Source: Armatimonadota bacterium (GTDB taxonomy: Bacteria; Armatimonadota; Zipacnadia; Zipacnadales; JABUFB01). From it: a DNA stretch of 64,000 bases. The notes beneath the pieces are model-generated. The model did no database searches and was not told where the DNA came from. It saw nothing but the letters and a program-made list of their open reading frames with translations. The stretch spans positions 62,001 to 126,000 of the forward strand of contig JABUFB010000001.1 of the NCBI GenBank assembly GCA_013314775.1, given 5' to 3'. The translations under genes were made by a program, and so were the position numbers. Shown piece by piece: positions 1 to 64,000 of this stretch (positions are counted from its first letter, which is position 1; the number at the start of each line of letters is the position of its first letter).

Positions 1-674
1 AGGCGCACGCATTCGGGGACGCTGATACCCGCCTCATACAGCGCTGCGAAGGCCCGACAGAACTTGGCCAGCGCAACCTGCTGGATGATGACGCCCAGTA
101 CGGGAAGGGCCAGTTTGACCTGGTCGATGAGATTGCGGCCTGTCTGGGAAGCCGCGAACCGGCGGTAGATCAGATAGAACGCGAGGAACGGCAGGCCGCC
201 AATGAGCAGGTAGACCATGAGCGTCTGGAACAGGATGACGACGGCGCGCCAGGCGCTTTCCAGGAGCCAGGCGATGATCGCCCGAGCCGCCGCGGGGATG
301 AGCAGGACGGCGGAGACGAGGATCTTCGCGTAGAAGGTCTCCCGCGAGATCATATTGCGCAGTTCGAGCTCGCGCTCCAGGTACTCGGCGATGTTAGTGA
401 GCATCTTGTCCAGGCGGCCGCTTTGCTCACCCGCTTCGATGAGCGCGACGGTGATGTCCGAGAACATGCCGGGGTGGTCGCGCATGATCACGGACAGCTT
501 CTCGCCCTTGCCGACGCGGGCGGAGGCCCGCCGGAAGAATGCCCGGAACGGCGGCGACATGGGCCGGGAGACCTGGTGGTCCAGCGCCTGATTCAGAGTG
601 ATGCCGGCGCTCACCAGTGTGGCGAGTTCGCGGAAGGCGTAGGCCTGTTCGCGCAGCGGGGCCTTGTAGGCCAA
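1..674 (-). CDS. type II secretion / type IV pilus inner-membrane platform protein (PilC/GspF family), partial
   Basis: The first 224 residues are present and the gene runs off the window edge. It is read from a TTG start (MAYKAPL...) with a GAAGGAG ribosome site about 8 bases upstream; no ATG start fits. The first residues already match the first T2SSF domain (FRELATLVSAGITLNQAL), so the usual 50-60 residue N-terminal region of GspF/PilC is missing. A hydrophobic stretch around residues 115-170 is the expected membrane part. After it the second T2SSF repeat begins (LPVLGVIIQQVALAKFCRAF). PilC/GspF proteins anchor the assembly ATPase and help polymerise pilins or pseudopilins. The four prepilins elsewhere in the window are possible clients. 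The family call is firm; pilus versus secretion role is open. Confidence 0.85.
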   Translation of the reverse strand, partial: MAYKAPLREQAYAFRELATLVSAGITLNQALDHQVSRPMSPPFRAFFRRASARVGKGEKLSVIMRDHPGMFSDITVALIEAGEQSGRLDKMLTNIAEYLERELELRNMISRETFYAKILVSAVLLIPAAARAIIAWLLESAWRAVVILFQTLMVYLLIGGLPFLAFYLIYRRFAASQTGRNLIDQVKLALPVLGVIIQQVALAKFCRAFAALYEAGISVPECVR

Positions 675-744
675 GGATTGTCTCCTTCAGGGTAATTCAG
701 TGTCGCGCAGGAATACCTTCGTAGTCGGCGGCCGTTGACGTTCA

Positions 745-860
745 CCTTCAAGGCCCCGGAGGGGCCGTTTCGCATATAGCCTGGGGCGGAAGCCCCCGGG
801 ATCAGACCCCAACCTGATCCCTCACAAGCCCCCGAAGGGGCGGCAGAGAGCAGAGAACGA
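745..860. repeat. dispersed hairpin repeat, copy A
   Basis: Three short GC stem-loops follow one another: GGCCCC-GGA-GGGGCC (752-766), then TATAGCC (775-781) and GGGGC-GGAA-GCCCC (783-796), and then CTCACAAGCCCCCGAAGGGG (821-840). The last unit closely matches CTCACAGCCCGCGAAGCGGG at 58482-58501, and both places carry TATAGCC next to a stem-loop. They therefore look like copies of one dispersed family. Similar hairpin repeats are remembered from Planctomycetota-like genomes, but this was not checked. Confidence 0.6.
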
Positions 861-865
861 CCAAC

Positions 866-894
866 GACTTCGCGAGCAAGCTCGCTCCTACAAG
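866..894. repeat. REP-like palindrome
   Basis: The sequence CTTCGCGAGCAAGCTCGC followed by TCCTACAAG contains a near-perfect palindrome (GCGAG / CTCGC, 872-885). The unit is almost identical to the well-known REP sequence of Pseudomonas genomes, which is spread by REP-associated tyrosine transposases. Only one copy was seen in the window and no RAYT gene is nearby. Confidence 0.6.
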
Positions 895-991
895 TCGGCT
901 GAGACCTGGCGCGGTTTCTCGGCAAGAGCCCTTTTCGACGTCTTGCAAGAGACGACGACGGCCGGGCCGGATGGGGCATATCGTCCCTACT

Positions 992-2344
992 CTACTCGTA
1001 CTCCCACTTGTGAATCCAGGGGTCGTTGGTGCGCTTCTGGAAGTCCTTGATCTTCGCGCAGAAGTGCCCCACGAGGCCCGCATAGTCCGGACGCTCGGCA
1101 AGGTTATTGGTCTCGCCCGGGTCCTGCTGGAGGTCATAGAGCTCGAACCGCGGGCGATGCAGGTACGCTTCCACCGGTCGCTGTCCGTAGTCGGAAATTC
1201 CACGGCGCAGCGAGCCTTGCCACGTGGCCGCCTCCCAAAGGTCGGAAGCGAAGGAGTAAGTCAGCGGGTGAGCGATGTTCCAGATGAACTTATGCTGCTT
1301 CGTGCGTACCACTCGCATCGGGTAGTAGTTGGTGATCTCGTGGAAGGTGTGGGCCGCGAAGGCCTCCTCGCGCCAGTCGGTTGGGCTTGCCTGGTCGATG
1401 ATCCCCCGGAAGGACCGCCCGTGGAAGGCCTCGGGATTGTCCAGGGCCCCGGCGAAGTCCAGAATCGTCGGCGTGAGATCCGCCCAGGTGACGAGAGCGT
1501 CGCAGGTCGTGCCGCGGCCGGAGTGTTCGGGGCTGCGCACGATGAGCGGCAGGTTCATGCCGGGCTCATACAGGGTGGTCTTGGCGCCCGGGAAGGCCGC
1601 ACCATTGTCGGCGATGTAGATGATCACCGTGTTGTCCCACTTGCCCTCATCGCGCAGTACCTGCAGTAGTCTGCCGATGCCCCGATCCAGCCGCGCCACG
1701 GACTGGCAGTACTGGGCCAGTTCGGCCCGGGTCTCGGGAATGTCCGGCAGGTACGGCGGCACCAGCACTTCGTCGTCGTCGAAGGGGCGCTCTTCGTCAC
1801 CGGGAAAAGACTGGGGCGGATTGCCAAATCGGTCCGGTCTGCACGGGTGCTCCGCGACCACTCCGCCGCCACGATGGGGATTGTGGGATGCCCAGTAAAG
1901 GAAGAACGGTTCGTCGCTCTGCATGAAAGGCCGGCAGGCCTCGGCCATGCAAACGTCGTCCCGCCCGAACATGCCCTCGGGGAGCCCATCCTGGAAGGGG
2001 AAGAGTGCGTCGGGTGCGTAGTGGCGCTTCCCTGCCCGCGCCGTCCGGTAGCCCGCCTTGTTCAGCAGCGCCGGCAGAGTGACGGTGTCGTCGAAACACG
2101 CGAAATGGTGGCAACCGTGGGTGTGACCGTAGGTGCCATTGGCGTGGTTGTAAAGGCCGGTGAGGATCACGCTTCGGCTCGCGGCGCAGGAAGCGGTGGT
2201 GCAGAAACCGTTGGTGAACCGCACGCCTTCTCCCGCGAGGGCGTCAAGGTTCGGGGTGTGGATGGACGGGTTGCCATAGGACACGGTATCGCGGCCGTGA
2301 TCGTCTGAAACGATGAGGATGATGTTGGGGCGCTGATCAGCCAT
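992..2344 (-). CDS. sulfatase family hydrolase
   Basis: The 450-residue protein is a complete sulfatase of the alkaline phosphatase superfamily. The metal ligands appear at once (SDDHG, residues 13-17). The active-site signature is C53-A-A-S-R57 followed by LTG; Cys53 would be converted to formylglycine. Because the motif is C-x-A-S-R rather than C-x-P-S-R, a radical-SAM anSME-type maturase seems more likely than an FGE. A second metal site (ADNG) lies near residue 245. No signal peptide is visible, so it may act in the cytoplasm. Substrate cannot be read; heparan N-sulfatase or arylsulfatase-like activity on sulfated glycans is plausible. It is the last gene of a minus-strand cluster, 15 bases after the upstream gene. 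Confidence 0.9.
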   Translation of the reverse strand: MADQRPNIILIVSDDHGRDTVSYGNPSIHTPNLDALAGEGVRFTNGFCTTASCAASRSVILTGLYNHANGTYGHTHGCHHFACFDDTVTLPALLNKAGYRTARAGKRHYAPDALFPFQDGLPEGMFGRDDVCMAEACRPFMQSDEPFFLYWASHNPHRGGGVVAEHPCRPDRFGNPPQSFPGDEERPFDDDEVLVPPYLPDIPETRAELAQYCQSVARLDRGIGRLLQVLRDEGKWDNTVIIYIADNGAAFPGAKTTLYEPGMNLPLIVRSPEHSGRGTTCDALVTWADLTPTILDFAGALDNPEAFHGRSFRGIIDQASPTDWREEAFAAHTFHEITNYYPMRVVRTKQHKFIWNIAHPLTYSFASDLWEAATWQGSLRRGISDYGQRPVEAYLHRPRFELYDLQQDPGETNNLAERPDYAGLVGHFCAKIKDFQKRTNDPWIHKWEYE

Positions 2345-2359
2345 GTGCTGTCTCCGTCT

Positions 2360-3166
2360 TCACTGGATTCCGTGGCGCTGCAGCCAGTTGTTTGCCTCCG
2401 GGGGCAGATACTCCTTGACCTTCCGTCCCAGCTTCCGCAGTTCCTCCGTGCCGCCGCCAAGCAGTTCCCGTAGCTTCTCGGGATCCGCCGTGTCGTAGTC
2501 GTAATTGACCACGCTGAAGCCGGGCGCGGGACTGTAGCTGAAGTCCTCCACGGTCAGGCCGGAATTGCGGTGGAAGTCAGATACCTTGTACGTGCGCAAC
2601 ACGGTCCCGGCGCTGTCGAGCTGCTCGAACAGAACGGGCGCCCGGGTCCTTTGGCTCACGTACAGGCGCCCGCCGTCATGCTCGCCGGTGCGTCCGGGCC
2701 ACTCCAGCAGCCAGCAGGTCTCGCCCGCCTGCTCCACAGGGGCCTTCAGCGTGAGCCGCTCGGGCTTCTCCACCGACGATGTGATTGCGCGGCCGGGGTC
2801 CTTGCCGCCGAGCATCTCCGTGAGAATCTCCCGCGGCGTCATGCGGTCCGAGTGCACCCGAAAGGCGGTGCTGATCACGGGGACGATGACCCAGAGTTCT
2901 CCGCGCGTGGCGATGACCCGGAGCGAGACCACATCCACGTCCAGCAGGTCCGGGGCCTTGTAGCGCAGATTCCCCGAGACTTTCATCGGGATGCCCAGGA
3001 GTTCCAGCTCACCCTCGACCTTCGCGTCCAGGTCCGAGGTGCGCTGCCACGTCTGGTCGAGAATCCAGGCGACGATGGACGGGTGCACGCCGTAGCGGTA
3101 CACCGCGAAGCTCGCCACCGCCAGGATGATCAAGATGACCAGCAGCACTGCAAGGAACTTGCGCAT
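2360..3166 (-). CDS. membrane-anchored LolA/RseB-like protein of unknown function
   Basis: The 268-residue protein has an N-terminal hydrophobic segment (about residues 5-25), followed by a soluble domain outside the membrane. The pattern of alternating strands (VEGELELLGIPMKVSGNLRYK, DLLDVDVVSLRVIATRGE) and the later segment on converting a substance to a readable property (LYVSQRTRAPVLFEQLD) resemble the LolA/LppX/RseB fold. Proteins of this kind bind lipids or lipoproteins. The match is by style only. It begins 6 bases after the MFS gene ends, so the two are probably cotranscribed. Confidence 0.5.
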   Translation of the reverse strand: MRKFLAVLLVILIILAVASFAVYRYGVHPSIVAWILDQTWQRTSDLDAKVEGELELLGIPMKVSGNLRYKAPDLLDVDVVSLRVIATRGELWVIVPVISTAFRVHSDRMTPREILTEMLGGKDPGRAITSSVEKPERLTLKAPVEQAGETCWLLEWPGRTGEHDGGRLYVSQRTRAPVLFEQLDSAGTVLRTYKVSDFHRNSGLTVEDFSYSPAPGFSVVNYDYDTADPEKLRELLGGGTEELRKLGRKVKEYLPPEANNWLQRHGIQ

Positions 3167-3172
3167 GGTGCG

Positions 3173-4429
3173 CTACTCCTTCCCGCTTCCCCCATCTGCG
3201 GCCTGTCCCGGGCGCAAGGCGAACCAGGCGGAAATCGCGGCGATCAGGGCCAGCGTGGCGCCCAGGAGGAAAGCCGCCTCGCCCGATTCAAGGCGGTCCC
3301 ATATCTGGCCGCCGACCACCCCGGCGATGAGCAGCCCGCCGCCTTCGACCGCGTGGAAGATGCCCATCCCGGTGCCCCGTCTGCCTTCGGGGATCAGTCC
3401 TGCAGCGGTTGCCCGGGTGCAGGCACCCGTCGCCCCCAGTTGGATGCCGTACAGCGTGAACCACACAAACATGGTCGCCGGTGTTGCCAGCAGCGCCATA
3501 CCCAGGCACGGCAACACCTGGGCGAGATAGCTCAGGGGCTGGGCGCGGCGCGCGCCGATGCGGTCCAGCAGTCGCCCCGCGGGAAATGCGGCCAGCGCGT
3601 AAACCACATTGTGGAACAGGTACAGACCGGGCAGCCAACCCTCGTCGAAACCCACGTCCTTGGCGCGCAGCATGAAGAACGCATACGAGAAGTTACCCGC
3701 AGAGAAGATCCCGTGAGCCACCAGAAAGCCGGTCCAAGAGCCCGCGAGACGCTCAACAGGCTTCTTCGCAGAGGCATCGCTCTTCGGTTTTGGGGGCACC
3801 TCCCGCACACCCACCACAAGCGCTGCCACCGCGAGGACACCCGCGATAGTCGCCAGCAGGAAGATGGTGCGGTAATCCAGCCCGAAGATCTTGAGCAGCA
3901 GGAGCGCGAGGGTAGTGCCCACGATGGCACCGGCGGTGTCCATGGCCCGGTGGAAGCCGTACGCGCGCCCACGGTGTTCGGGAGCCACCGAATCCGCCAG
4001 CAGGGCATCGCGCGCCGAGGTGCGGATGCCTTTGCCGATGCGGTCGGCAATTCGCACCGCAAGCACGTGCATGCCCCGGGAAGCCACTGTCAGCAGAGGC
4101 TTGACTGCGGTTGACAGCGCATAGCCCGCGATCACCACCGGCTTGCGCTTGCCTGTCTTGTCAGACAGCCAGCCGGAGGCGATCTTCAAGAGACTCGCGC
4201 CGGCCTCCGCGATTCCCTCGATGGCCCCGATGGCCGACATGCTCAGCCCAAGCACCGAGGCCATGAATTGGGGCAGCAGCGCGAGGATAGCTTCGCTGTG
4301 AATGTCCGTCAGGAAGCTGACGATGCCCAGCGCAATGACATTCCGCCCGCGCCAGGTGGTGGATTGGTTCTGGTCGGGATCGGTCGTGCGGTCATCCCTC
4401 CTGCCTGTGGCTCCGGAGCGGCCGGGCAT
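3173..4429 (-). CDS. MFS transporter
   Basis: The 418-residue protein has about twelve hydrophobic segments after a polar N-terminal 28 residues. Typical major facilitator loop motifs are visible: GWLSDKTGKRKP between helices 2 and 3, and RIADRIGKGIRTSARDALLA and GRAYGFHRAMDTAGAI further on. The substrate is not evident; export of small molecules is possible. Its ATG shares one base with the stop of the upstream 1612-residue gene (TGATG), so translation is probably coupled. The next gene follows after 6 bases. Confidence 0.88.
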   Translation of the reverse strand: MPGRSGATGRRDDRTTDPDQNQSTTWRGRNVIALGIVSFLTDIHSEAILALLPQFMASVLGLSMSAIGAIEGIAEAGASLLKIASGWLSDKTGKRKPVVIAGYALSTAVKPLLTVASRGMHVLAVRIADRIGKGIRTSARDALLADSVAPEHRGRAYGFHRAMDTAGAIVGTTLALLLLKIFGLDYRTIFLLATIAGVLAVAALVVGVREVPPKPKSDASAKKPVERLAGSWTGFLVAHGIFSAGNFSYAFFMLRAKDVGFDEGWLPGLYLFHNVVYALAAFPAGRLLDRIGARRAQPLSYLAQVLPCLGMALLATPATMFVWFTLYGIQLGATGACTRATAAGLIPEGRRGTGMGIFHAVEGGGLLIAGVVGGQIWDRLESGEAAFLLGATLALIAAISAWFALRPGQAADGGSGKE

Positions 4430-7400
4430 CAGTCCAGCAGATCCAACGACACGCTATCGAAAGCAACCACTGTGTTCCCTGCAGCATTTTCCCAGCGGCG
4501 GGCCGACAGGCAGATGCCTCCGGCTGCAACCGGGGACACGCCCAGATAGTCCTGGTCCTCCGCCTCCAGCAGTCGATTGCCGTCCATGTCCACCGCGATG
4601 CGGTTGCCTTGCACGGTGATGGTCGCCGTGTGCCAGGCACTATCTCCCGCCCAATCGGCCCGGGCAAGCCAACTGAAATCATTGCTGGTCTTTCCATCGG
4701 CGGCCTTGTTCAGGATCGCTGCCTTGCGGCTCAGATTGAGTGAGTAACAGTTGCCCACGTCGGAATACCGGAAGCCGATCCAGACTCCGTCCCGGTGATC
4801 GCCGCCATACTCCCGCACCTGGAAGCGCACGGTGACGCGGTAGTCCTTCCAGGTATCGTCGCCCGTGACGATTCCCGTGGGCAGGAAGCCGCCGGTTCCG
4901 GAATTCCTCCCGATAAGCTCTCCGCCCGCAACCTGCCACTCCCCCGCGAGGGGCGCCCAGGTCGGCACTGGTGCGGCGCCTTCCGCGTAGCCGTCGAAGC
5001 TCTCCCGGAAGGGGTTGCCGCCGAAGGTTAGCCACCCGAAGCGTCCCGGGTTGTGGAAGGTGTCCGTCACCGACCATGCACTGAACTGGGGCGCGGGCAG
5101 GCTCCTGCTCCGGTCGATGCGCAGCAGTTGCACGCGCCACCGGTCTCCGATGCGCGGCATCGCGCCGGCGTCCACGAAGTTGTTGAGCGGGATCGCGGCT
5201 TCTGCAGTCCAGGCGGTATCGGTGTCGTCGCGATTGTCCAGCGTCCCATCCACGTTCACCGCCGACACCATGCCCTGCGCATTCCACTTGCGTGCGCCCT
5301 CAACGTCTTGGGGCGCACCCTCGAGGGATTTTGGGATATTCAAGTCCACCACGGTGTTCAGCGGGCTGATTTCGATCTCCCGGTACTGCTCGCCGTCACC
5401 GTCGGCATCCACGTAGACCTCGACAACCTCACCCTCCCACAGGTTCCCGTCGCGCTCGCGGATTGCGGACCACACATCGGGGTCCTGGCAGCGCCAGGCC
5501 ACGTACAGGTTCTCATCATCCCACGCCAGCTTTGCTTCGGTGCGCAGGTCCTTCCCGTCGGCGCGGTTGGGATCGAACCGGGTGAAGGCCTCGGTGGCCG
5601 GGGCTTGCCGCCAGATCTCGTCATCCAGCTTGCCGTCGATCACCGGCGCAGTCCCGGCCCGCATGCAGGTGTACTCTCCCACCGGTGGCAGCGTGTTGGT
5701 GAGCAGGTAGCGGAACAGGTCGGCAATCATCACATGCTCCAGCCCGGTGGCCTGCCGGAAGGTGTGCCACAGGTAGACAACCCGCGCGCCGGCAAGGTCG
5801 CCCTCCCTGTAGTCGATCATCGCGGCCGCCTCACCGTAGCTCTTGCCCTCCTGGTCCTTGAGGGTCACCAGTGGGGTGTATAGGTCAGTCTCTCCAACCA
5901 CATCGAAGATTGGCCGCCAGCGCGGGTCGCCCTGCTCGGGCCAGGGGATGGTCGCGGGAAGGCTCGTGAACACCTTCTGGTCGGGGTTGGTGTGGAAGGT
6001 GAGTTTCAGGCCCTCGGGCACTGTCTCCCAGCCTGTGTAGGGTGCGACATCCAGGGTGTCCAGCCGGTCATGGGCGCCGCTTCCGGAGATGGGCAGGCCG
6101 AACTTCGGGGCTGCCACCACCGGCTTTTCCAGTTCGTTGTAGTAGAAGGGGAAAGGTCCGCCGGCCAGCGAGACCAGCGTCCCCCCGGCCTGCATCCACC
6201 GAATGAGCGCCTCCTCCGCGTCCCCCTCCTTATTGACCGTCTGGTAGAAGACTTCCCCCGCAAGATACAGGACGATCCAGATGCGTCGGGTGTTGAACGC
6301 CTTGGGATTCACCAGGTCCTGTGGTTTCAGGAAGACCAGACTCGGCCCCAGCCCCGCTTCGGTGAGCATTCTGACGATCGGGTGTGCGCGAAGATTAGGC
6401 TGTTTGGGGATGGGCAGGATGCCAATGTGCCCCTCGAAGGGCTTGAACAAGGGCGCCAGTTCCGCCATCGCCTTCACCAGGCGCTTGTGCTCCGCCATCT
6501 TCTCCTGCTCCGCACCGATCGCCGCCAGTGTCTCGGCCAGCGCCGCGTCCGACTTGTCGCTCCAGGTAACCGCGAAGATCTTGCAGCCCGTAGGGGCGAT
6601 GGAGATGATGGGCTTGCCGTCGTTGGGAACCATGACCAGATCGAGGTGCCACTGCATCACAGGCGGCCAGCCCTTGACCACCGGGATTGCGCCGGACAGA
6701 TCCACCTTTTCCCTCTCGCGCTCGTCGCGGTAGAGGGTGATGCGCGAGCGCTCCTCGATATCGCCCACGAGAAGGAAAAGCTTGCGGGGGCTCATGCCGA
6801 AGGCGATGCCCTGGCGCGGAACGCACACTTTGTTGCCGGTGAGTTCCGGGTCCAGCAGAAGGAAGGGCACGCCGTAGATAGTCTTCCAGCCGGGTTCGTA
6901 GCCCGCCATGGACTTCACGTCATACCAGTCGCGCTCAATGCCCTCGAAAGCCCCGCGCGCCAGGTTGAGCACCCCGAACCCGTCGCGCTCGATAATGCCC
7001 TCGTCATCCGGTCCGGGCATCTCTCGCTTTTTCATGATCTCGCATGCCAGCGATTCCACGCCCGACTTTGCCTCTCCCACCGTGACCACGTCGCCCAGTT
7101 TCAGCCCCCGCAGGGTGAGCGTCGAAGGGTCGGCGGGATAACGGATGATGCGGTCCTCACCGAGGGTCACTGTCTCGTTCCGGGTCACCTGTACCTGCTT
7201 GTCGTCAATGCGCAGGAACGGGAAGGTTACGGTAACATCGAAGACGCGCTCCGGGTCGGCATCAAGGCCCCCCGGAACGAGCTCGAAGGAGAAGTTGGCG
7301 TCGCCGAAGTAGCGGTAGTCTCTGATGTCTGTGTGGCGGCCGTCGCGGTTGAAGCACATGGCCGCCTTTTCGCCGCAGACCACCCGGGCTTTCGCGGCGC

Positions 7401-9267
7401 CAAGGGGCCAGATCAGCCGCTCGAAGCCCCCCCACAGCCCGCCGAAGCTGCCGCGCACTCCTTTGCCCTGGGCGCATTCATCGAAAAGGCCGAACCTTTC
7501 CGTGAACTCGCCTCCGTATGCCTGGACCGATTCGAACCACTGGTCCTGGAACATCTCGTGGTAACGTTCCAGCATCCCCCGCAGATAGTGTCCCATGATG
7601 GGATCGCCGAAGGTCACATACTCGTACAGCATGGCGACGTTGTAGCACCAGATTTCATTGGCGCACGCGCAGCCGAGCCAGTTGAGGCCCGCGTTGGGCT
7701 CCATGAAGAAAGAGGAATCCAGGGCGTCCATCTGGTCGTTGTCGCTGGGCCAGATGGCGAGATAGCGGTAAGTCATGCTCTTTGCAAGCTTCAGGGCCAG
7801 GGCCGCCAGTTCTTCGTGTCCGGGCACGTCGCGGAAGTGGAAGTAGTACTTGAGGCAGAAGGTGACTGCCGGCGTCGCGCTCCAGGCGAATTGCGCCGCG
7901 GGCACGTCCGGGTAACAGTTGCGGGTATACAGTATCTGCTTGGTCCACCGCAGCACCCCATCCACATAGGGCACCATGTCCGCGGCGCCGTCGGGGTCAT
8001 TGCGGACGTAGTCCAGCAGAGCATTGCCGGAGGCCCAATTGTTCACGTGGCGCATGGTTTCCACGCCGGGTCCGAAGAAATCCGCGCCGCCGCCGTCGAG
8101 GGGCGTCTGCCAGCCGAAGCAGAGGTCCTCCCAGACCTGGACCCACATCCCCAGCTTTACAAGCTCCCGGCACTGCTCGCCCAGCCTGCGGATGTTCTCC
8201 TCGCTGCCGGTGTCGTAGTAGTAGTCCACCGGACTGAAGTAGCCGACGCCACCCGCGATGTTCACATTCGGCGCCCACCAGCGTTCGCCGTCGTCGCCGG
8301 TGTTGTGGACGAAAGGCCCCAGGTCTCCGGGCGCGTCAATGCCCGACAGCCGGTACGGATCAGGCAGCCAGGACAGGTCGCTCATGGCCTCCACGCCGGG
8401 CAGCAGGTCCGCGTAGTCCCGCCACATGAGCCTGTGGACGAACTCGTTGGGGTCGTCGTCAGGGCCCATGTCTTGCGACCAGAGAATGCGGAAGTGGGTG
8501 CCGATCGTCTCCGGCAGTTTCTCGGGATAGCGCAGGTTGATGTAGCCTTTGCCGAATGGCCAGGTGAGGCAGACGAACTGCTCGCTGTCCATGAAGCTTC
8601 GGCAGTAGGCGGTTCCGAAGCGCTTTTCGCTGTTGTCCGTGAGGCGCGCGTGGCTAAAGTCGTATCCGACATAGCGCCGTTTCTGCGCATTCCACAGACC
8701 AGCAATGGGCGTCGGGTATGCGCCAATTGGAGGGGCGTAGGTCCATTCGCGGGACCAGCTGCTCACCACCTGCCGCCCGAAACCCTCGGCCTGCATCTGT
8801 ATGTAGTCGTCGATGACCGGGGTCCCGATCATCCAGCCGCGCTGGTGGAAAACCTCGGCACCGGGGAGCGAGCAGACGAGAAAATGGAAGGGCGCTGGTT
8901 CGAAGGCCTGCTCCCAGGCTGTCTGGTCGAAGCTGCGCAGGTCCAGGCTGAAGCGGACTTCGGGATAGGGCGTGCCCGGCAGGACGCGCACTTCAATGAA
9001 GGATGCGGGGCCGAGAGTGGGCGTCGGTGGACAAGCCAGCCCGGTAAAGCGCAGGACATTTCCGGAGGCTCTCGCCTGGCGCGCAGTGAAGTTGCTGCTG
9101 CTGCCGAACTGAACCGCGGCCACGACATTGTCTCCGGCTCGGACTTCAAAGCCGGTGTATGGCGCTTCGCCCACCGCCGATACGGTGACCAGATCATTGC
9201 CGACGGACTGGGCGCAGGCATGCAGACACGGCATGACCAGCAGAGTCGCCGCCAGTGCAGTTCGCAT
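4429..9267 (-). CDS. large secreted multidomain protein with CBM9-like and LamG-like C-terminal domains
   Basis: This 1612-residue protein starts with a clear signal peptide (LAATLLVMPCLHACA) after a GGAGGT ribosome site. Residues about 300-650 are rich in Trp and aromatic segments and look like an alpha-barrel glycoside-hydrolase type region, but the family is not recognised. Residues about 940-1190 resemble a ThuA/glutamine-amidotransferase-like alpha/beta domain (GGTLVSLAGGPFPFYY). Residues about 1203-1400 are a CBM9/DOMON-like domain (VIDGKLDDEIW, WDDENLYVAWRCQD, VEVYVDADGDG). Residues about 1419-1612 look like a concanavalin-type (DUF1080/LamG) domain. The design suggests polysaccharide or glycan binding and breakdown at the cell surface. 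It heads the cluster that includes the MFS transporter and sulfatase. Confidence 0.75.
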   Translation of the reverse strand: MRTALAATLLVMPCLHACAQSVGNDLVTVSAVGEAPYTGFEVRAGDNVVAAVQFGSSSNFTARQARASGNVLRFTGLACPPTPTLGPASFIEVRVLPGTPYPEVRFSLDLRSFDQTAWEQAFEPAPFHFLVCSLPGAEVFHQRGWMIGTPVIDDYIQMQAEGFGRQVVSSWSREWTYAPPIGAYPTPIAGLWNAQKRRYVGYDFSHARLTDNSEKRFGTAYCRSFMDSEQFVCLTWPFGKGYINLRYPEKLPETIGTHFRILWSQDMGPDDDPNEFVHRLMWRDYADLLPGVEAMSDLSWLPDPYRLSGIDAPGDLGPFVHNTGDDGERWWAPNVNIAGGVGYFSPVDYYYDTGSEENIRRLGEQCRELVKLGMWVQVWEDLCFGWQTPLDGGGADFFGPGVETMRHVNNWASGNALLDYVRNDPDGAADMVPYVDGVLRWTKQILYTRNCYPDVPAAQFAWSATPAVTFCLKYYFHFRDVPGHEELAALALKLAKSMTYRYLAIWPSDNDQMDALDSSFFMEPNAGLNWLGCACANEIWCYNVAMLYEYVTFGDPIMGHYLRGMLERYHEMFQDQWFESVQAYGGEFTERFGLFDECAQGKGVRGSFGGLWGGFERLIWPLGAAKARVVCGEKAAMCFNRDGRHTDIRDYRYFGDANFSFELVPGGLDADPERVFDVTVTFPFLRIDDKQVQVTRNETVTLGEDRIIRYPADPSTLTLRGLKLGDVVTVGEAKSGVESLACEIMKKREMPGPDDEGIIERDGFGVLNLARGAFEGIERDWYDVKSMAGYEPGWKTIYGVPFLLLDPELTGNKVCVPRQGIAFGMSPRKLFLLVGDIEERSRITLYRDEREREKVDLSGAIPVVKGWPPVMQWHLDLVMVPNDGKPIISIAPTGCKIFAVTWSDKSDAALAETLAAIGAEQEKMAEHKRLVKAMAELAPLFKPFEGHIGILPIPKQPNLRAHPIVRMLTEAGLGPSLVFLKPQDLVNPKAFNTRRIWIVLYLAGEVFYQTVNKEGDAEEALIRWMQAGGTLVSLAGGPFPFYYNELEKPVVAAPKFGLPISGSGAHDRLDTLDVAPYTGWETVPEGLKLTFHTNPDQKVFTSLPATIPWPEQGDPRWRPIFDVVGETDLYTPLVTLKDQEGKSYGEAAAMIDYREGDLAGARVVYLWHTFRQATGLEHVMIADLFRYLLTNTLPPVGEYTCMRAGTAPVIDGKLDDEIWRQAPATEAFTRFDPNRADGKDLRTEAKLAWDDENLYVAWRCQDPDVWSAIRERDGNLWEGEVVEVYVDADGDGEQYREIEISPLNTVVDLNIPKSLEGAPQDVEGARKWNAQGMVSAVNVDGTLDNRDDTDTAWTAEAAIPLNNFVDAGAMPRIGDRWRVQLLRIDRSRSLPAPQFSAWSVTDTFHNPGRFGWLTFGGNPFRESFDGYAEGAAPVPTWAPLAGEWQVAGGELIGRNSGTGGFLPTGIVTGDDTWKDYRVTVRFQVREYGGDHRDGVWIGFRYSDVGNCYSLNLSRKAAILNKAADGKTSNDFSWLARADWAGDSAWHTATITVQGNRIAVDMDGNRLLEAEDQDYLGVSPVAAGGICLSARRWENAAGNTVVAFDSVSLDLLD

Positions 9268-9518
9268 TGGTCAGGGACCTCCAGCGAGAATGTGCGAGGT
9301 ACAAGGACCAATTCTGCGCGCGGGTGCGTGGTCCCTCCGTGGCGGCGGTGGGAAGTGAGAGGAGGGGGAAGGCCGATGTCGTTCGGATGGGCCGCATGGG
9401 GGGAGCGCGTCGCTGTGCCCCGTGATCTGTCCGGCCCGGCCGCAGGTCTCAGCCGCATGGGGCGGGCGAGATGCCCGGCCAGGGCCGTTGCACCTGACTG
9501 CCTGGCGGCTGCTGCTGC

Positions 9519-10580
9519 CTAACTGTCCAGTCCCAGCGACTGCTGACCTCCGTTGGGAGGTGGCGGTGGCTGGCGGTCGATCCCCAGGTGCTCGTAGGCC
9601 CGGTATCCGGCCTGTCTGCCCCGTGATGTCCGCAGGAGGAAGCCGATCTTCAGCAAATACGGTTCCACGACGTCCTCCAGCGTGCCTTCGTCCTGGGAAA
9701 TCGTGGCAGCAATCGCACCCAACCCCACCGGGCCGCCGTCGTAGATCTCGATGATCGCGCGCAGGTACTTGCGGTCGAGCTCGTCGAGGCCGAGTTCGTC
9801 TACCTGCATCTTGCTCAGCGCTTCGGCCGCAAGCTCGCCAGTGATAACCCCGTCGGCCATGATCTGGGCGTAGTCCCGGACCCGGCGCAGGAGACGGTTC
9901 ACGACGCGTGCGGTTCCTCGGGATCGTTCCGCGAGTACTCTCGCGCCCTCGGGCTCCACGGGAATCTGCCAGATGCGCGCGGCCCGGGTGACAATCTTCT
10001 CAAGTTGCTCCACCGTGTAGAAGTCAAGATGCTGCAGGATACCGAAACGCTCCCGCAAGGGGTCGGTGAGCAGGCCCGCCCGGGTTGTGGCGCCGATAAG
10101 CGTGAAGGGCTCCAGGGTGAGCGGGATGGTCTTCGCATACGGCCCGCTGTCGACCACGAAGTCGATGCGGAAGTCTTCCATCGCGGGGTACAGGAACTCC
10201 TCCACCACCCGGGGCAGGCGGTGGATTTCGTCAATGAAGAACACATCGCCACGCCGCAGGTTCGTCAGCATCCCCACCAGGTCGCCGGGCCTTTCCAGCG
10301 CCGGGCCGCTGGTGCGGTGCATCTCGACACCCATTTCGTTGGCGATGATGTGGGCAAGGGTGGTCTTCCCGAGGCCAGGCGGCCCGTCAAACAGGATGTG
10401 CTCCAGTACATCGCCCCGTCCCCGGGCGGCACTCACGGCAATGCGCAACTGGTCGATGAGCTCTCGCTGTCCCACGTCATACTCGTCGAGAGTCTGGGGA
10501 CGGACGTTGGCTTGCTCTTCCCTGTCGCGGCCGCGCTCCTGCCCGGTCACGATGCGCTGCCGTCCGGTGTCGTCGGACAT
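9519..10580 (-). CDS. ruvB: Holliday junction branch migration ATPase RuvB
   Basis: The 353-residue protein is a full-length AAA+ motor of the RuvAB complex that migrates Holliday junctions during recombination and repair. Walker A is GPPGLGKT (66-73) and Walker B DEIH (117-120). ATTRAG, LRERFG and the C-terminal winged-helix region (KIGFLLRTSRGRQA) are all typical. The N-terminal 25 residues are variable. It is the last gene of a ruvC-ruvA-ruvB operon, 46 bases after ruvA. About 250 bases without a gene follow downstream. Confidence 0.97.
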   Translation of the reverse strand: MSDDTGRQRIVTGQERGRDREEQANVRPQTLDEYDVGQRELIDQLRIAVSAARGRGDVLEHILFDGPPGLGKTTLAHIIANEMGVEMHRTSGPALERPGDLVGMLTNLRRGDVFFIDEIHRLPRVVEEFLYPAMEDFRIDFVVDSGPYAKTIPLTLEPFTLIGATTRAGLLTDPLRERFGILQHLDFYTVEQLEKIVTRAARIWQIPVEPEGARVLAERSRGTARVVNRLLRRVRDYAQIMADGVITGELAAEALSKMQVDELGLDELDRKYLRAIIEIYDGGPVGLGAIAATISQDEGTLEDVVEPYLLKIGFLLRTSRGRQAGYRAYEHLGIDRQPPPPPNGGQQSLGLDS

Positions 10581-10626
10581 AGTGATTACCCTGTTCCTTG
10601 CTCAGGCTGAGCCTGATGTTGATCGG

Positions 10627-11247
10627 TCAGCGATTGCGGAACACCCGGCGCAGGATCTCATCGGGGGAGTTCACGTCCGGGTTGTCCTCTCGCACACGGC
10701 GGATGGCCAGAATAGCGTCTGCCCGGCTGGTGCCAAGCTGGGTGAGAATCTCCAGAGCCGCCGCTTCGAAGTCCTCCAGGGGTCGCTCAGGCGCCTCGCC
10801 GGCACGCTGCAACTCTTCGGCGTCCACGAACTTCCCCAGCCGCCCCCCGAGTGTGGCGATGATGTCCTTTGCCTTCTGCGGCCCCACCCCCGGCAAGCTC
10901 TTGAGCATCTTGTGATCCTGCAGTTCAATGGCTCGGGCAATGGTGGCCACCGGCATGTTCATTGCCCGGAGCGCTGCTCGCGGGCCGATGCGCGGCACGT
11001 CCGTCAGGAGCTCGAAGAACTCCCGCTGGATGTCTGTTTCGAATCCCATGAGTACAGGCACAGACTTGGCGGGGTCGGTCTGGAAGTAGTAGAAGGTGGC
11101 GAGTTCGATTTCGCTCTCCAGCGGCCGGCCCTCGCAGGCGTCTCGGAGGAATGGGGGCACCAGGACCTCGTATGTCATCCCGCCCACTTCGATGAGCAGG
11201 CTCTCTTCCTCGAGCCCCACCAGGCGGCCACGAATGCGTCGGATCAA
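10627..11247 (-). CDS. ruvA: Holliday junction DNA-binding subunit RuvA
   Basis: The start is set at a TTG (reading MIRRIRGRLVG) with an AGGGAGG site upstream, giving 206 residues. A longer ATG-started reading adds 33 residues of RuvC-frame sequence that do not resemble RuvA. Domain I is the OB fold (residues 1-60). Two helix-hairpin-helix motifs follow (VPRIGPRAALRAM and LPGVGPQKAKDII). The C-terminal domain that contacts RuvB is present (SRADAILAIRRVRE). RuvA forms tetramers on the junction and loads RuvB. Its TTG overlaps the ruvC stop codon (TTGA), so translation is probably coupled. Confidence 0.95.
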   Translation of the reverse strand: MIRRIRGRLVGLEEESLLIEVGGMTYEVLVPPFLRDACEGRPLESEIELATFYYFQTDPAKSVPVLMGFETDIQREFFELLTDVPRIGPRAALRAMNMPVATIARAIELQDHKMLKSLPGVGPQKAKDIIATLGGRLGKFVDAEELQRAGEAPERPLEDFEAAALEILTQLGTSRADAILAIRRVREDNPDVNSPDEILRRVFRNR

Positions 11248-11789
11248 GGGCGTCGGCCTCCCTGTTGCGCCAGAGCCCGGGCGATGCCGTCGGGTAGCCC
11301 GTCCTGGCCGGAAACGCTTCTCATGGGAGAACAATGGCAAAGACAAAGCGCGAGAGCATCGGTAACATCATGGGGCTGCGGCGGCTCGTCCAGTCCCAGC
11401 AGCCGCGCCACCATGCGACCCATCTGCTCCTTGCTCGCGCGCCCGTGGCCGGTGAGAGAGCGCTTGACCATTGATGCCGCATAGTCCACTACCGCAAGCC
11501 CCCGGCGCGCACCAGCCAGGAGGATCACGCCCCGCGCGTGGCCCATGAGGATCGCGGTCTGCGGGTGGGCGTATTTCGAGTAGAGCTGCTCCACCACCAT
11601 CACGTCAGGCCGGCAGTCGGCGAGAACAGCTTCAATGCCCTCGGCAATGGTAGCCACGCGCACCTCAAGGGACGATGAGGCGTCGGTGCGGATTACGCCG
11701 CCCTCGACCATGACGGTCCTGCCGCGCCAATGGTCAACCACGCCATAGCCAGTGCAATTGAGGCCGGGGTCCACGCCGAGAATCCGCAT
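11244..11789 (-). CDS. ruvC: crossover junction endodeoxyribonuclease RuvC
   Basis: The 181-residue protein is a Holliday junction resolvase of the RNase H-like superfamily. The four acidic catalytic residues are visible: D7 (VDPG), E67 (VVEQLY), D141 and D144 (HDVTDALAL). The start is the ATG of MRILGVDPG; a longer reading to 11924 adds unrelated sequence. A consensus TATAAT lies at 11796-11801 on the minus strand with only six bases before this ATG, so the mRNA may be leaderless. It is the first gene of ruvCAB. The sequence between this gene and the divergent esterase gene is 168 bases. Confidence 0.96.
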   Translation of the reverse strand: MRILGVDPGLNCTGYGVVDHWRGRTVMVEGGVIRTDASSSLEVRVATIAEGIEAVLADCRPDVMVVEQLYSKYAHPQTAILMGHARGVILLAGARRGLAVVDYAASMVKRSLTGHGRASKEQMGRMVARLLGLDEPPQPHDVTDALALCLCHCSPMRSVSGQDGLPDGIARALAQQGGRRP

Positions 11790-11795
11790 GGGGCG

Positions 11796-11801
11796 ATTAT
11801 A
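11796..11801 (-). promoter_or_regulatory. -10 element (TATAAT) of ruvC, possible leaderless start
   Basis: A perfect TATAAT faces ruvC. Transcription starting about seven bases downstream would begin at or next to the ATG. The candidate -35 (TTTCGT, 17-base spacing) is weak. Confidence 0.5.
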
Positions 11802-11957
11802 GCACGCAGCGGGAAGGGACGAAACTGGAGGACTGGCATCCGCGCCCTCGCGCGGCTTGCCAGCATGCACCTGCCACAGGTACAATGCAAGAATACAGTC
11901 CAGCGCCTGAAAGGCTGCATCCACCGGGCGCTGCCACCGAGACCCCGGGGGAAGCGC

Positions 11958-13661
11958 ATGGGTTTCCGATCTGCAGTGCCTGCTTCCAGCTTCCTTTGGG
12001 CACTCGCGGCTTTCGCCGCCTGGGGCGCTGTAAGCGCAGCGGATGCCCGCGTTGAGCCAGACATCGTCGGAGCGGGAGAGCCGCTCTCCCCCGAGAGCGT
12101 GCGTCGCCAGCTCCTTTCGGCAGCAGTGCCCTATGAGCCCATGCCGCAGTGGGACGGCACTCCGGTCCTCAAGGCGCTGCTGGAGAAAGGCTGGGCGCTG
12201 GGAGCGCCGCTTGAGGCCACGTACCGCGAACTGTCAGGTCCACGCGGCATCGCATGTCGTGAAGTGCGTTTCAAGAGTCACGACTGGGGCGGCAAGCCTG
12301 TGCGCATTTTCGGGTACTATGCGTACCCGAAGAGCCGCAACGGTCGTGTCCCGGGCCTGCTCATGGTTCACGGCGGCGGAGGCTATGCGACGCTGGACCG
12401 GGCAACCGAGGCCGCCGCGCAAGGTTACGCGGCGCTGTCCATTGACTTGCCCGGCCGCGGGACGCTCCGTGAGGGCAAGTCCCGGTCGACGGGCCCGGCT
12501 ATGACGGTGCACCAATTATTCACAGTAAAGCCTGATTTGCGCGATAATTACATTTACAATGCGGTGCTGGCACAGTTGCGTGCCGTATCCTTCCTGCGCA
12601 CGCGCCCTGAAGTGGAGCCGAAACGCATTGGCCTCATCGGCGTGTCGTGGGGTGGCGCAACCGGGCTCATCACCACCAGCCTGGACAGGCGCATCACCTG
12701 CTTCGTGAACATCTATGGCGCAGGCCTGCTGTGGGATGGCTCGACGTGGCACGAGTACCTGCGCAAGCTGCCAGAGGGCGAGTTCCGGCTCTGGGAGGCC
12801 AACTTTGATCCATCCCGCTACGTGCCGGACATCCGGGTACCAGTCCTTGGTGTCACCGGCACCAATGACAACTGCTATTATCTGAACCGTTTTCTGCGTA
12901 CTCTCAGAGCAATCAAGCCCGCACCGGACCTGGTGCTGCGGCCCAACCTGGATCACAAGATCGATGACAAGGCCCGTTCGTCATGTTTCCGCTGGCTGGG
13001 AGTGAAGCTGAAAGGCGACCATGCCAAGGCTCCGCCCCGGCTGGCCGCAATGAAGATCGAGGCCACAACGAAAGGCGCACGGGTGTCGGTTCAGGCGGGT
13101 GGTCAAGTTGCTGTCCGGGGCGCTGAAGTCTGCTACGGCCCGGTGGGTGACGTAGGCTGGACCAACCGCGAATGGCGAACCGTGAATGGCTCGCCAGACC
13201 GCTATGCGACCTGGTGGTCGGCGGATATCCCGCTTCCTACCCAGATCACGTACGTCTTCGCGAGCGTGCAGTTCGCCGACGGCTCGCTGCTGAGCACCCC
13301 GGTGCATTCGGTGGCAACGGCGGTTATTGACAGCAAGAAACTGGCGCTTGACGTGCCCTTCATGTACGACGGATCCTTCCTGGTAGAGGCCCATGCCCTG
13401 GCCGGTTTCATTGGTGGGGACGTGGAAGTGTCGCCCGATGGGGCGGTTCTGTTGTCTCGGGGAGACAGGCAGGCGCACCTGAACTCCCACCGCCTGGGCG
13501 ATCTATGCTACGTTGGCCTGCGGGACGCCTGCGAGCAGCTTGGCGGCATCGTGGTTTTCCGCGACAACAAAGCGCAAGTTTCACTGCCGACACTTCACAA
13601 TTCGCCGCGACCCGCCGGCACGCGGCCACCTGTAAATGAACTGAGCAGCGCCGGCGCATGA
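11958..13661 (+). CDS. secreted alpha/beta-hydrolase (acetyl-xylan-esterase type) with copper-amine-oxidase-N-like domain
   Basis: The 567-residue protein has a signal peptide (LWALAAFAAWGAVSA). A hydrolase domain fills residues about 70-360: the oxyanion region MVHGGGG, nucleophile motif GVSWGG with Ser near residue 229, and a likely acid and base in TGTNDN and LDHKIDD (His near 331). The order fits the AXE1/dienelactone hydrolase group, which removes acetyl or similar esters from polysaccharides. Residues about 457-545 look like a copper amine oxidase N-terminal-like module (FLVEAHALAGFIGGDVEV), which often acts as a wall- or surface-associated domain. The ATG has a GGGGGAA site; reading from 11730 only adds antisense RuvC sequence. 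The stop overlaps a possible ATG of the next gene. Confidence 0.82.
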   Translation: MGFRSAVPASSFLWALAAFAAWGAVSAADARVEPDIVGAGEPLSPESVRRQLLSAAVPYEPMPQWDGTPVLKALLEKGWALGAPLEATYRELSGPRGIACREVRFKSHDWGGKPVRIFGYYAYPKSRNGRVPGLLMVHGGGGYATLDRATEAAAQGYAALSIDLPGRGTLREGKSRSTGPAMTVHQLFTVKPDLRDNYIYNAVLAQLRAVSFLRTRPEVEPKRIGLIGVSWGGATGLITTSLDRRITCFVNIYGAGLLWDGSTWHEYLRKLPEGEFRLWEANFDPSRYVPDIRVPVLGVTGTNDNCYYLNRFLRTLRAIKPAPDLVLRPNLDHKIDDKARSSCFRWLGVKLKGDHAKAPPRLAAMKIEATTKGARVSVQAGGQVAVRGAEVCYGPVGDVGWTNREWRTVNGSPDRYATWWSADIPLPTQITYVFASVQFADGSLLSTPVHSVATAVIDSKKLALDVPFMYDGSFLVEAHALAGFIGGDVEVSPDGAVLLSRGDRQAHLNSHRLGDLCYVGLRDACEQLGGIVVFRDNKAQVSLPTLHNSPRPAGTRPPVNELSSAGA

Positions 13662-13690
13662 TCGCCGGCAATCATCCGGAGGTGCGATCC

Positions 13691-14680
13691 ATGCGGTTTG
13701 CCGTCATCGGACTCGGTATCGGGGAAGTCCATGCCCATGTCCTGTCAAAGATGCAGGACACCGAACTCGTGGGTGTGTGCGATCTGGACCCCCTCAGGGC
13801 ATCGAGGGTAGCCGCGGATACGGGAACGCAAGGCTTTAGCAGCGTCGAAGACCTCCTCCAGATTGCGAAGCCAGAGGCGGTCTGCATCTGTACACCGCCC
13901 AAGACTCACCTGCCCATCGGCGCTGCTCTGGCCGAGGCCGGCATCCATGTTCTTTGCGAAAAGCCCATGGCCCCCAGCCCCGCCGAATGTCAGGGGCTCA
14001 TCGACGTCTGCAAGAAGGCGGGCGTCACCCTGATGATCGCCCAGAAGAAGCGGTTCGCGCCCGCAATCGACTTCCTGAAGCAGCACATCGGCGGGGATTT
14101 CGGCAAGCCGGTGAGCCTCAACTACCGCTACCACCCCGGACAGGTGCCGAAGGACTGGTTCTGGCAGGAGGATGATGGCGGTGGCCCGCTGGTCGAGAAT
14201 TCGGTGCACACCTTCGACACTCTGCGCTATCTCATTGGCGACATCGTGGCGATCCAGGGCATCGGCGGCAATCTCATCACCCCCGAATATGCCCCGCAGA
14301 TCGACATTGCCCTGGGGCTGCTTGAGTTCGAGAACGGCTGCATCGGTGCCGTGGAGCTTGGCACGGCTTCGGAGTGGAACATGGCCGACGAAGAGTTCTT
14401 CGTGGCCTGCGAGAAAGCTGTAGCCCGCAGTCGGGGTGGCTTTGACCGGCCCGACCAGATTGTCTACACTTACCGCGGCGAGCCGGAGATCAACACGTAT
14501 GATGTGGACTACTCGGATGGGCACCGCGACTTCGTGGCCGAGATCCGCCATTTCATGGATTGTGCGCTCACTGGGGCAACGCCCCTGATCTCCGGCGAAG
14601 AAGGCGCGAAATCGGTGGCCTGCAGCTTCGCGCTGAAGGAAGCGGTCCGCACCGGCAAGCGAGTGGAACTCCAGCGCTAA
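13691..14680 (+). CDS. Gfo/Idh/MocA family NAD(P)-dependent oxidoreductase
   Basis: The 329-residue protein starts with a Rossmann NAD(P) motif (FAVIGLGIGEVHA) and carries the family motif CEKPMA near residue 90, whose lysine is catalytic. The C-terminal half is the typical open beta-sheet substrate domain (GGPLVENSVHTFDTLRYLIG). Such enzymes oxidise or reduce sugars, inositols or their derivatives; the substrate is not readable. The start was chosen because GGAGG lies 8 bases upstream and the Rossmann fold begins at once. An earlier in-frame ATG at 13658 would add 11 residues and overlap the esterase stop. The gene is followed by panC after 65 bases. Confidence 0.88.
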   Translation: MRFAVIGLGIGEVHAHVLSKMQDTELVGVCDLDPLRASRVAADTGTQGFSSVEDLLQIAKPEAVCICTPPKTHLPIGAALAEAGIHVLCEKPMAPSPAECQGLIDVCKKAGVTLMIAQKKRFAPAIDFLKQHIGGDFGKPVSLNYRYHPGQVPKDWFWQEDDGGGPLVENSVHTFDTLRYLIGDIVAIQGIGGNLITPEYAPQIDIALGLLEFENGCIGAVELGTASEWNMADEEFFVACEKAVARSRGGFDRPDQIVYTYRGEPEINTYDVDYSDGHRDFVAEIRHFMDCALTGATPLISGEEGAKSVACSFALKEAVRTGKRVELQR

Positions 14681-14745
14681 GCGGCGCCGGTCAGCGCGCG
14701 CGTCACAGCGGAAGGATTGGCCCGGCACGGGCCGCGAGTGAACAG

Positions 14746-15594
14746 ATGCGTATCACGACGACAATCGTTGAAACCCGGGCATATCTCAAGAGTGTCTGGA
14801 GAGACGGGAAGTCCGTGGGCCTGGTGCCGACAATGGGCGCCTTCCACGACGGCCATGTGGCGCTCATGCGCCGTGCCCGCACTGACGAGGATGTAGTGGC
14901 GGTCAGCCTGTTCGTCAACCCGACACAGTTCGGGCCCGGCGAGGACTTCGCCGCATACAAGCGCGATCTCGAGGGCGACGCGCGCATCGCCCAGGCTGCA
15001 GGTGTCGACCTGCTCTTTGCGCCATCGGTCGAGGAAATGTACCCACCGCCCGGGCCGACACTGACAAAGGTGCACGTGTCGCAGATTACGGAAGGGCTGT
15101 GCGGCCAGTTCCGCACAGGCCACTTCGACGGCGTCACCACCGTTTGCGCCAAGTTGTTCAACATCTTCCAGCCCGACCGCGCGTATTTCGGCGAGAAAGA
15201 CTACCAGCAATTGCAGGTCATCCGCCGCATGGTGCATGATCTCAATTTCCCGCTGACCATCGTCCCAGTCCCAACGGTACGAGAAGCCGACGGTCTTGCC
15301 ATGAGTTCTCGCAACGCGTACCTTACGCCGCAAGAGCGCGCCGCCGCACCCGCTCTTCAGGCTGCGCTGAAGCTCGCGGCTCAAGCGGTAATGTCCGGCG
15401 CATCAGGGCCTGCGGCGGAAGACCTTGTGCGTGCGAAACTGGCTGAGGAGCCGTTGTTCAGATTGCAGTATGTTTCCGCGATCCATCCGGAGACCCTCGA
15501 GCCCGCAACCTGGTCCGGACCGCCCATGGTCATTGCAGCGGCAGCTTTTCTGGGCAAGGCGCGGCTCATCGACAATGTGAAGGTCGAGGCCTGA
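14746..15594 (+). CDS. panC: pantothenate synthetase
   Basis: PanC joins pantoate and beta-alanine with ATP to make pantothenate, the precursor of coenzyme A. The 282-residue protein is full length. The HIGH-like motif is PTMGAFHDGH (28-37), FGEKDYQQ spans 148-155 and the KMSKS-like loop is MSSRN (186-190). A longer in-frame reading from 14560 only adds sequence overlapping the previous gene. panD begins 4 bases after the stop, so panC, panD and nadC form one operon. panB is not in the window. Confidence 0.96.
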   Translation: MRITTTIVETRAYLKSVWRDGKSVGLVPTMGAFHDGHVALMRRARTDEDVVAVSLFVNPTQFGPGEDFAAYKRDLEGDARIAQAAGVDLLFAPSVEEMYPPPGPTLTKVHVSQITEGLCGQFRTGHFDGVTTVCAKLFNIFQPDRAYFGEKDYQQLQVIRRMVHDLNFPLTIVPVPTVREADGLAMSSRNAYLTPQERAAAPALQAALKLAAQAVMSGASGPAAEDLVRAKLAEEPLFRLQYVSAIHPETLEPATWSGPPMVIAAAAFLGKARLIDNVKVEA

Positions 15595-15598
15595 TCCC

Positions 15599-15955
15599 AT
15601 GTTCCGTACTATGCTCAAGTCCAAACTCCACGGCGCGACCGTGACCCAGACCGAGCTTTACTACGAGGGCAGCATCACCATCGACGCTGAACTCATGCTG
15701 GCCGCTGACCTGCTGGAAGGGGAGTTCGTGCAGATCGTCAACCTGAACAATGGTGCGCGCATTGAGACCTATGTGATCCAGGGCGACCCGGGGAGCGGGG
15801 TCATCTGCCTGAACGGGCCGGCGGCCAGAACCGCCGCGGTGGGCGACGTGATCCACGTGCTCGGATACGGCATGTATGAAGACGGGGAAGCCCGTTCGGT
15901 GCAGCCGAAGATTGCGATTCTCGGCCCGGGCAACCGCATCATGGAGCAGAAATGA
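15599..15955 (+). CDS. panD: aspartate 1-decarboxylase proenzyme
   Basis: PanD makes beta-alanine from aspartate for pantothenate synthesis. The 118-residue proenzyme shows the self-cleavage site G24-S25 (YYEGSITID); cleavage turns Ser25 into the catalytic pyruvoyl group. The substrate-binding lysine K9 and the tyrosine in ARIETY (Y57) are present. Length and sequence are typical of the pyruvoyl-type enzyme. Its last four bases overlap the start of nadC (ATGA), which indicates coupled translation. Confidence 0.96.
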   Translation: MFRTMLKSKLHGATVTQTELYYEGSITIDAELMLAADLLEGEFVQIVNLNNGARIETYVIQGDPGSGVICLNGPAARTAAVGDVIHVLGYGMYEDGEARSVQPKIAILGPGNRIMEQK

Positions 15956-16794
15956 GCGCCCCTTGCCTGCAGATGGAGCAGATCGTGCGCGTCGCCCTGC
16001 TGGAAGACATCGGCCCGGGCGATCTCACCACCAATGCCTGCATTCCGCCCCATCGAATGGCACGGGGCGAGTTCCTGGCCAAGCAAGACGGGGTGCTCGC
16101 AGGCATGGATGTGGTGCGCGAGTGCTTCCGGCAGGCCGCGCCGGACTGCAGGCTGGAGGGGCTGAAGCGCGACGGTGACGGCTTCTCATCCGGGGATATC
16201 CTCGCTGCGGTGACCGGGCCCGCCGCCCAGATTCTTACGGCGGAGCGCGTATCGCTCAATTTCCTGCAGCGCCTGTGTGGGACGGCGACGCTGACGCGGA
16301 AGTTCGTGGATGCGGTGGCCGGAACTGGCGCAACCATCGTGGACACCCGGAAGACCACACCAGGGCTGCGCATTCTGGAGAAGGCGGCAGTGCGCGCCGG
16401 CGGCGGCTCCAATCACCGCTTCGCGCTGTATGACGGGGTCATCCTCAAGGACAATCATATCGAGGCCGCCGGAGGCATCATACCCGCGGTGGAGCAGACC
16501 CGCGCCCGGATCCCTCACACGGTGAAGATCGAGGTCGAGACCACGAGCCTCGAGCAGGTGCAGGAAGCGCTGGACGCTGGGGCGGATATTATCATGCTGG
16601 ACAACATGGACTACGACACCATGCGCCAGGCGGTGGAACTCATCAGCGGAAGGGCGCAGACCGAGGCGTCAGGCGGCGTCAGCCTGGAGACGGTGGCGCG
16701 CATCGCACAGACCGGCGTGGACCTGATCTCCGTGGGCAAGCTCACCCATTCGGCGCCGGCGGTGGACATCAGTCTGGAACTGAGACTCTGTTAG
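15952..16794 (+). CDS. nadC: nicotinate-nucleotide pyrophosphorylase (quinolinate phosphoribosyltransferase)
   Basis: NadC converts quinolinate and PRPP to nicotinate mononucleotide in NAD synthesis. The 280-residue protein contains EDIGPGDLTTN (18-28), DTRKTTPGLR (131-140), the His-Arg pair at 155-156 and KDNH (166-169). These are the quinolinate- and PRPP-binding residues of the family. It overlaps panD by four bases. Its place with pan genes suggests a small cofactor operon; nadA and nadB are not seen here. Confidence 0.96.
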   Translation: MSAPCLQMEQIVRVALLEDIGPGDLTTNACIPPHRMARGEFLAKQDGVLAGMDVVRECFRQAAPDCRLEGLKRDGDGFSSGDILAAVTGPAAQILTAERVSLNFLQRLCGTATLTRKFVDAVAGTGATIVDTRKTTPGLRILEKAAVRAGGGSNHRFALYDGVILKDNHIEAAGGIIPAVEQTRARIPHTVKIEVETTSLEQVQEALDAGADIIMLDNMDYDTMRQAVELISGRAQTEASGGVSLETVARIAQTGVDLISVGKLTHSAPAVDISLELRLC

Positions 16795-16895
16795 GCATGC
16801 CCGGAAGGACCGGGTAGGGCACGCGTCGAAAGATTCATGCAGGTGACCGCGCTCCTGCTGCAGCAAACGCTACGCCACTCACCGAGGACGGCATC

Positions 16896-17381
16896 ATGGC
16901 AGACATCGGGATCGGGCTCATCGTCGGGCTTGTGCTGATTTTCCCGCTGGTTGAACTGCTCCGGTTCGTGGCGGCAGAACTCATCGGCGTTTACGGCGAC
17001 ATGACCCTGACCGAGGCATTCCTGGGCATGATCGTCATCTTGCTGACGATCCTCGTGGTCCGCACGTACCGTATTCTCCGCGCCACAATGCCCGAGACGA
17101 GTTGGGGCGATCCTCCAGTGGTGACCCCGCCACGGCCCCCTCGCAGAACCACGATCCGCCGGCCGACCGATGAGCGCGAGTTCGAGCGAACCACGCCGCC
17201 GCGACGCATCACACGGGCTGAGGGCGAGCCGCAGCGCGCCCCGCGTCGGACCACTCGGAGCACAAGATCCAGCGCCGGATCGTCTCGGCGCACGACCGTT
17301 CGATCCAACGCGACCGAGGAAGCGCCCCGGCGCACACGCAGAAGTCCATCGCGCCGGCGCACCTGGCGCGCCCCGGACTGA
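16896..17381 (+). CDS. small membrane protein with very Arg-rich tail, unknown function
   Basis: No family is recognised. The 161-residue protein has two hydrophobic segments (about residues 5-25 and 38-57) followed by a tail of about 100 residues dominated by Arg, Thr, Pro and Ser (PPRRITRAEG, RRTRRSPSRRRTW). The tail has almost no hydrophobic residues and should be disordered and strongly positive, so binding to nucleic acid, phospholipid or another acidic partner is possible. A GAGGA ribosome site precedes the ATG. The gene stands alone between nadC and fhs. The reverse strand is also Arg/Val-rich in one frame, but lacks a good start signal. Confidence 0.6.
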   Translation: MADIGIGLIVGLVLIFPLVELLRFVAAELIGVYGDMTLTEAFLGMIVILLTILVVRTYRILRATMPETSWGDPPVVTPPRPPRRTTIRRPTDEREFERTTPPRRITRAEGEPQRAPRRTTRSTRSSAGSSRRTTVRSNATEEAPRRTRRSPSRRRTWRAPD

Positions 17382-17725
17382 GGAACCGCATTCAGACGAG
17401 TACCACGGGGGCCTGAGCCGGCGAAGGCGAGACGCTGGTTCAGTCCCTGCCCTCCGGATTCCCGCTGTCTTGACGTTTTCGCGCCAAGACCACTGATCTA
17501 CGCCTTGAACCCCGGGGGCCCCCTGGCTATAATCGCCAAGTCGTTTGAGCCCGTTCGATCCGGGCAACGCCCACACGGGCGCAACTGATGCCTTCGGCAG
17601 CATGTACAGGCCCGGCATTCGGCGACCGAGGAGATCATGGCCTCGGGCGTTTCGATGCTGGGTGCTTCGCATCTGCCGGTGCATCGTTGTGCACGTTTGC
17701 GGGCGAAAACAGGGAGCACATTCTC
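17382..17725 (+). other. fhs promoter and 5' leader region
   Basis: No gene was found. A good promoter lies at 17505-17533, leaving a leader of about 185 bases before the fhs ATG. The leader contains several short inverted repeats, for example GCCC-ACAC-GGGC near 17570-17580 and TGCC-TTC-GGCA near 17588-17598. No known riboswitch motif could be matched. Confidence 0.5.
17505..17533 (+). promoter_or_regulatory. sigma-70-type promoter of fhs
   Basis: TTGAAC (17505-17510), a 17-base spacer and a perfect TATAAT (17528-17533) are in the correct orientation upstream of fhs. Confidence 0.75.
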
Positions 17726-19423
17726 ATGCTGAGCGACTTGGAGATCGCGCAGGCGGCGGAGCTGCGTCCGATCCTGGACGTGGCGGCGGACATTGGAATC
17801 ACAGAAGACGAGCTTGACCTGTACGGCCGCTACAAGGCCAAAGTCGACCTGTCTGTTCTGGACAGGTTGGCAGCGGAACCCGACGGGAAGCTGGTGCTGG
17901 TTACCGCGATTACCCCCACTCCCCTCGGCGAAGGCAAGACGGTGACCACCCTGGGCCTCGGACAGGCCCTGCGCTACATCGGAAAACGAGCCGTGACCAC
18001 CACCCGGGAACCCAGCATGGGCCCGGTTTTTGGCATCAAGGGAGGGGCGGCCGGGGGAGGCTACGCCCAGGTCGTCCCCATGGAAGACCTGAACCTCCAC
18101 TTCACCGGTGACATCCACGCGGTTGGCGCAGCGAACAATCTCCTCGCAGCCATGATCGACGCCAGCATCTGGCACGGCAATCCCCTGAACATCGACCCTT
18201 ACACCATCTCGTGGAGACGCGGGGTGGACATGAATGACAACTTCCTGCGGAACATCGTAGGCGGTCTGGGCTCCAAGGGCGACGGCAGGCCCCGCGAAAC
18301 CGGATTCGATATTACGGTAGCCTCCGAGGTCATGGCGATCCTTTCGCTATCCACCGGTCTGCGCGACCTGCGGGAACGCTTCGGCCGGATCCAGGTAGCG
18401 CTGAATACCGAAGGCAAGGCGGTCACGGCTGAGGATCTGGGTGCGGCCGGCGCGATGACGGTCCTCATGCGTGAGGCTATCAAGCCCAATCTGATCCAGG
18501 CCCTCGACGGCGGCCCGGCTTTCGTGCATGCCGGACCGTTCGCCAATATCGCCATCGGCTGCAATTCCATACTCGCGGACAAGATCGCGCTGAAGTGCGC
18601 CGATTACGTGGTGACTGAAGCCGGTTTCGGCGCTGACTGCGGCGCTGAAAAGTTCTTGAACATCAAGTGTCGCACGGGCAAGATGCAGCCGTCCTGCGTA
18701 GTGATCGTCGCCACCTGTAAGGCCCTGAAGATGCACGGAGGGGCTTTCGAGATGAAGCCTGGCCGCAAGCCTCCGCAGGAGGAGCTTGAGAAGGAGAACA
18801 TCCCGGCTCTCGTCAAAGGCGCCGAAAACCTCATCAAGCACATCGAGAACATGCACCAGTTCGGGCTACCGGTGGTCGTGGCTATAAACACCTTCAGCTA
18901 CGACACCGACGCGGAACTGGGCGAGATCGAACGCATCGCTGTCGAGGCCGGCGCGATGGCCGCTGTGCGCAGTTACGTCCATGCACGGGGCGGCGAAGGC
19001 GGCGCGGAGCTGGCTGAAGCAGTGGTGGCCGCTTGCGAACAACCCGGCGAGTTCAAGTTCCTGTATGAGCTCGATGAACCCATCAAGTCAAAAATCGAGA
19101 AGATCGCGACGCGGATCTATGGCGCAGACGGCGTCGAGTATTCCGCCGAAGCCGAGCGAAAGATCGCGACATTCACCGAGCAGGGCTACGACAAGCTGCC
19201 GATCTGCATGGCCAAGACCCATCTGTCGCTGAGCCACGATCCGAATCTCAAAGGACGGCCCACCGGCTTCACCGTCCCGGTCCGCGACATCCGCCCGTCC
19301 GTCGGCGCCGGGTTCCTGTATCCGCTGTGCGGCGAAATGCGCACCATGCCGGGACTGCCCTCGCGCCCGGCGGCCGTTGACGTGGACATCGATGAGAACG
19401 GCAACACAGTGGGCCTGTTCTGA
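17726..19423 (+). CDS. fhs: formate-tetrahydrofolate ligase
   Basis: Fhs uses ATP to join formate to tetrahydrofolate, giving 10-formyl-THF for purine synthesis and other one-carbon needs. The 565-residue protein is full length. The P-loop is TPTPLGEGKT (63-72), and EPSMGPVFGIKGGAAGGGYAQ, GDIHAVGAANNLL and VVTEAGFGADCGAEKF are strong family signatures. The chosen ATG has GGGAG upstream; the longer reading to 17588 includes leader sequence. folD follows after 65 bases, so the two probably work as a pair. Confidence 0.97.
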   Translation: MLSDLEIAQAAELRPILDVAADIGITEDELDLYGRYKAKVDLSVLDRLAAEPDGKLVLVTAITPTPLGEGKTVTTLGLGQALRYIGKRAVTTTREPSMGPVFGIKGGAAGGGYAQVVPMEDLNLHFTGDIHAVGAANNLLAAMIDASIWHGNPLNIDPYTISWRRGVDMNDNFLRNIVGGLGSKGDGRPRETGFDITVASEVMAILSLSTGLRDLRERFGRIQVALNTEGKAVTAEDLGAAGAMTVLMREAIKPNLIQALDGGPAFVHAGPFANIAIGCNSILADKIALKCADYVVTEAGFGADCGAEKFLNIKCRTGKMQPSCVVIVATCKALKMHGGAFEMKPGRKPPQEELEKENIPALVKGAENLIKHIENMHQFGLPVVVAINTFSYDTDAELGEIERIAVEAGAMAAVRSYVHARGGEGGAELAEAVVAACEQPGEFKFLYELDEPIKSKIEKIATRIYGADGVEYSAEAERKIATFTEQGYDKLPICMAKTHLSLSHDPNLKGRPTGFTVPVRDIRPSVGAGFLYPLCGEMRTMPGLPSRPAAVDVDIDENGNTVGLF

Positions 19424-19488
19424 GCCCACCGCCGCAACAATCCTCGCCTGCGCGAGGCCCAACATTGCGAATACGGGAGCGAATCGAT

Positions 19489-20370
19489 ATGAGCGCGACA
19501 CTGCTCGAAGGCGCACCCATTGCCGACAAGATCAAGGAAGACGTGAAGGCTGCAATCGCCTCGATGAGCGCGCCGCCGAAGCTCTGCGCGGTGCTTGCCA
19601 CGGACAACAAGGGCGCCGCGTTCTACGCCGCTGCCCAACAGAAGGCGTGCGAGGAAGTGGGGATCGGTTACGAACTCGTGGAACTTGGCGCCGAGGCCGA
19701 CCAGTCGGCCATCGAGACGAAGATCGCTGAGCTCAATGCTGACAGCGCGGTGACCGGGATTATCTTGCTCATGCCTGTTGCCGAAGGCGTGGACGCCCGG
19801 GCTTGCCAGGCTGCCATTGACCCGAAGAAAGATGTGGACGGCGTGCACCCGGCCAATTTGGGCCGGGTCGTTCAGGGCGGAACTACCCTGGCGCCCTGCA
19901 CCGCTCAGGCGGCCTTCGCACTGGCGCAGGCGTCTGGCGTTCCGCTGTTCTCCAACCCGTCTGAGGCGGCAGGTAAAGGCGTCGAGGTCTGCGTGGTCGG
20001 TCATAGCGAGATCGTGGGCAAGCCCACCGCACTTCTGCTGCTGGACCGCTTCTGCACCGTGACCGTCTGCCACATCGGCACCCAGGACCTGAAGGCCCAC
20101 ACCACGAAAGCGGACCTGCTGGTGGTGGCGGTGGGCAAGGCGGGGCTTATCACCGGCGAACACATCAAACCGGGCGCGGTGGTCATCGATGTCGGTATCA
20201 ACCGCATCAAGGGGGAGGACGGAAAGATGAAAACCGTCGGTGACGTGGTCTTCGAAGAAGCGGTGGAAATCGCGTCCCAGATCACCCCGGTGCCCGGCGG
20301 TGTGGGCACGGTCACGACCGCGATGCTGCTGAAGAACGTGGTGGACGCCGCTCGCCTGCAGGGAATGTAG
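19489..20370 (+). CDS. folD: FolD-like methylenetetrahydrofolate dehydrogenase, cyclohydrolase residues missing
   Basis: The 293-residue protein is clearly FolD by overall sequence: KACEEVGI (52-59), KDVDGVHP (114-121), GHSEIVGKPTALLLL, VAVGKAGLI and ITPVPGGVGTVTTAML. FolD normally oxidises 5,10-methylene-THF and hydrolyses 5,10-methenyl-THF. Here the active-site Y-x-x-x-K motif reads Y46-A-A-A-Q50, so the key lysine is replaced by Gln. The Gln of the usual VQLP motif is Leu94 (LLMP). Asp117 is kept. From what is known of the family, loss of the lysine abolishes cyclohydrolase while dehydrogenase can remain. Another cyclohydrolase (for example FchA) may exist elsewhere. The ATG follows GGGAG; it sits directly downstream of fhs. 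Confidence 0.9.
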   Translation: MSATLLEGAPIADKIKEDVKAAIASMSAPPKLCAVLATDNKGAAFYAAAQQKACEEVGIGYELVELGAEADQSAIETKIAELNADSAVTGIILLMPVAEGVDARACQAAIDPKKDVDGVHPANLGRVVQGGTTLAPCTAQAAFALAQASGVPLFSNPSEAAGKGVEVCVVGHSEIVGKPTALLLLDRFCTVTVCHIGTQDLKAHTTKADLLVVAVGKAGLITGEHIKPGAVVIDVGINRIKGEDGKMKTVGDVVFEEAVEIASQITPVPGGVGTVTTAMLLKNVVDAARLQGM

Positions 20371-20392
20371 CAGGACGGGGTTGTGATGATTG

Positions 20393-20425
20393 GCGGCCGG
20401 CGGAGCTCTGTGCTCTGCCGGCCGC
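20393..20425. terminator. GC hairpin between folD and queC
   Basis: A 14-bp stem with one G-U pair (GCGGCCGGCGGAGC / GCTCTGCCGGCCGC) and a 5-base loop lies between convergent genes. It has no long T run but probably ends both transcripts. Confidence 0.6.
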
Positions 20426-20455
20426 TTGCATTGGGGGCCTGGCGCGCGCCTGGCC

Positions 20456-21142
20456 TCAGCCCAAATCCCCCGCTTGCCATGCTTCCCAGGCGCCGGCTCT
20501 CTGCAAAGCGCGCCGCAAGCGGTTGCACGACTCGCACTGCCAGCAGTGCTCTGCGCCACCGTGGTAGCAGCTCCAGACGAGACCGATGGGCGCGCCGATT
20601 TCCCGCGCCAATGTCACGATCTGCGCCTTGTTCAGGCCCACTGTCGGACTGACCACCTGAGGGTGCGCCCGGGTGGAGAGCGCGAAGAACCGCCCGGCGG
20701 CGTCCATGAACTCCGCCGAGTTGTCAGGGAATGTCGCGGCCTCCTCGACGTTGAACCCCACCACGATCGCCTGGCAGTCCATGGCGTCCGCGTATGCTGC
20801 GGCCACATTGAGGAACACGCCGTTGCGGTTGGGTACCCACACTGCGGCGGCTGTCTCGGTTGCCTGCGCCAAGTCATCGAGCCGATGCGGTGCGAGGACG
20901 GGGACGTCCGCGGCTTCGTCTGTCAGCGCGCTCCTGCCCAGTGCCCCCAGCCAGGGCAGTGCTGGCACTTCGTGCGCACACCCCAGCCGTCCGGCAACGG
21001 CGCTCGCGGCCTGGATCTCCCGTTTCCGCGCCCGCTGGCCGTAATCGAAGGTGAGCGCCAGGACCACTTCCCACTCGCTCCGCGCGGCCCAGGCAGCCAC
21101 CACGGAATCCAGCCCTCCAGATAGCAGCGCGATGGCTCTCAT
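20456..21142 (-). CDS. queC: 7-cyano-7-deazaguanine synthase
   Basis: QueC uses ATP and ammonia to convert 7-carboxy-7-deazaguanine to preQ0, on the way to queuosine and other deazaguanines. The 228-residue protein has the PP-loop SGGLDS (8-13), DYGQRA and the zinc-binding C-x8-C-x2-C-x2-C near residues 192-206 (SCYHGG, HCWQCESC). The ATG is one base after the queD stop, so translation is coupled. A longer reading to 21223 lies inside queD. queE and queF are not in this window. Confidence 0.95.
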   Translation of the reverse strand: MRAIALLSGGLDSVVAAWAARSEWEVVLALTFDYGQRARKREIQAASAVAGRLGCAHEVPALPWLGALGRSALTDEAADVPVLAPHRLDDLAQATETAAAVWVPNRNGVFLNVAAAYADAMDCQAIVVGFNVEEAATFPDNSAEFMDAAGRFFALSTRAHPQVVSPTVGLNKAQIVTLAREIGAPIGLVWSCYHGGAEHCWQCESCNRLRRALQRAGAWEAWQAGDLG

Positions 21143-21143
21143 G

Positions 21144-21515
21144 TCACTCTTCCCTGTAGATCGCCGACTGCTCGGGGGTCTCCCACACGCGCACGTGTTT
21201 GATCGTTGCCGGTCCACCCTCAAGTCGGGACTTCATCTGCATGTAAATGTGCCGGGCGATGTTCTCCGACGTGGCGTTCCTGTGGGTGAAAGCCTCAAGC
21301 TCATTGAGCATCCGGTGGTCCATCTCGCCGAGGACGGCATCGCAGAGGGACTTCAGGTCGCCGAAGTCCATGACGAAACCCAGGGGGGACAGCTCAGGCG
21401 CTGTCACCGCAACCTCCACCCGGTAGTTGTGCCCGTGGACCCGCGCGCAGGCTCCGTCATACTCGCGCAGACAGTGCGCCGCCGAAAAATGACGCTCCAC
21501 AATCAGTTCGAACAT
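21144..21515 (-). CDS. queD: 6-carboxy-5,6,7,8-tetrahydropterin synthase (QueD/PTPS family)
   Basis: QueD converts dihydroneopterin triphosphate to 6-carboxytetrahydropterin in the queuosine pathway. The 123-residue protein is typical in size. The zinc histidines are H14 (SAAHCL) and H27 and H29 (VHGHNY), and the catalytic Cys is C23 (ACARV). FVMDFGDLK and NATSENIARHI are also typical. It is the first gene of the queD-queC pair. A possible -10 (TATAAC) lies about 30 bases before the ATG, with a poor -35. Confidence 0.94.
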   Translation of the reverse strand: MFELIVERHFSAAHCLREYDGACARVHGHNYRVEVAVTAPELSPLGFVMDFGDLKSLCDAVLGEMDHRMLNELEAFTHRNATSENIARHIYMQMKSRLEGGPATIKHVRVWETPEQSAIYREE

Positions 21516-21653
21516 GGCATCTCCCTCAACTTTCTCTCCCTGTTATACAATGCACGGGCCGGTTTCGCGAAGTAATTCGGGAAGATCGCAGGTAGCGCAA
21601 GTCGGACAAGGGGCACGTTCCTTACGGCTTTCTTCCTCCGAGTCTCCGGTTTC

Positions 21654-21696
21654 TTACCAATTCGAATGGTAAACTATATTGACTGCGTCTGCAGTC
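21654..21696. promoter_or_regulatory. two inverted repeats upstream of the exported methyltransferase
   Basis: TTACCA-N7-TGGTAA (21654-21672, core TTCGAA) and GACTGC-N4-GCAGTC (21681-21696) lie one after the other in the divergent gap between queD and the methyltransferase gene. The first looks like an operator for a dimeric regulator; the second could be a hairpin in the leader. Confidence 0.4.
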
Positions 21697-21718
21697 AGGC
21701 AAAAGGAAGGTTTCGCGT

Positions 21719-23032
21719 ATGTCTGTGAGGCGCCTCTCCGTCGGGATGCTTGCCGTCGCCTTCACCGCCTGCATGACCGCTGCGGTGGCTGACTACAAGT
21801 CCGACCTCATGAGCAAGGTCGTCATGTACGAGGTCTCCCAGGGCAAGTTTGCTCCACTGTACCCGGCGTTCGCAAAGCAGATAGTGGAGGACTACGGGAT
21901 CACGAGGGGCATCTGCGTGGACGTCGGTTCCGGCCCGGCCAGTTTCGCCATGGAACTTGCGAAGATCACCGAGATGAAGGTGTACGCCCTGGACATCGAT
22001 CCCAACTCCGTGCGGCTTGCGTCCATTCTGGTTGACGAGGCCGGCCTGACTGGCCGCGTCATTCCTGTTGAGGGCGATGCCCAGGACATGCCCTTCCGGA
22101 CCGAGTTCGCCGATCTCGTCTTCAGCCGCGGCTCGATCCCGTTCTGGCCCGACCGGGAAGCGGGGGTGCGCGAGTGCTACCGCATTCTCAAGCCCGGAGG
22201 CGTGGCGTATATCGGTGGGGGGTTCACTCGGATTCTGCCGCCGGAGATCCGCGATCCCCTGGCGAAGGAGCGCGCCAATGCCGGCGAGCAGGAGGGGTTC
22301 AAGGTCCCGAATGACCTGGACCAGGTTGCCCTGCGCGCCGGGATCCCCCCGGGGCAGTTCCGTTTCATCCCGGAGCCAATCGCCGGGTGGTGGCTTGAGA
22401 TTCGTAAGCCGACAGACCACTCCGCTTGGTACCGCCGCTGGTCCGCAGAGCTTGCCCCCTGGCATGACGCCATGGCCGAGCAGATTGTGGAGCGCTACGC
22501 GGTGCGCTCCGGCCGCTGCCTGGAACTGGGCTGGGGTGCGGGGAGCATCTCATTGCCTCTGGCCCGGCGGACGAAACTGACTTTCATCGTGGGGGGCTAT
22601 GACTCCGACGCCGCGAAAGTCGCCAATGCCCGGGCGCATGAGAGCGGCTGTGCGGACCGCATCCAGGCTATCGCCTGCGACCCCGAACACTTGCCCTTCG
22701 ATGACAACACCTTCGACTATGTCTTCGGACATGCGGGACCCGCTATCTGGCGCAACCCGGACAAGGTGTTCCGCGAGATCTCCCGCGTCCTGCGACCGCG
22801 CGGCATTGCTCTCATCGGCAATGGCTGCCCGATGCAGACGGAGAAGGACAGCGAGATGAGGTTCCGCAAGCTTGCGAAGGAGCTGCGGGAGGCACCTGAC
22901 GCCCCGACCGATGGCTTCAAGCAGTGCGCCGAGAAGGGGATCTTCGACAAGTGGATCGCCGCCTCGGGCGCCAACGGCCGGCTCGTATCCGTACCCGACA
23001 TCCACAATCAGTGGGTCGAGATCCGCAAGTGA
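21719..23032 (+). CDS. exported protein with two class I SAM-methyltransferase domains
   Basis: The 437-residue protein begins with a signal-peptide-like segment ([15 protein letters not shown], cleavage near A24-D25). Two methyltransferase domains follow. Domain 1 has the SAM glycine motif VDVGSGPA (67-74), acidic loop [17 protein letters not shown] and [12 protein letters not shown]. Domain 2 has [13 protein letters not shown] near residue 267, [21 protein letters not shown] and [12 protein letters not shown]. Both keep the motif-I and post-I features, although motif I of domain 2 reads LGWGAG. Each unit ends in W-LEIRK/WVEIRK, so it is an internal duplication. SAM is not normally available outside the membrane, so the signal-like segment may be an anchor or the fold may bind something else. 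An AAAGGAAGG site precedes the ATG. Confidence 0.78.
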
Positions 23033-23045
23033 ATAAGTCTGCAAC

Positions 23046-23077
23046 CCGCGCCGGGTGGTGTGACCGGCCCGGCGCGG
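23046..23077 (+). terminator. GC hairpin after the methyltransferase gene
   Basis: A perfect 10-bp stem (CCGCGCCGGG / CCCGGCGCGG) with a 12-base loop starts 14 bases after the stop. There is no T run, so it may be a weak terminator or a leader hairpin of the following prepilin gene. Confidence 0.45.
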
Positions 23078-23109
23078 TGATAACAAAGGGCCCAAGGGGA
23101 TGGAAGAAA

Positions 23110-23757
<648 letters not shown>

Positions 23758-23839
23758 ACGGCCTTCGCGTTGCGAGGTCCCTTCCGGGGCGACGGCGAAT
23801 CATGCTGTCGCTCCGTTTCCTTTTCAGGAGGCTGATCGC

Positions 23840-24883
23840 ATGGGACCGCGGAATGACTTCGCCCGAGTGCGCCAGTCCCTCATGCTCCAGGGAAAGCCCG
23901 ACCGGGTTCCCCTGTGGGAACTGCACGTGGACACCGCCGTCAAGGAAGCCTTTCTCGGCAGGCCGATTACATCCGAGCACGATGAGGCGGCCTTCTGGAT
24001 CGAAGCCGGCTACGACTATGTGCCGCTGGCGGCGGGCATTCTCCAGGTCGGCGGGGTGCTCTCGGGGGAAGCCGCCACCGTCAAGACCGACCGCTACAGC
24101 CTCTACAGCGAGGCAGACAGCGAGATCACCTGGGCGGCCGAGGGTCAGGGGGTCATCGGGTCCTTCGAGGACATGGAGCGCTTCCCCTGGCCCGCGCAGG
24201 CTGATCTCTCGCTGGAGCACGTGGAGCGCATGGTCCGCGTCCTGCCCGACAGCATGGGCGTGATCGTGGTCGTGGGCAAGATCTTCACCCCCGTCTGGAT
24301 GCTCATGGGCTTCGAGGGTTTCGGCGAAGCCTGCGCCTTTAACCCCGATCTTGTGGCCGCCATGTTCCAGCGCGTCGGCCAACTGCAGTTCGACTGCTGC
24401 CTTCGGGCCATGAAGATCCCCGGCGTCGTGGGGCTGTGGATGAGCGACGACATCGCCTACGGGCAGGGAATGATGGTCAACCCGCGCATCCTGCGGGAGC
24501 ACATGTTCCCGTGGTACCGACGTCTGGGCGAAATCCTGCGCGAGGCGGACATGCCGTTCATCTACCACTCCGACGGCAACCTGTGGCCGGTCATGGAGGA
24601 CATCATCAGCTGTCACTTCAACGCCCTGCACCCCATCGAGCCCAAGGCCATGGACAGCCGGGAACTCAAGGCGAAGGTGGGTGACCGCCTGTGTCTGCTG
24701 GGCAATATCGAGCTGGATCGCCTGAGCCGCGGCACGCCCGATGAGATCCGGCGCATGACCCGGCGCAACATGGAGGACCTGGGGCACAATGGGGGCTACT
24801 GCGTGGGTTCGTCGAACTCGGTGACCAATTATGTGCCGCTGGAAAACTACCTCGCGATGGTGGAGGAGGGCCTGAAAGGGTAG
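23840..24883 (+). CDS. uroporphyrinogen decarboxylase-like protein
   Basis: The 347-residue protein has the URO-D/MtaA-CmuA fold by sequence. The N-terminal region GKPDRVPLWELHVD is in the position of the family's substrate motif. The segments MSDDIAYGQGMMVNPRILRE, HSDGNLWPVMEDII and GNIELDRLSRGTPDEI are typical of the non-heme branch of the family. These relatives often act in methyl transfer with corrinoids or in catabolism, not in haem synthesis, and the true substrate is unknown. An AGGAGG site stands before the ATG. It is flanked by two prepilin genes, but nothing suggests a functional link. Confidence 0.8.
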   Translation: MGPRNDFARVRQSLMLQGKPDRVPLWELHVDTAVKEAFLGRPITSEHDEAAFWIEAGYDYVPLAAGILQVGGVLSGEAATVKTDRYSLYSEADSEITWAAEGQGVIGSFEDMERFPWPAQADLSLEHVERMVRVLPDSMGVIVVVGKIFTPVWMLMGFEGFGEACAFNPDLVAAMFQRVGQLQFDCCLRAMKIPGVVGLWMSDDIAYGQGMMVNPRILREHMFPWYRRLGEILREADMPFIYHSDGNLWPVMEDIISCHFNALHPIEPKAMDSRELKAKVGDRLCLLGNIELDRLSRGTPDEIRRMTRRNMEDLGHNGGYCVGSSNSVTNYVPLENYLAMVEEGLKG

Positions 24884-24901
24884 GGTCAGTCCAGGAGCCC
24901 C

Positions 24902-24935
24902 AGCGCCGCGGCGGGGATCCGCGCTGTTCTTCCCG
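24902..24935 (+). terminator. possible terminator after the URO-D-like gene
   Basis: An imperfect GC hairpin (AGCGCCGCGG / CCGCGCT, loop CGGGGAT) is followed by GTTCTTC. Its pairing is not perfect. Confidence 0.4.
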
Positions 24936-24961
24936 GCCCCTGACGCTCCTTGACGATTCCC

Positions 24962-24990
24962 TTGACCCTGACATTGTTCATAGGTTAAAT
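24962..24990 (+). promoter_or_regulatory. promoter of the second prepilin gene
   Basis: TTGACC (24962-24967), a 17-base spacer and TTAAAT (24985-24990) lie 51 bases before the ATG in an AT-rich pocket. Confidence 0.6.
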
Positions 24991-25040
24991 TTAGTTGCTC
25001 TAAAGTCCGGCCGCACCAATCACCGATGGAGGTCGCAAGC

Positions 25041-25721
25041 ATGACACACGGTCGCAAAGGTTTCACGCTGATTGAGTTGCTCGTAGTGATCGCGATCATC
25101 GCAATCCTGGCGGCAATTCTCTTTCCCGTCTTCGCCCGTGCCCGTGAGAAGGCCAGGCAGTCGTCCTGTCTGTCCAACCTCAAGCAGATCGGTCTGGGCC
25201 TGGCCATGTATTCCAGCGACTATGACGAACAGCTGGTGCGCTACTATGGCAGTGACTACATGTACTTCGAGAAGATCATGCCGTACGTAAAAAACCAGCA
25301 GATCTTCAAATGCCCGTCCAGTGGCTCGGGCTGGTCCGTGCCTAACACCACCGGTTGCAGCATCGTCCATCCGCCGGAATCCGGCGCGCGCGCCCGCGGA
25401 GGGTACTGCAGCTACGGTATGACCACGATCCAGGAGACCTACGGCGAGTTCGACGGTATCGCCGGCACCAGCACTCTGGGTTACGGCGCCGGCTGGTCGG
25501 AGTCGAATATCCAGCTTCCGGCCGAGAAGATCGCGGTCTGCGACACTCCTTGCTGGCGCTTCCGTGGCATTGACCACTACAATGCCTTCCGGTCAGGCAA
25601 TCCGGCTTACGTCCCGCATAATGACGGCATGAACGCGGTCTTCGCTGACGGCCATGCCAAGTGGGGAAAGGACTTCAAGAAGGGCAATTTCGATATGCGG
25701 GCCACCACGATCTACGAGTAG
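25041..25721 (+). CDS. type IV prepilin-like (DUF1559-type) protein
   Basis: The 226-residue protein carries KG-FTLIELL and [20 protein letters not shown], then the globular domain ([27 protein letters not shown]) and the end motif [12 protein letters not shown]. The ATG at the start of MTHGRKG was preferred because GGAGGTCG lies about 8 bases upstream; an earlier ATG would contain the ribosome site. The gene is a closed unit with its own promoter and a strong terminator (25751-25793). Its flanks resemble those of the third prepilin at 39308: GATGGAGGTC before the start and CCTGAC.GCAAC after the stop. Confidence 0.88.
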
Positions 25722-25750
25722 GCCTGACTGCAACCTTGCTGCAGAACAGA

Positions 25751-25793
25751 GGCGGGCGGCGAGACCCGAAGAGGGTCAGCCGCCCGCCGTTTT
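25751..25793 (+). terminator. Rho-independent terminator of the second prepilin gene
   Basis: A perfect 10-bp stem (GGCGGGCGGC / GCCGCCCGCC) has a further GACCC/GGGTC pairing inside and ends in GTTTTG. Confidence 0.8.
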
Positions 25794-25804
25794 GAGTCGG
25801 CGCT

Positions 25805-26083
25805 TTACTGTCGGCCGCCGAAGTCCCCTTCCTTGATCCACGTTCCCGAGATGTACGAGTACGCGTGGCTGCCCCGGTAGTGCGCCGCGCAGAAGATCCG
25901 TCCATCCGGCAGCTGTACCCAGCCCGAGTAGCCGAAATCCCCCGGCGGTGACAGCCGGTCGTTCTCCAACTCCAGGAGTCTGTCTACCTCATACTGGCCG
26001 CGCAGGCCGTCCGCAGGGGCCCGATCCCGCGGAACCGTCCGGACGCCCGGTGCGAAGCGCTCCGGACAGGGAACGCGGGACCC
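25805..26083 (-). pseudogene. C-terminal remnant of a sialidase/BNR-repeat gene
   Basis: An open frame without a start codon ends in TAA at 25805. Translated from the minus strand it reads, among other parts, GQYEVDRLLELENDRLSPPG, DFGYSGWVQLPDGRIFCAAH and YISGTWIKEGDFGGRQ. This is the usual end of BNR-repeat sialidase-like proteins (DFGY...VQLPDG with a final strand). The frame is closed upstream by a stop at 26084-26086 and only about 40 bases remain before the neighbouring gene ends, so most of the gene has been lost. Around 90 codons are left. It should be a broken gene, not an active enzyme. Confidence 0.65.
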
Positions 26084-26122
26084 TCAGCCGCGTGCTTCAG
26101 CGCCAGGCGATGGTCGGCCGTT

Positions 26123-27487
26123 CTAGTTCCTCAACCCGCCTGTCGGAGCGGGAATCCGGCCGCCTCGCGACACGAAGCGAGAGCTGTCCAGCGCTCGAAC
26201 GGGCATGATCGGCGCGGTGCCCAGCAGGCCGCCGAACTCCACAAGCTGTCCGACTTCGCCGCCCGGCACCGGGATAATGCGCACCGCGGTGGTCTTGTTG
26301 TTCACCACGCCGATGGCCGCCTCGTCCGCGATGATCGCCGCGATCGTCGCCGCCGGGGTGTCGCCCGGCACCGCGATCATATCCAGTCCCACCGAGCAGA
26401 CCGCGGTCATGGCCTCCAGCTTCTCAATGCTCAGCACGCCTTCGCTGGCCGCCCGGATCATCCCCGCATCCTCGCTCACCGGGATGAACGCGCCGCTGAG
26501 GCCACCGGCGTAACTGGTGGCCATCGCGCCGCCTTTTTTCACGGCGTCATTGAGCAGGGCAAGAGCGGCGGTTGTCCCCGCCGCGCCGCAGCGCTCCAGA
26601 CCCATCTCTTCGAGAATGTGGGCCACGCTGTCGCCCACCACCGGGGTCGGCGCGAGGGACAGGTCCACGATGCCGAAGGGCACGCCGAGCCTGCGCGAGG
26701 CCTCCTGGGCCACAAGTTGCCCCATGCGCGTGATCTTGAAAGCCGTCCGCTTGATGGTCTCGGACACCACACCGAGATCGGCGTCCGGAGCCTGCTCCAG
26801 CGCGCGTTTTACGACCCCCGGACCACTGACGCCCACGTTGATGACGCATTCCGGCTCGCCGATGCCGTGGAATGCGCCGGCCATGAAGGGGTTGTCCTCG
26901 GCGGCGTTCGCGAACACCACCAGCTTCGCACAGCCGATGCCGCCCTCGTCCGCCGTGAGCCGTGCGGTCCGGGTAATCACCTCACCCATCTGGCGCACCG
27001 CATCCATATTGGTGCCGGCCTGGGTGGTCGCGATATTGACGGAAGCGCAGACTCGCTCCGTGGCTGCGAGAGCCTGCGGGATGCTGGCGATGAGGCGCGC
27101 GTCACCCGTCGTGTAGCCCTTGTGGACCAGCGCCGAGAAGCCCCCGATGAAGTTTACGCCCACCTCCGCCGCCGCGGCATCCAGCGTCCGGGCGAACTCC
27201 ACGTAGTCCTCCTCGTCGCAGGCTTCGGCCACCAGCGCGAGGGGAGTCACCGAGATGCGTTTGTTGATGATCGGTATGCCCAGGTCCTTCTCGATCGCTT
27301 CAGCCACGGGCACCAGCCGCGCGGCACAGGAGGTAATCTTCTCGCGCATGCGCCGCCGTGCTTTCGCGCCATCGGAATCGCCGCAGTCACGCAGCGAGAT
27401 GCCCATAGTAATGGTGCGGATGTCCAGGTTCTCAAGCTGGATCATTCGCAGGGTCTCGAGTATCTCCTCAGTGGCAAGAAAGCGCAT
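26123..27487 (-). CDS. UPF0210 (PFL-family, DUF711) protein
   Basis: The 454-residue protein matches the UPF0210/DUF711 family along its length, for example [27 protein letters not shown] and [15 protein letters not shown] near the middle. The family has a fold related to glycyl-radical pyruvate formate-lyase, but no activity is established and no glycyl-radical motif is seen here. The family nearly always stands beside a small ACT-domain protein, as here, where the ACT gene is 27 bases upstream. The pair may sense an amino acid or related ligand. The ATG is preceded by a GGCGATCC stretch without a strong ribosome site. Confidence 0.88.
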
Positions 27488-27514
27488 GGGATCGCCTCGG
27501 GGTAATCTGGGGAA

Positions 27515-27784
27515 TCACACACGGTGCATGGCGCTGAAGATCGCTTCGGCCTGCACACGCACCTGCACGCCCAGGTCTTTGCCCACTTCATCCAACCGCT
27601 GCCCGAGGGCTTCGACGCTCAGGTTCTCGTCGAGAATCTCGGCCAGCATGAGCATGGTGAAGTAGTCCTGCAGGATGGTCTGGCTGATATCCAGGATGTT
27701 CACGTTGCTCTCAGCCAGAGCGGTGCTGACCCGGGCGATGATGCCCACCCGGTCCTTACCAAGGACGGTGATGACGACTTTCAT
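27515..27784 (-). CDS. ACT domain protein (UPF0237 family)
   Basis: The 89-residue protein is a single ACT domain with some C-terminal extra sequence. KVVITVLGKDRVGIIARVST (2-21) is the classic beta-alpha start of a ligand-binding ACT domain. ACT domains bind amino acids and regulate partners. It forms a conserved pair with the UPF0210 gene. The start is the ATG of MKVVITV with a GGGAGCC site. A 130-nt strongly paired element lies 57 bases upstream (27842-27971), in the leader of this pair. Confidence 0.9.
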   Translation of the reverse strand: MKVVITVLGKDRVGIIARVSTALAESNVNILDISQTILQDYFTMLMLAEILDENLSVEALGQRLDEVGKDLGVQVRVQAEAIFSAMHRV

Positions 27785-27841
27785 GGGTTCAGGCTCCCTG
27801 TTTCCTTTTCGTCGATCATGCGGCGAGCGCACCACGAAAGC

Positions 27842-27971
27842 GGGGGACTGGCATCTCGGGACAGAGCCCTTCGCGCATCGGGCGCCTGTGAGGCCTTCCG
27901 CAGAGCCGCGCCAAAGGCATCGGGAACAGGCCCGTCTCCGGGTGAGGTCCGGACCCGGATGCTAGTCCCCC
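27842..27971 (-). ncRNA. putative structured RNA or leader element
   Basis: The ends pair over about 18 bp: GGGGGACTGGCATCTCGGG (27842-27860) against CCCGGATGCTAGTCCCCC (27954-27971), with one G-U-type change and one bulge. Inside lies a second long hairpin (GGGCGCCTGTG...CGCAGAGCCGCGCC). The element sits in the leader of the ACT/UPF0210 pair if read on the minus strand, or between genes on either strand. No known family (6S, SRP, T-box) could be matched. Strand is a guess based on the neighbouring gene. Confidence 0.45.
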
Positions 27972-28002
27972 AATGCCTTCCGCCGACACCCGGAAGGCCC
28001 CT

Positions 28003-29121
28003 TCATGCGTTCTTCCCGCGCGCGGCGATGCGCCAGACGTCCTCCACCCGGTCATCCTCGCCGAGAATCACCATCTCGTCATACAGGTTCAGAGCGGTGC
28101 AGATGCGCGGTGGGATGATCTCGAACCGGTCGCCAACCCGCGGCTTTTCGGGCAGGCTGCTGATGTCCAGGTACCCGTGCTCATCATTGATCTTCGACAC
28201 CTTCACCCGCGGTTCCCCCCGCGTCCAGCCATATCCCTCAGTGAGTTGGCTGACCTGCTGATCCAGGGACTTCGTCCCGGCGTCGCAGATGGCCCGGTCG
28301 CGCGCGGGTACGCTGATGACCTGCGTGAGTATGGTCGCCGCAACGCACTCCGCGCCGACGGTGCCCAGATCCACCTGGTTGTGGTCGTACAGGCAGTAGG
28401 TCCCGGAGCGGATTTCGGTAAGCCCGCAGCCTTTGAAGTAATGCAGCGCGGTGGGTGTACTCCCGCCGCTGATTCGGACGATGGGGAACCCCACCTGCCG
28501 CAACCGGTCCGCCTGGGTCGCCAGGAAATCGCCCTCCGCCGCCACCGCCTGGGTGCGCTCCTTTGGGGTGCGAGTCTGGTAGCTCCGCGCCCCGTAGGCC
28601 ATGATCCCCACCAGCGCGAGTCCGGGCAGGTTCGCCACCTGTTCTGCCAGCGGGATCAGCCCCTCCTCCGTGACTCCGCAGCGTCCCGCGCCGCCGTCGA
28701 GTTCGATGAGTACGTCGAGGGTCATCCCCGCGCCAGAGAATGCTTCGCTCAGCCCGCGCGCGACCTCGATGCTGTCCACTGCCGTCGAGAGCTTCGGGAC
28801 TCTTCTCGCCAACGCAACCAGCCGCGCAAGCTTCAACGGCCCCACGATCTGGTTGGCGATGAAGATGTCCTCGATGCCCGCGGAGGCCATGACCTCGGCC
28901 TCACCCAGCTTCGCCGCCGTCACGCCGGCAGCCCCCGCGCGTATCTGCATCTGCGCGATCTCCGGGGTCTTGTGAGCTTTGATGTGGGGGCGCAGTTCCA
29001 GGCCGGCCTCGTCCGCGACGGCCTGCAGGCGCATCAGGTTCTCTTCGAGAATCGGCCGGCGCACCAGCAGCGCCGGGGTGTCGATGTCCTGCAGGCCCCT
29101 GCCAATCAGATGCGGCGTCAT
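28003..29121 (-). CDS. alanine racemase-like PLP enzyme (D-threonine aldolase / D-serine dehydratase type)
   Basis: The 372-residue protein has the fold-III PLP barrel: K48 in LRPHIKAHKTPE is the PLP lysine, and DTPALLV, DGGAGRCGV, SGGSTPTALHY and RSGTYCLYDHNQ follow. The C-terminal domain matches the D-threonine aldolase/D-serine dehydratase group rather than true alanine racemases. In that group a metal site uses a His-x-Cys/Asp pair, but here the corresponding sequence is PRICTALNL, with Arg instead of His. The real reaction is therefore uncertain. The gene is separated from the ACT pair by the structured element and is followed upstream by a hydrolase gene 53 bases away. Confidence 0.75.
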   Translation of the reverse strand: MTPHLIGRGLQDIDTPALLVRRPILEENLMRLQAVADEAGLELRPHIKAHKTPEIAQMQIRAGAAGVTAAKLGEAEVMASAGIEDIFIANQIVGPLKLARLVALARRVPKLSTAVDSIEVARGLSEAFSGAGMTLDVLIELDGGAGRCGVTEEGLIPLAEQVANLPGLALVGIMAYGARSYQTRTPKERTQAVAAEGDFLATQADRLRQVGFPIVRISGGSTPTALHYFKGCGLTEIRSGTYCLYDHNQVDLGTVGAECVAATILTQVISVPARDRAICDAGTKSLDQQVSQLTEGYGWTRGEPRVKVSKINDEHGYLDISSLPEKPRVGDRFEIIPPRICTALNLYDEMVILGEDDRVEDVWRIAARGKNA

Positions 29122-29174
29122 GTCGCGATTCTCCCGTCGATCATTGCTTGGCGCATGGCCCCTGGCTGCCGAGG

Positions 29175-30365
29175 CTACTCGGGCTGCGCGTCTCCGAAGC
29201 GTATGGTGAACAGGTGCCGGCCCGGCCCCGGACGGGCCAAGAGGTCACTTCCCTCAAGCGCCATGCCTTCCGGCAGGTTCGCGGGCGTGCTCAGGCCGAG
29301 GGCACCCAGGGACACCCGGACCACGGTTGCGTCCGTGACCTGCAGCCGCAGGACGGTCTCGGGTGCCGGGGTGTCCTTCGCAACGGCCTGCCCCTTCCGC
29401 GTCAGGAGGGCAGTGCATCGGGCGAAGGTGAGGTCCGCTGTTGGCCCAAGAGTGAGCCAGAAGTAGGGCTTCTCCTCGTCGGTCACGATATCCAGCCGCG
29501 AGGGCGGCGTGGTCGATCGCACCATTGTCGCGGCCCAGTCCAGGCCTTCGGATGTTTTTCCGACGTGCCCGGCGCTCCAGGACTCGAAGAGCACCTTGTG
29601 GTCGGGCAGGTCTTTGAGCCCGCGAAAGGTCTCCCAGGTCTGTTCGGGCCAGATCGTGGGGTCCTTATCCCCATGGGCCAGGAGCAGATTGCAATGGGCG
29701 GCGTTGGTGATGAAGGTGCGGGGAGATCGCCGCGCATACTCGAAATCCACTTCGGGAGAAGCCCCGGGCGCGCCACCACACACCGCCTCAATGTGCTGCT
29801 GGTAGCCGTTGTGCTGCTTCTGCCAGGCGCGCATATCGGTGATAGGGCAGTATGCCACGCCCGCCGCGAACAGGTCGGGGTACTTGGTGCACATGAGGCT
29901 TGTCATGTGCCCGCCGCCCGAATCGCCGATGATCATGATGCGGTCCGGGTCCACGGCGAACTGCTCGCGCATCCAGTTGACCGCGTCCACGATGTCATGC
30001 TGGGCGAGGATCGATCCGCCGGCCTGCCGGGCATTGGGGTTCGTGGTGAGATTCGGCCCGCGGAAGTGGGGCAGCACAAGCAGCCACTTGCGCCGGACGG
30101 CCTGGCGCGGGTACTCCTCCACCATCTGGCGGTAGTCGCCGGACCATGTGTGCAGACCGACCAGAAGGGGCAGCGGGCCCTCGGGCAGGGGATCGGGAAC
30201 GCCGAAGATGATGGGCTGCTCAACCCCATCCACGGAGGATGTAATTCGGGTCTCTTGCAGCCGGAAGCCGCCAATCCGAGGGAGGCGCGCCTGGCCGGGG
30301 ACATCGGCGCAGGCGGCTGTGAGCAGGCAGGCGGCGGCGATGGCGAGCAACGTTTCGGGGAGCAT
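29175..30365 (-). CDS. secreted alpha/beta-hydrolase (prolyl-oligopeptidase/esterase type)
   Basis: The 396-residue protein has a signal peptide (LLAIAAACLLTAACA; TAAC is a weak lipobox). The hydrolase core includes LLVGLHTWSGD, PHFRGPN (oxyanion side), the nucleophile region IGDSGGGHM with Ser near residue 147, and HGDKDPTIWPEQ and AGHVGKTSEG carrying the likely Asp and His. Residues after about 310 form an extra beta-rich domain. The sequence fits carbohydrate esterases or PHB-depolymerase-like proteins outside the cell. It lies between the PLP enzyme and the TRIC channel gene in the same direction. Confidence 0.78.
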   Translation of the reverse strand: MLPETLLAIAAACLLTAACADVPGQARLPRIGGFRLQETRITSSVDGVEQPIIFGVPDPLPEGPLPLLVGLHTWSGDYRQMVEEYPRQAVRRKWLLVLPHFRGPNLTTNPNARQAGGSILAQHDIVDAVNWMREQFAVDPDRIMIIGDSGGGHMTSLMCTKYPDLFAAGVAYCPITDMRAWQKQHNGYQQHIEAVCGGAPGASPEVDFEYARRSPRTFITNAAHCNLLLAHGDKDPTIWPEQTWETFRGLKDLPDHKVLFESWSAGHVGKTSEGLDWAATMVRSTTPPSRLDIVTDEEKPYFWLTLGPTADLTFARCTALLTRKGQAVAKDTPAPETVLRLQVTDATVVRVSLGALGLSTPANLPEGMALEGSDLLARPGPGRHLFTIRFGDAQPE

Positions 30366-30397
30366 GCGGGCCTCCAGGCCCGCGCCGGGACGCCGGG

Positions 30398-31015
30398 CTA
30401 CTGCTCGCGACAACTGTCCGGGTCCCGTCGCGGGAGCTTCCACTTGAGCAGAATACTGAGTATGCGGGTAAGCACCGTGAGCCCGGCCCCCGCGCAGATG
30501 GCGACTGTTTCCGGCAGGCCAAGCGCCAGCGCGCCCCACAGTACAAGCGCTCCGGCGATGCTGGCCGAAGCATAGATCTCCTCGCGGAGCACCACGGGGA
30601 TGTCTCCGGCCAGCACGTCGCGCATCATGCCGCCGCCTACTCCGGTCATCACCGCCATGGTGACCATGCCGAGACCGCCGGCATCCGCCGCCTGGGCTTT
30701 CATGGCGCCGATTGCTGTGAACACCCCCAGGCCGACCGCATCGAACACGAGCAGCGACCGCTCGGTGCGGGCGAACAGCCTGTACAATACAAACACGGCA
30801 CCCGCGGCCACCAGGGAGATGAGCACATAGACCTGATCTCCAAGCCAGAAGGGGCGCACGTCCAATAGCGCATCCCGCAGCGTGCCGCCTCCGATGGCGG
30901 TAACCAGCGCCAGGACGCTCACGCCGAACAGGTCCATGCCCTTTCGCACGCCTTTGAGCGCACCGGACACGGCGAAAGCGAAGGTTCCCAGGTAATCGAG
31001 AATCAACAGCAGCAT
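30398..31015 (-). CDS. TRIC-type (UPF0126) cation channel
   Basis: The 205-residue protein has seven predicted hydrophobic segments in two similar halves. Each half carries a Gly-rich motif: AIGGGTLRDALLD in the first and GVGGGMMRDVLAGD in the second. These are the diagnostic repeats of the UPF0126/TRIC family, trimeric monovalent-cation channels. The start is the ATG of MLLLILDYLG; upstream readings are polar and do not fit. The gene begins 14 bases after the CBM9-like gene ends. Confidence 0.9.
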   Translation of the reverse strand: MLLLILDYLGTFAFAVSGALKGVRKGMDLFGVSVLALVTAIGGGTLRDALLDVRPFWLGDQVYVLISLVAAGAVFVLYRLFARTERSLLVFDAVGLGVFTAIGAMKAQAADAGGLGMVTMAVMTGVGGGMMRDVLAGDIPVVLREEIYASASIAGALVLWGALALGLPETVAICAGAGLTVLTRILSILLKWKLPRRDPDSCREQ

Positions 31016-31029
31016 GAAACGCGCTCCCG

Positions 31030-31683
31030 TCAGCTGTCGGCCAGTTCGAGGAGCCCCCACAGGCTCGGGTCCCAATCGGCGGGGAAACCGGGCGGAGTCG
31101 ACCACAATTGTCGGCCGCCCGGAACATCGTGCGCCATGTAGTTGAACCCCATCCGCAGGCCCACGCGCGGCTCGAACCCGGTCAGAACATGTGCCGGCAG
31201 GAAGGCCTCCAGCGTGTAATGATCCGGGCCAACTCGCGAGGCCAGGCGGATCTCCGACGGATCGCACAGCGGTGCACGCTCTCTTGCCCTGCGAATGTTC
31301 CCCTGCCACGCCAGCGGCTCCTGCCTGCTCGGCCCGCCGCCCTTGGGCAGGAGGACGAAGTGATGGCAGAAACGGGTGGCGCGGTGGGTGGTCTGGGTGC
31401 CGCGCGTGTCGATCCAAAGCTGCAATCCGTCGCCGGCGTGGGGTGAACGGCGGTTGACGGACACGGTGCCCACGGGTTTGTCGCAGTATTCGGCGATGAA
31501 CAGCCCCGCATCGCTCCAGGCCACGTGGATCCGGGCGAAGCTGTCCGCCCCATCGAGTTCCGCAAGCGCAGGCAGGGCCGGAATGTCGGTCCAGTCGCCG
31601 AGGTCCCCATCGATCTGGAGCGTACCGACACGCGGGATCCGGGCCACGGCTTTGAACAGCACGCGGGAGGGAAAGCCGGGCAT
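31030..31683 (-). CDS. CBM9/DOMON-like carbohydrate-binding protein
   Basis: The 217-residue protein consists of one CBM9-like beta domain: TLQIDGDLGDWTDIP, ARIHVAWSDAGLFIAEYCD and DGLQLWIDTRGT are the usual strands and acidic metal-binding turns, and AFLPAHVLTGF and RMGFNYMAHD close it. Such domains bind xylan or other glycans and also occur attached to enzymes. Here it stands alone and no signal peptide is visible. The ATG lies 3 bases after the uvrA stop, so it is probably translated as the distal gene of the uvrA transcript. Confidence 0.75.
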   Translation of the reverse strand: MPGFPSRVLFKAVARIPRVGTLQIDGDLGDWTDIPALPALAELDGADSFARIHVAWSDAGLFIAEYCDKPVGTVSVNRRSPHAGDGLQLWIDTRGTQTTHRATRFCHHFVLLPKGGGPSRQEPLAWQGNIRRARERAPLCDPSEIRLASRVGPDHYTLEAFLPAHVLTGFEPRVGLRMGFNYMAHDVPGGRQLWSTPPGFPADWDPSLWGLLELADS

Positions 31684-31686
31684 GGC

Positions 31687-34600
31687 TCAGTCGCCCTCCT
31701 TCGCCCAGACGCGGCGGTACTCATCCCAGGCGCGGGCGAGGAAGCGTCGAAATGCCTCGCTGGTGACGTCGGACTCGAAATGCACCTGGATGGCGATGCG
31801 GTCGTAGTCCCGGGTACGGGTGCGGATGCGGACCCGAGAGCCCCGGCCGAAGATGGGAACCTGGTCCACGTCGTCCCAGCTCGGCAAAGCGAGTTCTGCA
31901 GCCAGATCCTCCTCGTCGAAGGAGCCCTTGGGCACCCGGAAGGACAGGTCCAGCACCCAGCGTCGGTCGGTGCGAATGCGGGCGAACTCCACCGGGGCGC
32001 CTGTGGCCGAGAACAACACGCGGCCCCGGTCCGACCAGTCCGGCTCGGCCGCGCCCGGCAGTGCGCGCAGCATCGCCGCCAACTGGATCAGCGCCTCGTC
32101 GTGCCATGCAGGCGTCTCGCCCTGCTCATTCACGCGTTCCCGGGTATGCCAGCGCTCCCCATCCACCTCCCACGGGCGCTTGATGTCCTCGCCGCCGGGC
32201 AGGTCAACAGTCCGACGCCCAGTGCGGCGACGGACCTCAACCACGGCGCGTTCCTCGCGCGGGCTGGCATCCATCGCGGCCTTCAAATAAGGTGCGGTGA
32301 CGCCGGCAGCCTGTTCGACGATCTGTGCCGGCGTGCCCGCGGCCACCAAACGCCCACCGTCCTCGCCGCCACCGGGACCGAGATCAATCACGTAGTCAGC
32401 GGTCTTCACCACGTCCATATTGTGCTCGACGATGACCACCGAATGCCCGGCATCGACCAGGCGGTTCAGGACATCCAGCAGCTTGCGAATGTCCGCCACG
32501 TGCAGGCCGGTGGTAGGCTCGTCCAGCAGGTAGAGAGTGCGCGCAGCGGACGGGTGAGCCAGTTCCCGCGCAATCTTCACCCGTTGGGCCTCGCCGCCGG
32601 AGAGCGTGGGCGCTCCCTGTCCCAGCGGCAGGTATCCCAGTCCCACGTCCGAGAGGATTTGGAGCATCGCCTGGATGCGCGGGAACTCCGAGAAATGCTC
32701 CAGCGCCTGGTCCACGGACATCTCCAGCACGTCGGCAATGCTGCGGCCACGGTACTTGATGTCCAGCGTCTCGCGGTTGTAGCGCCGGCCTCGGCACTCC
32801 TCGCACTCCACCCAGACATCGGGCAGGAAGTGCATCTCTACCACCCGGAAGCCCATGCCCTGGCAGGCCTCGCACCGACCGCCCCGGGCGTTGAAGGAAA
32901 ATCGGCGCGGCGTGTAGCCCCGCATCTTTGCCTCAGGCAACCGGGCGAAAAGGTCGCGAATCGGGTCGAAGGCACCGATGTATGTTGCCGCATTGGAGCG
33001 CGGCGAGTAGCCGATGGCCGACTGGTCGATGCCCGACACGCGTTGCAGAGATTCGAACCCGGTGATCGCCCGATGATGGCCGGGCATGGTGTTGCGGCCA
33101 TGCAGGCGGTAAGACAACTCCTCGTACAGGATGTCTCCAATGAGTGAGCTCTTGCCTGAACCCGAGGGCCCGGTGACGCACACCAGCCGGCCCAGTGGGA
33201 TATCCACGTCGATGTTCTTCAGGTTGTTGTGGCGGGCGCCTTCGATGCGCAGCCAGCCTCCCGCGGAAGGGTCGCCGATTTCGCGCGGATTGGTGGGCAC
33301 CGGAACTGCAAGTTCGCCGCGCAGGAGGGCTCCGGTGCGGGACTTGCGCACTCTCTTGACCACATCCGGAGTGCCGGCCGCTGTGACCTGCCCCCCGGAA
33401 GGTCCGGCATCCGGACCGAAGTCGATGATGTGATCCGCGTGACTGAAGGTCTGTGGGTCGTGTTCCACCACCATCACCGTGTTGCCCAGGTCGCGCAGGC
33501 CTTCGAGAGCCGCCAGCATCCGGTCATTATCCCTGGGGTGGATACCCACTGTTGGTTCGTCCAGCACATACATGACCCCGGTGAGCCCTGAACCCAGTTG
33601 CCCCGCAAGTTTGACCCGCTGCGCTTCGCCGCCGGACAACGTGGGCGCAGGACGGTGCAAATGCAGGTACTCCAGGCCCACCTCCACCAGGAAGCGCAGG
33701 CGCGAGGTGATCTCCTGCAGGATCTCCCCGGCCACGGCGCTCTGGTCGGGCGTCAACTGGACCTCGCTCAGGAATGCAAGGGCATCATCCAGCGGCAGGC
33801 GGCACAGGTCCACGAGGGTCATGCCGCGGAAACGCACGGCGGCGGATTCCGCGCGGATCCGTCCTCCGTGGCACTCGGGGCAGGGCAGGTCGCCCACCGC
33901 GCGGGTGAACTGGCGGCGGAAATGGTGGCTGACTGCGGAGCCCTCCTCAATTCCCGGCGAGAGACCCGCGAACCGAACGCTGAGCCCCGGCTCCACCTGG
34001 AACTCGGCGTCGCTGCCCTCGAAGATCAGGCGCTTCTGGTCGGGGCTCAGGGTCTCGAAAGGCTGGTCCAGCGAAAAGCCGCCGTATTCGGCGAGGGCCT
34101 CCAAAGTGCGTTCCAGCAGTCCCCCGGACGCGATCTGATCCCAGATTGTGACTGCGCCCTGGCGGATGGACAGGCGTGGATCGGGAACCATGATCTCCGG
34201 GTCCAGGCCGCGCAGGACGCCCAGGCCCTCGCAGGTCGGGCACCAGCCCTCCCAGTGGTTGAAAGACAAGGCGCGGGGGGTGATGCGCGGATAGCTGGTG
34301 CCGCAGCGCGCACAGCCGTAATCGCGAGACATACGGAGGGCTTCGCCGTCCGAGGGTTCCCAGCCCGCCGCAATGACCTCGCCGCCCGAGGCCGAGAAAG
34401 CGCGCTCCACGGCTTCGGCAAGCCGCGCCCGGTCAGACTGGTGCGGGGTGAGGCGGTCCACCACCAGTTCCACATGGTGCCTGCGCCGGCGGTCAATGTG
34501 CGGGCCAGAGTAAGGCAAGGAGAGGATCTCGCCATCCACCCTCACCCGGTTCCAGCCATCTTTCGCCAGGCGTGTGAAAACGTCCAGGTACTCTTCATTT

Positions 34601-37600
34601 CCAGACGGTTTCACGGGCGCGAGAATCAGGGCGCGGCGTTCGCCGAAGTGCTCCAGGATGGCCTCGACCACATCCGCAACGCTGCGCGCACCCAGGGGAT
34701 CACCGCACTCGGGGCAGTGCGGCACACCCAGGCGCGCGTACAGCACCCGCAGGTAGTCGTAGATCTGGGTCTCGGTGCCCACGGTGGAGCGCGGCGTGCG
34801 CACCGCATTGCGCTGCTCGATGGCGATGCCCGGCGACAGGCCCGCAACCCGCTCCACCTTGGGCTTGGGCATCTGGCTGACGAACTGCCTGGCGTAGGAG
34901 GACAGAGACTCGCAGTACCTGCGCTGACCCTCCGCATAGACCGTGTCGAAGGCGAGAGAAGTCTTGCCGGAACCGCTGACTCCCGCGAAAACGGTGAACT
35001 TGCGGCGCGGGATGCGAACGTCAATGCCCTTGAGGTTGTGCTCCCGGGCGCCGAAAACCTCGATGTGCTCGCTGCGCGGGCGGGGCGATCGGCGCCGGTG
35101 ATGTTCGGGCGCGGCGCGGACCCTGCCCAGTTCCTGCATCTCCCGGAGCATGGCGCCGGTGTGTGACGTCAGGCGTTGAGCCACCTGCTCGGGCGTGCCC
35201 CTGGCCACCACGCGCCCGCCATCCGCGCCGCCTTCAGGCCCCATGTCGATGAGGTAGTCGGCGTTCTTGATGACATCCGGATGGTGCTCCACCACGATAA
35301 CAGTACTGCCGCCCTCCACGAACCGGTGCAGGACTTCCAGGAGCTTGCGGACATCCTCGAAATGCAGGCCGGTGGTGGGCTCGTCCAGGATATACAGGCA
35401 ACCCTCCCCGCCGGGACGGGCCAATTCCTTCGCGAGTTTGATGCGCTGGGCCTCGCCGCCGGAGACGGTGGTTGCGGGCTGCCCCAGCTTGATATAGCCG
35501 AGCCCCACGTCCCTCAGGGTCTCGAGAATGTGCCGGATGCGCGGCATGTTGCCGAACAGCTCCAGGGCATCGTTGACCTCGAGGTCCAGCACATCGCCGA
35601 TGTTGTGGCCTTTGAACTCGATGGATAGTGTCTCGCGGTCGAACCGTTCTCCCCCGCAGACCTCGCACGTCACCCAGACGTCCGCCAGGAAGTCGGACTC
35701 CAGCCTCACTGCACCGTGGCCCTCGCAGTTCCCGCAGCGGCCCTCCGGCACGTTGAAGCTGAACCGGCCGGGAGCATATCCTCGGGCGCGCGATTCCGGC
35801 AGTTGCGCGAAGAGGTCGCGGATATGGTCAAAGACTTTGGTGTACGTGGCCGGATTACTGCGCGGCGTGCGGCCGATGGGGTCCTGGTCGATCAGGATGA
35901 CCTTCTGCAGGTACTCGATGCCCTGGATCGCGGTGTGCTCACCGGGTTCGAGTTCGGCCCGGTGGAGACGGGATGCCAGCGCTGCGTACAGCGTGTCGGT
36001 GACCAGCGAGCTCTTGCCCGAACCCGAGACTCCCGTGACACAGATGAATGTCCCCAGCGGGAATGCCACGTCGACATTGCGCAGGTTGTTGTGACGAGCG
36101 CCCAGTATCTTCAGGACTTTCCCATTGCCCTTGCGACGCTTCTCGGGAGTGGCGATCTTGCGCTTGCCTGACAGGTATTGCCCGGTGAGGGAAGCCGGGT
36201 TGCGCTTCACCTGCCCGGGCGTGCCGCAGGCTACCACCTCGCCACCTTTCTCCCCGGCTCCCGGACCGAAATCCACGAGATAGTCGGCGGTGAGCATGGT
36301 CTGCTCATCATGCTCGACCACAATGATCGTGTTGTCCAGGTCGCGCAGGTGCAGGAGTGTATCCAGCAGCTTGCCCTGGTCTCGGTGGTGCAGGCCGATG
36401 CTGGGCTCGTCCAGTACGTACAGGCAGTCCACCAGTCCGCTGCCGACTTGACTCGCGAGGCGTATGCGCTGGGATTCGCCGCCGGAAAGCGTGGGTGCGG
36501 AACGGTCGAGGTTCAGATAGTGCAGGCCCACGTGGGACAGGAACCCCAGCCGGTCGCGCACTTCCTTGAGCGCATCCTCCGCGATCTGCGCCTCGGTGCG
36601 GCTCAGTTGGAGTGTGGTGATGAACCGCAGTGCATCCTCCACCGTGCGCTCGCACAGGTCGGAGATGGACAGACCACCGAGGGTGACCGCCAGGCTTTCG
36701 GGCTTCAGCCGCTTGCCACGGCAGGCGGGGCAGCGGCCAGTGTGCATGACCGCCTCATACTTGTCCCGTAGCACCCGGGCGCGCACCCGGTTCTGACGCC
36801 ACATCAGCCTGGCAATGATTCCGTCCCAGGGCTCGGCGTGGCGCCACTCCCATCCGTGCCGGGGATGTTTGAAGTAGTATTCCACCAGTTCGCCGCCGGA
36901 GCCATACAGCAGAACCTCACGCTGGTGGTCAGTGAGGTCGCGCCAGGGGGTGTCCAGTGAGAACCCGTAACGCCTCGCAACGCCCTCGTACCAGTGCCGG
37001 CGCTGGGGATTGTCCAGAGAGGGCAGAAGGGGAATCGCGCCGCGCGTCAGAGGCTTCTCCGGGTGCTCTACGAGAAGCGCCGGGTCCATGGTGCGGGTGG
37101 AACCCAGGCCCTGGCATTCGGGGCACATTCCTTGAGGGCTGTTGAAGGAAAATGAGGCGTGGGTGGGTTCGCGAAAACTCAAGCCGCAGGGCAGGCATGC
37201 GAAGCGGGTACTCAGAAGCATGTCCGGCTTGCCCTCCGCAGCCACCACAACGTCGCCTTCGGAAAGTTCCGCGGCCGCCTCTACCGCTTCGGACACCCGC
37301 GCGCGCACATCGCCCTGCAACTGAATGCGGTCGACGACGATCTCCACGTCATGTTTGCGCCGCCGGTCCAGTTCCGGCGGGTTTGCAATGTCGTGCAGCT
37401 GGCCGTCGATGCGCACGCGGACGTACCCGCGCTTGTGCATGTCTTCCAGCAGGTCCCTGAACTCCCCGCGACGGGCGCGGACGACCGGCGCGAGGATGCT
37501 TACCTGCGGAGTGTCCTCCAGCGCCAGAATTGCGCCGACGATGGCCTCACGGGTCTGGGCGCCGATGGGCTTACCGCATCGGGGGCAGTGTGGCTTGCCG

Positions 37601-37947
37601 ATGGCCGCGTACAGGACGCGCAGGTGGTCGTAGACTTCGGTGACCGTGGCCACGGTGGAGCGTGGATTGTGGCTGCGCGATCCTTGATGGATTGCAATGG
37701 CCGGCGCGAGGCCTTCCAGGCGCTCCACGCGCGGGCGAGGCAACTGCTGGAGAAACTGGCGCGCGTACGTGGACAGAGACTCCAGGTAGAGCCGCTGGCC
37801 CTCGGCGAAGAGGGTGTCGAAAGCCAGGGAGGACTTCCCCGAGCCGCTCACGCCCGTGAAGACGATGAGGGCATTGCCGGGCAGGTCGAGGTCAACCCCG
37901 TTGAGATTGTGTTCGCGGGCGCCGCGAATCAGGATACGATCGGACAT
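31687..37947 (-). CDS. uvrA: double-length excinuclease ABC subunit A (two fused UvrA units)
   Basis: UvrA finds DNA damage and loads UvrB in nucleotide excision repair. A normal UvrA has about 940 residues; this one has 2086. Unit 1 (about 1-955) and unit 2 (about 960-1890) each have the complete UvrA order. There are four Walker A motifs (GVSGSGKSS near 32-40 and 645, GVSGSGKTS near 992, GPSGSGKSS near 1597) and four signature motifs (SGGESQR or SGGEAQR). Each unit also has both zinc modules, for example CGNC...CEVC and CEAC...CEEC. A final 200 residues (WHTRERVNEQGETPAWHD and onward) are unrelated to UvrA. One polypeptide could therefore mimic the UvrA dimer. Tandem UvrA fusions are known in Chlamydia. 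Promoter: see the candidate SOS box at 38017. Confidence 0.95.
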   Translation of the reverse strand: MSDRILIRGAREHNLNGVDLDLPGNALIVFTGVSGSGKSSLAFDTLFAEGQRLYLESLSTYARQFLQQLPRPRVERLEGLAPAIAIHQGSRSHNPRSTVATVTEVYDHLRVLYAAIGKPHCPRCGKPIGAQTREAIVGAILALEDTPQVSILAPVVRARRGEFRDLLEDMHKRGYVRVRIDGQLHDIANPPELDRRRKHDVEIVVDRIQLQGDVRARVSEAVEAAAELSEGDVVVAAEGKPDMLLSTRFACLPCGLSFREPTHASFSFNSPQGMCPECQGLGSTRTMDPALLVEHPEKPLTRGAIPLLPSLDNPQRRHWYEGVARRYGFSLDTPWRDLTDHQREVLLYGSGGELVEYYFKHPRHGWEWRHAEPWDGIIARLMWRQNRVRARVLRDKYEAVMHTGRCPACRGKRLKPESLAVTLGGLSISDLCERTVEDALRFITTLQLSRTEAQIAEDALKEVRDRLGFLSHVGLHYLNLDRSAPTLSGGESQRIRLASQVGSGLVDCLYVLDEPSIGLHHRDQGKLLDTLLHLRDLDNTIIVVEHDEQTMLTADYLVDFGPGAGEKGGEVVACGTPGQVKRNPASLTGQYLSGKRKIATPEKRRKGNGKVLKILGARHNNLRNVDVAFPLGTFICVTGVSGSGKSSLVTDTLYAALASRLHRAELEPGEHTAIQGIEYLQKVILIDQDPIGRTPRSNPATYTKVFDHIRDLFAQLPESRARGYAPGRFSFNVPEGRCGNCEGHGAVRLESDFLADVWVTCEVCGGERFDRETLSIEFKGHNIGDVLDLEVNDALELFGNMPRIRHILETLRDVGLGYIKLGQPATTVSGGEAQRIKLAKELARPGGEGCLYILDEPTTGLHFEDVRKLLEVLHRFVEGGSTVIVVEHHPDVIKNADYLIDMGPEGGADGGRVVARGTPEQVAQRLTSHTGAMLREMQELGRVRAAPEHHRRRSPRPRSEHIEVFGAREHNLKGIDVRIPRRKFTVFAGVSGSGKTSLAFDTVYAEGQRRYCESLSSYARQFVSQMPKPKVERVAGLSPGIAIEQRNAVRTPRSTVGTETQIYDYLRVLYARLGVPHCPECGDPLGARSVADVVEAILEHFGERRALILAPVKPSGNEEYLDVFTRLAKDGWNRVRVDGEILSLPYSGPHIDRRRRHHVELVVDRLTPHQSDRARLAEAVERAFSASGGEVIAAGWEPSDGEALRMSRDYGCARCGTSYPRITPRALSFNHWEGWCPTCEGLGVLRGLDPEIMVPDPRLSIRQGAVTIWDQIASGGLLERTLEALAEYGGFSLDQPFETLSPDQKRLIFEGSDAEFQVEPGLSVRFAGLSPGIEEGSAVSHHFRRQFTRAVGDLPCPECHGGRIRAESAAVRFRGMTLVDLCRLPLDDALAFLSEVQLTPDQSAVAGEILQEITSRLRFLVEVGLEYLHLHRPAPTLSGGEAQRVKLAGQLGSGLTGVMYVLDEPTVGIHPRDNDRMLAALEGLRDLGNTVMVVEHDPQTFSHADHIIDFGPDAGPSGGQVTAAGTPDVVKRVRKSRTGALLRGELAVPVPTNPREIGDPSAGGWLRIEGARHNNLKNIDVDIPLGRLVCVTGPSGSGKSSLIGDILYEELSYRLHGRNTMPGHHRAITGFESLQRVSGIDQSAIGYSPRSNAATYIGAFDPIRDLFARLPEAKMRGYTPRRFSFNARGGRCEACQGMGFRVVEMHFLPDVWVECEECRGRRYNRETLDIKYRGRSIADVLEMSVDQALEHFSEFPRIQAMLQILSDVGLGYLPLGQGAPTLSGGEAQRVKIARELAHPSAARTLYLLDEPTTGLHVADIRKLLDVLNRLVDAGHSVVIVEHNMDVVKTADYVIDLGPGGGEDGGRLVAAGTPAQIVEQAAGVTAPYLKAAMDASPREERAVVEVRRRTGRRTVDLPGGEDIKRPWEVDGERWHTRERVNEQGETPAWHDEALIQLAAMLRALPGAAEPDWSDRGRVLFSATGAPVEFARIRTDRRWVLDLSFRVPKGSFDEEDLAAELALPSWDDVDQVPIFGRGSRVRIRTRTRDYDRIAIQVHFESDVTSEAFRRFLARAWDEYRRVWAKEGD

Positions 37948-38016
37948 GGCACCGGTATCTGCGCGCTCGAAGCCTGGGGCAGGGAGCGGAATATGGGCAT
38001 TGGGGAACAGCGTATA

Positions 38017-38031
38017 CGAACAGATATTCTA
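38017..38031 (-). promoter_or_regulatory. candidate -10 / degenerate SOS box upstream of uvrA
   Basis: TAGAAT on the minus strand (38026-38031) overlaps CGAAC-N4-ATTCT (38017-38030). The latter matches the first half of the LexA/DinR box CGAAC-N4-GTTCG but only 3 of 5 bases in the second half. No good -35 was found at the expected distance. Confidence 0.3.
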
Positions 38032-38225
38032 GCGCAATGTGTGTCTAACCTGTCGCGGCGGGCTTCGGCGAAATGCCCGACGGCAGCGCTGGGACCCGGT
38101 CCCTGCGGGCCACCAGGCCCCCAGGGAACACAGCCCGGGTGCCACACTCCGACCAATAGATTCCAGCCGCGGGTCTCACGGGGGCGTGATGGCGTGTGGT
38201 GCAGGGGATTGCCGCCCGTCGCGGG

Positions 38226-38561
38226 TTACTCATCCTCCATGTCGCGGCGCACCATCTCCACCTGATCCAGGAGCCAATGTGCGACACTCTCCGCATCATC
38301 AATGGAAAGCAGCACGCCCATCTCAAATTCGCGGGTCACCCTGGGCGTGCTCTCCGCTGCGTCCGGCGTACGCTCGAGCTCCGGCCCCAACTGCCCCTCT
38401 TCCGTCACCCCGTGGGTTACGGAGTAGGGCGACGTGGGAACATCAACGAAAAAGTTGACCATAATCTTCCCGCGGGGCGTTGGGCCACCCCAGGCGCCAT
38501 CGGCGGGAACCAGGCGGTAGTTCGGTGATCGCTCAAACTCGATGCGAACCGTCCGATCCAT
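38226..38561 (-). CDS. small protein, DUF3467-like
   Basis: The 111-residue protein is acidic and has no signal peptide or membrane segment. Its order, a strand-rich start, VNFFVDVPTSPYSVTHG, and a C-terminal helix MGVLLSIDDAESVAHWLLDQ, is similar to the small DUF3467 family. The match is by general pattern, so it is tentative. The function is unknown. The gene is 36 bases downstream of a membrane-protein gene and about 280 bases before uvrA on the same strand. Confidence 0.5.
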   Translation of the reverse strand: MDRTVRIEFERSPNYRLVPADGAWGGPTPRGKIMVNFFVDVPTSPYSVTHGVTEEGQLGPELERTPDAAESTPRVTREFEMGVLLSIDDAESVAHWLLDQVEMVRRDMEDE

Positions 38562-38597
38562 GTGTCTGGCAACCTCCCCAATAACGCGGGTCCAGTT

Positions 38598-39122
38598 TCA
38601 CTGGCTTGCGGCGACATCAGGACTCACGTGGATGGCATTGAACACTTCGACGCCACCAAGGGTAAGCCCCGTCACGATGATGCTGGCGATGAGGACGCCC
38701 AGCAACATACACAGGGCGGCCTTTGCGAAGGGCATACGGAAGACGGAGGCGATCACGCTCCCCGTCCATGCCCCGGTCACGGGCAGCGGTACCGCCACGA
38801 AAATAGTCACCGCGAGGACTCCGTACTTCTCCACCAGGCTCTTGCGCTTTTCGGCCCTCGCCGTGAGCCACCGGAACAGACTGCCCAGTCCGGGGGTGGA
38901 GTCGAAGGTCCGCGCCATCCAGTTATAGGTGGGCACGATCCACAGCACCGAGACCACATTGGACAGGATCGCCACCGGCAGGCAAAGCCAGATGGGCATG
39001 TCGTAGTAACACAGGCCGACCGGGATCCCACCCCGGACTTCGCTGATCGGCGCGGCAGAGAGAATGGCGACAGCCAGCCAGTCGGGCAACCCCTGGATGG
39101 CGTGCCAGAGTTGCTCAGCCAA
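38598..39122 (-). CDS. COG2426-type small multidrug export-like membrane protein
   Basis: The 174-residue protein has about four to five hydrophobic segments. [16 protein letters not shown] near the N terminus and [17 protein letters not shown] near the middle are the hallmark motifs of the COG2426 family. It was named after a small multidrug exporter, but its true role is unproven. The start is a TTG (reading MAEQLWHA) with AAAGGAAGA upstream; no better ATG exists. It is divergent to the third prepilin gene. Confidence 0.85.
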
Positions 39123-39236
39123 GGCGGATGGTCTTCCTTTCGGGAGGCGCGCAGGGTGGAGACGCCGTTACAGGACAATATAGCCTGACAGGGCCCCGGG
39201 TGCAAGCATGGGAGCATGGGCATGGCTGGGTTGTCC

Positions 39237-39266
39237 TTGACAGCCGCCGCCAGCAGGGCTTAGCAT
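39237..39266 (+). promoter_or_regulatory. promoter of the third prepilin gene
   Basis: TTGACA (39237-39242), an 18-base spacer and TAGCAT (39261-39266) lie about 40 bases before the start codon. Confidence 0.55.
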
Positions 39267-39307
39267 CAATTCCAAGGCCGTACCAACCTGCAATGGAGGT
39301 CAGCGCT

Positions 39308-39895
39308 GTGACGCACCGCAGAACCGGTTTCACCTTGATTGAACTGCTCGTCGTGATCGCGATCATCGCCATTCTGGCGGCGATCCTCTTTCCCGTATTC
39401 GCCCGCGCCCGGGAAAAGGCCCGGCAATCATCCTGTCTTAGCAATGTGAAGCAGATCGGTATCGCCTTCTTGGCCTACACGCAGGACTACGATGAAAAGT
39501 TTCCGCTCATGTACTGGTCCGGCGCCACGAGCCGCTGGGAGCCGTATGGTGTCTGGTGGGGTGGGGAGATTGCTCCCTACATCAAGAACACCCAGATCTT
39601 CCTGTGTCCAAGCAAGAACGACACGACGTGTAGCTATATCTACAATGTGTACCTGAATGGTCGCAAGGATGCGGATATCCAGAAGCCCGCTGAGACCGTG
39701 ACCATCGCCGACAGCACCGGCAACGGATGGTGGGGTATTGACGGCAACACCATGGTGATCTACGGGCACGCCAACTGCCGCATCAAGGATGTTCACAACG
39801 AGGGCGCCAACTTCGGTTTCTGCGACGGCCACGCCAAGTGGCAGAAGCGGGAGAACTGGATACCCAGCCAGTGGAACCCGACTTGGACGCCGTAG
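39308..39895 (+). CDS. type IV prepilin-like (DUF1559-type) protein
   Basis: The 195-residue protein is read from a GTG ([14 protein letters not shown]) placed 7-8 bases after GGAGGT; the spacing matches the second prepilin gene at 25041. The hydrophobic helix [20 protein letters not shown], the segment [27 protein letters not shown] and the final [13 protein letters not shown] are all present. The upstream and downstream flanks resemble those of the 25041 gene, so these two look like a relatively recent copy. It stands alone, with its own promoter and terminator. Confidence 0.88.
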
Positions 39896-39921
39896 CCTGA
39901 CCGCAACACGTCGCAATGTGA

Positions 39922-39958
39922 ACGGCGCGGTTGCCCGCAAAGGTGACCGCGCCGTATC
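39922..39958 (+). terminator. terminator after the third prepilin gene
   Basis: A perfect 10-bp stem (ACGGCGCGGT / ACCGCGCCGT) with more G-U pairs inside is followed by ATCGTTT. It lies 26 bases after the stop codon and probably also serves the convergent gene. Confidence 0.7.
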
Positions 39959-39973
39959 GTTTCCCGGGGCTGC

Positions 39974-41065
39974 TCAACGCACGCTATCCTCCAGGAGCGG
40001 GCGAGGCACTGGGATAGGGAAGGGTACTGGCTCGGGGATTGGGGTGGGCTTGCTGTCCGGGAACAGGGCGCAGTGCACCGTGTCGAACCGGTACGTGAGC
40101 AGGCCCCCGGATGCCCTCCCGGCAGTGCTGTGCAGGCGGAAGAAAGAGCCGACACCGGGATTGTCCACGGGAATTCGCCGGCAGCCTTCGGACCACGCAA
40201 GGGCCAGGAAACGGGCGGCATCATGTCCCGAGGGCTCCTCCTTCCGGCCCGGGACAATCTCCCCCGCGGAAATCACATATGAGCGCACAAGCTTGTCCTT
40301 GAGTTCGCGGAACAGCGCCGGGGTCGCAAGCAGATCCGCCGCGATGACACGCGCACCCGAGAACGCCACGAGGCCCACGCAATCCCGCCCGGGATCGAAG
40401 GCCAGCCCGCGGGAGTAGTCCTCCAGGCGTCGTCGAACCGTTTCATCGGTGAAGACTTCCTGCAGTGGCTTGGCCATGGACTGGGTGACCGAATTGGCCG
40501 CAGCTGTGCGGTCCACTTCCTCCCAGATGCGCTGTTGGGTTTCCCCGGCGTAGGCGTTCAGGCGCAGGTCTGCCCCGGCGAGGCTCTTGCCGCTGCCGAA
40601 CTGCGGGCTTATCGGGGTCCACCGGCCCGCTTCTACGCAGTACACCGGGATGCGGATCCAGCCGGTGTCCGGCGCAATCAGGGCATCCTGTCGTGCGGTG
40701 CGGTCCTGTCTGCTGCCGGTCATGATCTCTCCGGCCATGATGAATACGAGCCGGCTGCCGGAATTGCGTACCCGCACGCTCCCCACTTCGCCGTTCTCCA
40801 CCTCCCGCACCTCGAGGTCGCCTCGTCGGACGGCCTCGTCGAAGGTGTCCACGGACAGGTCGCTGTAGTCCGTCCGGAGACGCACCGGGAACAACGTCAA
40901 TCCGCGGTAGCTCACTCCGGTGTCCACACTCACGGCTCGCAGGAGCGAATCCAGCGGGTCCGCGGGAATGCTTCTCCCTCCAACCGGCTCTGCGAGGCCT
41001 GCGGCTGCGCAAAGGAGTAGAACTGCGACGAGGCAACCCCTACCGACGTGTGCATGAGTCCCCAT
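39974..41065 (-). CDS. secreted ARPP-1 (DUF6569-like) domain protein
   Basis: The 363-residue protein has a signal peptide (LVAVLLLCAAAGLA). The body matches the ARPP-1 family found beside rhodanese and phosphatase proteins. Typical pieces are GLTLFPVRL, FDEAVRRGDLEVREV, GSRLVFIMAGEIMTGSRQDR, RIPVYCVEAGRW and ARVIAADLLATPALF. The function of the domain is not established. The C terminus is a Pro-rich tail (PTPIPEPVPFPIPVPRP). The start is the ATG of MGTHAHVG, with AGGAGG 8 bases upstream. The longer reading to 41149 is not supported. Confidence 0.75.
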   Translation of the reverse strand: MGTHAHVGRGCLVAVLLLCAAAGLAEPVGGRSIPADPLDSLLRAVSVDTGVSYRGLTLFPVRLRTDYSDLSVDTFDEAVRRGDLEVREVENGEVGSVRVRNSGSRLVFIMAGEIMTGSRQDRTARQDALIAPDTGWIRIPVYCVEAGRWTPISPQFGSGKSLAGADLRLNAYAGETQQRIWEEVDRTAAANSVTQSMAKPLQEVFTDETVRRRLEDYSRGLAFDPGRDCVGLVAFSGARVIAADLLATPALFRELKDKLVRSYVISAGEIVPGRKEEPSGHDAARFLALAWSEGCRRIPVDNPGVGSFFRLHSTAGRASGGLLTYRFDTVHCALFPDSKPTPIPEPVPFPIPVPRPLLEDSVR

Positions 41066-41202
41066 TGTCCACGCCTCCTGAAGTGGTGGTCGGTGGATTT
41101 GACTGCGGGAGGACCGTGCGTGTTCGCCTTGGGGCCGGGGGGAAAACAAGGGCCCCTCGTTTTGGGAGGGGCCCTGCGGATCGCGAACGGGTGCGCGGTT
41201 GT

Positions 41203-42162
41203 CTAGACCAGGCGCGAAATGGGCTGTTTGCCCTGGAAGAAGAGCACCAGGTTCTGGGCGGTCTCCTCGCGGGCCTGGATGACGGCCTCTATTGAGTAAT
41301 AGGCCACGTGGGGGGTGATGATGACATTGGGCATGGAGCGCAGGGGGTGGTCCTGCGGGAGGGGTTCCGGATCGTGTACGTCGAGTCCGGCGCCGCCGAG
41401 ATGCCCGGACTGCAGCGCCGCCACAAGGTCGTCGGTGTGGACTACGCTGCCACGACAGGTGTTCACCAGGAACGCACCCTTTTTCATCTGCGCGAAGCGC
41501 TCGGCATTCATCATCTGCCTGGTTTCCGCGGTGCCGGGCACGTGGAGCGTAATGATGTCGGCTTCGCCCAGAAGTTCCTCAAGGCTTGATTTGACCTCGT
41601 CCACTTCCGGCACATTGGCGTTGGGCATGAAGGCGTCGTAGCCAATGACCTTCCGATAGAAGGGCTTTGCACGCACAGCAGATGCCCGGCCGATGCGCCC
41701 AAGACCCACCACGCCGTAGACCAGCTGATCCAGGCGGTGAGCCGGCAAGATCGGGTCCTCGCCCCAGCCTCCACCACGGACGAAATCGATGGTCTGCTGC
41801 AACCTGCGGCACAAGGCCAACGACAGGGTCAGGGCGTGGTCGGCCACATCCTGGACGCAGTAAGCGGGGACATTGAGGACCGCGATGCCCAGGTCCTTGC
41901 ACGCATCGAGGTCAATATTGTCCACGCCCACCCCATTGCGGCAGATGGCCTTGCACTTCGTCAGCTTGCTGAGCACCTCTCGTGGCAATGGGGCCCACTG
42001 GGTGATGATTGCGTCGGGATCCCCGATGGTAGCAAGCACTTCGTCGACGGTCTTGCACTGCGCGCGGTCGATCTTCGCGTCGATCTGGTCAAGGATCTTC
42101 TGTTCGAGATCCATGTCCTCCGCGAGAGTGTAATCAGACACGTACACGGTCAGCTTTGACAT
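41203..42162 (-). CDS. D-isomer 2-hydroxyacid dehydrogenase (CtBP-like)
   Basis: The 319-residue protein is an NAD-dependent 2-hydroxyacid dehydrogenase. NAD motif: GVVGLGRIGRA near residue 150. The catalytic triad is in place: Arg near 235 (NTCRGSVV), Glu near 264 (HDPEPLP) and His near 284 (TPHVAYYS). There is no extra C-terminal ACT domain, so it is shorter than most SerA proteins and resembles the C-terminal binding protein branch. The substrate (phosphoglycerate, glyoxylate or another 2-keto acid) cannot be told. AAGGAGA lies before the ATG. The phosphoglycerate mutase gene lies upstream on the same strand. Confidence 0.88.
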   Translation of the reverse strand: MSKLTVYVSDYTLAEDMDLEQKILDQIDAKIDRAQCKTVDEVLATIGDPDAIITQWAPLPREVLSKLTKCKAICRNGVGVDNIDLDACKDLGIAVLNVPAYCVQDVADHALTLSLALCRRLQQTIDFVRGGGWGEDPILPAHRLDQLVYGVVGLGRIGRASAVRAKPFYRKVIGYDAFMPNANVPEVDEVKSSLEELLGEADIITLHVPGTAETRQMMNAERFAQMKKGAFLVNTCRGSVVHTDDLVAALQSGHLGGAGLDVHDPEPLPQDHPLRSMPNVIITPHVAYYSIEAVIQAREETAQNLVLFFQGKQPISRLV

Positions 42163-42255
42163 CGCAGCTCTCCTTGGTTGGGTCTCGTCGGTTTCGAACA
42201 AGCCGGATGATGCGGATCGATGGAACCCGCGGATGGACGACTTAGTGTCAAGAAC

Positions 42256-43830
42256 TCATGCCACGTCAGGCACCGGGTGGCCTTCACCGAAGGCGAGGAG
42301 CCGATAGGCCATCTCGACACGATCCCAGTGCTGCTCTCGGTCCAGGGCCCAGTGGCGGCCGATGACTGAAACAAACTTGCCGGTGCCGAGCTCGCGGCAC
42401 AGACGCTCCACGTCGTTGACGTAGGCCGCTCCGCTTTCCGGGCGCTCGCCGCGCCTTCCCAGCAGACCGTGGACGTAGACTTCGGGCACCTTGCGCCGGG
42501 CACACAGGCGCAGCAACTCCTCCAGGTACTTCACCGAACCGTGGGAGGAAAAGAAGGAGATGATGCCAAGCAGGTGGAGCTTCTTGCCTTCGCGCAAGGC
42601 CCCGTCAATTGCCCAGTTGAATGCCGGATTATCATGGTACTCGCCGCTGTCCATGGCCCTGGCGATGCGCAGGCGGTCCGAGGGTATACAACGCCCGGCG
42701 CCGATGTGAAGGTGCCCGGCTTCGGAATTGCCCACCGTACCTTCGGGCATCCCAGCGGCGGACCCGCTGGCCTTCAGGGATGTCCAGGGGAACTGTTCCA
42801 GAAGCCCATCCAGCCCCGGGGTCTCGGCCTGGGTTATCAGGTTGGCGGCTGCGTCGTCGTTCAACCCCCACCCGTCAACAATGAGCAGCAGCACTCGGCC
42901 AGTGCTGCCTGATGGAGCCCGGAACAGAGGCTTGCCGGTCATCTCCGTCGGCACCGGCGCGCCGAGCAGGGTGAGAACCGTTGGGGCCACGTCGGTCAGG
43001 TCGCCACCTTCACGAAGCTGGACCTGTCCCCGGCCGCACACCACGAAGGGCACCGGACTGTCGGTGTGCCCGGTGTCGATGGCGCCCTCGGGGTAGTACC
43101 ACTTCTCCACGCTTCCATGGTCGGCGGTGACCAGCGCCGTCACACCGGCCTGCAGCGCAGCATCCACAACCCGCTTCACCTGTGGGTCCACGGCGCGGAT
43201 TGCGCTGAGAACCGCCTCGCGGTCCTCAATGTGGCCCACTACGTCCATGTTCGCGAAGTTGGCGACGATTAGGTCATAGCTCGGGTCAGCGAGCTTCTCG
43301 ATGACTGCGTCTGCGACGTCCGCGACATTCATCTCGGGTAATTCGTCGAAGTCATCGACCTCGCGATTGGACTCGATGATGACCTGTTCCTCGCCGGGCC
43401 ACGGGTTTGCGTGCTTGCCATTCAGGAAGTAGGTGAGGTGGATGGCCTTCTCTGACTCTGCGATCTTCACCTGGCGCAGTCCGGCGGCGCTCACGGCTTC
43501 AGACAGTGTCCCAGTGATGGCTCCGATGGGGGGGAAGGCCACATGCTCGGTTATCTCCGGCGCATACCGGATCATGGTGGCCATGTGGACGGTCATGCCG
43601 TCTTTGGTGGGGAACCGGCTGAATCCGGGCTGGGTCAGAGACTGGGCAAGCTGGACCTCGCGCTCCCCGCGGATGTTATAGAAGATGACATAGTCACCAT
43701 CGTCCATGCAGCCCACGGGGATTCCGGCCGCATCCACGAGGTGCAGGCCGGGCATGGTCTCGTCCTCTTCACCGCGGCGGTAAGCCTCGCTCACAGCCCG
43801 CGCGACGGGTGTGTCAAAACCTGAACTCAT
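42256..43830 (-). CDS. gpmI: circularly permuted cofactor-independent phosphoglycerate mutase-like protein
   Basis: All parts of iPGM are present but in permuted order. Residues 1-310 match the part that normally comes second: AVSEAYRRGEEDE (12-24), DGDYVIFYNIR, AESEKAIHLTYF, NFANMDVVGH (about 189-198), TADHG (about 234-238), HTDSPVPF and PTEMTGKP. Residues about 313-524 match the normal start: IVDGWGLN (about 317-324), GNSEAGHLHIGAGR with the catalytic Ser near 369, GRHWALDRE and, at the very end, WDRVEMAYRL. The new ends lie within the phosphate-transfer domain, and the old ends are joined by a short linker. Metal ligands and most substrate contacts are kept. The usual DGRD motif reads GRRG, so activity is not certain. 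Confidence 0.88.
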   Translation of the reverse strand: MSSGFDTPVARAVSEAYRRGEEDETMPGLHLVDAAGIPVGCMDDGDYVIFYNIRGEREVQLAQSLTQPGFSRFPTKDGMTVHMATMIRYAPEITEHVAFPPIGAITGTLSEAVSAAGLRQVKIAESEKAIHLTYFLNGKHANPWPGEEQVIIESNREVDDFDELPEMNVADVADAVIEKLADPSYDLIVANFANMDVVGHIEDREAVLSAIRAVDPQVKRVVDAALQAGVTALVTADHGSVEKWYYPEGAIDTGHTDSPVPFVVCGRGQVQLREGGDLTDVAPTVLTLLGAPVPTEMTGKPLFRAPSGSTGRVLLLIVDGWGLNDDAAANLITQAETPGLDGLLEQFPWTSLKASGSAAGMPEGTVGNSEAGHLHIGAGRCIPSDRLRIARAMDSGEYHDNPAFNWAIDGALREGKKLHLLGIISFFSSHGSVKYLEELLRLCARRKVPEVYVHGLLGRRGERPESGAAYVNDVERLCRELGTGKFVSVIGRHWALDREQHWDRVEMAYRLLAFGEGHPVPDVA

Positions 43831-44497
43831 GATCTTTTGGGCGCCCTCCAGGGAACCGGTCCATTTTGCTGTAAGCGCCGGGGAAAGTCAAGGCGAAGCG
43901 GCGCGTGGTGTGAGCAAGTAACATACACGGGTTACAGCGGGCAGGGAGGTTGGCGGCGCCCCCTGGGTGGACGGTTGGCGGATGTCGTCGCCCTCGTCGT
44001 GCCCTGCCCCTGCCCCCCGGAGGGGCGGCCGGACCCGGTGCCCGGAGAACGGCCTGTCGCCGCCGTTGGGGGCTCAAGGTGCATCCCGGGGCGGCGGCTC
44101 CGGGGAAAGGGTACGCTGACCGCGAATTCGGCCCTCAGCCGGCACACATGCCACAGGACTGGTGGTCCCGGCGTGACGGTGCGGTTGCGGCCCGATCACC
44201 AAAGGTGATGTCCGCCGGTGTGCCAAAGACTTGGTGGGCCTGCAAATATGCTACCTGCAATTTCTGAAGCGCCTGATGATTGGCACGATCAGTCGCGGGA
44301 GGAGAGGGAACAATGCGGTAGAATTGTCCCGATCCTTAGACTGGTAGGTGGTTAGTCCTCGGAAAGCGAAGACTTCTTAGCTAACCTAGGGTTACGTGAC
44401 CTTTTCGTTGCATAGATGGGTACACTGTGCTATATTTCTGGGTCGGCGGGGCAGATCCGGCGGGCCACTATGCCGGTGTAGTGAAAGGAAACGTCAC
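43831..44497. other. intergenic region before the response regulator
   Basis: No convincing gene was found in these 667 bases. The left part is very GC-rich and contains GC hairpins such as GCCCC-CCGGA-GGGGC near 44012-44026, reminiscent of the dispersed repeats. The right part is AT-richer. It has an imperfect inverted repeat around 44308-44330 (GGGAACAAT/ATTGTCCC), then GGTTAG...CTAACC (about 44350-44386) and a good promoter at 44408-44436. A short untranslated RNA in the right part is possible but not shown. Confidence 0.5.
44408..44436 (+). promoter_or_regulatory. promoter of the response regulator gene
   Basis: TTGCAT (44408-44413), a 17-base spacer and TATATT (44431-44436) are about 60 bases upstream of the ATG. 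Confidence 0.7.
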
Positions 44498-45202
44498 ATG
44501 CCAGACAAGGACAAGGTTCTCGTCATCGATGATTCGCCATCTGATCGCGACCTGGCGAGCACACTGCTGCGCCGTGAAGGGTATGAGGTCACCGAGGCCG
44601 AGAGCGGCGAACGCGGGCTTGAACTGGTTGAGCTCGATCAACCCAACATCATCCTCCTGGACATTATGCTCCCGGGCATCGACGGCCTGGAAGTCTGCCG
44701 CAGGCTTCGCCAGCGCCATGAGATCCCGGTGCTCATGCTCACCGCACGTGAGGATGAGGTGGACAAGGTCGTCGGCCTCGAACTGGGCGCTGACGACTAC
44801 GTGGCTAAGCCCTTTGGCCCGCGTGAGCTTGTTGCCCGGGTGCGCGCCCTATTGCGGCGCTCCGTAATCACCGAACGCGCCACCGCCCAGAAGAAGCGCA
44901 TTAGCTTTCCCGGCATCGAAATTGACATGCCGACCCGTTCGGTTTTCGTCGAGGGCGAGACAGTGCATCTCACTCCCAAGGAGTTCGACCTCCTGTTCCA
45001 CCTGGCATCCCGGCCGCGCAGGGTATTCACCCGCGAGGAGATCGTTGAGGATGTCTGGGGATACAGCCCGCCGGGCGGCGACTTGCGCACGGTCGACACC
45101 CACGTGAAGCGGCTGCGCAAGAAGCTGGAAGAGGGCCGCGACGTGCCATGGAGCCTTGCGACTGTGTGGGGCGTGGGCTACAAGTTCGAAATCGGGGAGT
45201 AA
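44498..45202 (+). CDS. OmpR/PhoB-family response regulator
   Basis: The 234-residue protein has a receiver domain (1-120) with the acidic pair D11-D12, the phosphorylation site D55 (ILLDIML) and the conserved KPFG. A winged-helix DNA-binding domain follows (TPKEFDLLFHLASRP, REEIVEDVWGY, VDTHVKRLRKKLE). It is a two-component transcription factor. No histidine kinase gene is adjacent, so it is an orphan in this window. The chosen ATG is preceded by AAAGGAA; a longer reading contains the promoter. A strong terminator follows. Confidence 0.94.
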   Translation: MPDKDKVLVIDDSPSDRDLASTLLRREGYEVTEAESGERGLELVELDQPNIILLDIMLPGIDGLEVCRRLRQRHEIPVLMLTAREDEVDKVVGLELGADDYVAKPFGPRELVARVRALLRRSVITERATAQKKRISFPGIEIDMPTRSVFVEGETVHLTPKEFDLLFHLASRPRRVFTREEIVEDVWGYSPPGGDLRTVDTHVKRLRKKLEEGRDVPWSLATVWGVGYKFEIGE

Positions 45203-45241
45203 TAACCACAACCGGGGATCAGTGCTGATCGGCACACCATG

Positions 45242-45272
45242 ACCGGGCCGGCGAAAGCGCCGGCCCGGTTTT
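45242..45272. terminator. bidirectional terminator
   Basis: A perfect 12-bp stem (ACCGGGCCGGCG / CGCCGGCCCGGT) with an AAAG loop and TTTT tail serves the response regulator gene. The opposite gene ends at its edge. Confidence 0.85.
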
Positions 45273-47359
45273 CATTGGAGGGCTGATTCGCCCGCGTCAT
45301 GAGCCGGCAGGGCAGGCTCCCGGGTGCGGCGGAAGACGAAGACGGACGGGTGATCTTCGTACCGAAAGCTCGGCTCGGCCCAGGAATCGTCGATCCGGAT
45401 GCCGAACAGCGTCGGCCCGTCCTCGAAGCGTGCGGCAAGCTCGAATCCGAGACGCCCGGCCCACAGGTCCTGGTAGTAGTCGTTGATGACCGGGAATCTC
45501 TCCCGCAGGGGCCTGAGCCGGTTGCGGTTGTTGTCGGTGACCAGGATATACTCGGCATCGTCCAGCATGTCCACCAGGTACTTGCGCTTTTCCTCGATGA
45601 TGTCCGTGGGCGGCGGTCCCTCCAGGAAGTCGTGGGCCTTGAGCGCCGGGTTGTAACGCTGCAGGTGGGGACGAGTGATCTCCAGCAACTTGCGTTCGGA
45701 GTCATGACTCCACGCGCGATCCAGCTCATACAGACCGGGCAGCGACGCCACGTGGCCCCTGACCCAGTTTGTGGCGCGCAGGCGGGTATCCTCCCGGCCG
45801 TAGATGCCGATGCAAGCGACGCACCAGAGGGCGGAGATCGCCCATACGGCCCCGAGCACAAACCGCCAGGCGACTCCATCCACCCCGCGCCCTCGAGAGG
45901 TCAGCGCAGCGGAGAACCCACCTGCGAGAATGCAGAGGAAGGGTGTCAGGGGAAGCACGTACCGCGTCAGCTTGACGCCCTGTGTCCCGAGGAGCAGGAA
46001 GAGCACGCAGGCGGTAGCCGCCACGGGCCACATGCGACCCGTCCGGCCTCGTACAAGCAGGGCCACCGACCAGATGAGCGCCGACAGCAGAAGCACGCCC
46101 AACAGCGGCCCCCAGGCGAAGGGCAGGATGTGCATCGCGTGGTAGACGAAGGGGAGCGTGCCCAGGAAGTGGATCGCCCACGAGGGTGGCGGCCGAAGCA
46201 CTCCCGATGACATGAAGAGATCCCACGTGAGCGAGTCGGGCCCCGAGGGCGCCCAGAATCCGAAGGGGCTGACCACTGCCCCGGGGTTCAAGACCAGGAA
46301 GCTGGCAAGCGCCCCGCCAACGAAGGCGCCAATGCGAGGGAGCCGGGCGTATGTCTCGAAGGACGCGCGCGGGCCGCGGTGCACCGTGAGCAGGTGAAGC
46401 GCCAGCAGGCTCCCACCACTACCGGCAACAGCCATGAGCCCAAGTGCCAGCAGCCCCCCACGATAGACCGAATCCACCTGGGCCCGCCAGAAATCCACGG
46501 TGTGGGCCTCCAACTTCGCCTCGGCGACGGTGCTTGTGAGGGCATTGCGGGTGTAAGCCTTGATCGCCGAGCCGCTCATTCCCCAGACGAGAACCGGGAG
46601 AATCCACAGGAGCGCCATCCCCCCGAGCCAGCCCCGCAGCACCCGGGCGCTGCGCTTCATCACAAAGGGCTTGTGATCTCCGCCGCTGACCATGCCATCC
46701 AGCACATCGCGACAGAGCACCACCAGAATCAGCGCGCCCAGCGGCAACGGGAAGATGCGCACGGAGAGAGCCAGCCCCAGTGCGCAACCGGCAACGGCGT
46801 ATCTGTACCGGGTTGGTGAGAGTGCGGCGAGTGCCACACAATAGACGTACAGCAGCGCGAGGCAGGTCGCCAGCGGCTCCAGCGTGAAAAAGTGGCTCTC
46901 GCGCACGGCGATGAGCGCCACTGCATACAGGCCTGCCCCCCACAGACCCGAGCGCACGGACCACAGACGGCCCAGCGCGAAGACGAGCAAGATCGAAGCG
47001 AGTTCGGCGCCCGCAGAAAGCGCCCGACCGGCCAGGAGCACGCTGGGCGCCAGTTCGTACGAATGTCCCGCCACCGTGGCCACACCGCGCAGGATCCACG
47101 CGAGGAAAAGGGCAAGGTACATCGGCAGGGTGCGGAAGGAGGACTGCTCAGGCAGCATGCTCCCGCCCGATCCCATCGATCCAGCCAGCTCGCTGGCAGC
47201 CAGGACCCAGCGACTCTCATCGTGGTGGTATGAGAGCGGGAATCCCCAGTTGAGACCATACAGTCGCAGGCCCATGCCCAGGAGCAAGATTCCTCCCAGT
47301 ATGAACCGCGCCCGCGGACTTATCGGCTCAATGCATCTAGCCGGGCTGGCGGCCTGCAA
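45272..47359 (-). CDS. GT39-like polytopic glycosyltransferase
   Basis: The 695-residue protein has about a dozen hydrophobic segments and the acidic loop motif YHHDESRW near residue 43, typical of dolichyl/polyprenyl-phosphate-dependent mannosyl- or arabinosyltransferases (GT39/GT83-like). The large polar C-terminal part contains WVRGHVASLPGLYELDRAW and other soluble segments. Likely role: transfer of a sugar from a lipid carrier to a protein or glycan outside the membrane. The start is a TTG; the exact start is uncertain, since an ATG-type start is not available near the first helix except at MGLRL. A PHP-domain gene ends 40 bases upstream. Confidence 0.8.
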   Translation of the reverse strand: MQAASPARCIEPISPRARFILGGILLLGMGLRLYGLNWGFPLSYHHDESRWVLAASELAGSMGSGGSMLPEQSSFRTLPMYLALFLAWILRGVATVAGHSYELAPSVLLAGRALSAGAELASILLVFALGRLWSVRSGLWGAGLYAVALIAVRESHFFTLEPLATCLALLYVYCVALAALSPTRYRYAVAGCALGLALSVRIFPLPLGALILVVLCRDVLDGMVSGGDHKPFVMKRSARVLRGWLGGMALLWILPVLVWGMSGSAIKAYTRNALTSTVAEAKLEAHTVDFWRAQVDSVYRGGLLALGLMAVAGSGGSLLALHLLTVHRGPRASFETYARLPRIGAFVGGALASFLVLNPGAVVSPFGFWAPSGPDSLTWDLFMSSGVLRPPPSWAIHFLGTLPFVYHAMHILPFAWGPLLGVLLLSALIWSVALLVRGRTGRMWPVAATACVLFLLLGTQGVKLTRYVLPLTPFLCILAGGFSAALTSRGRGVDGVAWRFVLGAVWAISALWCVACIGIYGREDTRLRATNWVRGHVASLPGLYELDRAWSHDSERKLLEITRPHLQRYNPALKAHDFLEGPPPTDIIEEKRKYLVDMLDDAEYILVTDNNRNRLRPLRERFPVINDYYQDLWAGRLGFELAARFEDGPTLFGIRIDDSWAEPSFRYEDHPSVFVFRRTREPALPAHDAGESALQ

Positions 47360-47399
47360 GATTCAACATCCTCGAAACACAATTTGCGGGACTGAAGGA

Positions 47400-48314
47400 T
47401 CAGTCGAACCAGAATGGATTTGTCCAGGCCTTACGCCCGGCCTCATCCACACACTCAATCCGCACCGGGTTCCAATCCGCAGATACCGGCAGACGAGCCT
47501 CGCAAAACATTCCGGGTTCGCTTTGGAGATGGTGGGTCGTGGTTCCCCGCCCCGGTCCGGGGGATATGACATGAATGGCCCGGCACGGCGAGCATCTCAC
47601 GGTCACTGCGCCATCGCTGAAGGCCACATCCTCTATGGTCGGCCCGTTGCTGGAATAGAACAGGCCCTGCTCAAGTGAAGCCAGCACGTCGGCAGCCGTC
47701 CGTGTCGGTGACTTGACCATCACCCAGCCCAACAGAGTGTCCGGGTAGTGGCAATGGGCGTCATCCACCGCAAGTCCGAACAAGCGCCTGCCGCGTACCA
47801 GCAGTTCGTCCCAGATGTACTCGCTGTAGCCGCGACCGATGCCATGGTCACATGTGCCGTTATAGACCTCGACGCCCACGAAATCCTGGGCCGTCAGCAG
47901 ATCGGCCAGCGTCAGCGTTGTCCAGTGCGGGTGGGCGACGAAAACGAACCGGGCTCGCGGGCGTAGATATGCGAGCACCTCGCCCAGGTCTTCAGTCTCC
48001 GGAAGCGCGAAGCCGTCTCCGATCCCGAGCGCCACGACGTGGTGCACCTGCCCTAGTTCGCCCCGTCCCTGGTGGAGTTCGGCGCCCGGGATGATCAGCA
48101 GGCCGTTCGCTTGGAGGCCCTCGGTGGGCGTCACCTTTCCGTGGTCGGTGATCGCCACGAAATCATAGCCCGCCCCGGCGTACAGGTCCAGCGCCTGTTG
48201 GGGAGACATTCGGCCGTCGGAGTTGGTGGTATGCAGGTGGACGTTGCCCTTGAGAAACTGGCCGGGCGCGCTGAACGGGTTATTCTTCACTGGAAAGCGC
48301 CGTCCTTGCATCAT
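47400..48314 (-). CDS. PHP-domain phosphoesterase-like protein
   Basis: The 304-residue protein starts with the PHP metal motif GNVHLHTTNSDG, followed by DFVAITDHGKVTP, IPGAELHQG, VAHPHW and DDAHCH, which are the metal ligands of the family. PHP enzymes hydrolyse phosphoesters; some act on nucleic acid ends or small metabolites. The C-terminal part is beta-rich and may bind substrate. The ATG overlaps the stop of the upstream ceramidase-like gene (ATGA), so both are likely translated together. Confidence 0.85.
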   Translation of the reverse strand: MMQGRRFPVKNNPFSAPGQFLKGNVHLHTTNSDGRMSPQQALDLYAGAGYDFVAITDHGKVTPTEGLQANGLLIIPGAELHQGRGELGQVHHVVALGIGDGFALPETEDLGEVLAYLRPRARFVFVAHPHWTTLTLADLLTAQDFVGVEVYNGTCDHGIGRGYSEYIWDELLVRGRRLFGLAVDDAHCHYPDTLLGWVMVKSPTRTAADVLASLEQGLFYSSNGPTIEDVAFSDGAVTVRCSPCRAIHVISPGPGRGTTTHHLQSEPGMFCEARLPVSADWNPVRIECVDEAGRKAWTNPFWFD

Positions 48315-49639
48315 TTCCCATTGCAGGCCGAGACGGTGATCAGCAGCTCGTGGGCTGCATCCAGGATGATCGGCTCAAGCCCCGGGTCGATCATCGTATC
48401 GCCGTAGAATCGGATGGCGTCCAGCACCTCGTACCCGCCGTGGGGATACTCGTCGGCGGTTGGAATGTAACTGGGACACCCGTTCGTGACCCCGAAAACC
48501 AGGGTCTGGGCGAATGGCGAGCGCGCTGCAATGTTGAGTTGGTACTCGACAAAGACTTCGCCTGGAAGGCCGACGATGCCGACCTCACCCAGCGCGAAAG
48601 CCTGCATATCATACCGCATCACACGATTCGTTGCACCACTTTTCGCCAGGTCATACACTCGCTGGTTCCATTCTGCAAAACTGCGTGCGCTCTTGATGCG
48701 TCCAGGGTCGCCGCATGCCTGTGCTTCCTCCAGGGCGCGGTTCGCGGCTTCCAGGCGCTCGAGTGCCACATCCGTCGGCGGGGCTTCCTGAAGCGGCAAG
48801 ACGGTGGGGGTCATCGCCGCAGCAAGGCGGGTCTCGCACTGGCTCTCAATGCCTGCCGCAGCCTTGATGACCGCACCCCCGAGAACCGTGCCGAGGCGGT
48901 GGACATCGTCGAAGCTTCCGCCGCAGGGCTCGCTGTTGATGTTGCCCGAGCAACCCTGTGCGAACATGGCCTGCACGCCGGGGAAAACAGACTCCACGAC
49001 CTCCTGCGCACGGCCGGGGAAGTCGGCGCTGATCTGATAGTTGTCGGAAGCGCGGGTCACGGGGTGGCAGGCGTGGGAGAAGAGAATGGCACGGGGATTG
49101 CCGGACATGTCATCAATGCGGATCACGTCCACGTATGGCGCCACCGGCAAGTCCGGGTTGCGGCCAAGTTTCGTCCCTCCGGGGATGCGCTCGCGGCGAT
49201 TGATGCCGATCTGCACGTCTGTCCGCGCCGAGCCTATGCGCGAGGGTTTTAGGTCGGCGAGGGCCATCTTCACGGCTCCCAGCAGCTTGAGCGGAAGGCT
49301 CAGGATATAGCAGTCGTCCGCGGTCGGTTCGGCGGCAGGAGTGCGGGTCACGGGGCCGGAGTGAGTGTGGCTGCAATTCACCATCACTCGCTCGGGCGGC
49401 AGGCCGCATTCCGACTCAATCCGCGCCTTCAAATCATCGATGAAGGGATAAGCAAGGCTGAGGATGTCGCAGGTGATGATGAGCAGGCGGGTTTCTCCGT
49501 CGTCCAGAACCAATGCCCGGGCGCGCAGGGGATCGTGGATTCCCTCACTGCCTTTGTAGCGCCCGGCGAAACCGGCGAGCCATGTTCCCACCGGCGGGGT
49601 GATGTCAACAGTGGCGACGCCGGCCTGCAGATGTCCCAT
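48311..49639 (-). CDS. neutral ceramidase-like hydrolase
   Basis: The 442-residue protein resembles the neutral/alkaline non-lysosomal ceramidase N-terminal domain: GVATVDITPPVGTWLAGFA at the start, NCSHTHSGP with metal His residues, FSHACHPV and FAQGCSGNINSEP. Ceramidases cut the amide of ceramide, but bacterial relatives act on other amides too. No signal peptide is seen. The ATG of MGHLQAGV was chosen because the longer reading to 49726 is not similar. It forms a pair with the PHP gene. Confidence 0.82.
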   Translation of the reverse strand: MGHLQAGVATVDITPPVGTWLAGFAGRYKGSEGIHDPLRARALVLDDGETRLLIITCDILSLAYPFIDDLKARIESECGLPPERVMVNCSHTHSGPVTRTPAAEPTADDCYILSLPLKLLGAVKMALADLKPSRIGSARTDVQIGINRRERIPGGTKLGRNPDLPVAPYVDVIRIDDMSGNPRAILFSHACHPVTRASDNYQISADFPGRAQEVVESVFPGVQAMFAQGCSGNINSEPCGGSFDDVHRLGTVLGGAVIKAAAGIESQCETRLAAAMTPTVLPLQEAPPTDVALERLEAANRALEEAQACGDPGRIKSARSFAEWNQRVYDLAKSGATNRVMRYDMQAFALGEVGIVGLPGEVFVEYQLNIAARSPFAQTLVFGVTNGCPSYIPTADEYPHGGYEVLDAIRFYGDTMIDPGLEPIILDAAHELLITVSACNGK

Positions 49640-49801
49640 AGCTGATGACCCCTTGGTACGGCCGCGTTGGTGCGGCAGATGGCGGTCTCGGCGGGGCGCC
49701 GGACCATGCCCCGCGTGGTGTTGCACTTACTGTCGTCGATCAGCGCGGCTTCGGCTTGCCCGAACCAGTGTCACGCGCCGGGGACGGCTGAGATCTGCCC
49801 C

Positions 49802-50914
49802 TCATGCGCGGCGAATGATCTCCACGAGCCAGTGCGCGCAGTTGAGCATCTCGTCGATATCCGCGGTCTCCGCAGTGGTGTGGGCGCCTTGTGCGCCGGT
49901 GGCGCAGATGACAGACGGGATGCCTTTCTCGTTGAACACGTTGGCGTCGCTTCCGCCGCCGCCCGGTTCGGTGCCGGGTTCCAGGCCGATGGCCTCCGCC
50001 GCCTGCCAGCCGATCTGTACGATGGGCGAATCATCGGCGAGCTTGAAGCTGCGGTATGAGGTGGCGACCTCCGGTTCCAGGAAGGTCGCGCCCGATTCCT
50101 TCGCCGCGTGCTCCAGGCACATCACCATGTGCGCCAGTTGGGCATCGAGTTTGACATCATCATGGCTGCGGGCCTCGGCAAGGAGGGTGCACGAGTCGGG
50201 CACGATATTCCGTGCCTGCCCGCCCTCGATGACGCCGATATTGGCGGTGGTCTCGAAGTCGATCCTGCCCAGCCTCATCCGCGAGATCCCGCTGGCAGCT
50301 GCCTGGATCGCGCTGACACCTCGCTCCGGATGCACTCCGGCATGAGCTGCGAGACCCTTCATGCGGAAAGTCATCTTGTACGCCGAAGGCGCGGCGGTGG
50401 TCATGCGCCCGGCGGGCTTGCCGCCGTCGAAGACAAAGGCGAAATCGGGGCTGATCCTGCTGTAGTCCAGGTGGTAGGCTCCATGCAGACCGGTCTCTTC
50501 AGCGATGCAGAAGACGATCTGCAGCTCGCCGTGATCAATTCCTTTCGCGATGACTTCCCGCACCGCGTTGAGGATCACTGTGATGCCGGCCTTGGCGTCG
50601 GCGCCGAGAATCGTCTCCCCGGCGCTGCATACGAGGTTGCCGTTGATGACCGGCTCAATACCCTCGCCGGGCTCCACCGTGTCCATATGGGACTGGAGCA
50701 TGAGCGTCGGGCCAAGACGAGTCGCCGGGAGCTTGGCGATGAGGTTACCGACCTGGCCGCCCAGCGCCTTGTCGGCGTCATCGAACTCCACCGACAATCC
50801 CATGTCGATGAGTTTCGCCGCAAGCAGTTCTGCCAGCGCCTTCTCCCGCAACGACAGGCTGTTGATACGCACGAGCTCGCAGAACTCGGATACGAGTTGG
50901 TTGCGCTGGATCAT
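49802..50914 (-). CDS. M20-family metallopeptidase (PepT-like)
   Basis: The 370-residue protein has the M20 zinc sites in order: SHMDTVEPGEG, LGADAKAG, the catalytic Glu pair CIAEETGLHGA, FVFDGG, and AHTTAE near the end. A dimerisation lid domain (AAPSAYKMTFRMKGLAAHAG) lies in the middle. It resembles peptidase T and related tripeptidases, which hydrolyse small peptides or N-acyl amino acids. The start is the ATG of MIQRNQL with GGCGGAG upstream. The longer reading to 51019 adds sequence without similarity. Confidence 0.88.
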   Translation of the reverse strand: MIQRNQLVSEFCELVRINSLSLREKALAELLAAKLIDMGLSVEFDDADKALGGQVGNLIAKLPATRLGPTLMLQSHMDTVEPGEGIEPVINGNLVCSAGETILGADAKAGITVILNAVREVIAKGIDHGELQIVFCIAEETGLHGAYHLDYSRISPDFAFVFDGGKPAGRMTTAAPSAYKMTFRMKGLAAHAGVHPERGVSAIQAAASGISRMRLGRIDFETTANIGVIEGGQARNIVPDSCTLLAEARSHDDVKLDAQLAHMVMCLEHAAKESGATFLEPEVATSYRSFKLADDSPIVQIGWQAAEAIGLEPGTEPGGGGSDANVFNEKGIPSVICATGAQGAHTTAETADIDEMLNCAHWLVEIIRRA

Positions 50915-51344
50915 GTGCCACTCCGCCGAGGCAGTCGATATCACGTGAAAGGTATTCCGAGCGCGTGTCATTTCGTCGCGGGCGGCGCTGCTTCCTTGCA
51001 GTCTCGAAAAGGCTTGCATTCACTTTTTTCGGCGAACCAGAAGGAACCTGCGCGATTCCCGCGAATAACATTGCTGGTTGATTAGCGTTTCTCTTCGCCC
51101 GCGGGCCTTGCGGGGCAGAGGCTTAGGGTCTCACTTCCAGAATTCACGCGGCGGAACTTGCTCGCCGCTCATTGTGGTCGCAGGACTTCCCGAGCAGGCC
51201 AATACCGGACGCTACACCGGCTACTGCAGCGGTGGGTTGTTTCACAGGCGCAGTGGTTGCGTTCTGCGTAACAGGCTTGGACTCCGCTCCGGCCGTCGCG
51301 CTGTTTGCGGAGTGCGACAAACCTCAGGGAGGAAGTGAGACGAC
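50915..51344. other. gap between divergent genes
   Basis: No gene, promoter pair or clear repeat was found in these 430 bases. Only the GGGAGGAAG ribosome site at the end belongs to the CBS protein. Short frames here are GC-composition artefacts. Confidence 0.5.
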
Positions 51345-51734
51345 ATGGCAGTGGCGAAGAAGAAGAAGTTCGTGAAGGAGATCATGACGAAGGGGACCAA
51401 GGCGAAGCCGTTGGTCACCTGCGGCCCGAAGCATAAGGTCGCGGACGCCATGAAGTTGATGGTGACCAACAAGGTCAGTGGGCTACCGGTCGTGGACGAA
51501 GCCGGGAAGGTCGTCGGCGTGATCACCGAGGCGGATGTGATGACCGCGCGGAAGACCTCCACCGTAAAGTCGACAATGACCGCGGAGCCCATCACAGTCG
51601 GAGCCGATGCGACCATCAAAGAGGCCGCTGACCTGCTGATCGACAAGAAGATCAAGCGCGCGCTGGTTGTGAAGGAAGACGGCACCCTGTGGGGTGTGGT
51701 GAGCCGCACGGACATCATCAAGTCCATGCTGTAG
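51345..51734 (+). CDS. CBS-domain pair protein
   Basis: The 129-residue protein consists of two CBS domains (about 13-65 and 75-127): MVTNKVSGLPVVDEAGKVVG and LIDKKIKRALVVKEDGTLWG are their hallmark helices and strands, each ending in a TDAD/TDII-type turn. CBS pairs bind adenosine nucleotides and act as energy sensors. The Lys-rich start (VAKKKKF) is unusual. No partner gene is adjacent. It is followed by a terminator and faces the ilv operon. Confidence 0.9.
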   Translation: MAVAKKKKFVKEIMTKGTKAKPLVTCGPKHKVADAMKLMVTNKVSGLPVVDEAGKVVGVITEADVMTARKTSTVKSTMTAEPITVGADATIKEAADLLIDKKIKRALVVKEDGTLWGVVSRTDIIKSML

Positions 51735-51762
51735 TCAGCCGGGCTTGTCGAGCGCAGTCACA

Positions 51763-51797
51763 AAGAGCCCTCCCGCAGCCGGGAGGGCTCTTTTCTT
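51763..51797. terminator. terminator between the CBS gene and ilvC
   Basis: A perfect 13-bp stem (AAGAGCCCTCCCG / CGGGAGGGCTCTT), tetraloop CAGC and a TTTTCTT tail. It ends the CBS transcript and possibly the ilv transcript on the other strand. Confidence 0.88.
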
Positions 51798-51896
51798 CCT
51801 GCGTCTTCTTGCGGGGCTCTTTGCACGTGACGGCGATGAAATCCCGCATCTGACACGGGCGAACCCCAATTCTGCCGTGCCCCTGGTCTCGGGCCA

Positions 51897-52895
51897 CTAC
51901 TCCTTCTTGAGGAAGGGCATCATCGCGCGCAGTTCTGAGCCGACCTTCTCGATCAGCGTCTGCTTGCCGGCGTTGAGCTGGCTGTTGTAGACCATGCGGC
52001 CGGACATGTTCTCGAGGGTCCATTCCCGGGCGAACTGACCGGTCTGGATTTCCTCCAGCATCTTCTTCATTTCCGCGCGGGTCTCGTCGGTGATGATCCG
52101 CTTGCCGCGGGAAAGGTCACCGTACGTAGCGGTGTCCGACACGCGCTCGCGCATGCCCTGGATGCCGTAGTTGTAGATGAGGTCCATGATGAGTTTGAGC
52201 TCGTGGCAGACCTCGAAGTACGCGATCTCCGGCTGGTAACCGGCCTCGACGAGGGTGTCGAATCCGGCGGTGATCAGCTCGGACACGCCACCGCAGAGAA
52301 CGGCCTGCTCGCCGAACAGGTCGGTCTCGGTCTCTTCAGTGAAAGTGGTGCGGATGACCCCGGCCTTGGTGGCCTTGAGGGCCTTGGCATAAGCCAGCGC
52401 GATGTCAAGCGCCTTGCCGGTGGCATCCTGCTCGATGGCGACCAGTGACGGAACGCCGGTGTCGGCCAGGTAGCACTCTCGGACCAGGGCGCCGGGACCC
52501 TTGGGGGCGACCATGAACACGTCCACGAAAGGCGGTGGCACGATGGTGCCGAAGCGGATGTTGAACCCGTGGGAGAAGATCAGGGCATTGCCCTCCACGA
52601 GATTGGGCTCGATGAACTTCTTGTAGACCACGGGCTGGACGTGGTCCTGGGTGAGGATCTGGATCAGGTCGGCTTCCTTCGCAACCGTCTCCGTGTCGTG
52701 GACTTCCCAGCCGTCGGCCACCGCGCGATCGAAATTAGGGGTGCCGGGCAGTTCGGCGATGATAACCTCGACGCCGCTGTCGCGCAGGCACAAGGACTGG
52801 GCGCTGCCCTGGATACCGTAGCCGATAATCCCAACTTTCTTCCCATCGAGAAGCGAAAGATCGGCGTCGTCGTCGTAGAACATCTTTGCAGCCAT
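51897..52895 (-). CDS. ilvC: ketol-acid reductoisomerase
   Basis: IlvC isomerises and reduces acetolactate or acetohydroxybutyrate with NADPH, the second common step of valine and isoleucine synthesis. The 332-residue protein is a class I enzyme. The NADPH loop is [10 protein letters not shown] and APKGPG and the C-terminal knotted domain ([27 protein letters not shown]) contain the catalytic acids and metal sites. AGGGAGGAAAC is the ribosome site. It is the last gene of the ilv operon. Confidence 0.96.
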
Positions 52896-52945
52896 TGACG
52901 TTTCCTCCCTGGCGTGTTTGGGGGTGACAGCTCCAGGGCGACGCA

Positions 52946-53287
52946 CTAAGCGTCGTCCTGTGTGTTGTTCCGGTACAGACGGGCGAAAAGCAAACCCACC
53001 GCGATCCCGACCGCGATGAACACCATTGCGCTCACAACGAAAACCGACACTCGGTGCAGACCTACGTAGCCAGTCTTCGGATCGACCCGGACCATCCAGC
53101 TATAGAAAGTCCACAGGGCGGGCAGAAGAACGCCAAGCATAGTCCAAGCGAGGCCTCGGCGCAAGGCGTTTGGCGAGCCGCGCGCGATGAGCGTGACCAC
53201 GAGGCCAATCACGACCCAGGCGGCGGACACCATCATCAGGCCGTGTCCAAAGGCCTCCACCGTGATCAGTTCGTGCATTTCATCCAT
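52946..53287 (-). CDS. small membrane protein inside the ilv operon
   Basis: No family is recognised. The 113-residue protein has three hydrophobic segments (about residues 14-36, 45-66 and 80-105) and polar ends ([16 protein letters not shown]). It lies between ilvN and ilvC, 50 bases before ilvC and 190 bases after ilvN. Such a place is unusual for the operon. It may be a separate unit transcribed with the ilv genes. Confidence 0.6.
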
Positions 53288-53478
53288 GCATGCTCACCGG
53301 GGTCCGGCAATATCACGACGGCGAGCCCCTGATGCTTGACCCGGTTCGAGACAGGCTGACAGCAACATCTCGCCGGGTACGGGCACCGAGTTGGGCAGCG
53401 GCTTGCACTCGGATGCCCGCCCCCAGGAAACAGCGGAGGACCGGTGCAGTACAGGCCTGCCCTCACAAGCGGGCACAC

Positions 53479-53979
53479 TCAGGCTTTCTCGCCCTGAGTG
53501 CCGTTAGTGTCGCGGTCCAGCAGTATCTTCCCCGTGCGCACCATCTCCAGGATGTCGAAATCCCCAATCGCACGCACGAAGGCGTCGATCTTGCCCTCGT
53601 CTCCCGTGACCTGGATGATCAGATTCGTGGGCGCAACGCTGATGATATCTGCGCGGAAGATCTGGCACAGTTGCAGTACGTCATTGCGGTTCTCTCGTGT
53701 GGATGCCACCTTGCACAGGCACAGTTCGCGCTCCACATACGAGTGCGTTGTATGGTCGATGACCTGGATCACGTCGATGAGTTTCGCAAGCTGGTTGCAG
53801 ATCTGCTCCAGCGTGTACTCATCGCCGTTCACGGTGATGGTGGTGCGCGAGATGCGCGGGTCTTCGGTGGTGCTCACGGCCAGGCTGTCGATATTGAAGC
53901 CGCGGCGCGCAAAGAGCCCCGACATGCGCGCAAGCACGCCCGGCTTGTTCTCAACCATCGCGGAGATGGTGTGTTTCAT
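53479..53979 (-). CDS. ilvN: acetolactate synthase small (regulatory) subunit
   Basis: The 166-residue protein is the regulatory subunit of acetohydroxyacid synthase. The ACT domain (ISAMVENKPGVLARMSGLF, GFNIDSLAVS) binds valine for feedback inhibition, and the C-terminal half (LIIQVTGDEGKIDAFVRAI) completes the fold. It is also called IlvH. It starts 48 bases after the ilvB stop. Confidence 0.95.
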   Translation of the reverse strand: MKHTISAMVENKPGVLARMSGLFARRGFNIDSLAVSTTEDPRISRTTITVNGDEYTLEQICNQLAKLIDVIQVIDHTTHSYVERELCLCKVASTRENRNDVLQLCQIFRADIISVAPTNLIIQVTGDEGKIDAFVRAIGDFDILEMVRTGKILLDRDTNGTQGEKA

Positions 53980-54027
53980 GGGTGATGACTCCCGTTGCTT
54001 TCAGGATTTGGGCACGGCAGCGCTCTA

Positions 54028-55737
54028 TCACACGCCCACGGGTGCGGTTTCCATCATGTCATCGAAGGTCTTGCCGGCCGGGATCATTGGGTACACGTTC
54101 TCCTCACCGGGTACTCGGAAGTCCATGATGGTCGGGCGATCCGTGATCTCCAGCGACTTCTCAAGCGTCGCGCGCACGTCTTCCTTGCGCTCCACCCTGA
54201 ACCCGACAGCGCCGTAAGCTTCAGCGAGTTTCACGAAGTCCGGGTTGCCGGTCAGGAGCGTTGCGCTGTAGCGCTTCTCATAAAACAGGTCCTGCCACTG
54301 GCGCACCATGCCCAGGCAGGAGTTGTTCAGGATTACGATCTTCACCGGCAACTTGTGGACCACCGCCGTGGCAAGCTCCTGGATGCACATCTGGATCGAA
54401 CCGTCGCCGGCGATGTCCACAACCACCTTGTCCGGATTGCCCAGTTGCGCGCCAATTGCCGCGGGGAAGCCGTAACCCATGGTCCCCAGCCCGCTGGATG
54501 TAAGGAACTGGCGCGGGCGAATGCACTTGTAGTACTGGCACGCCCACATCTGGTTCTGGCCCACCTCGGTAGTCACGATGGCCTCATTGCCCGTGACTTC
54601 GCCCAGTGTCTCCACGATGTATTGCGGGGCGATGCCGTCTTCCGGATCTGTGTTGTAGCTCAGTGGGTGGGTGCGGCGCCACTCGTCGAGGTGCGCTTCC
54701 CACTGTCCCGGCTGCCGCGGGTTGACCTGGGGCACGAGTTGTTCCAGGACCTTTTTCGCGTCGCCGTGGATGCCCACGTCGGCGCGGCGCACCTTGTTGA
54801 TTTCTGCGCGGTCCACGTCAATGTGGATAACCTTCGCTTCCGGCGCGAACTTGCTCGGGTCGCCGGTGACGCGGTCGTCAAAACGCGCGCCGATGCAGAT
54901 GATGAGCCCGGCATGCTGCAGCGCGTGGCTGGCGTACGCCATCCCGTGCATCCCTGGCATGCCCATAGACAGCGGGTCGGTCTCCGGGAAGGCGCCTTTG
55001 CCCATGGTGGTGTGCACCACGCAGATGTTGGCCTTATGGGCAAGCTCGCGTAGCAAGTCGGATGCGCCCGAGGAAATGACGCCGCCGCCGATGTACAGGA
55101 TCGGCTTCTCCGCGGCATTGATCATCTCGGCGGCCTTGCGCACGAGTTCGGGGTCGCCAGGCCCCGGCGGATCGTATCCCGGAATGGGACTGAACCCCCG
55201 GTCGTGCCAGGTGCAGGGGGCGGCACTCACGTCGAAAGGCACGTCAATGAGAACCGGGCCGGGCCTACCGCTGCGCGCGATGTAGAAGGCCTCCCGCACC
55301 ACGTCGGGCAGGTCGCAGGCGTTTTTCAGCAGGTAGTTGTGCTTAGTGATCGGCATGGTCACACCGATCGTGTCGGCTTCCTGGAAGGCGTCCTTGCCGA
55401 TAGCGTGGGTCTTCACCTGGCCGGTGATCGCCACCATCGGCACGGAATCCATGTACGCGGTGGCCAGTCCGGTCACCAGATTCATGGCTCCCGGTCCGCT
55501 GGTGGCCATGACCACTCCCACCTTGCCGGTGGAACGCGCGTAACCATCCGCAGCATGCGCGCCGCCTTGCTCATGCCTGGGAAGCACGTGGAGGATCGAG
55601 CCGTCCTGAATCTTGTGGTAGAGCTTGTCATAAATCGGGATCACGGCGCCACCCGGGAACCCGAACACCACGTTGACGTCCTCCTGTTCGAAGACTCTGA
55701 GGAGGCCGTCAGCGCCGGTGAATGTTGTCTGTGTCAT
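54028..55737 (-). CDS. ilvB: acetolactate synthase large (catalytic) subunit
   Basis: IlvB condenses two pyruvates, or pyruvate and 2-ketobutyrate, with TPP, FAD and Mg. The 569-residue protein has the N-terminal motif VVFGFPGGAVIPIYD, the catalytic Glu near RHEQGGAHAADGYAR, and the TPP motif GDGSIQMCIQEL...NN. It is full length from this ATG, which follows GAGGTG. A longer in-frame reading continues upstream without a stop and would add a second copy of the N-terminal segment (see 55738-55947). A large subunit of normal length from 55737 is the more likely product. Confidence 0.95.
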   Translation of the reverse strand: MTQTTFTGADGLLRVFEQEDVNVVFGFPGGAVIPIYDKLYHKIQDGSILHVLPRHEQGGAHAADGYARSTGKVGVVMATSGPGAMNLVTGLATAYMDSVPMVAITGQVKTHAIGKDAFQEADTIGVTMPITKHNYLLKNACDLPDVVREAFYIARSGRPGPVLIDVPFDVSAAPCTWHDRGFSPIPGYDPPGPGDPELVRKAAEMINAAEKPILYIGGGVISSGASDLLRELAHKANICVVHTTMGKGAFPETDPLSMGMPGMHGMAYASHALQHAGLIICIGARFDDRVTGDPSKFAPEAKVIHIDVDRAEINKVRRADVGIHGDAKKVLEQLVPQVNPRQPGQWEAHLDEWRRTHPLSYNTDPEDGIAPQYIVETLGEVTGNEAIVTTEVGQNQMWACQYYKCIRPRQFLTSSGLGTMGYGFPAAIGAQLGNPDKVVVDIAGDGSIQMCIQELATAVVHKLPVKIVILNNSCLGMVRQWQDLFYEKRYSATLLTGNPDFVKLAEAYGAVGFRVERKEDVRATLEKSLEITDRPTIMDFRVPGEENVYPMIPAGKTFDDMMETAPVGV

Positions 55738-55947
55738 GTCTTGCACCTCGCGTCCGTTCTGTGTGGGGCTCGCGGGGTCGGCGGACTCGCCGGGGATGCA
55801 GCGGATGCCCGCCTTCCGGGCCTTGGAGTACAAGCGGTCGTAGATCGGCATCAGCGCGGCGCCGGGGTAACCGAAGATCACGTCAACTGACTGCTCCTCG
55901 AACACCTTTAGCACGGCGTCCGCGCCGATGAAGTCTTTGTCAGGCAT
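55738..55947 (-). pseudogene. in-frame partial duplication of the ilvB 5' end
   Basis: A 70-codon segment begins with an ATG (MPDKDFIGADAVLKVFEEQ) that has its own GGGAG site. The part SVDVIFGYPGAALMPIYDRL closely matches residues of the true ilvB start (FGFPGGAVIPIYDKL). After about 45 residues the similarity ends, and unrelated codons lead in frame into the ilvB ATG. It is therefore a truncated tandem copy. If used as a start it would give a 639-residue IlvB with a doubled N terminus; otherwise it is a short untranslated or abortive leader peptide. Confidence 0.7.
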
Positions 55948-56283
55948 GGGTATCACTCCCGGTCAGCAGTGTACGGTGCTCGAACTCACACTGGTTCTGG
56001 CCGGGATACCTGTGACACCTGAATCACCTCGAGTTGGTCGGTTGGGTACGGCGCGATTGCGACGGGAAGGCGAAAGGTACTGCACGGGCCATATCTGGGC
56101 TTGCAAGAGCAAGATCGCCCGCACTTGTACAGCTTCCGCGATGTCGCGACAGTCTCGCGGGCGAACTCGATCCTGCAAGGGAGCCGCGGGGACGGGGCAA
56201 TCGGGCCCGTGTCCGTCATCGGCTTGGACAGCGAACCACCAGCCTGGATCCGCCAGGGGGGTGAGGCCGCCCTTCGCCGTCCT
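55948..56283. other. gap between ilvB segment and ilvD
   Basis: About 330 bases without a gene. No hairpin, operator or promoter could be supported here. Confidence 0.45.
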
Positions 56284-57942
56284 TTAGTCCGACATTACCG
56301 CTCCGGTGGCGGCGCTCCTGACCTGCTTTGCATACCGGGCCAGCCAGCCCTTGGCGACCTTCGGCGCGGGAGCCGTCCAGTTCGCGCGGCGCTTGGCCAT
56401 TTCCGCATCATCAATCAGCAAGTTCAGGCTCCGGGCATCGAGATCGATCTCGATTTCATCGCCCTCCTGCACGAGGGCGATGGGGCCGCCCTCGGCAGCT
56501 TCCGGCGAGACGTGGCCGATGCATGGCCCGCGGGTGCCGCCGCTGAACCGGCCATCGGTAATGAGGGCCACGGAACCCTCCTTGCCCATGCCGGTCAAGG
56601 CCGCGGTGGGATTGAGCATCTCGCGCATGCCCGGGCCCCCTTTAGGGCCCTCATACCGCACAATGCAGACAGAACCATCCGGTATCGAGTTGGCGAGAAT
56701 GGCCTCCATCGCCGCCTCTTCGCTGTCGAAACAAACCGCTTTCCCCCTGAATTGGCGCATGTTCGGCGCAACCGCGGACTGCTTCACAACCGCGCCGTCA
56801 GGGCAGAGATTGCCTCGCAAGACGGCGATACCGCCTTCGGGCCGATATACGTTGTCCAGGGGGCGAATCACATCGTCGTTGGAGATGGAAGCGGCGGCGG
56901 CGATCTCCTTCGAAGACTTGCCACTCACGGTGGGATTGTCCTCAACCCAGTCGATGAGCACCTTCATCGCGCCCTGCACGCCACCCGCCCAATGGAAGTC
57001 CTCCATCATGTACTCACCGGCGGGGCGCAACAGGGAAATCTGCGGCGTGACCTTGCTGATCTCATCGAAGGTCTCCAACGGCATGTCGAGACCTGCTTCG
57101 TGAGCGATAGCCGGGATGTGTAGACAGGTATTGGTGGAGCCCCCCAGGGCCATATCGATGCGGATGGCATTGCGCACCGACTTGTCATTGATGATCTGTC
57201 GGGCGGTGATGTTTTCCCTAACCAGGTCACACACGCGCCGCCCGCTCTCGTAGGCGATGCGCATCTTCTCGGCCTGCCCGGCCAGGGCGGTGCCGCAGCC
57301 TGGAAGGCTCATTCCCATGGCCTCGGTGACGCACGCCATGGTATTGGCGGTGTACAGACCCTGGCAGGAGCCGCACCCGGGACACGCCTGGATCTCCACC
57401 TCCGCCAATTCCTCCTCGGTCATTTTCCCTGCGCGAGCGCGACCGACGGCCTCGAAAGTGTCGCGTACGAGGGAGGTCCGGCGCTGCTTGTAGCGCCCCG
57501 AAAACATGGGTCCCGCCGTGACCACGATACACGGGATGTCCAGCCGTCCGGCGGCCATGAGCATCCCGGGGGTGATCTTGTCGCAGTTGGTCACAAGGAC
57601 GAGACCGTCGAAGGCGTGGGCTTCGGCCATGCTCTCCACGGAATCGGCGATTAGCTCGCGGGAGGGCAGCGAATAGAACATGCCCTTGTGGCCCATGGCG
57701 ATTCCGTCGCAGATGGCCGGGATACCGAAGGCCATGGGCGTTCCGCCGCCCGCAGCGATACCGAGGGCCACCCTCTGCACCAGCATTCCCATACCCACGT
57801 GGCCGGGGACGATATCGGATGTGCTGTCCGCGATGCCGATGTGCATGCCGCCCATTACCTGATCGGGGGTGAACCCGCAGGCGTAAAGAAGTGCCCGACT
57901 CGGCGCCTGGGTAAGGCCTTTGACTGCTCGATCACTGCGCAT
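56284..57942 (-). CDS. ilvD: dihydroxy-acid dehydratase
   Basis: IlvD dehydrates dihydroxyisovalerate and dihydroxymethylvalerate, the third common step of branched-chain amino acid synthesis. The 552-residue protein has the Fe-S cysteines in [11 protein letters not shown] and [18 protein letters not shown]. Other markers are [12 protein letters not shown]-like ([12 protein letters not shown]), [10 protein letters not shown] and [14 protein letters not shown]. It is the first gene of the ilv transcript, with the T-box leader in front. Confidence 0.96.
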
Positions 57943-57997
57943 GGTTTCTCCCCAGCCTTCGGTGTTGAGTTAGGGCCCGGCCTTTGATGACCCGGTA

Positions 57998-58262
57998 GCC
58001 CAAAGACAAAACGCCTCTCGTCCACCAACGGGACGAGAGGCGTGAAGCTTCCCGCGTTACCACCCGAGTTCCATCCCGCTCAAAGGATGACGCTCTGACG
58101 CTGTAACGGGCGTACCCGGTTCGGCCTACTCCGCGTGATGCGTTTCAGCTTTCGGCTCAGGGGTGACTTTCCGCAGGTGCAACCGCCGACACTTTCACCT
58201 GGTCGCCGGCTCTCTCAAGGTCGCACGGATCCGCGTACTCTTCCCCGTCATCACCTTATATA
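57998..58262 (-). promoter_or_regulatory. T-box leader of the ilv operon
   Basis: Read on the minus strand, a T-box motif occurs at 58053-58065 (GGGTGGTAACGCG), followed by a perfect 13-bp terminator stem at 58011-58023 / 58031-58043 (ACGCCTCTCGTCC / GGACGAGAGGCGT) and a TTTTGTC tail. Stem I is recognisable: GGTGATGAC near 58255, the AGTA loop-E sequence, the AG-bulge and distal-loop style GAGAGAGCCGGCGACC, and GAAAGTCACCCCTGAGCC at its base. T-boxes sense uncharged tRNA; here control of branched-chain synthesis is expected. The specifier codon is not certain; CTG (Leu) at 58174-58176 is one candidate. Confidence 0.88.
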
Positions 58263-58279
58263 GTCGTCACGTGCATGAC

Positions 58280-58308
58280 AGTATATAGCGGGGCAGGACG
58301 TCGGTCAA
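58280..58308 (-). promoter_or_regulatory. promoter of the ilv operon
   Basis: On the minus strand TTGACC (58308-58303), a 17-base spacer and TATACT (58285-58280) sit immediately upstream of the T-box leader. Confidence 0.75.
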
Positions 58309-58673
58309 GATGCGGTCTTCTAACATTTGAGACCGGCTACCTTTCAGTCTTGCGGGAATCTGCGCTTGGTCTCATCGCTGTCTCGTGCGTCTCCAGTCCC
58401 ACCGAGATCACGTGCTCTTTGTGTCTGGTGTGAGCTCCGGTGTCCTGAAGCGTGTTGGAGTCTCGCTTGTGGGTCCTTTGTCTCACAGCCCGCGAAGCGG
58501 GCGACAGCCTATAGCCACGGGTGGAGTGGAGCGAATCAGAATGAAACCCGTGGACTCTGCTGTGAGGCGAGGACTTGGGGCGAAGAGCTCGCTGAACGTG
58601 AGTTCAACCTCAGCCGGTATGCATCCCACAGAACTGATGCTGCCGCCGCCCACCTTTCGGAAACTTGGTTTGC
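58309..58673. other. intergenic region between the ilv promoter and the ftsZ promoter
   Basis: No gene was found in about 365 bases. It contains the dispersed hairpin repeat, copy B (58482-58566). The rest has no recognisable structure. Confidence 0.5.
58482..58566. repeat. dispersed hairpin repeat, copy B (cloverleaf-like)
   Basis: An outer stem CTCACA / TGTGAG closes two inner hairpins: GCCCGC-GAA-GCGGGC (58488-58502) and, after GACAGCCTATAGCC, CCACGGGT / ACCCGTGG (58515-58553). The left part matches copy A at 821-841, and TATAGCC before a stem is also shared. The 85-base unit looks like a folded mobile or structural repeat. Confidence 0.65.
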
Positions 58674-58703
58674 TTGACACTCTGCGAAAACGCGGGCTAT
58701 AAT
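58674..58703 (+). promoter_or_regulatory. promoter of ftsZ
   Basis: TTGACA (58674-58679), an 18-base spacer and TATAAT (58698-58703): both hexamers are perfect consensus, about 60 bases before the ATG. Confidence 0.88.
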
Positions 58704-58765
58704 TCCATACTATCCTGAAATACGTGTTCCAACCCTGCTCTGCTCCCAGGGAGGGGCCTTTTTAC

Positions 58766-59953
58766 ATGCTCAGCGCAAATGTCGAGGAGTACGCGAAGAT
58801 CCGCGTTGTCGGTGTCGGCGGTGGCGGCTCCAATGCAGTCGACCGGATGATCGAAGCGGGGCTCATGGGCGTCGAGTACATCGCCATGAACACCGACAAG
58901 CAAGTTCTCGACATGTCTGCGGCAGACAAGAAGCTGCAGATCGGCGAGAACCTGACCCGCGGGCTGGGCACTGGGGGCAACCCCGACCTCGGCAGGCAGG
59001 CGGGCGAGGAAAGCCGCCAGGACATCATGATGGCCCTGGACGGGGCCGACATGGTCTTCATCACCTGCGGCATGGGTGGCGGAACCGGCACCGGCGCTAG
59101 CCCGGTCGTCGCCGAGATATCCCGGGAGATGGGCGCCCTCACTGTGGGGGTCGTGACCAAGCCTTTCGCCGTCGAGGGTAAGCGTCGCGCCCAGCTTGCG
59201 GCCGAGGGCATTGCGAACCTCAAGAAGCACGTGGACACGCTCATCATCATCCCCAATGATCGCCTCCTGGAGATGAGCAGCCGCGAACTGTCCTTGCGGG
59301 AGGCCTTCCAGATGGCCGACCAGGTGCTCCAGCAGGGCGTGCGGGGGATTTCAGAGGTCATCGTGGTCCCCGGTCTCATCAACCTCGACTTCAACGATGT
59401 CCGCGCCGTCATGCTCAATGCGGGTACCGCCATGATGGGCATTGGGCAGTCCCAGGGCGAGAAGCGCGCTGTTGACGCCGCGCAGGCCGCCATTGACAGC
59501 CCCCTCCTGGAGACGAGCATCAAGGGCGCCCGTTCGGTGCTCCTCAACGTTACTGGCGGGCCTGACCTTTCCCTCAGCGAAGTTCAGGAAGCCGCCAAGA
59601 TCGTGCAGGAAGCCGCGGGTGGAGAAATGGGTGACGTGGACCTCACCCTGGGAGCCGTCATCGACGACGGCCTGCAGAACGAGATCCGCATCACCGTGGT
59701 CGCCACCGGGTTCGACGAATCACGGCCGGCGCAGTCCACGGAGAAGCCCCGCGGAGCCGAACGCGAGGAAGAGCCCGCTGAACCGGCTCGCGAGCAGCGC
59801 CAGCCCTCCGCACGCAGGCCTGTGGAAGAGGAAGAGGCCAGGAAGCGCGAGGAGAGCCGCGACCGTCGCCGGGCCGCTTTCTCCGATGACATGCCGACCT
59901 ATGATGAGGACGACCTGGACATTCCAGCCTTCCTTCGCCGCAAGTCCAACTGA
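58766..59953 (+). CDS. ftsZ: cell division protein FtsZ
   Basis: FtsZ is the tubulin-like GTPase that forms the division ring. The 395-residue protein has the GTP signature GGGTGTG (104-110), N-terminal [15 protein letters not shown] and the T7 loop region [12 protein letters not shown] charged linker (about 325-380) rich in Glu and Arg follows. The conserved C-terminal peptide ([10 protein letters not shown]) binds FtsA/ZipA-type partners. The ATG is preceded by AGGGAGGGG. No ftsA, ftsQ or mur genes are next to it, so it lies outside the usual division cluster. An earlier GTG reading only adds leader sequence. Confidence 0.97.
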
Positions 59954-59977
59954 TTGCCCCACCCCGCAGAACACCCA

Positions 59978-60009
59978 CGGGCCGCCGGATGCTTCCGGCG
60001 GCCCGTTTC
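59978..60009. terminator. terminator after ftsZ
   Basis: A perfect 12-bp stem (CGGGCCGCCGGA / TCCGGCGGCCCG) with a TGCT loop and GTTTC tail lies between the convergent ends of ftsZ and the next gene. Confidence 0.8.
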
Positions 60010-60034
60010 GGTGCTCCGATGCTGCCAGGTAGGC

Positions 60035-61621
60035 TTAGCCCAGGATCTTGTCGACCTCGTCGCGGTCCACATCCATGACATACTTCACCCCGGTAAGCTC
60101 CGCGGCTTCGCGGGTCAGCGCGAACACATCGTCCCGGGTGAGGTGCTCAAGCCCGAACTTCCGGGCGCCGCACATGAGCTGGCGCAGGCCCTGGGCCAGG
60201 CGCATGTAGTAGTGGTACACGCCAATGCCGCCGGCCGGCAGCTCTTCCATCCGCGGACCAAGTCTGCTCTTCAGTTCATGGAACCACACGAAGATGCTGT
60301 TGAGCTTGTCGCCGTATGCCGAATGGATCTTGTCCAGGTCTCCGCTCTTGACGCGACTGGCGATGTTCTTGGCCACGTGCGCGGCGCAGATGGGCGCGCG
60401 TGCCATGCCAACCGCCTTCACATACGGTGCGCCCAGGGCGAATGCCTTGAAGATCTGGTCCTCGAAGGCGATGCCGCCGGCAATCACCAGGTCGGGCACG
60501 TACTCGCCCCGTGACGCCAGCCTGTCCATGTACTCCCGGGTCAGAGTCAGCATCTCGATGGGCGGAACGCCCCATTCGTTCATCATGCGCCACGGGCTCA
60601 TGCCTGTGCCGCCACCCGCGGCATCTACGGTGAGAACGTCGATCTTCGCCAGAGATGCGTACTTGACGGCACGCGCAAGGTCCGCCGGCCGGTACGCGCC
60701 GGTCTTCAGGAACACGTACTTCGCGCCCAGGTCCCGCAGTTCCTGAACCCGCTGCATGAACCCCTCTTCGGTGACCATGCCGATGCGCGAGTGGCGCTCG
60801 AACTCCTTGATCGCACCGCGTTCGTATGCTTCCTGCACATGGGGGTCGTCCGGGTCCGGCAGGACGATGTACCCGCGGCCCTTGAGGCGCTGCGCCTTGG
60901 CCAGCTTGTCGATCTTGACCTCGCCACCGATGTCTTTTGCGCCCTGGCCCCACTTCAGCTCGGCAATGGTGACGCCAAGCTCCTGGATTCCGTACTTCAT
61001 GATGCCCAGGCGGCTGTCCTCGACGTTCTCCTGCAGCACGATGCCGCCACGGCCGTTCTCCTGCCAGTCCCGGAAGGTGCGCACGCGGTGGCGCATGTCC
61101 GGGGACTGCAGCACCTGGGGAATTGGATCTCGAGAGAACTCAGCCTCGTCGTCCATCCCACAGACATTCTCGCCGATGGTCAAGAGTGTGCCGGTGAGCG
61201 CTGCGCCGGCCGCCAGGCCGCTCCAGTTCTTGCCGGCGATGTCGGTGCTGCCAAGTCCGGGGATGACGAAGGGCAGGTCCAGCTTGATGCCTCCGTCGTG
61301 GCCAAGGGAGATGGTGAGGTCGACGGCCGGGAAGATTGCCTTGTCACTGTCGGCTTCCACACCCACGGCACCCACGGCGGTCCCGCTGATGTTGAAATCC
61401 GCGTAGCTGATCGGGTACTCCTTTTCGGCTCCGGCGGTCACATCGCCAAAGGGCTGTGGGTAGATGGCCTCCGCGCCACGGTATGCGGATCGGCCAACCT
61501 CGCAATATCCCGGGCAGCCGTCGAGGCAGGTGGCGCACATCCCGCTGAGGCGCGAGTACGAGTTGCGCGTGCGGAGGTGAGTTTCTGTAGCGCCACTGGC
61601 ATTGGGTACGGACAACGGCAT
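60035..61621 (-). CDS. FMN-binding glutamate-synthase-like protein
   Basis: The 528-residue protein contains the FMN-binding domain of glutamate synthase large subunits (GltS-type TIM barrel), for example VDAAGGGTGMSPW, VIAGGIAFEDQ and VKAVGMARAPICAAH. Near its N terminus C29, C32, C36 and C40 (MCATCLDGCPGYC) form a likely Fe-S ligand set. There is no glutaminase domain, so it resembles archaeal-type GltB or a related FMN oxidoreductase whose amide donor is a partner. The start is the ATG of MPLSVPN with GGAGGG upstream; the longer reading to 61726 starts inside the leader. A CCCCGA-GATG-TCGGGG hairpin lies at 61653-61668 in its leader. Confidence 0.8.
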   Translation of the reverse strand: MPLSVPNASGATETHLRTRNSYSRLSGMCATCLDGCPGYCEVGRSAYRGAEAIYPQPFGDVTAGAEKEYPISYADFNISGTAVGAVGVEADSDKAIFPAVDLTISLGHDGGIKLDLPFVIPGLGSTDIAGKNWSGLAAGAALTGTLLTIGENVCGMDDEAEFSRDPIPQVLQSPDMRHRVRTFRDWQENGRGGIVLQENVEDSRLGIMKYGIQELGVTIAELKWGQGAKDIGGEVKIDKLAKAQRLKGRGYIVLPDPDDPHVQEAYERGAIKEFERHSRIGMVTEEGFMQRVQELRDLGAKYVFLKTGAYRPADLARAVKYASLAKIDVLTVDAAGGGTGMSPWRMMNEWGVPPIEMLTLTREYMDRLASRGEYVPDLVIAGGIAFEDQIFKAFALGAPYVKAVGMARAPICAAHVAKNIASRVKSGDLDKIHSAYGDKLNSIFVWFHELKSRLGPRMEELPAGGIGVYHYYMRLAQGLRQLMCGARKFGLEHLTRDDVFALTREAAELTGVKYVMDVDRDEVDKILG

Positions 61622-61795
61622 GGTGAATCCCTCCATGGTCGATATGTCGAGTCCCCGAGATGTCGGGGGTGCTCGCTCCAAACTCCCGCTATCTTGCAAC
61701 GTAAAGATTTCAAACTTGCGCGTCAACGAGTCCGGGCGTCCGCTGCACCCGGAATCCCCTGTTATTGTGGCCTGCGGGGGTTCTATAGGGCTCTA

Positions 61796-61824
61796 TTGCC
61801 GGATTCCGACGATGTCGTTATACT
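61796..61824 (+). promoter_or_regulatory. promoter of the PadR gene
   Basis: TTGCCG (61796-61801), a 17-base spacer and TATACT (61819-61824) lie about 30 bases before the ATG. Confidence 0.55.
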
Positions 61825-61856
61825 ATGAATGTCGATAGCCCTCAAAGGTGATCATC

Positions 61857-62267
61857 ATGCAAAAATCCCCACGTCACGCTGCCGCCGAACCGCTCATGCC
61901 CCCCGCCGCACGCAAGCAATCGCGGCTCCTGGAGCCGGCGATACTTCTTCTCCTCCTGGAGACCGACGGCGTCTACGGCTACGAAATGCCCGAGCAGATC
62001 GCCCAGGTGGGACTCACGGAAGCTCAAATCGATGCCTCCGCCGTCTATCGATCCCTGCGCTGGCTCGAAAGTCACGAGCAGGTGCGGTCTACCTGGGACA
62101 CCACTGGCGACGGCCATCCGCGTCGCAGGTACTACATCACCGAGCTAGGAGTGAAAGCCCTCAGCCTCTGGGCCGATGTGCTCCGCCGCAGGCAGGAGGC
62201 GCTGAGTCGCTACATGGTCAGGTACCGGGAAGGGGTGGCGCGCTATCGCAAGCGGCGGGACATCTGA
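61857..62267 (+). CDS. PadR-family transcriptional regulator
   Basis: The 136-residue protein has the PadR winged-helix domain: LEPAILLLLLETDGVYGYEM, DASAVYRSLRWLESHEQV and RRRYYITELGVKAL. A C-terminal helix pair for dimerisation follows, as usual in PadR proteins of the short type. They repress detoxification, efflux or metabolic genes and often themselves. The start is the ATG after AAAGGTGATC. It is divergent from the glutamate-synthase-like gene; either that gene or an unlinked one may be its target. Confidence 0.9.
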   Translation: MQKSPRHAAAEPLMPPAARKQSRLLEPAILLLLLETDGVYGYEMPEQIAQVGLTEAQIDASAVYRSLRWLESHEQVRSTWDTTGDGHPRRRYYITELGVKALSLWADVLRRRQEALSRYMVRYREGVARYRKRRDI

Positions 62268-62282
62268 CAGGGGACACAGAAA

Positions 62283-62310
62283 GGGGCCGCCTCCTGATTG
62301 AAGCGGCCCC
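62283..62310 (-). terminator. terminator of tpiA
   Basis: An 8-bp stem (GGGGCCGC / GCGGCCCC) with a 12-base loop; on the minus strand it is followed by TTTCTGT. It lies between the PadR and tpiA ends. Confidence 0.65.
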
Positions 62311-62335
62311 AGGGGAGCATTCTGGCCGTTTGGGG

Positions 62336-63166
62336 CTACTGACCGCAGCAGCAGCAACCGCCCTTGGGCTTGCAGGCCTCGATGAGCGCTACGAAACTGT
62401 CGGCCTTGAGCGACGCGCCGCCAACGAGGCCTCCGTCGATGTTTGGCTTGGCCATGAGGCCCTCGACGTTGTCCGGCTTCACGCTGCCGCCGTAGAGAAT
62501 GCGCACGGCCTCGGCTACTTCCGCACCACCGATCTCGGCCACCACAGAGCGGATTACCCCGCAGACGCGGTCTGCTTCATCGGCGTCGCAGACCTCGCCG
62601 GTCCCAATGGCCCAGACCGGTTCGTAGGCGATCACCACGTTGCGGGCATTGCAGCCGCACATGCCCTCGAACATCGCCCGGACTTGTGCGGACACGATCT
62701 CGTCCGTCTTGCCGGCCTCGCGCTCGGACAGAAGCTCGCCGCAGCAGGCGATGGGCCTGATGCCGGCCTCAAGGGCCTTGGCGATCTTCCGGTTCACGCT
62801 TGCATCGGTGTCCCCGAAGACCTTCTGGAGCTCCTCGGTGAAACCCTCTTCAGCCACACCGAAGCGGCCACGGCGCTCAGAATGCCCGATGATGACCCAC
62901 TTCGCGCCGGTGGACTTGATCATATCTGCGGAGATCTCGCCGGTGTACGCGCCGCTGTCCATCCAGAACATGTTCTGGGCGCCAACTTCGATGGCCGAAC
63001 CCTTCACGCAGTCGACCACGGTGGTCAATGCGGTTGCCGGCGGGCACAGGATGACTTCCACCCCGGAAATGTTGCCCGCCTGTTCCTTGACCGCGCAGGC
63101 CAGCGCACAGGCCTCCTCATTGTTCATGTTCATCTTCCAGTTCCCCGCCATGATGGGCGTTCGCAT
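62336..63166 (-). CDS. tpiA: triosephosphate isomerase with Cys-rich tail
   Basis: TpiA interconverts glyceraldehyde-3-phosphate and dihydroxyacetone phosphate. The 276-residue protein has K11 (GNWKMN), the catalytic His in IIGHSERR, Glu in YEPVWAIGTG and LYGGSVKP. A normal TIM is about 250 residues. Here an extra C-terminal tail of about 10-15 residues ends in KPKGG-CCCC-GQ with four successive Cys (271-274). The tail is encoded by four TGC codons in a row. The fourth prepilin gene and the probable pgk lie upstream on the same strand. Confidence 0.94.
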   Translation of the reverse strand: MRTPIMAGNWKMNMNNEEACALACAVKEQAGNISGVEVILCPPATALTTVVDCVKGSAIEVGAQNMFWMDSGAYTGEISADMIKSTGAKWVIIGHSERRGRFGVAEEGFTEELQKVFGDTDASVNRKIAKALEAGIRPIACCGELLSEREAGKTDEIVSAQVRAMFEGMCGCNARNVVIAYEPVWAIGTGEVCDADEADRVCGVIRSVVAEIGGAEVAEAVRILYGGSVKPDNVEGLMAKPNIDGGLVGGASLKADSFVALIEACKPKGGCCCCGQ

Positions 63167-63251
63167 GCTGCTGCTCCTCTCTGTATTTCCTCGGTTTTCG
63201 CAGACAAGGCCGCTTTCGTCCCGCTCTCATTCAGGGGGGCGAAGCGCCCTG

Positions 63252-63857
63252 CTACGGCTTGTTCACAAGCCAGTAGTAAAGGTTGTTCTCATGGGCCGTG
63301 GACAGCTTCATCCACTTCGCATGACCGTCCATGTAGACGAAGTTCGCGCCTTCATTGTGGTGCGCGGCGACTCGTCCCGCGCCCAGGTCGAAGGGCGGCG
63401 GGTTTACGAACTGGTCTGAGGGCTCGATGACCCAGTCGCCCTCATTGTTCTCGCCGATCCCGAAAGTCTGCGCAGGCTCCTCAATCTGCGCCAGCGTCAC
63501 GAAAGCCTGGGCCTCGCCTATATACGCATTGATTCCGTAGCAACCGTTGCCCGATGGCGGGACTCCCAGGCGTCGCGAGGGACAGTCGTAAATCTGGTAG
63601 TTCTTCACATACGGCAGCAGCCGCTCGCGCCACGTACCGTTCCACCAGTTGATCCCGCTGTACGCGACAGGTGTGCACTCATCGTAATCCTGCGCGTACA
63701 TGAGCATCCCCAGGCCAAGCTGCTTCAGGTTGCTCAGACACGAGGTCTGTCTTGCCTTCTCCCGGGCTCGCGCGAACACGGGAAAAAGGATCGCCGCCAG
63801 AATGGCGATGATAGCGATCACGACCAGTAGTTCGATGAGCGTGAATCCTCGACGCAT
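63252..63857 (-). CDS. type IV prepilin-like (DUF1559-type) protein
   Basis: The 201-residue protein begins [11 protein letters not shown] with the helix [20 protein letters not shown], followed by [27 protein letters not shown] and [13 protein letters not shown] near the end. The leader is very short. It lies between the probable pgk and tpiA on the minus strand. It is the fourth paralogue in the window. Confidence 0.88.
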
Positions 63858-63922
63858 GGCAAACAGTTCCTCCTCGGGTTGAGTGTGGTGCTACCGCGCG
63901 CTCCGGACATTGCGGCAGAGTG

Positions 63923-63953
63923 CGCCCCGGGGCAATCAGTTCACCCCGGGGCG
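63923..63953. terminator. GC hairpin upstream of the last prepilin gene
   Basis: A perfect 10-bp stem (CGCCCCGGGG / CCCCGGGGCG), extended by G-U pairs, lies between the probable pgk stop and the prepilin gene. It lacks a long T run. Confidence 0.5.
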
Positions 63954-63967
63954 TGCTCCAGTTCCCT

Positions 63968-64000
63968 TCACAGGTCGTCGAGAGCGTCAATACCAGGCAG
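63968..64000 (-). CDS. pgk: probable 3' end of phosphoglycerate kinase, partial
   Basis: Only the last ten codons and a TGA are inside the window: LPGIDALDDL. Phosphoglycerate kinases usually end with a similar segment (LPGIAAL plus a few residues). The position upstream of tpiA also fits a glycolytic cluster. The evidence is short, so the name is tentative. Confidence 0.4.
   Translation of the reverse strand: MPGIDALDDL

Follow-up and report, generated by a model that had tools for sequence, protein, structure and literature searches.

Clostridium perfringens is reported (Aluri et al. 2016) to have a dehydrogenase-only FolD that is complemented by FchA, with Fhs also present. PMC7219735 cites Aluri et al. 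2016 for FchA. Yeast Mtd1 is, by the title of Barlowe and Appling 1990, a monofunctional NAD-dependent dehydrogenase, and a monofunctional enzyme is mentioned for Peptostreptococcus productus (PMC6443876). In the bifunctional enzyme, a lysine serves as the general acid-base of the cyclohydrolase reaction and a glutamine positions it (PMC3338484). For E. coli FolD, the K54N substitution makes cyclohydrolase activity undetectable while about 19% of dehydrogenase activity is kept, deletion of K54-R55 abolishes cyclohydrolase activity too, and Q98H leaves about 1% of cyclohydrolase and 8% of dehydrogenase activity (PMC5688156). An initial annotation of the DNA studied here had stated that the lysine is needed for cyclohydrolase activity, with the glutamine helping, and that dehydrogenase activity can outlast loss of the lysine; the E. 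coli mutants agree with the first statement, and the activity kept by K54N agrees with the second.

We analyzed a 64,000-nucleotide stretch of the genome of an Armatimonadota bacterium (the window), whose folD had been annotated as lacking both residues (Table 1). Aligned by phmmer to E. coli FolD (PDB 1b0a), the window protein matched without gaps across both motifs, with Y50-V-A-S-K54-R-K56 corresponding to Y46-A-A-A-Q50-Q-K52 and V-Q98-L-P corresponding to L-L94-M-P, confirming that two hallmarks of bifunctional FolDs are missing: the lysine of YxxxK is replaced by Gln50 and the glutamine of VQLP by Leu94. The annotation had left room for K52 to occupy the catalytic lysine position, but K52 aligns with E. 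coli K56 and does not fill that position.

Table 1. Features of the folD region, with positions in the window.
Feature	Position	Strand	Basis or remark
Promoter-like site before fhs	17505..17533	+	10/12 consensus bases; consensus match only
fhs, formate--tetrahydrofolate ligase	17726..19423	+	65 bases upstream of folD, same strand
folD, predicted dehydrogenase-only methylenetetrahydrofolate dehydrogenase	19489..20370	+	293 aa plus stop; translation, domains, alignment and predicted fold
Y46 codon (E. coli Y50), retained	19624..19626	+	Alignment
Codon 50, CAA, Gln at the cyclohydrolase Lys site (E. coli K54, human K56)	19636..19638	+	Alignment, survey
K52 codon, at the E. coli K56 site rather than the catalytic Lys site	19642..19644	+	Alignment
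Codon 94, CTC, Leu at the E. coli Q98 site (human Q100)	19768..19770	+	Alignment, survey
D117 codon (E. coli D121), retained	19837..19839	+	Alignment
H172 codon, cofactor site	20002..20004	+	Phylum survey; Arg in 128/134 K54-type relatives
I196 codon, cofactor site	20074..20076	+	Phylum survey; Ser/Thr in 128/134 K54-type relatives

In other respects the protein resembles its family. Both Pfam domains are present (THF_DHG_CYH, 100.9 bits against a cut-off of 32.8; THF_DHG_CYH_C, 184.2 against 27), and the Tyr and Asp that hold folate (Y46 and D117) are retained, as is the Rossmann motif. All 25 NCBIfam bifunctional FolD models listed, out of 30 with matches, scored below their cut-offs (best, 253.3 bits against 355), although these models are narrow and falling below their cut-offs says little by itself. 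The predicted structure has an intact FolD fold (pLDDT 95.1), and every one of the 50 Foldseek matches listed was a FolD or MTHFD, with a TM-score (query) of up to 0.92 for the Thermus thermophilus enzyme. A search of the genome returned one FolD match in all, ruling out a second, normal FolD. Fhs proteins are able, as a family, to make formyl-THF from formate, so that formyl-THF could come from Fhs alone and the window FolD could be degenerate and non-functional. We consider this extremely improbable given the intact predicted fold, the retained Y46, D117 and Rossmann motif, the status of the gene as the sole folD of its genome, and the constraint on it (in comparisons with three relatives of 76-83% identity, dN is low at 0.14-0.19 and dS is 0.87-1.35). 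Downstream, queC overlaps queD, and both run toward folD from the minus strand (window positions 20456-21515).

A mainly dehydrogenase FolD had been proposed to need a separate cyclohydrolase, with a search for fchA named as a check. The search showed that the FTCD_C/FchA family (PF04961) has a single, stand-alone member in the window genome (G000:C2:39633-40175; 208 aa counted from the likely start). No FTCD_N domain was found in the genome by domain search. Because it stands alone in a genome without FTCD_N, this protein is most simply a predicted methenyl-THF cyclohydrolase, and on the same two observations we rejected a cyclodeaminase of the histidine pathway. The annotation had also placed folD in an fhs-folD pair. 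That setting holds for fhs, which adjoins folD, but fchA lies outside the pair, on another contig. In this genome and two others (G009 and G190) fhs and folD are together with fchA elsewhere, and we infer that fchA moved away in such genomes rather than having always been absent there.

Two neighborhoods have further genes that may touch one-carbon metabolism. About 2.4 kb from fchA of the window genome is a gene for a PF00809 pterin-binding protein resembling methyl-THF methyltransferases (L142:6406-7206, minus strand). Between the two are genes for a PanE/ApbA reductase and for a fusion of an OMP decarboxylase/HUMPS-family domain to an RraA-like domain (L142:8216-9514, minus strand), so a one-carbon neighborhood is possible there. 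The fusion may act on hexulose phosphate and formaldehyde. In the window, positions 23840-24883 (plus strand) encode a URO-D family protein with matches below cut-off to MtaA/CmuA methylcobamide methyltransferases, and a role in methyl-group metabolism is possible.

A survey of related genomes had also been suggested. We sampled 201 genomes of the phylum Armatimonadota, of which 189 had a FolD match and 54 an FTCD_C match. We read 179 of the 189 FolDs, taking the best match alone where a genome had two; one of them (L269) is blank at position 54 (E. coli numbering), leaving 178 readable. The ten FolDs left out were those of G019, G040, G072, G076, G078, G149, G158, G160, G164 and G191; among these genomes FchA is found only in G160, where folD is in two pieces beside fchA. 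Position 54 is Lys in 134 of the 178 and another residue in 44 (40 Gln, 3 Leu and 1 Ile). The same Gln as in the window FolD thus recurs across the phylum, which rules out an isolated sequencing error or chance. A close relative in an Armatimonadetes metagenome assembly (L032) has a FolD 83% identical to that of the window.

Loss of Lys54 in the phylum goes with FchA. FchA is present in the genomes of 42 of the 44 FolDs without Lys54, compared with 8 of the 134 with it; the two K54-less genomes in which FchA was not found are both incomplete (G053, 72%; G017, 85%). FTCD_N occurs in 7 of the 8 genomes that have both a K54 FolD and FchA, and in none of the 44 K54-less genomes. In 30 of the 44, fchA immediately precedes folD on the same strand, at a spacing of 81-252 bases by match ends, an arrangement seen in none of those 8; adjacency is thus frequent among FchA-dependent FolDs but does not define them. 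Several relatives show the order fhs-fchA-folD. Fhs occurs in 40 of the 44 genomes lacking K54 and in 83 of the 134 that have it. Among 50 named genomes, taken from 80 that were themselves picked by similarity to the query FolD, FchA is present in four, including that of the near relative L032, and the FolDs of the 49 genomes other than that of L032 all have K54 and Q98.

To these we added a class-level survey of 151 genomes, covering the class of G221 (Eubacteriales record L055), in which 101 genomes had an FTCD_C match and 147 a FolD match. We read 110 of the 147 FolDs, comprising the 30 best matches and 80 from genomes with strong or no FchA hits, again taking the best match alone where there were two; only a minority of the genomes with weak FchA hits is represented. 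We scored a FolD as altered if K54 or Q98 was replaced. All 30 FolDs encoded beside fchA are altered (17 with Lys54 and Glu98, 12 with Ala54 and 1 with Met), whereas all 38 FolDs of genomes without FchA keep both residues. Where FchA is present but away from folD, 35 of 42 FolDs on this clostridial side keep both residues, ruling out the presence of FchA anywhere in the genome as a predictor of K54 or Q98 loss. Pooling the two surveys, altered FolDs make up 60/60 of those adjacent to fchA, 19/62 of those with FchA elsewhere and 2/166 of those without FchA. All 288 FolDs have Tyr50 and 285 of them have Asp121, so the folate site is retained. The folD matches of two genomes (L302 in G268 and L303 in G279) each contain one in-frame TGA, reflecting either recoding or an error in the sequence.

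The presence of FchA, the lack of FTCD_N, the linkage seen in two surveys, the fhs-fchA-folD order of relatives and the E. coli mutants all support the proposal of a mainly dehydrogenase FolD that would need a separate cyclohydrolase. We conclude, with a probability of roughly 0.87, that the window FolD is a dehydrogenase-only enzyme that would work with FchA and Fhs, its cyclohydrolase activity presumably lost through Gln50 and Leu94. The enzyme would interconvert 5,10-methylene-THF and 5,10-methenyl-THF, by oxidation or the reverse. Hydrolysis of methenyl-THF would be lost because the hydrolytic lysine and its positioning glutamine are replaced, and conversion of methenyl-THF to 10-formyl-THF would be handed to the stand-alone FchA, whose gene is on another contig. 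Fhs, encoded just upstream, would tie 10-formyl-THF to formate and ATP.

Another residue could in principle replace the lysine, leaving FolD bifunctional and FchA redundant. K52 and the remainder of the site are close by, and modelling of MTHFD2 left the base for hydrolysis unidentified, with a catalytic role of the lysine possible but unsettled (PMC9173628). We nevertheless regard this as improbable, as K54N abolishes cyclohydrolase activity in E. coli despite the presence of K56 (PMC5688156), the vacated positions hold many different residues, and the change tracks linkage to fchA.

A related question is what drove the changes. Carolacton, a myxobacterial product that binds via K54, and other natural inhibitors of FolD could have selected for them, with FchA making the loss affordable; K54N, the K54-R55 deletion and Q98H all appeared in E. 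coli resistant to carolacton, to which the dehydrogenase activity left in K54N is insensitive (PMC5688156). However, the changes span whole clades and go with the fchA operon, relaxed constraint would suffice without an inhibitor, and nothing on this idea came up in the literature that we searched. An inhibitor-driven origin is therefore decidedly improbable.

How often the residues were lost bears on the weight of the association with fchA. With positions 54 and 98 omitted, the tree of phylum FolDs places the K54-less proteins as two changes. On a thinned tree of both surveys, 55 of 56 altered FolDs group together, without strong support (SH-aLRT 91), and there are at least 8 changes at position 54 and at least 16 at position 98. 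A single clade was not rejected by the AU test either for all altered FolDs (p 0.85) or for those of the phylum (p 0.87). Tests on independent pairs yielded only one or two pairs, too few to use. The simplest reading of these sequences is that one or a few lineages became tied to fchA and that both sites then drifted, although long branches could group altered FolDs together. Because the altered FolDs of the two surveys fall together, the association of K54 loss with fchA rests on few independent origins, and we lean on no p value; we set aside the one from a Fisher test of the phylum counts since the genomes are related. More tentatively, and at odds short of even, the FolDs linked to FchA in two or more phyla may form one old subfamily in which operon linkage to fchA freed Lys54 and Gln98 from constraint, each then lost several times with varied replacements. 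Members of such a subfamily would be dehydrogenase-only, mostly mis-annotated as bifunctional, and insensitive to inhibitors that bind Lys54, like carolacton.

The cofactor site differs in the phylum as well. Thirty of the 44 altered phylum FolDs, including that of the window, lack Arg167 and Ser/Thr191 (E. coli numbering) and have Ile191, compared with Arg at position 167 in 128 of 134 unaltered ones. Ser197 of human MTHFD1 contacts the 2'-phosphate of NADP+ (PMC9173628). This pattern suggests that NAD+ may be preferred over NADP+ in the branch of the window FolD only, since altered FolDs on the clostridial side retain the Arg (36 of 37). Changes to the same two residues also cut dehydrogenase activity in E. 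coli, so the window FolD would need compensating changes, for which E. coli positions 65, 99, 111 and 266 are candidates. From these comparisons we infer that cyclohydrolase activity is lost, that FchA takes over the missing step and that NAD+ is preferred.

FolD tends to be assumed bifunctional, and checking two residues together with fchA adjacency flags cases where that is likely wrong. For other Armatimonadota, fchA has been argued to be dispensable because FolD is bifunctional (PMC10290634); this argument needs a check of residues 54 and 98 before being extended to lineages like that of the window. The signature also predicts bacteria that should resist inhibitors binding the catalytic lysine, and the natural single and double variants let the two activities of FolD be studied apart. 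In the literature we searched, a scope outside which most subscription journals fall, we found no residue-based survey and no paper tying loss of K54 or Q98 to fchA.

Compared with bifunctional FolDs (E. coli 1b0a and human MTHFD1), the window FolD has the same fold, the Tyr, the Asp and most motifs in common, but the catalytic lysine and its glutamine partner are replaced, and the Arg and Ser that relatives typically have in the cofactor loop are missing. Yeast Mtd1 is a dehydrogenase without cyclohydrolase activity, the role proposed for the window FolD, but is eukaryotic and distant; PDB entry 1edz, which we take to be yeast Mtd1, matches part of the window FolD with an E value of 6e-11. 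The system reported for C. perfringens, with FolD, FchA and Fhs, would have the same division of labor, judged for the window genome by its genes, and belongs to a different phylum. The Acetobacterium woodii cluster, fhs1-fchA-folD (PMC10472528), has the gene order of many relatives of the window genome, whereas fchA of the window genome sits elsewhere. We read the window FolD as a clear instance, shared across its lineage, of a division of labor that is already known and not as a new type of system; our additions are the residue signature, how far it reaches in the phylum and how it goes with operon linkage.

Follow-up and report, generated by a model that had tools for sequence, protein, structure and literature searches.

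The window, the whole 64,000-nucleotide stretch of DNA that was analysed, carries a gene for a protein of the cofactor-independent phosphoglycerate mutase family (GpmI/iPGM) in which the two parts of the enzyme stand in swapped order. The coding strand of this ORF (43830..42256), which an earlier note on the sequence had not given, is the minus strand. The gene, its parts and its downstream neighbour are listed below, with equivalent residues in the numbering of B. stearothermophilus iPGM (BsiPGM).

42256..43830, minus strand: permuted iPGM gene, 524 aa, ATG start, single uninterrupted frame
42922..43797, minus strand: first segment, residues 12-303, equivalent to BsiPGM 219-509 (phmmer to 1ejj, residue mapping)
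42895..42921, minus strand: linker, residues 304-312, connecting the former C- and N-termini (phmmer to 1ejj)
42274..42894, minus strand: second segment, residues 313-519, equivalent to BsiPGM 6-212 (phmmer to 1ejj, residue mapping)
42724..42726, minus strand: S369, corresponding to catalytic serine S62, conserved in 63/63 permuted proteins
42535..42558, minus strand: changed substrate loop 1, residues 425-432, SFFSSHGS (SDGGVHSH in normal iPGM; residue mapping)
42436..42462, minus strand: changed substrate loop 2, residues 457-465, LGRRGERPE (LDGRDVGPQ in BsiPGM; residue mapping)
41203..42201, minus strand: D-isomer 2-hydroxyacid dehydrogenase, downstream of the permuted gene (best model PGDH, below its cut-off)

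Comparison with BsiPGM (1ejj) by phmmer aligned residues 313-519 with 6-212 (i-Evalue 3e-49) and residues 12-303 with 219-509 (i-Evalue 1.8e-61). The Pfam families Metalloenzyme and iPGM_N were both matched, in the opposite order to the usual one, and NCBIfam model TIGR01307 scored 439.5 bits (equivalog cut-off 330.65), split into two stretches that were again swapped; the score against PRK05434 was below the cut-off of that model (376.2 versus 862). The first segment covers the last portion of the transferase domain followed by the C-terminal portion of the phosphatase domain, and holds the metal ligands D196/H200, D237/H238 and H255 together with R54, R57 and K128 (residue mapping). The second covers the N-terminal portion of the phosphatase domain, which includes D319 and the nucleophile S369, and the initial portion of the transferase domain. 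The window protein does not have the normal GpmI domain order of phosphatase N-part, transferase domain and phosphatase C-part. The 524-aa protein is a circularly permuted GpmI/iPGM, and phmmer, Pfam and TIGR01307 agree on the swapped parts in one uninterrupted frame that the earlier note had described.

The segment matches locate the cut between BsiPGM 212 and 219, in the loop 213-218 of the inserted transferase domain, the domain in which a cut had been thought structurally feasible. No more than about six residues of normal iPGM (BsiPGM 213-218) lack a counterpart where the cut was made. The end of the permuted protein does therefore run into its start, as had been noticed from the letters. 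The linker has nine residues in the window protein and 7-24 residues (median 12) across the permuted family.

A model predicted by AlphaFold2 from a 63-row alignment had a pLDDT of 92.3 and a pTM of 0.89, and the two halves are thus predicted to pack together, consistent with the foldable permutant that had been supposed. An iPGM fold with both domains assembled was found in this model and by Foldseek, which returned 22 PDB chains at a probability of 1.0, iPGMs without exception. Each match spanned about 260-320 columns, or approximately half of the length, with a TM of about 0.4-0.5. This is expected, because a sequential aligner was applied to a permutant; the PDB copy searched contained no match over the full (permuted) length.

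Elsewhere in the window, a 2086-aa ORF (31687..37947, minus strand) reads as two complete UvrA units in one frame, with the ABC ATPase and zinc motifs repeated. The frame of an acetolactate synthase large subunit (54028..55956, minus strand) opens by partly duplicating the N-terminus of the protein (GADAVLKVFEEQSVDVIFGYPGAALMPIYDRLY, followed by GADGLLRVFEQEDVNVVFGFPGGAVIPIYDKLY).

Distribution and origin of the permuted order

Contigs of GTDB representatives were scanned with patterns built from the permuted family. The scan identified 72 loci, 71 of them permuted, a proportion that is not informative on the frequency of normal iPGM since the patterns came from the permuted family. The sole normal-order iPGM of the genome scan (L104, 9971-11506, Liptonbacteria) lies on a very long branch. 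Homologues with the same order, which the earlier note had proposed to seek, numbered 62 full-length proteins, giving 63 with the window protein. Identity of same-order orthologues was 94 % within the genus, 73 % within the family and 67 % and 60 % within the order; one further genome of the host order carried the gene as two contig fragments. The cut site was identical in all permuted proteins, with 1-15 residues left after BsiPGM 212.

Hosts of the permuted family belonged to about 12 phyla, bacterial and archaeal. The bacterial hosts were Armatimonadota, Chloroflexota, Aminicenantes/Acidobacteriota, Thermodesulfobacteriota, Myxococcota, Zixibacteriota, Neomarinimicrobiota, Cloacimonadota, Planctomycetota, Fibrobacterota and others, while the archaeal hosts were Hodarchaeota and Methanomassiliicoccales. 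Two of the assemblies with the gene were at chromosome level (CP070825.1 and CP070739.1). Viral copies were looked for and none was found.

A phylogenetic tree was reconstructed from the 63 permuted proteins and eight normal iPGMs rotated into register (a quick tree with SH-aLRT support and without bootstrap). The permuted proteins formed one clade (SH-aLRT 100), and the natural permutation first proposed for a single protein is therefore an order common to 63 monophyletic proteins. Members from Desulfobacterales, Myxococcota and Fibrobacterota were nested in Chloroflexota, which suggests that the permuted gene spread between phyla by lateral transfer. Other odd placements, such as that of a Clostridiales bin (L077) next to Aminicenantes, may be binning errors.

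The majority of these sequences are metagenome-assembled, as would suit an artefact of assembly or annotation that arose from fragments of two adjacent genes or from a chimeric contig. However, the frame is intact across the joint, and the joint is identical in 63 proteins and present in two chromosome-level assemblies. Assembly error is ruled out by the same order at 62 other full-length, independent loci. Comparison with the 94 %-identical orthologue of the same genus gave a dN of 0.039, a dS of 0.41 and a low dN/dS of about 0.1 (NG86), with 124 of 167 differences at third codon positions. The permuted gene is under strong purifying selection, which also speaks against an artefact, and we consider this explanation extremely improbable. 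A search of literature available without subscription found no published link between circular permutation and iPGM.

Conserved active site and replaced substrate loops

Residues were mapped in BsiPGM numbering over the 63 permuted proteins. Equivalents of the metal ligands and nucleophile (D12, S62, D403, H407, D444, H445 and H462) were present in 63/63, as were those of the phosphate- and carboxylate-binding residues H123, R153, R261, R264 and K336. Equivalents of R185 and R191 were present in 62/63, the remaining row being truncated.

In iPGM, the loops SDGGVHSH and DGRD place the glycerate hydroxyls, and in BsiPGM (1ejj/1o98) D154 reportedly touches the glycerate hydroxyl. Both loops were different in the permuted proteins. 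Loop 1 had the family signature S(F/H)(Y/F)SSHG(S/T), in which D119-G120-G121-V122 are replaced by (F/H)-(Y/F)-S-S and S124 by G; S425, S428, S429, H430 and G431 were invariant in all 63 proteins. For loop 2, the observation that DGRD reads GRRG (residues 458-461) was extended to a family-wide GRRGE, since G458, R459, R460, G461 and E462 were invariant (63/63) where BsiPGM has D151-G152-R153-D154-V155. The acidic residues D151, D154 and D119 are lost in the family. The loops flanking the substrate on both sides were thus exchanged together and have stayed fixed since, and the permuted pocket would have lost three acidic residues and gained an Arg and a Glu.

A search of the host phylum (291 genomes) with the segment bearing both loops located permuted proteins in seven of the genomes (one fragmented), all with GRRGE. 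Normal-order proteins kept DGRD, apart from two long degenerate homologues and a protein with DGVD, and mostly kept S(D/N)G(G/N)VH. No normal-order protein with GRRGE, as would be an evolutionary intermediate, was found in the 291 genomes. Order and signature are perfectly linked within the host phylum. Two frames of 963-996 aa in this phylum (L162 and L166, in genomes G305 and G306) contain an iPGM-like region in normal order with catalytic motifs that look degenerate (GSASAGY/GSAAAGF for the GNSE region and DGHD/DGYD for DGRD).

Other mutases, gene neighbourhood and possible reaction

In the iPGM reaction, phosphate is transferred through a phosphoserine in the active site, and metals and domain closure take part (PMC12077085, PMC5382265). 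Conservation of the catalytic residues makes the same phosphoserine half-reaction likely in the permuted protein, while replacement of the glycerate-positioning loops by the invariant S[F/H][Y/F]SSHG and GRRGE makes a preference for a substrate other than 3PG/2PG probable. The reading that we favour, with a probability of roughly 0.65, is a permuted iPGM subfamily of ancient origin and lateral spread that would still be a phosphoserine phosphotransferase and probably uses a substrate other than 3PG/2PG. One ancient circular permutation of a bacterial GpmI would have founded a distinct family, later spread across phyla, with a short linker joining the old termini and new termini opening in the BsiPGM 212-219 loop of the transferase domain. 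The protein is predicted to fold as an iPGM, with a binuclear metal domain of alkaline-phosphatase type and a transferase domain closing on the substrate. S369 would take the phosphate of a small phospho-carboxylate, possibly gripped by K128, R54, R57, H430, R460, R492 and R498, between the two metals to form phosphoserine, and the phosphate would then be handed back to an acceptor. Both the activity and the changed substrate are inferred, and the most likely alteration would be in the acceptor or leaving group.

A plain phosphatase, in which the phosphoserine is discharged to water now that the residues presenting the glycerate hydroxyls are gone, overlaps with this changed-substrate reading. 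The phosphatase half is fully conserved and the transferase-side loops are replaced, as a phosphatase would predict. However, the transferase domain is strictly retained together with R460, R492 and R498, and conservation of the new loops is as strong as that of the catalytic core, features that a plain phosphatase would not need. We regard this explanation as unlikely.

Whether the permuted protein acts in glycolysis bears on the remaining alternative. A search for another mutase gene, also suggested in the earlier note, found in the window genome (98 % complete) an ApgM over the PRK04024 equivalog cut-off and no normal GpmI. An ApgM-family protein over the TIGR00306 cut-off was present in 40/44 genomes with the permuted gene; normal GpmI was present in G068, G072, G081 and G100, and dPGM in G092 and G078. 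An unambiguous second PGM was present in 41/44, a count that treats the ApgM matches in other genomes as mutases by family score. The other three hosts (G093, G090 and G071) are MAGs and possibly incomplete: nothing was found in the search of G093, and in G090 and G071 no dPGM was over its cut-off and the ApgM-family proteins resemble a sequence matching a 'proposed homoserine kinase' model. In the host order, ApgM was nearly universal and the permuted gene patchy, and one genome (G007) had the permuted gene and a normal GpmI without an ApgM over the cut-off. Together these patterns argue that glycolytic mutase work does not usually fall to the permuted protein and is probably done by ApgM, normal GpmI or dPGM. 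Co-occurrence is not proof of a new function, because redundant PGMs are common in bacteria (PMC2964296).

The same redundancy would suit a permuted isoform that is still a 3PG/2PG mutase, adding to or backing up ApgM, with E462 and R459 in place of D154 and D151. The TIGR01307 equivalog cut-off is exceeded, the nucleophile, metal ligands and substrate Arg/Lys/His are conserved throughout, E462 could stand in for D154 as a base, and three hosts have no unambiguous second PGM. Against this, the three lost aspartates give way to one new signature fixed in 63/63 proteins, ordinary normal-order relatives retain DGRD, and hosts without ApgM usually have a normal GpmI or dPGM too. We consider such an isoform improbable, although less so than a plain phosphatase.

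The gene neighbourhood was also compared. The same dehydrogenase neighbour was found in two related genomes, an association only, and fits a hydroxyacid-type substrate weakly. A conserved operon was rejected since neighbours vary by lineage: a 2-hydroxyacid dehydrogenase in the host family, and an ABC-2 transporter, M23 peptidase and amidohydrolase in Aminicenantes. With neighbours differing in this way, the substrate is not readable from context. A PIG-L deacetylase was located upstream in three related Chloroflexota (Ardenticatenales: L046, L047 and L050), possibly by chance. Sulfate activation, CysQ or PAP-phosphatase-like genes adjoined the permuted gene at four scattered loci (L042, L047, L049 and L065), where chance is again possible. 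A phosphinothricin/phosphonate link was rejected, as the PhpG model matches ApgM-type proteins and not the permuted protein; no phosphonate genes were seen near the permuted gene, and a literature search on the link was also empty.

Significance and comparison with known systems

To our knowledge, enzymes of central metabolism are rarely circularly permuted in nature, and in this family the permutation is coupled to a fixed active-site loop change across about 12 phyla. This provides a clean system for asking whether a new terminus in a substrate-binding domain helps a new function to evolve. Whether the permutation and rebuilt pocket, fixed together, define a new enzyme family with a reaction other than phosphoglycerate mutation across these phyla seems to us evenly poised. 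Mis-annotation is likely: with its score above the TIGR01307 cut-off, the permuted protein would receive the name of a glycolytic PGM, yet its hosts mostly have another. A new phospho-carboxylate reaction may hide in these mostly uncultured lineages.

Among known systems, GpmI/iPGM (TIGR01307, PRK05434; 1ejj, 1o98, 2ify, 4my4) shares about 35-40 % identity over both segments, the binuclear metal site, the catalytic serine, the substrate Arg/Lys/His and the predicted fold. The permuted protein differs in being cut at BsiPGM 212/219, in its replaced SDGGVHSH and DGRD loops and in forming a separate clade. ApgM (TIGR00306, PRK04024, PRK04135) belongs to the same alkaline phosphatase superfamily and accompanies the permuted gene in most hosts, but is about 400 aa long and not permuted; the permuted protein scored 31.9 bits against TIGR00306 (cut-off 320). 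PhpG (NF038358), the CMP-5'-phosphonoformate--3-phosphoglycerate phosphonoformyl transferase, illustrates how a relative of PGM can be taken over for another transfer reaction, and its model was absent from the profile matches of the permuted protein. Glutathione synthetase is likewise a natural permutation of a metabolic enzyme, but of an unrelated family, and there the permuted form retains the same reaction (PMC2876114).
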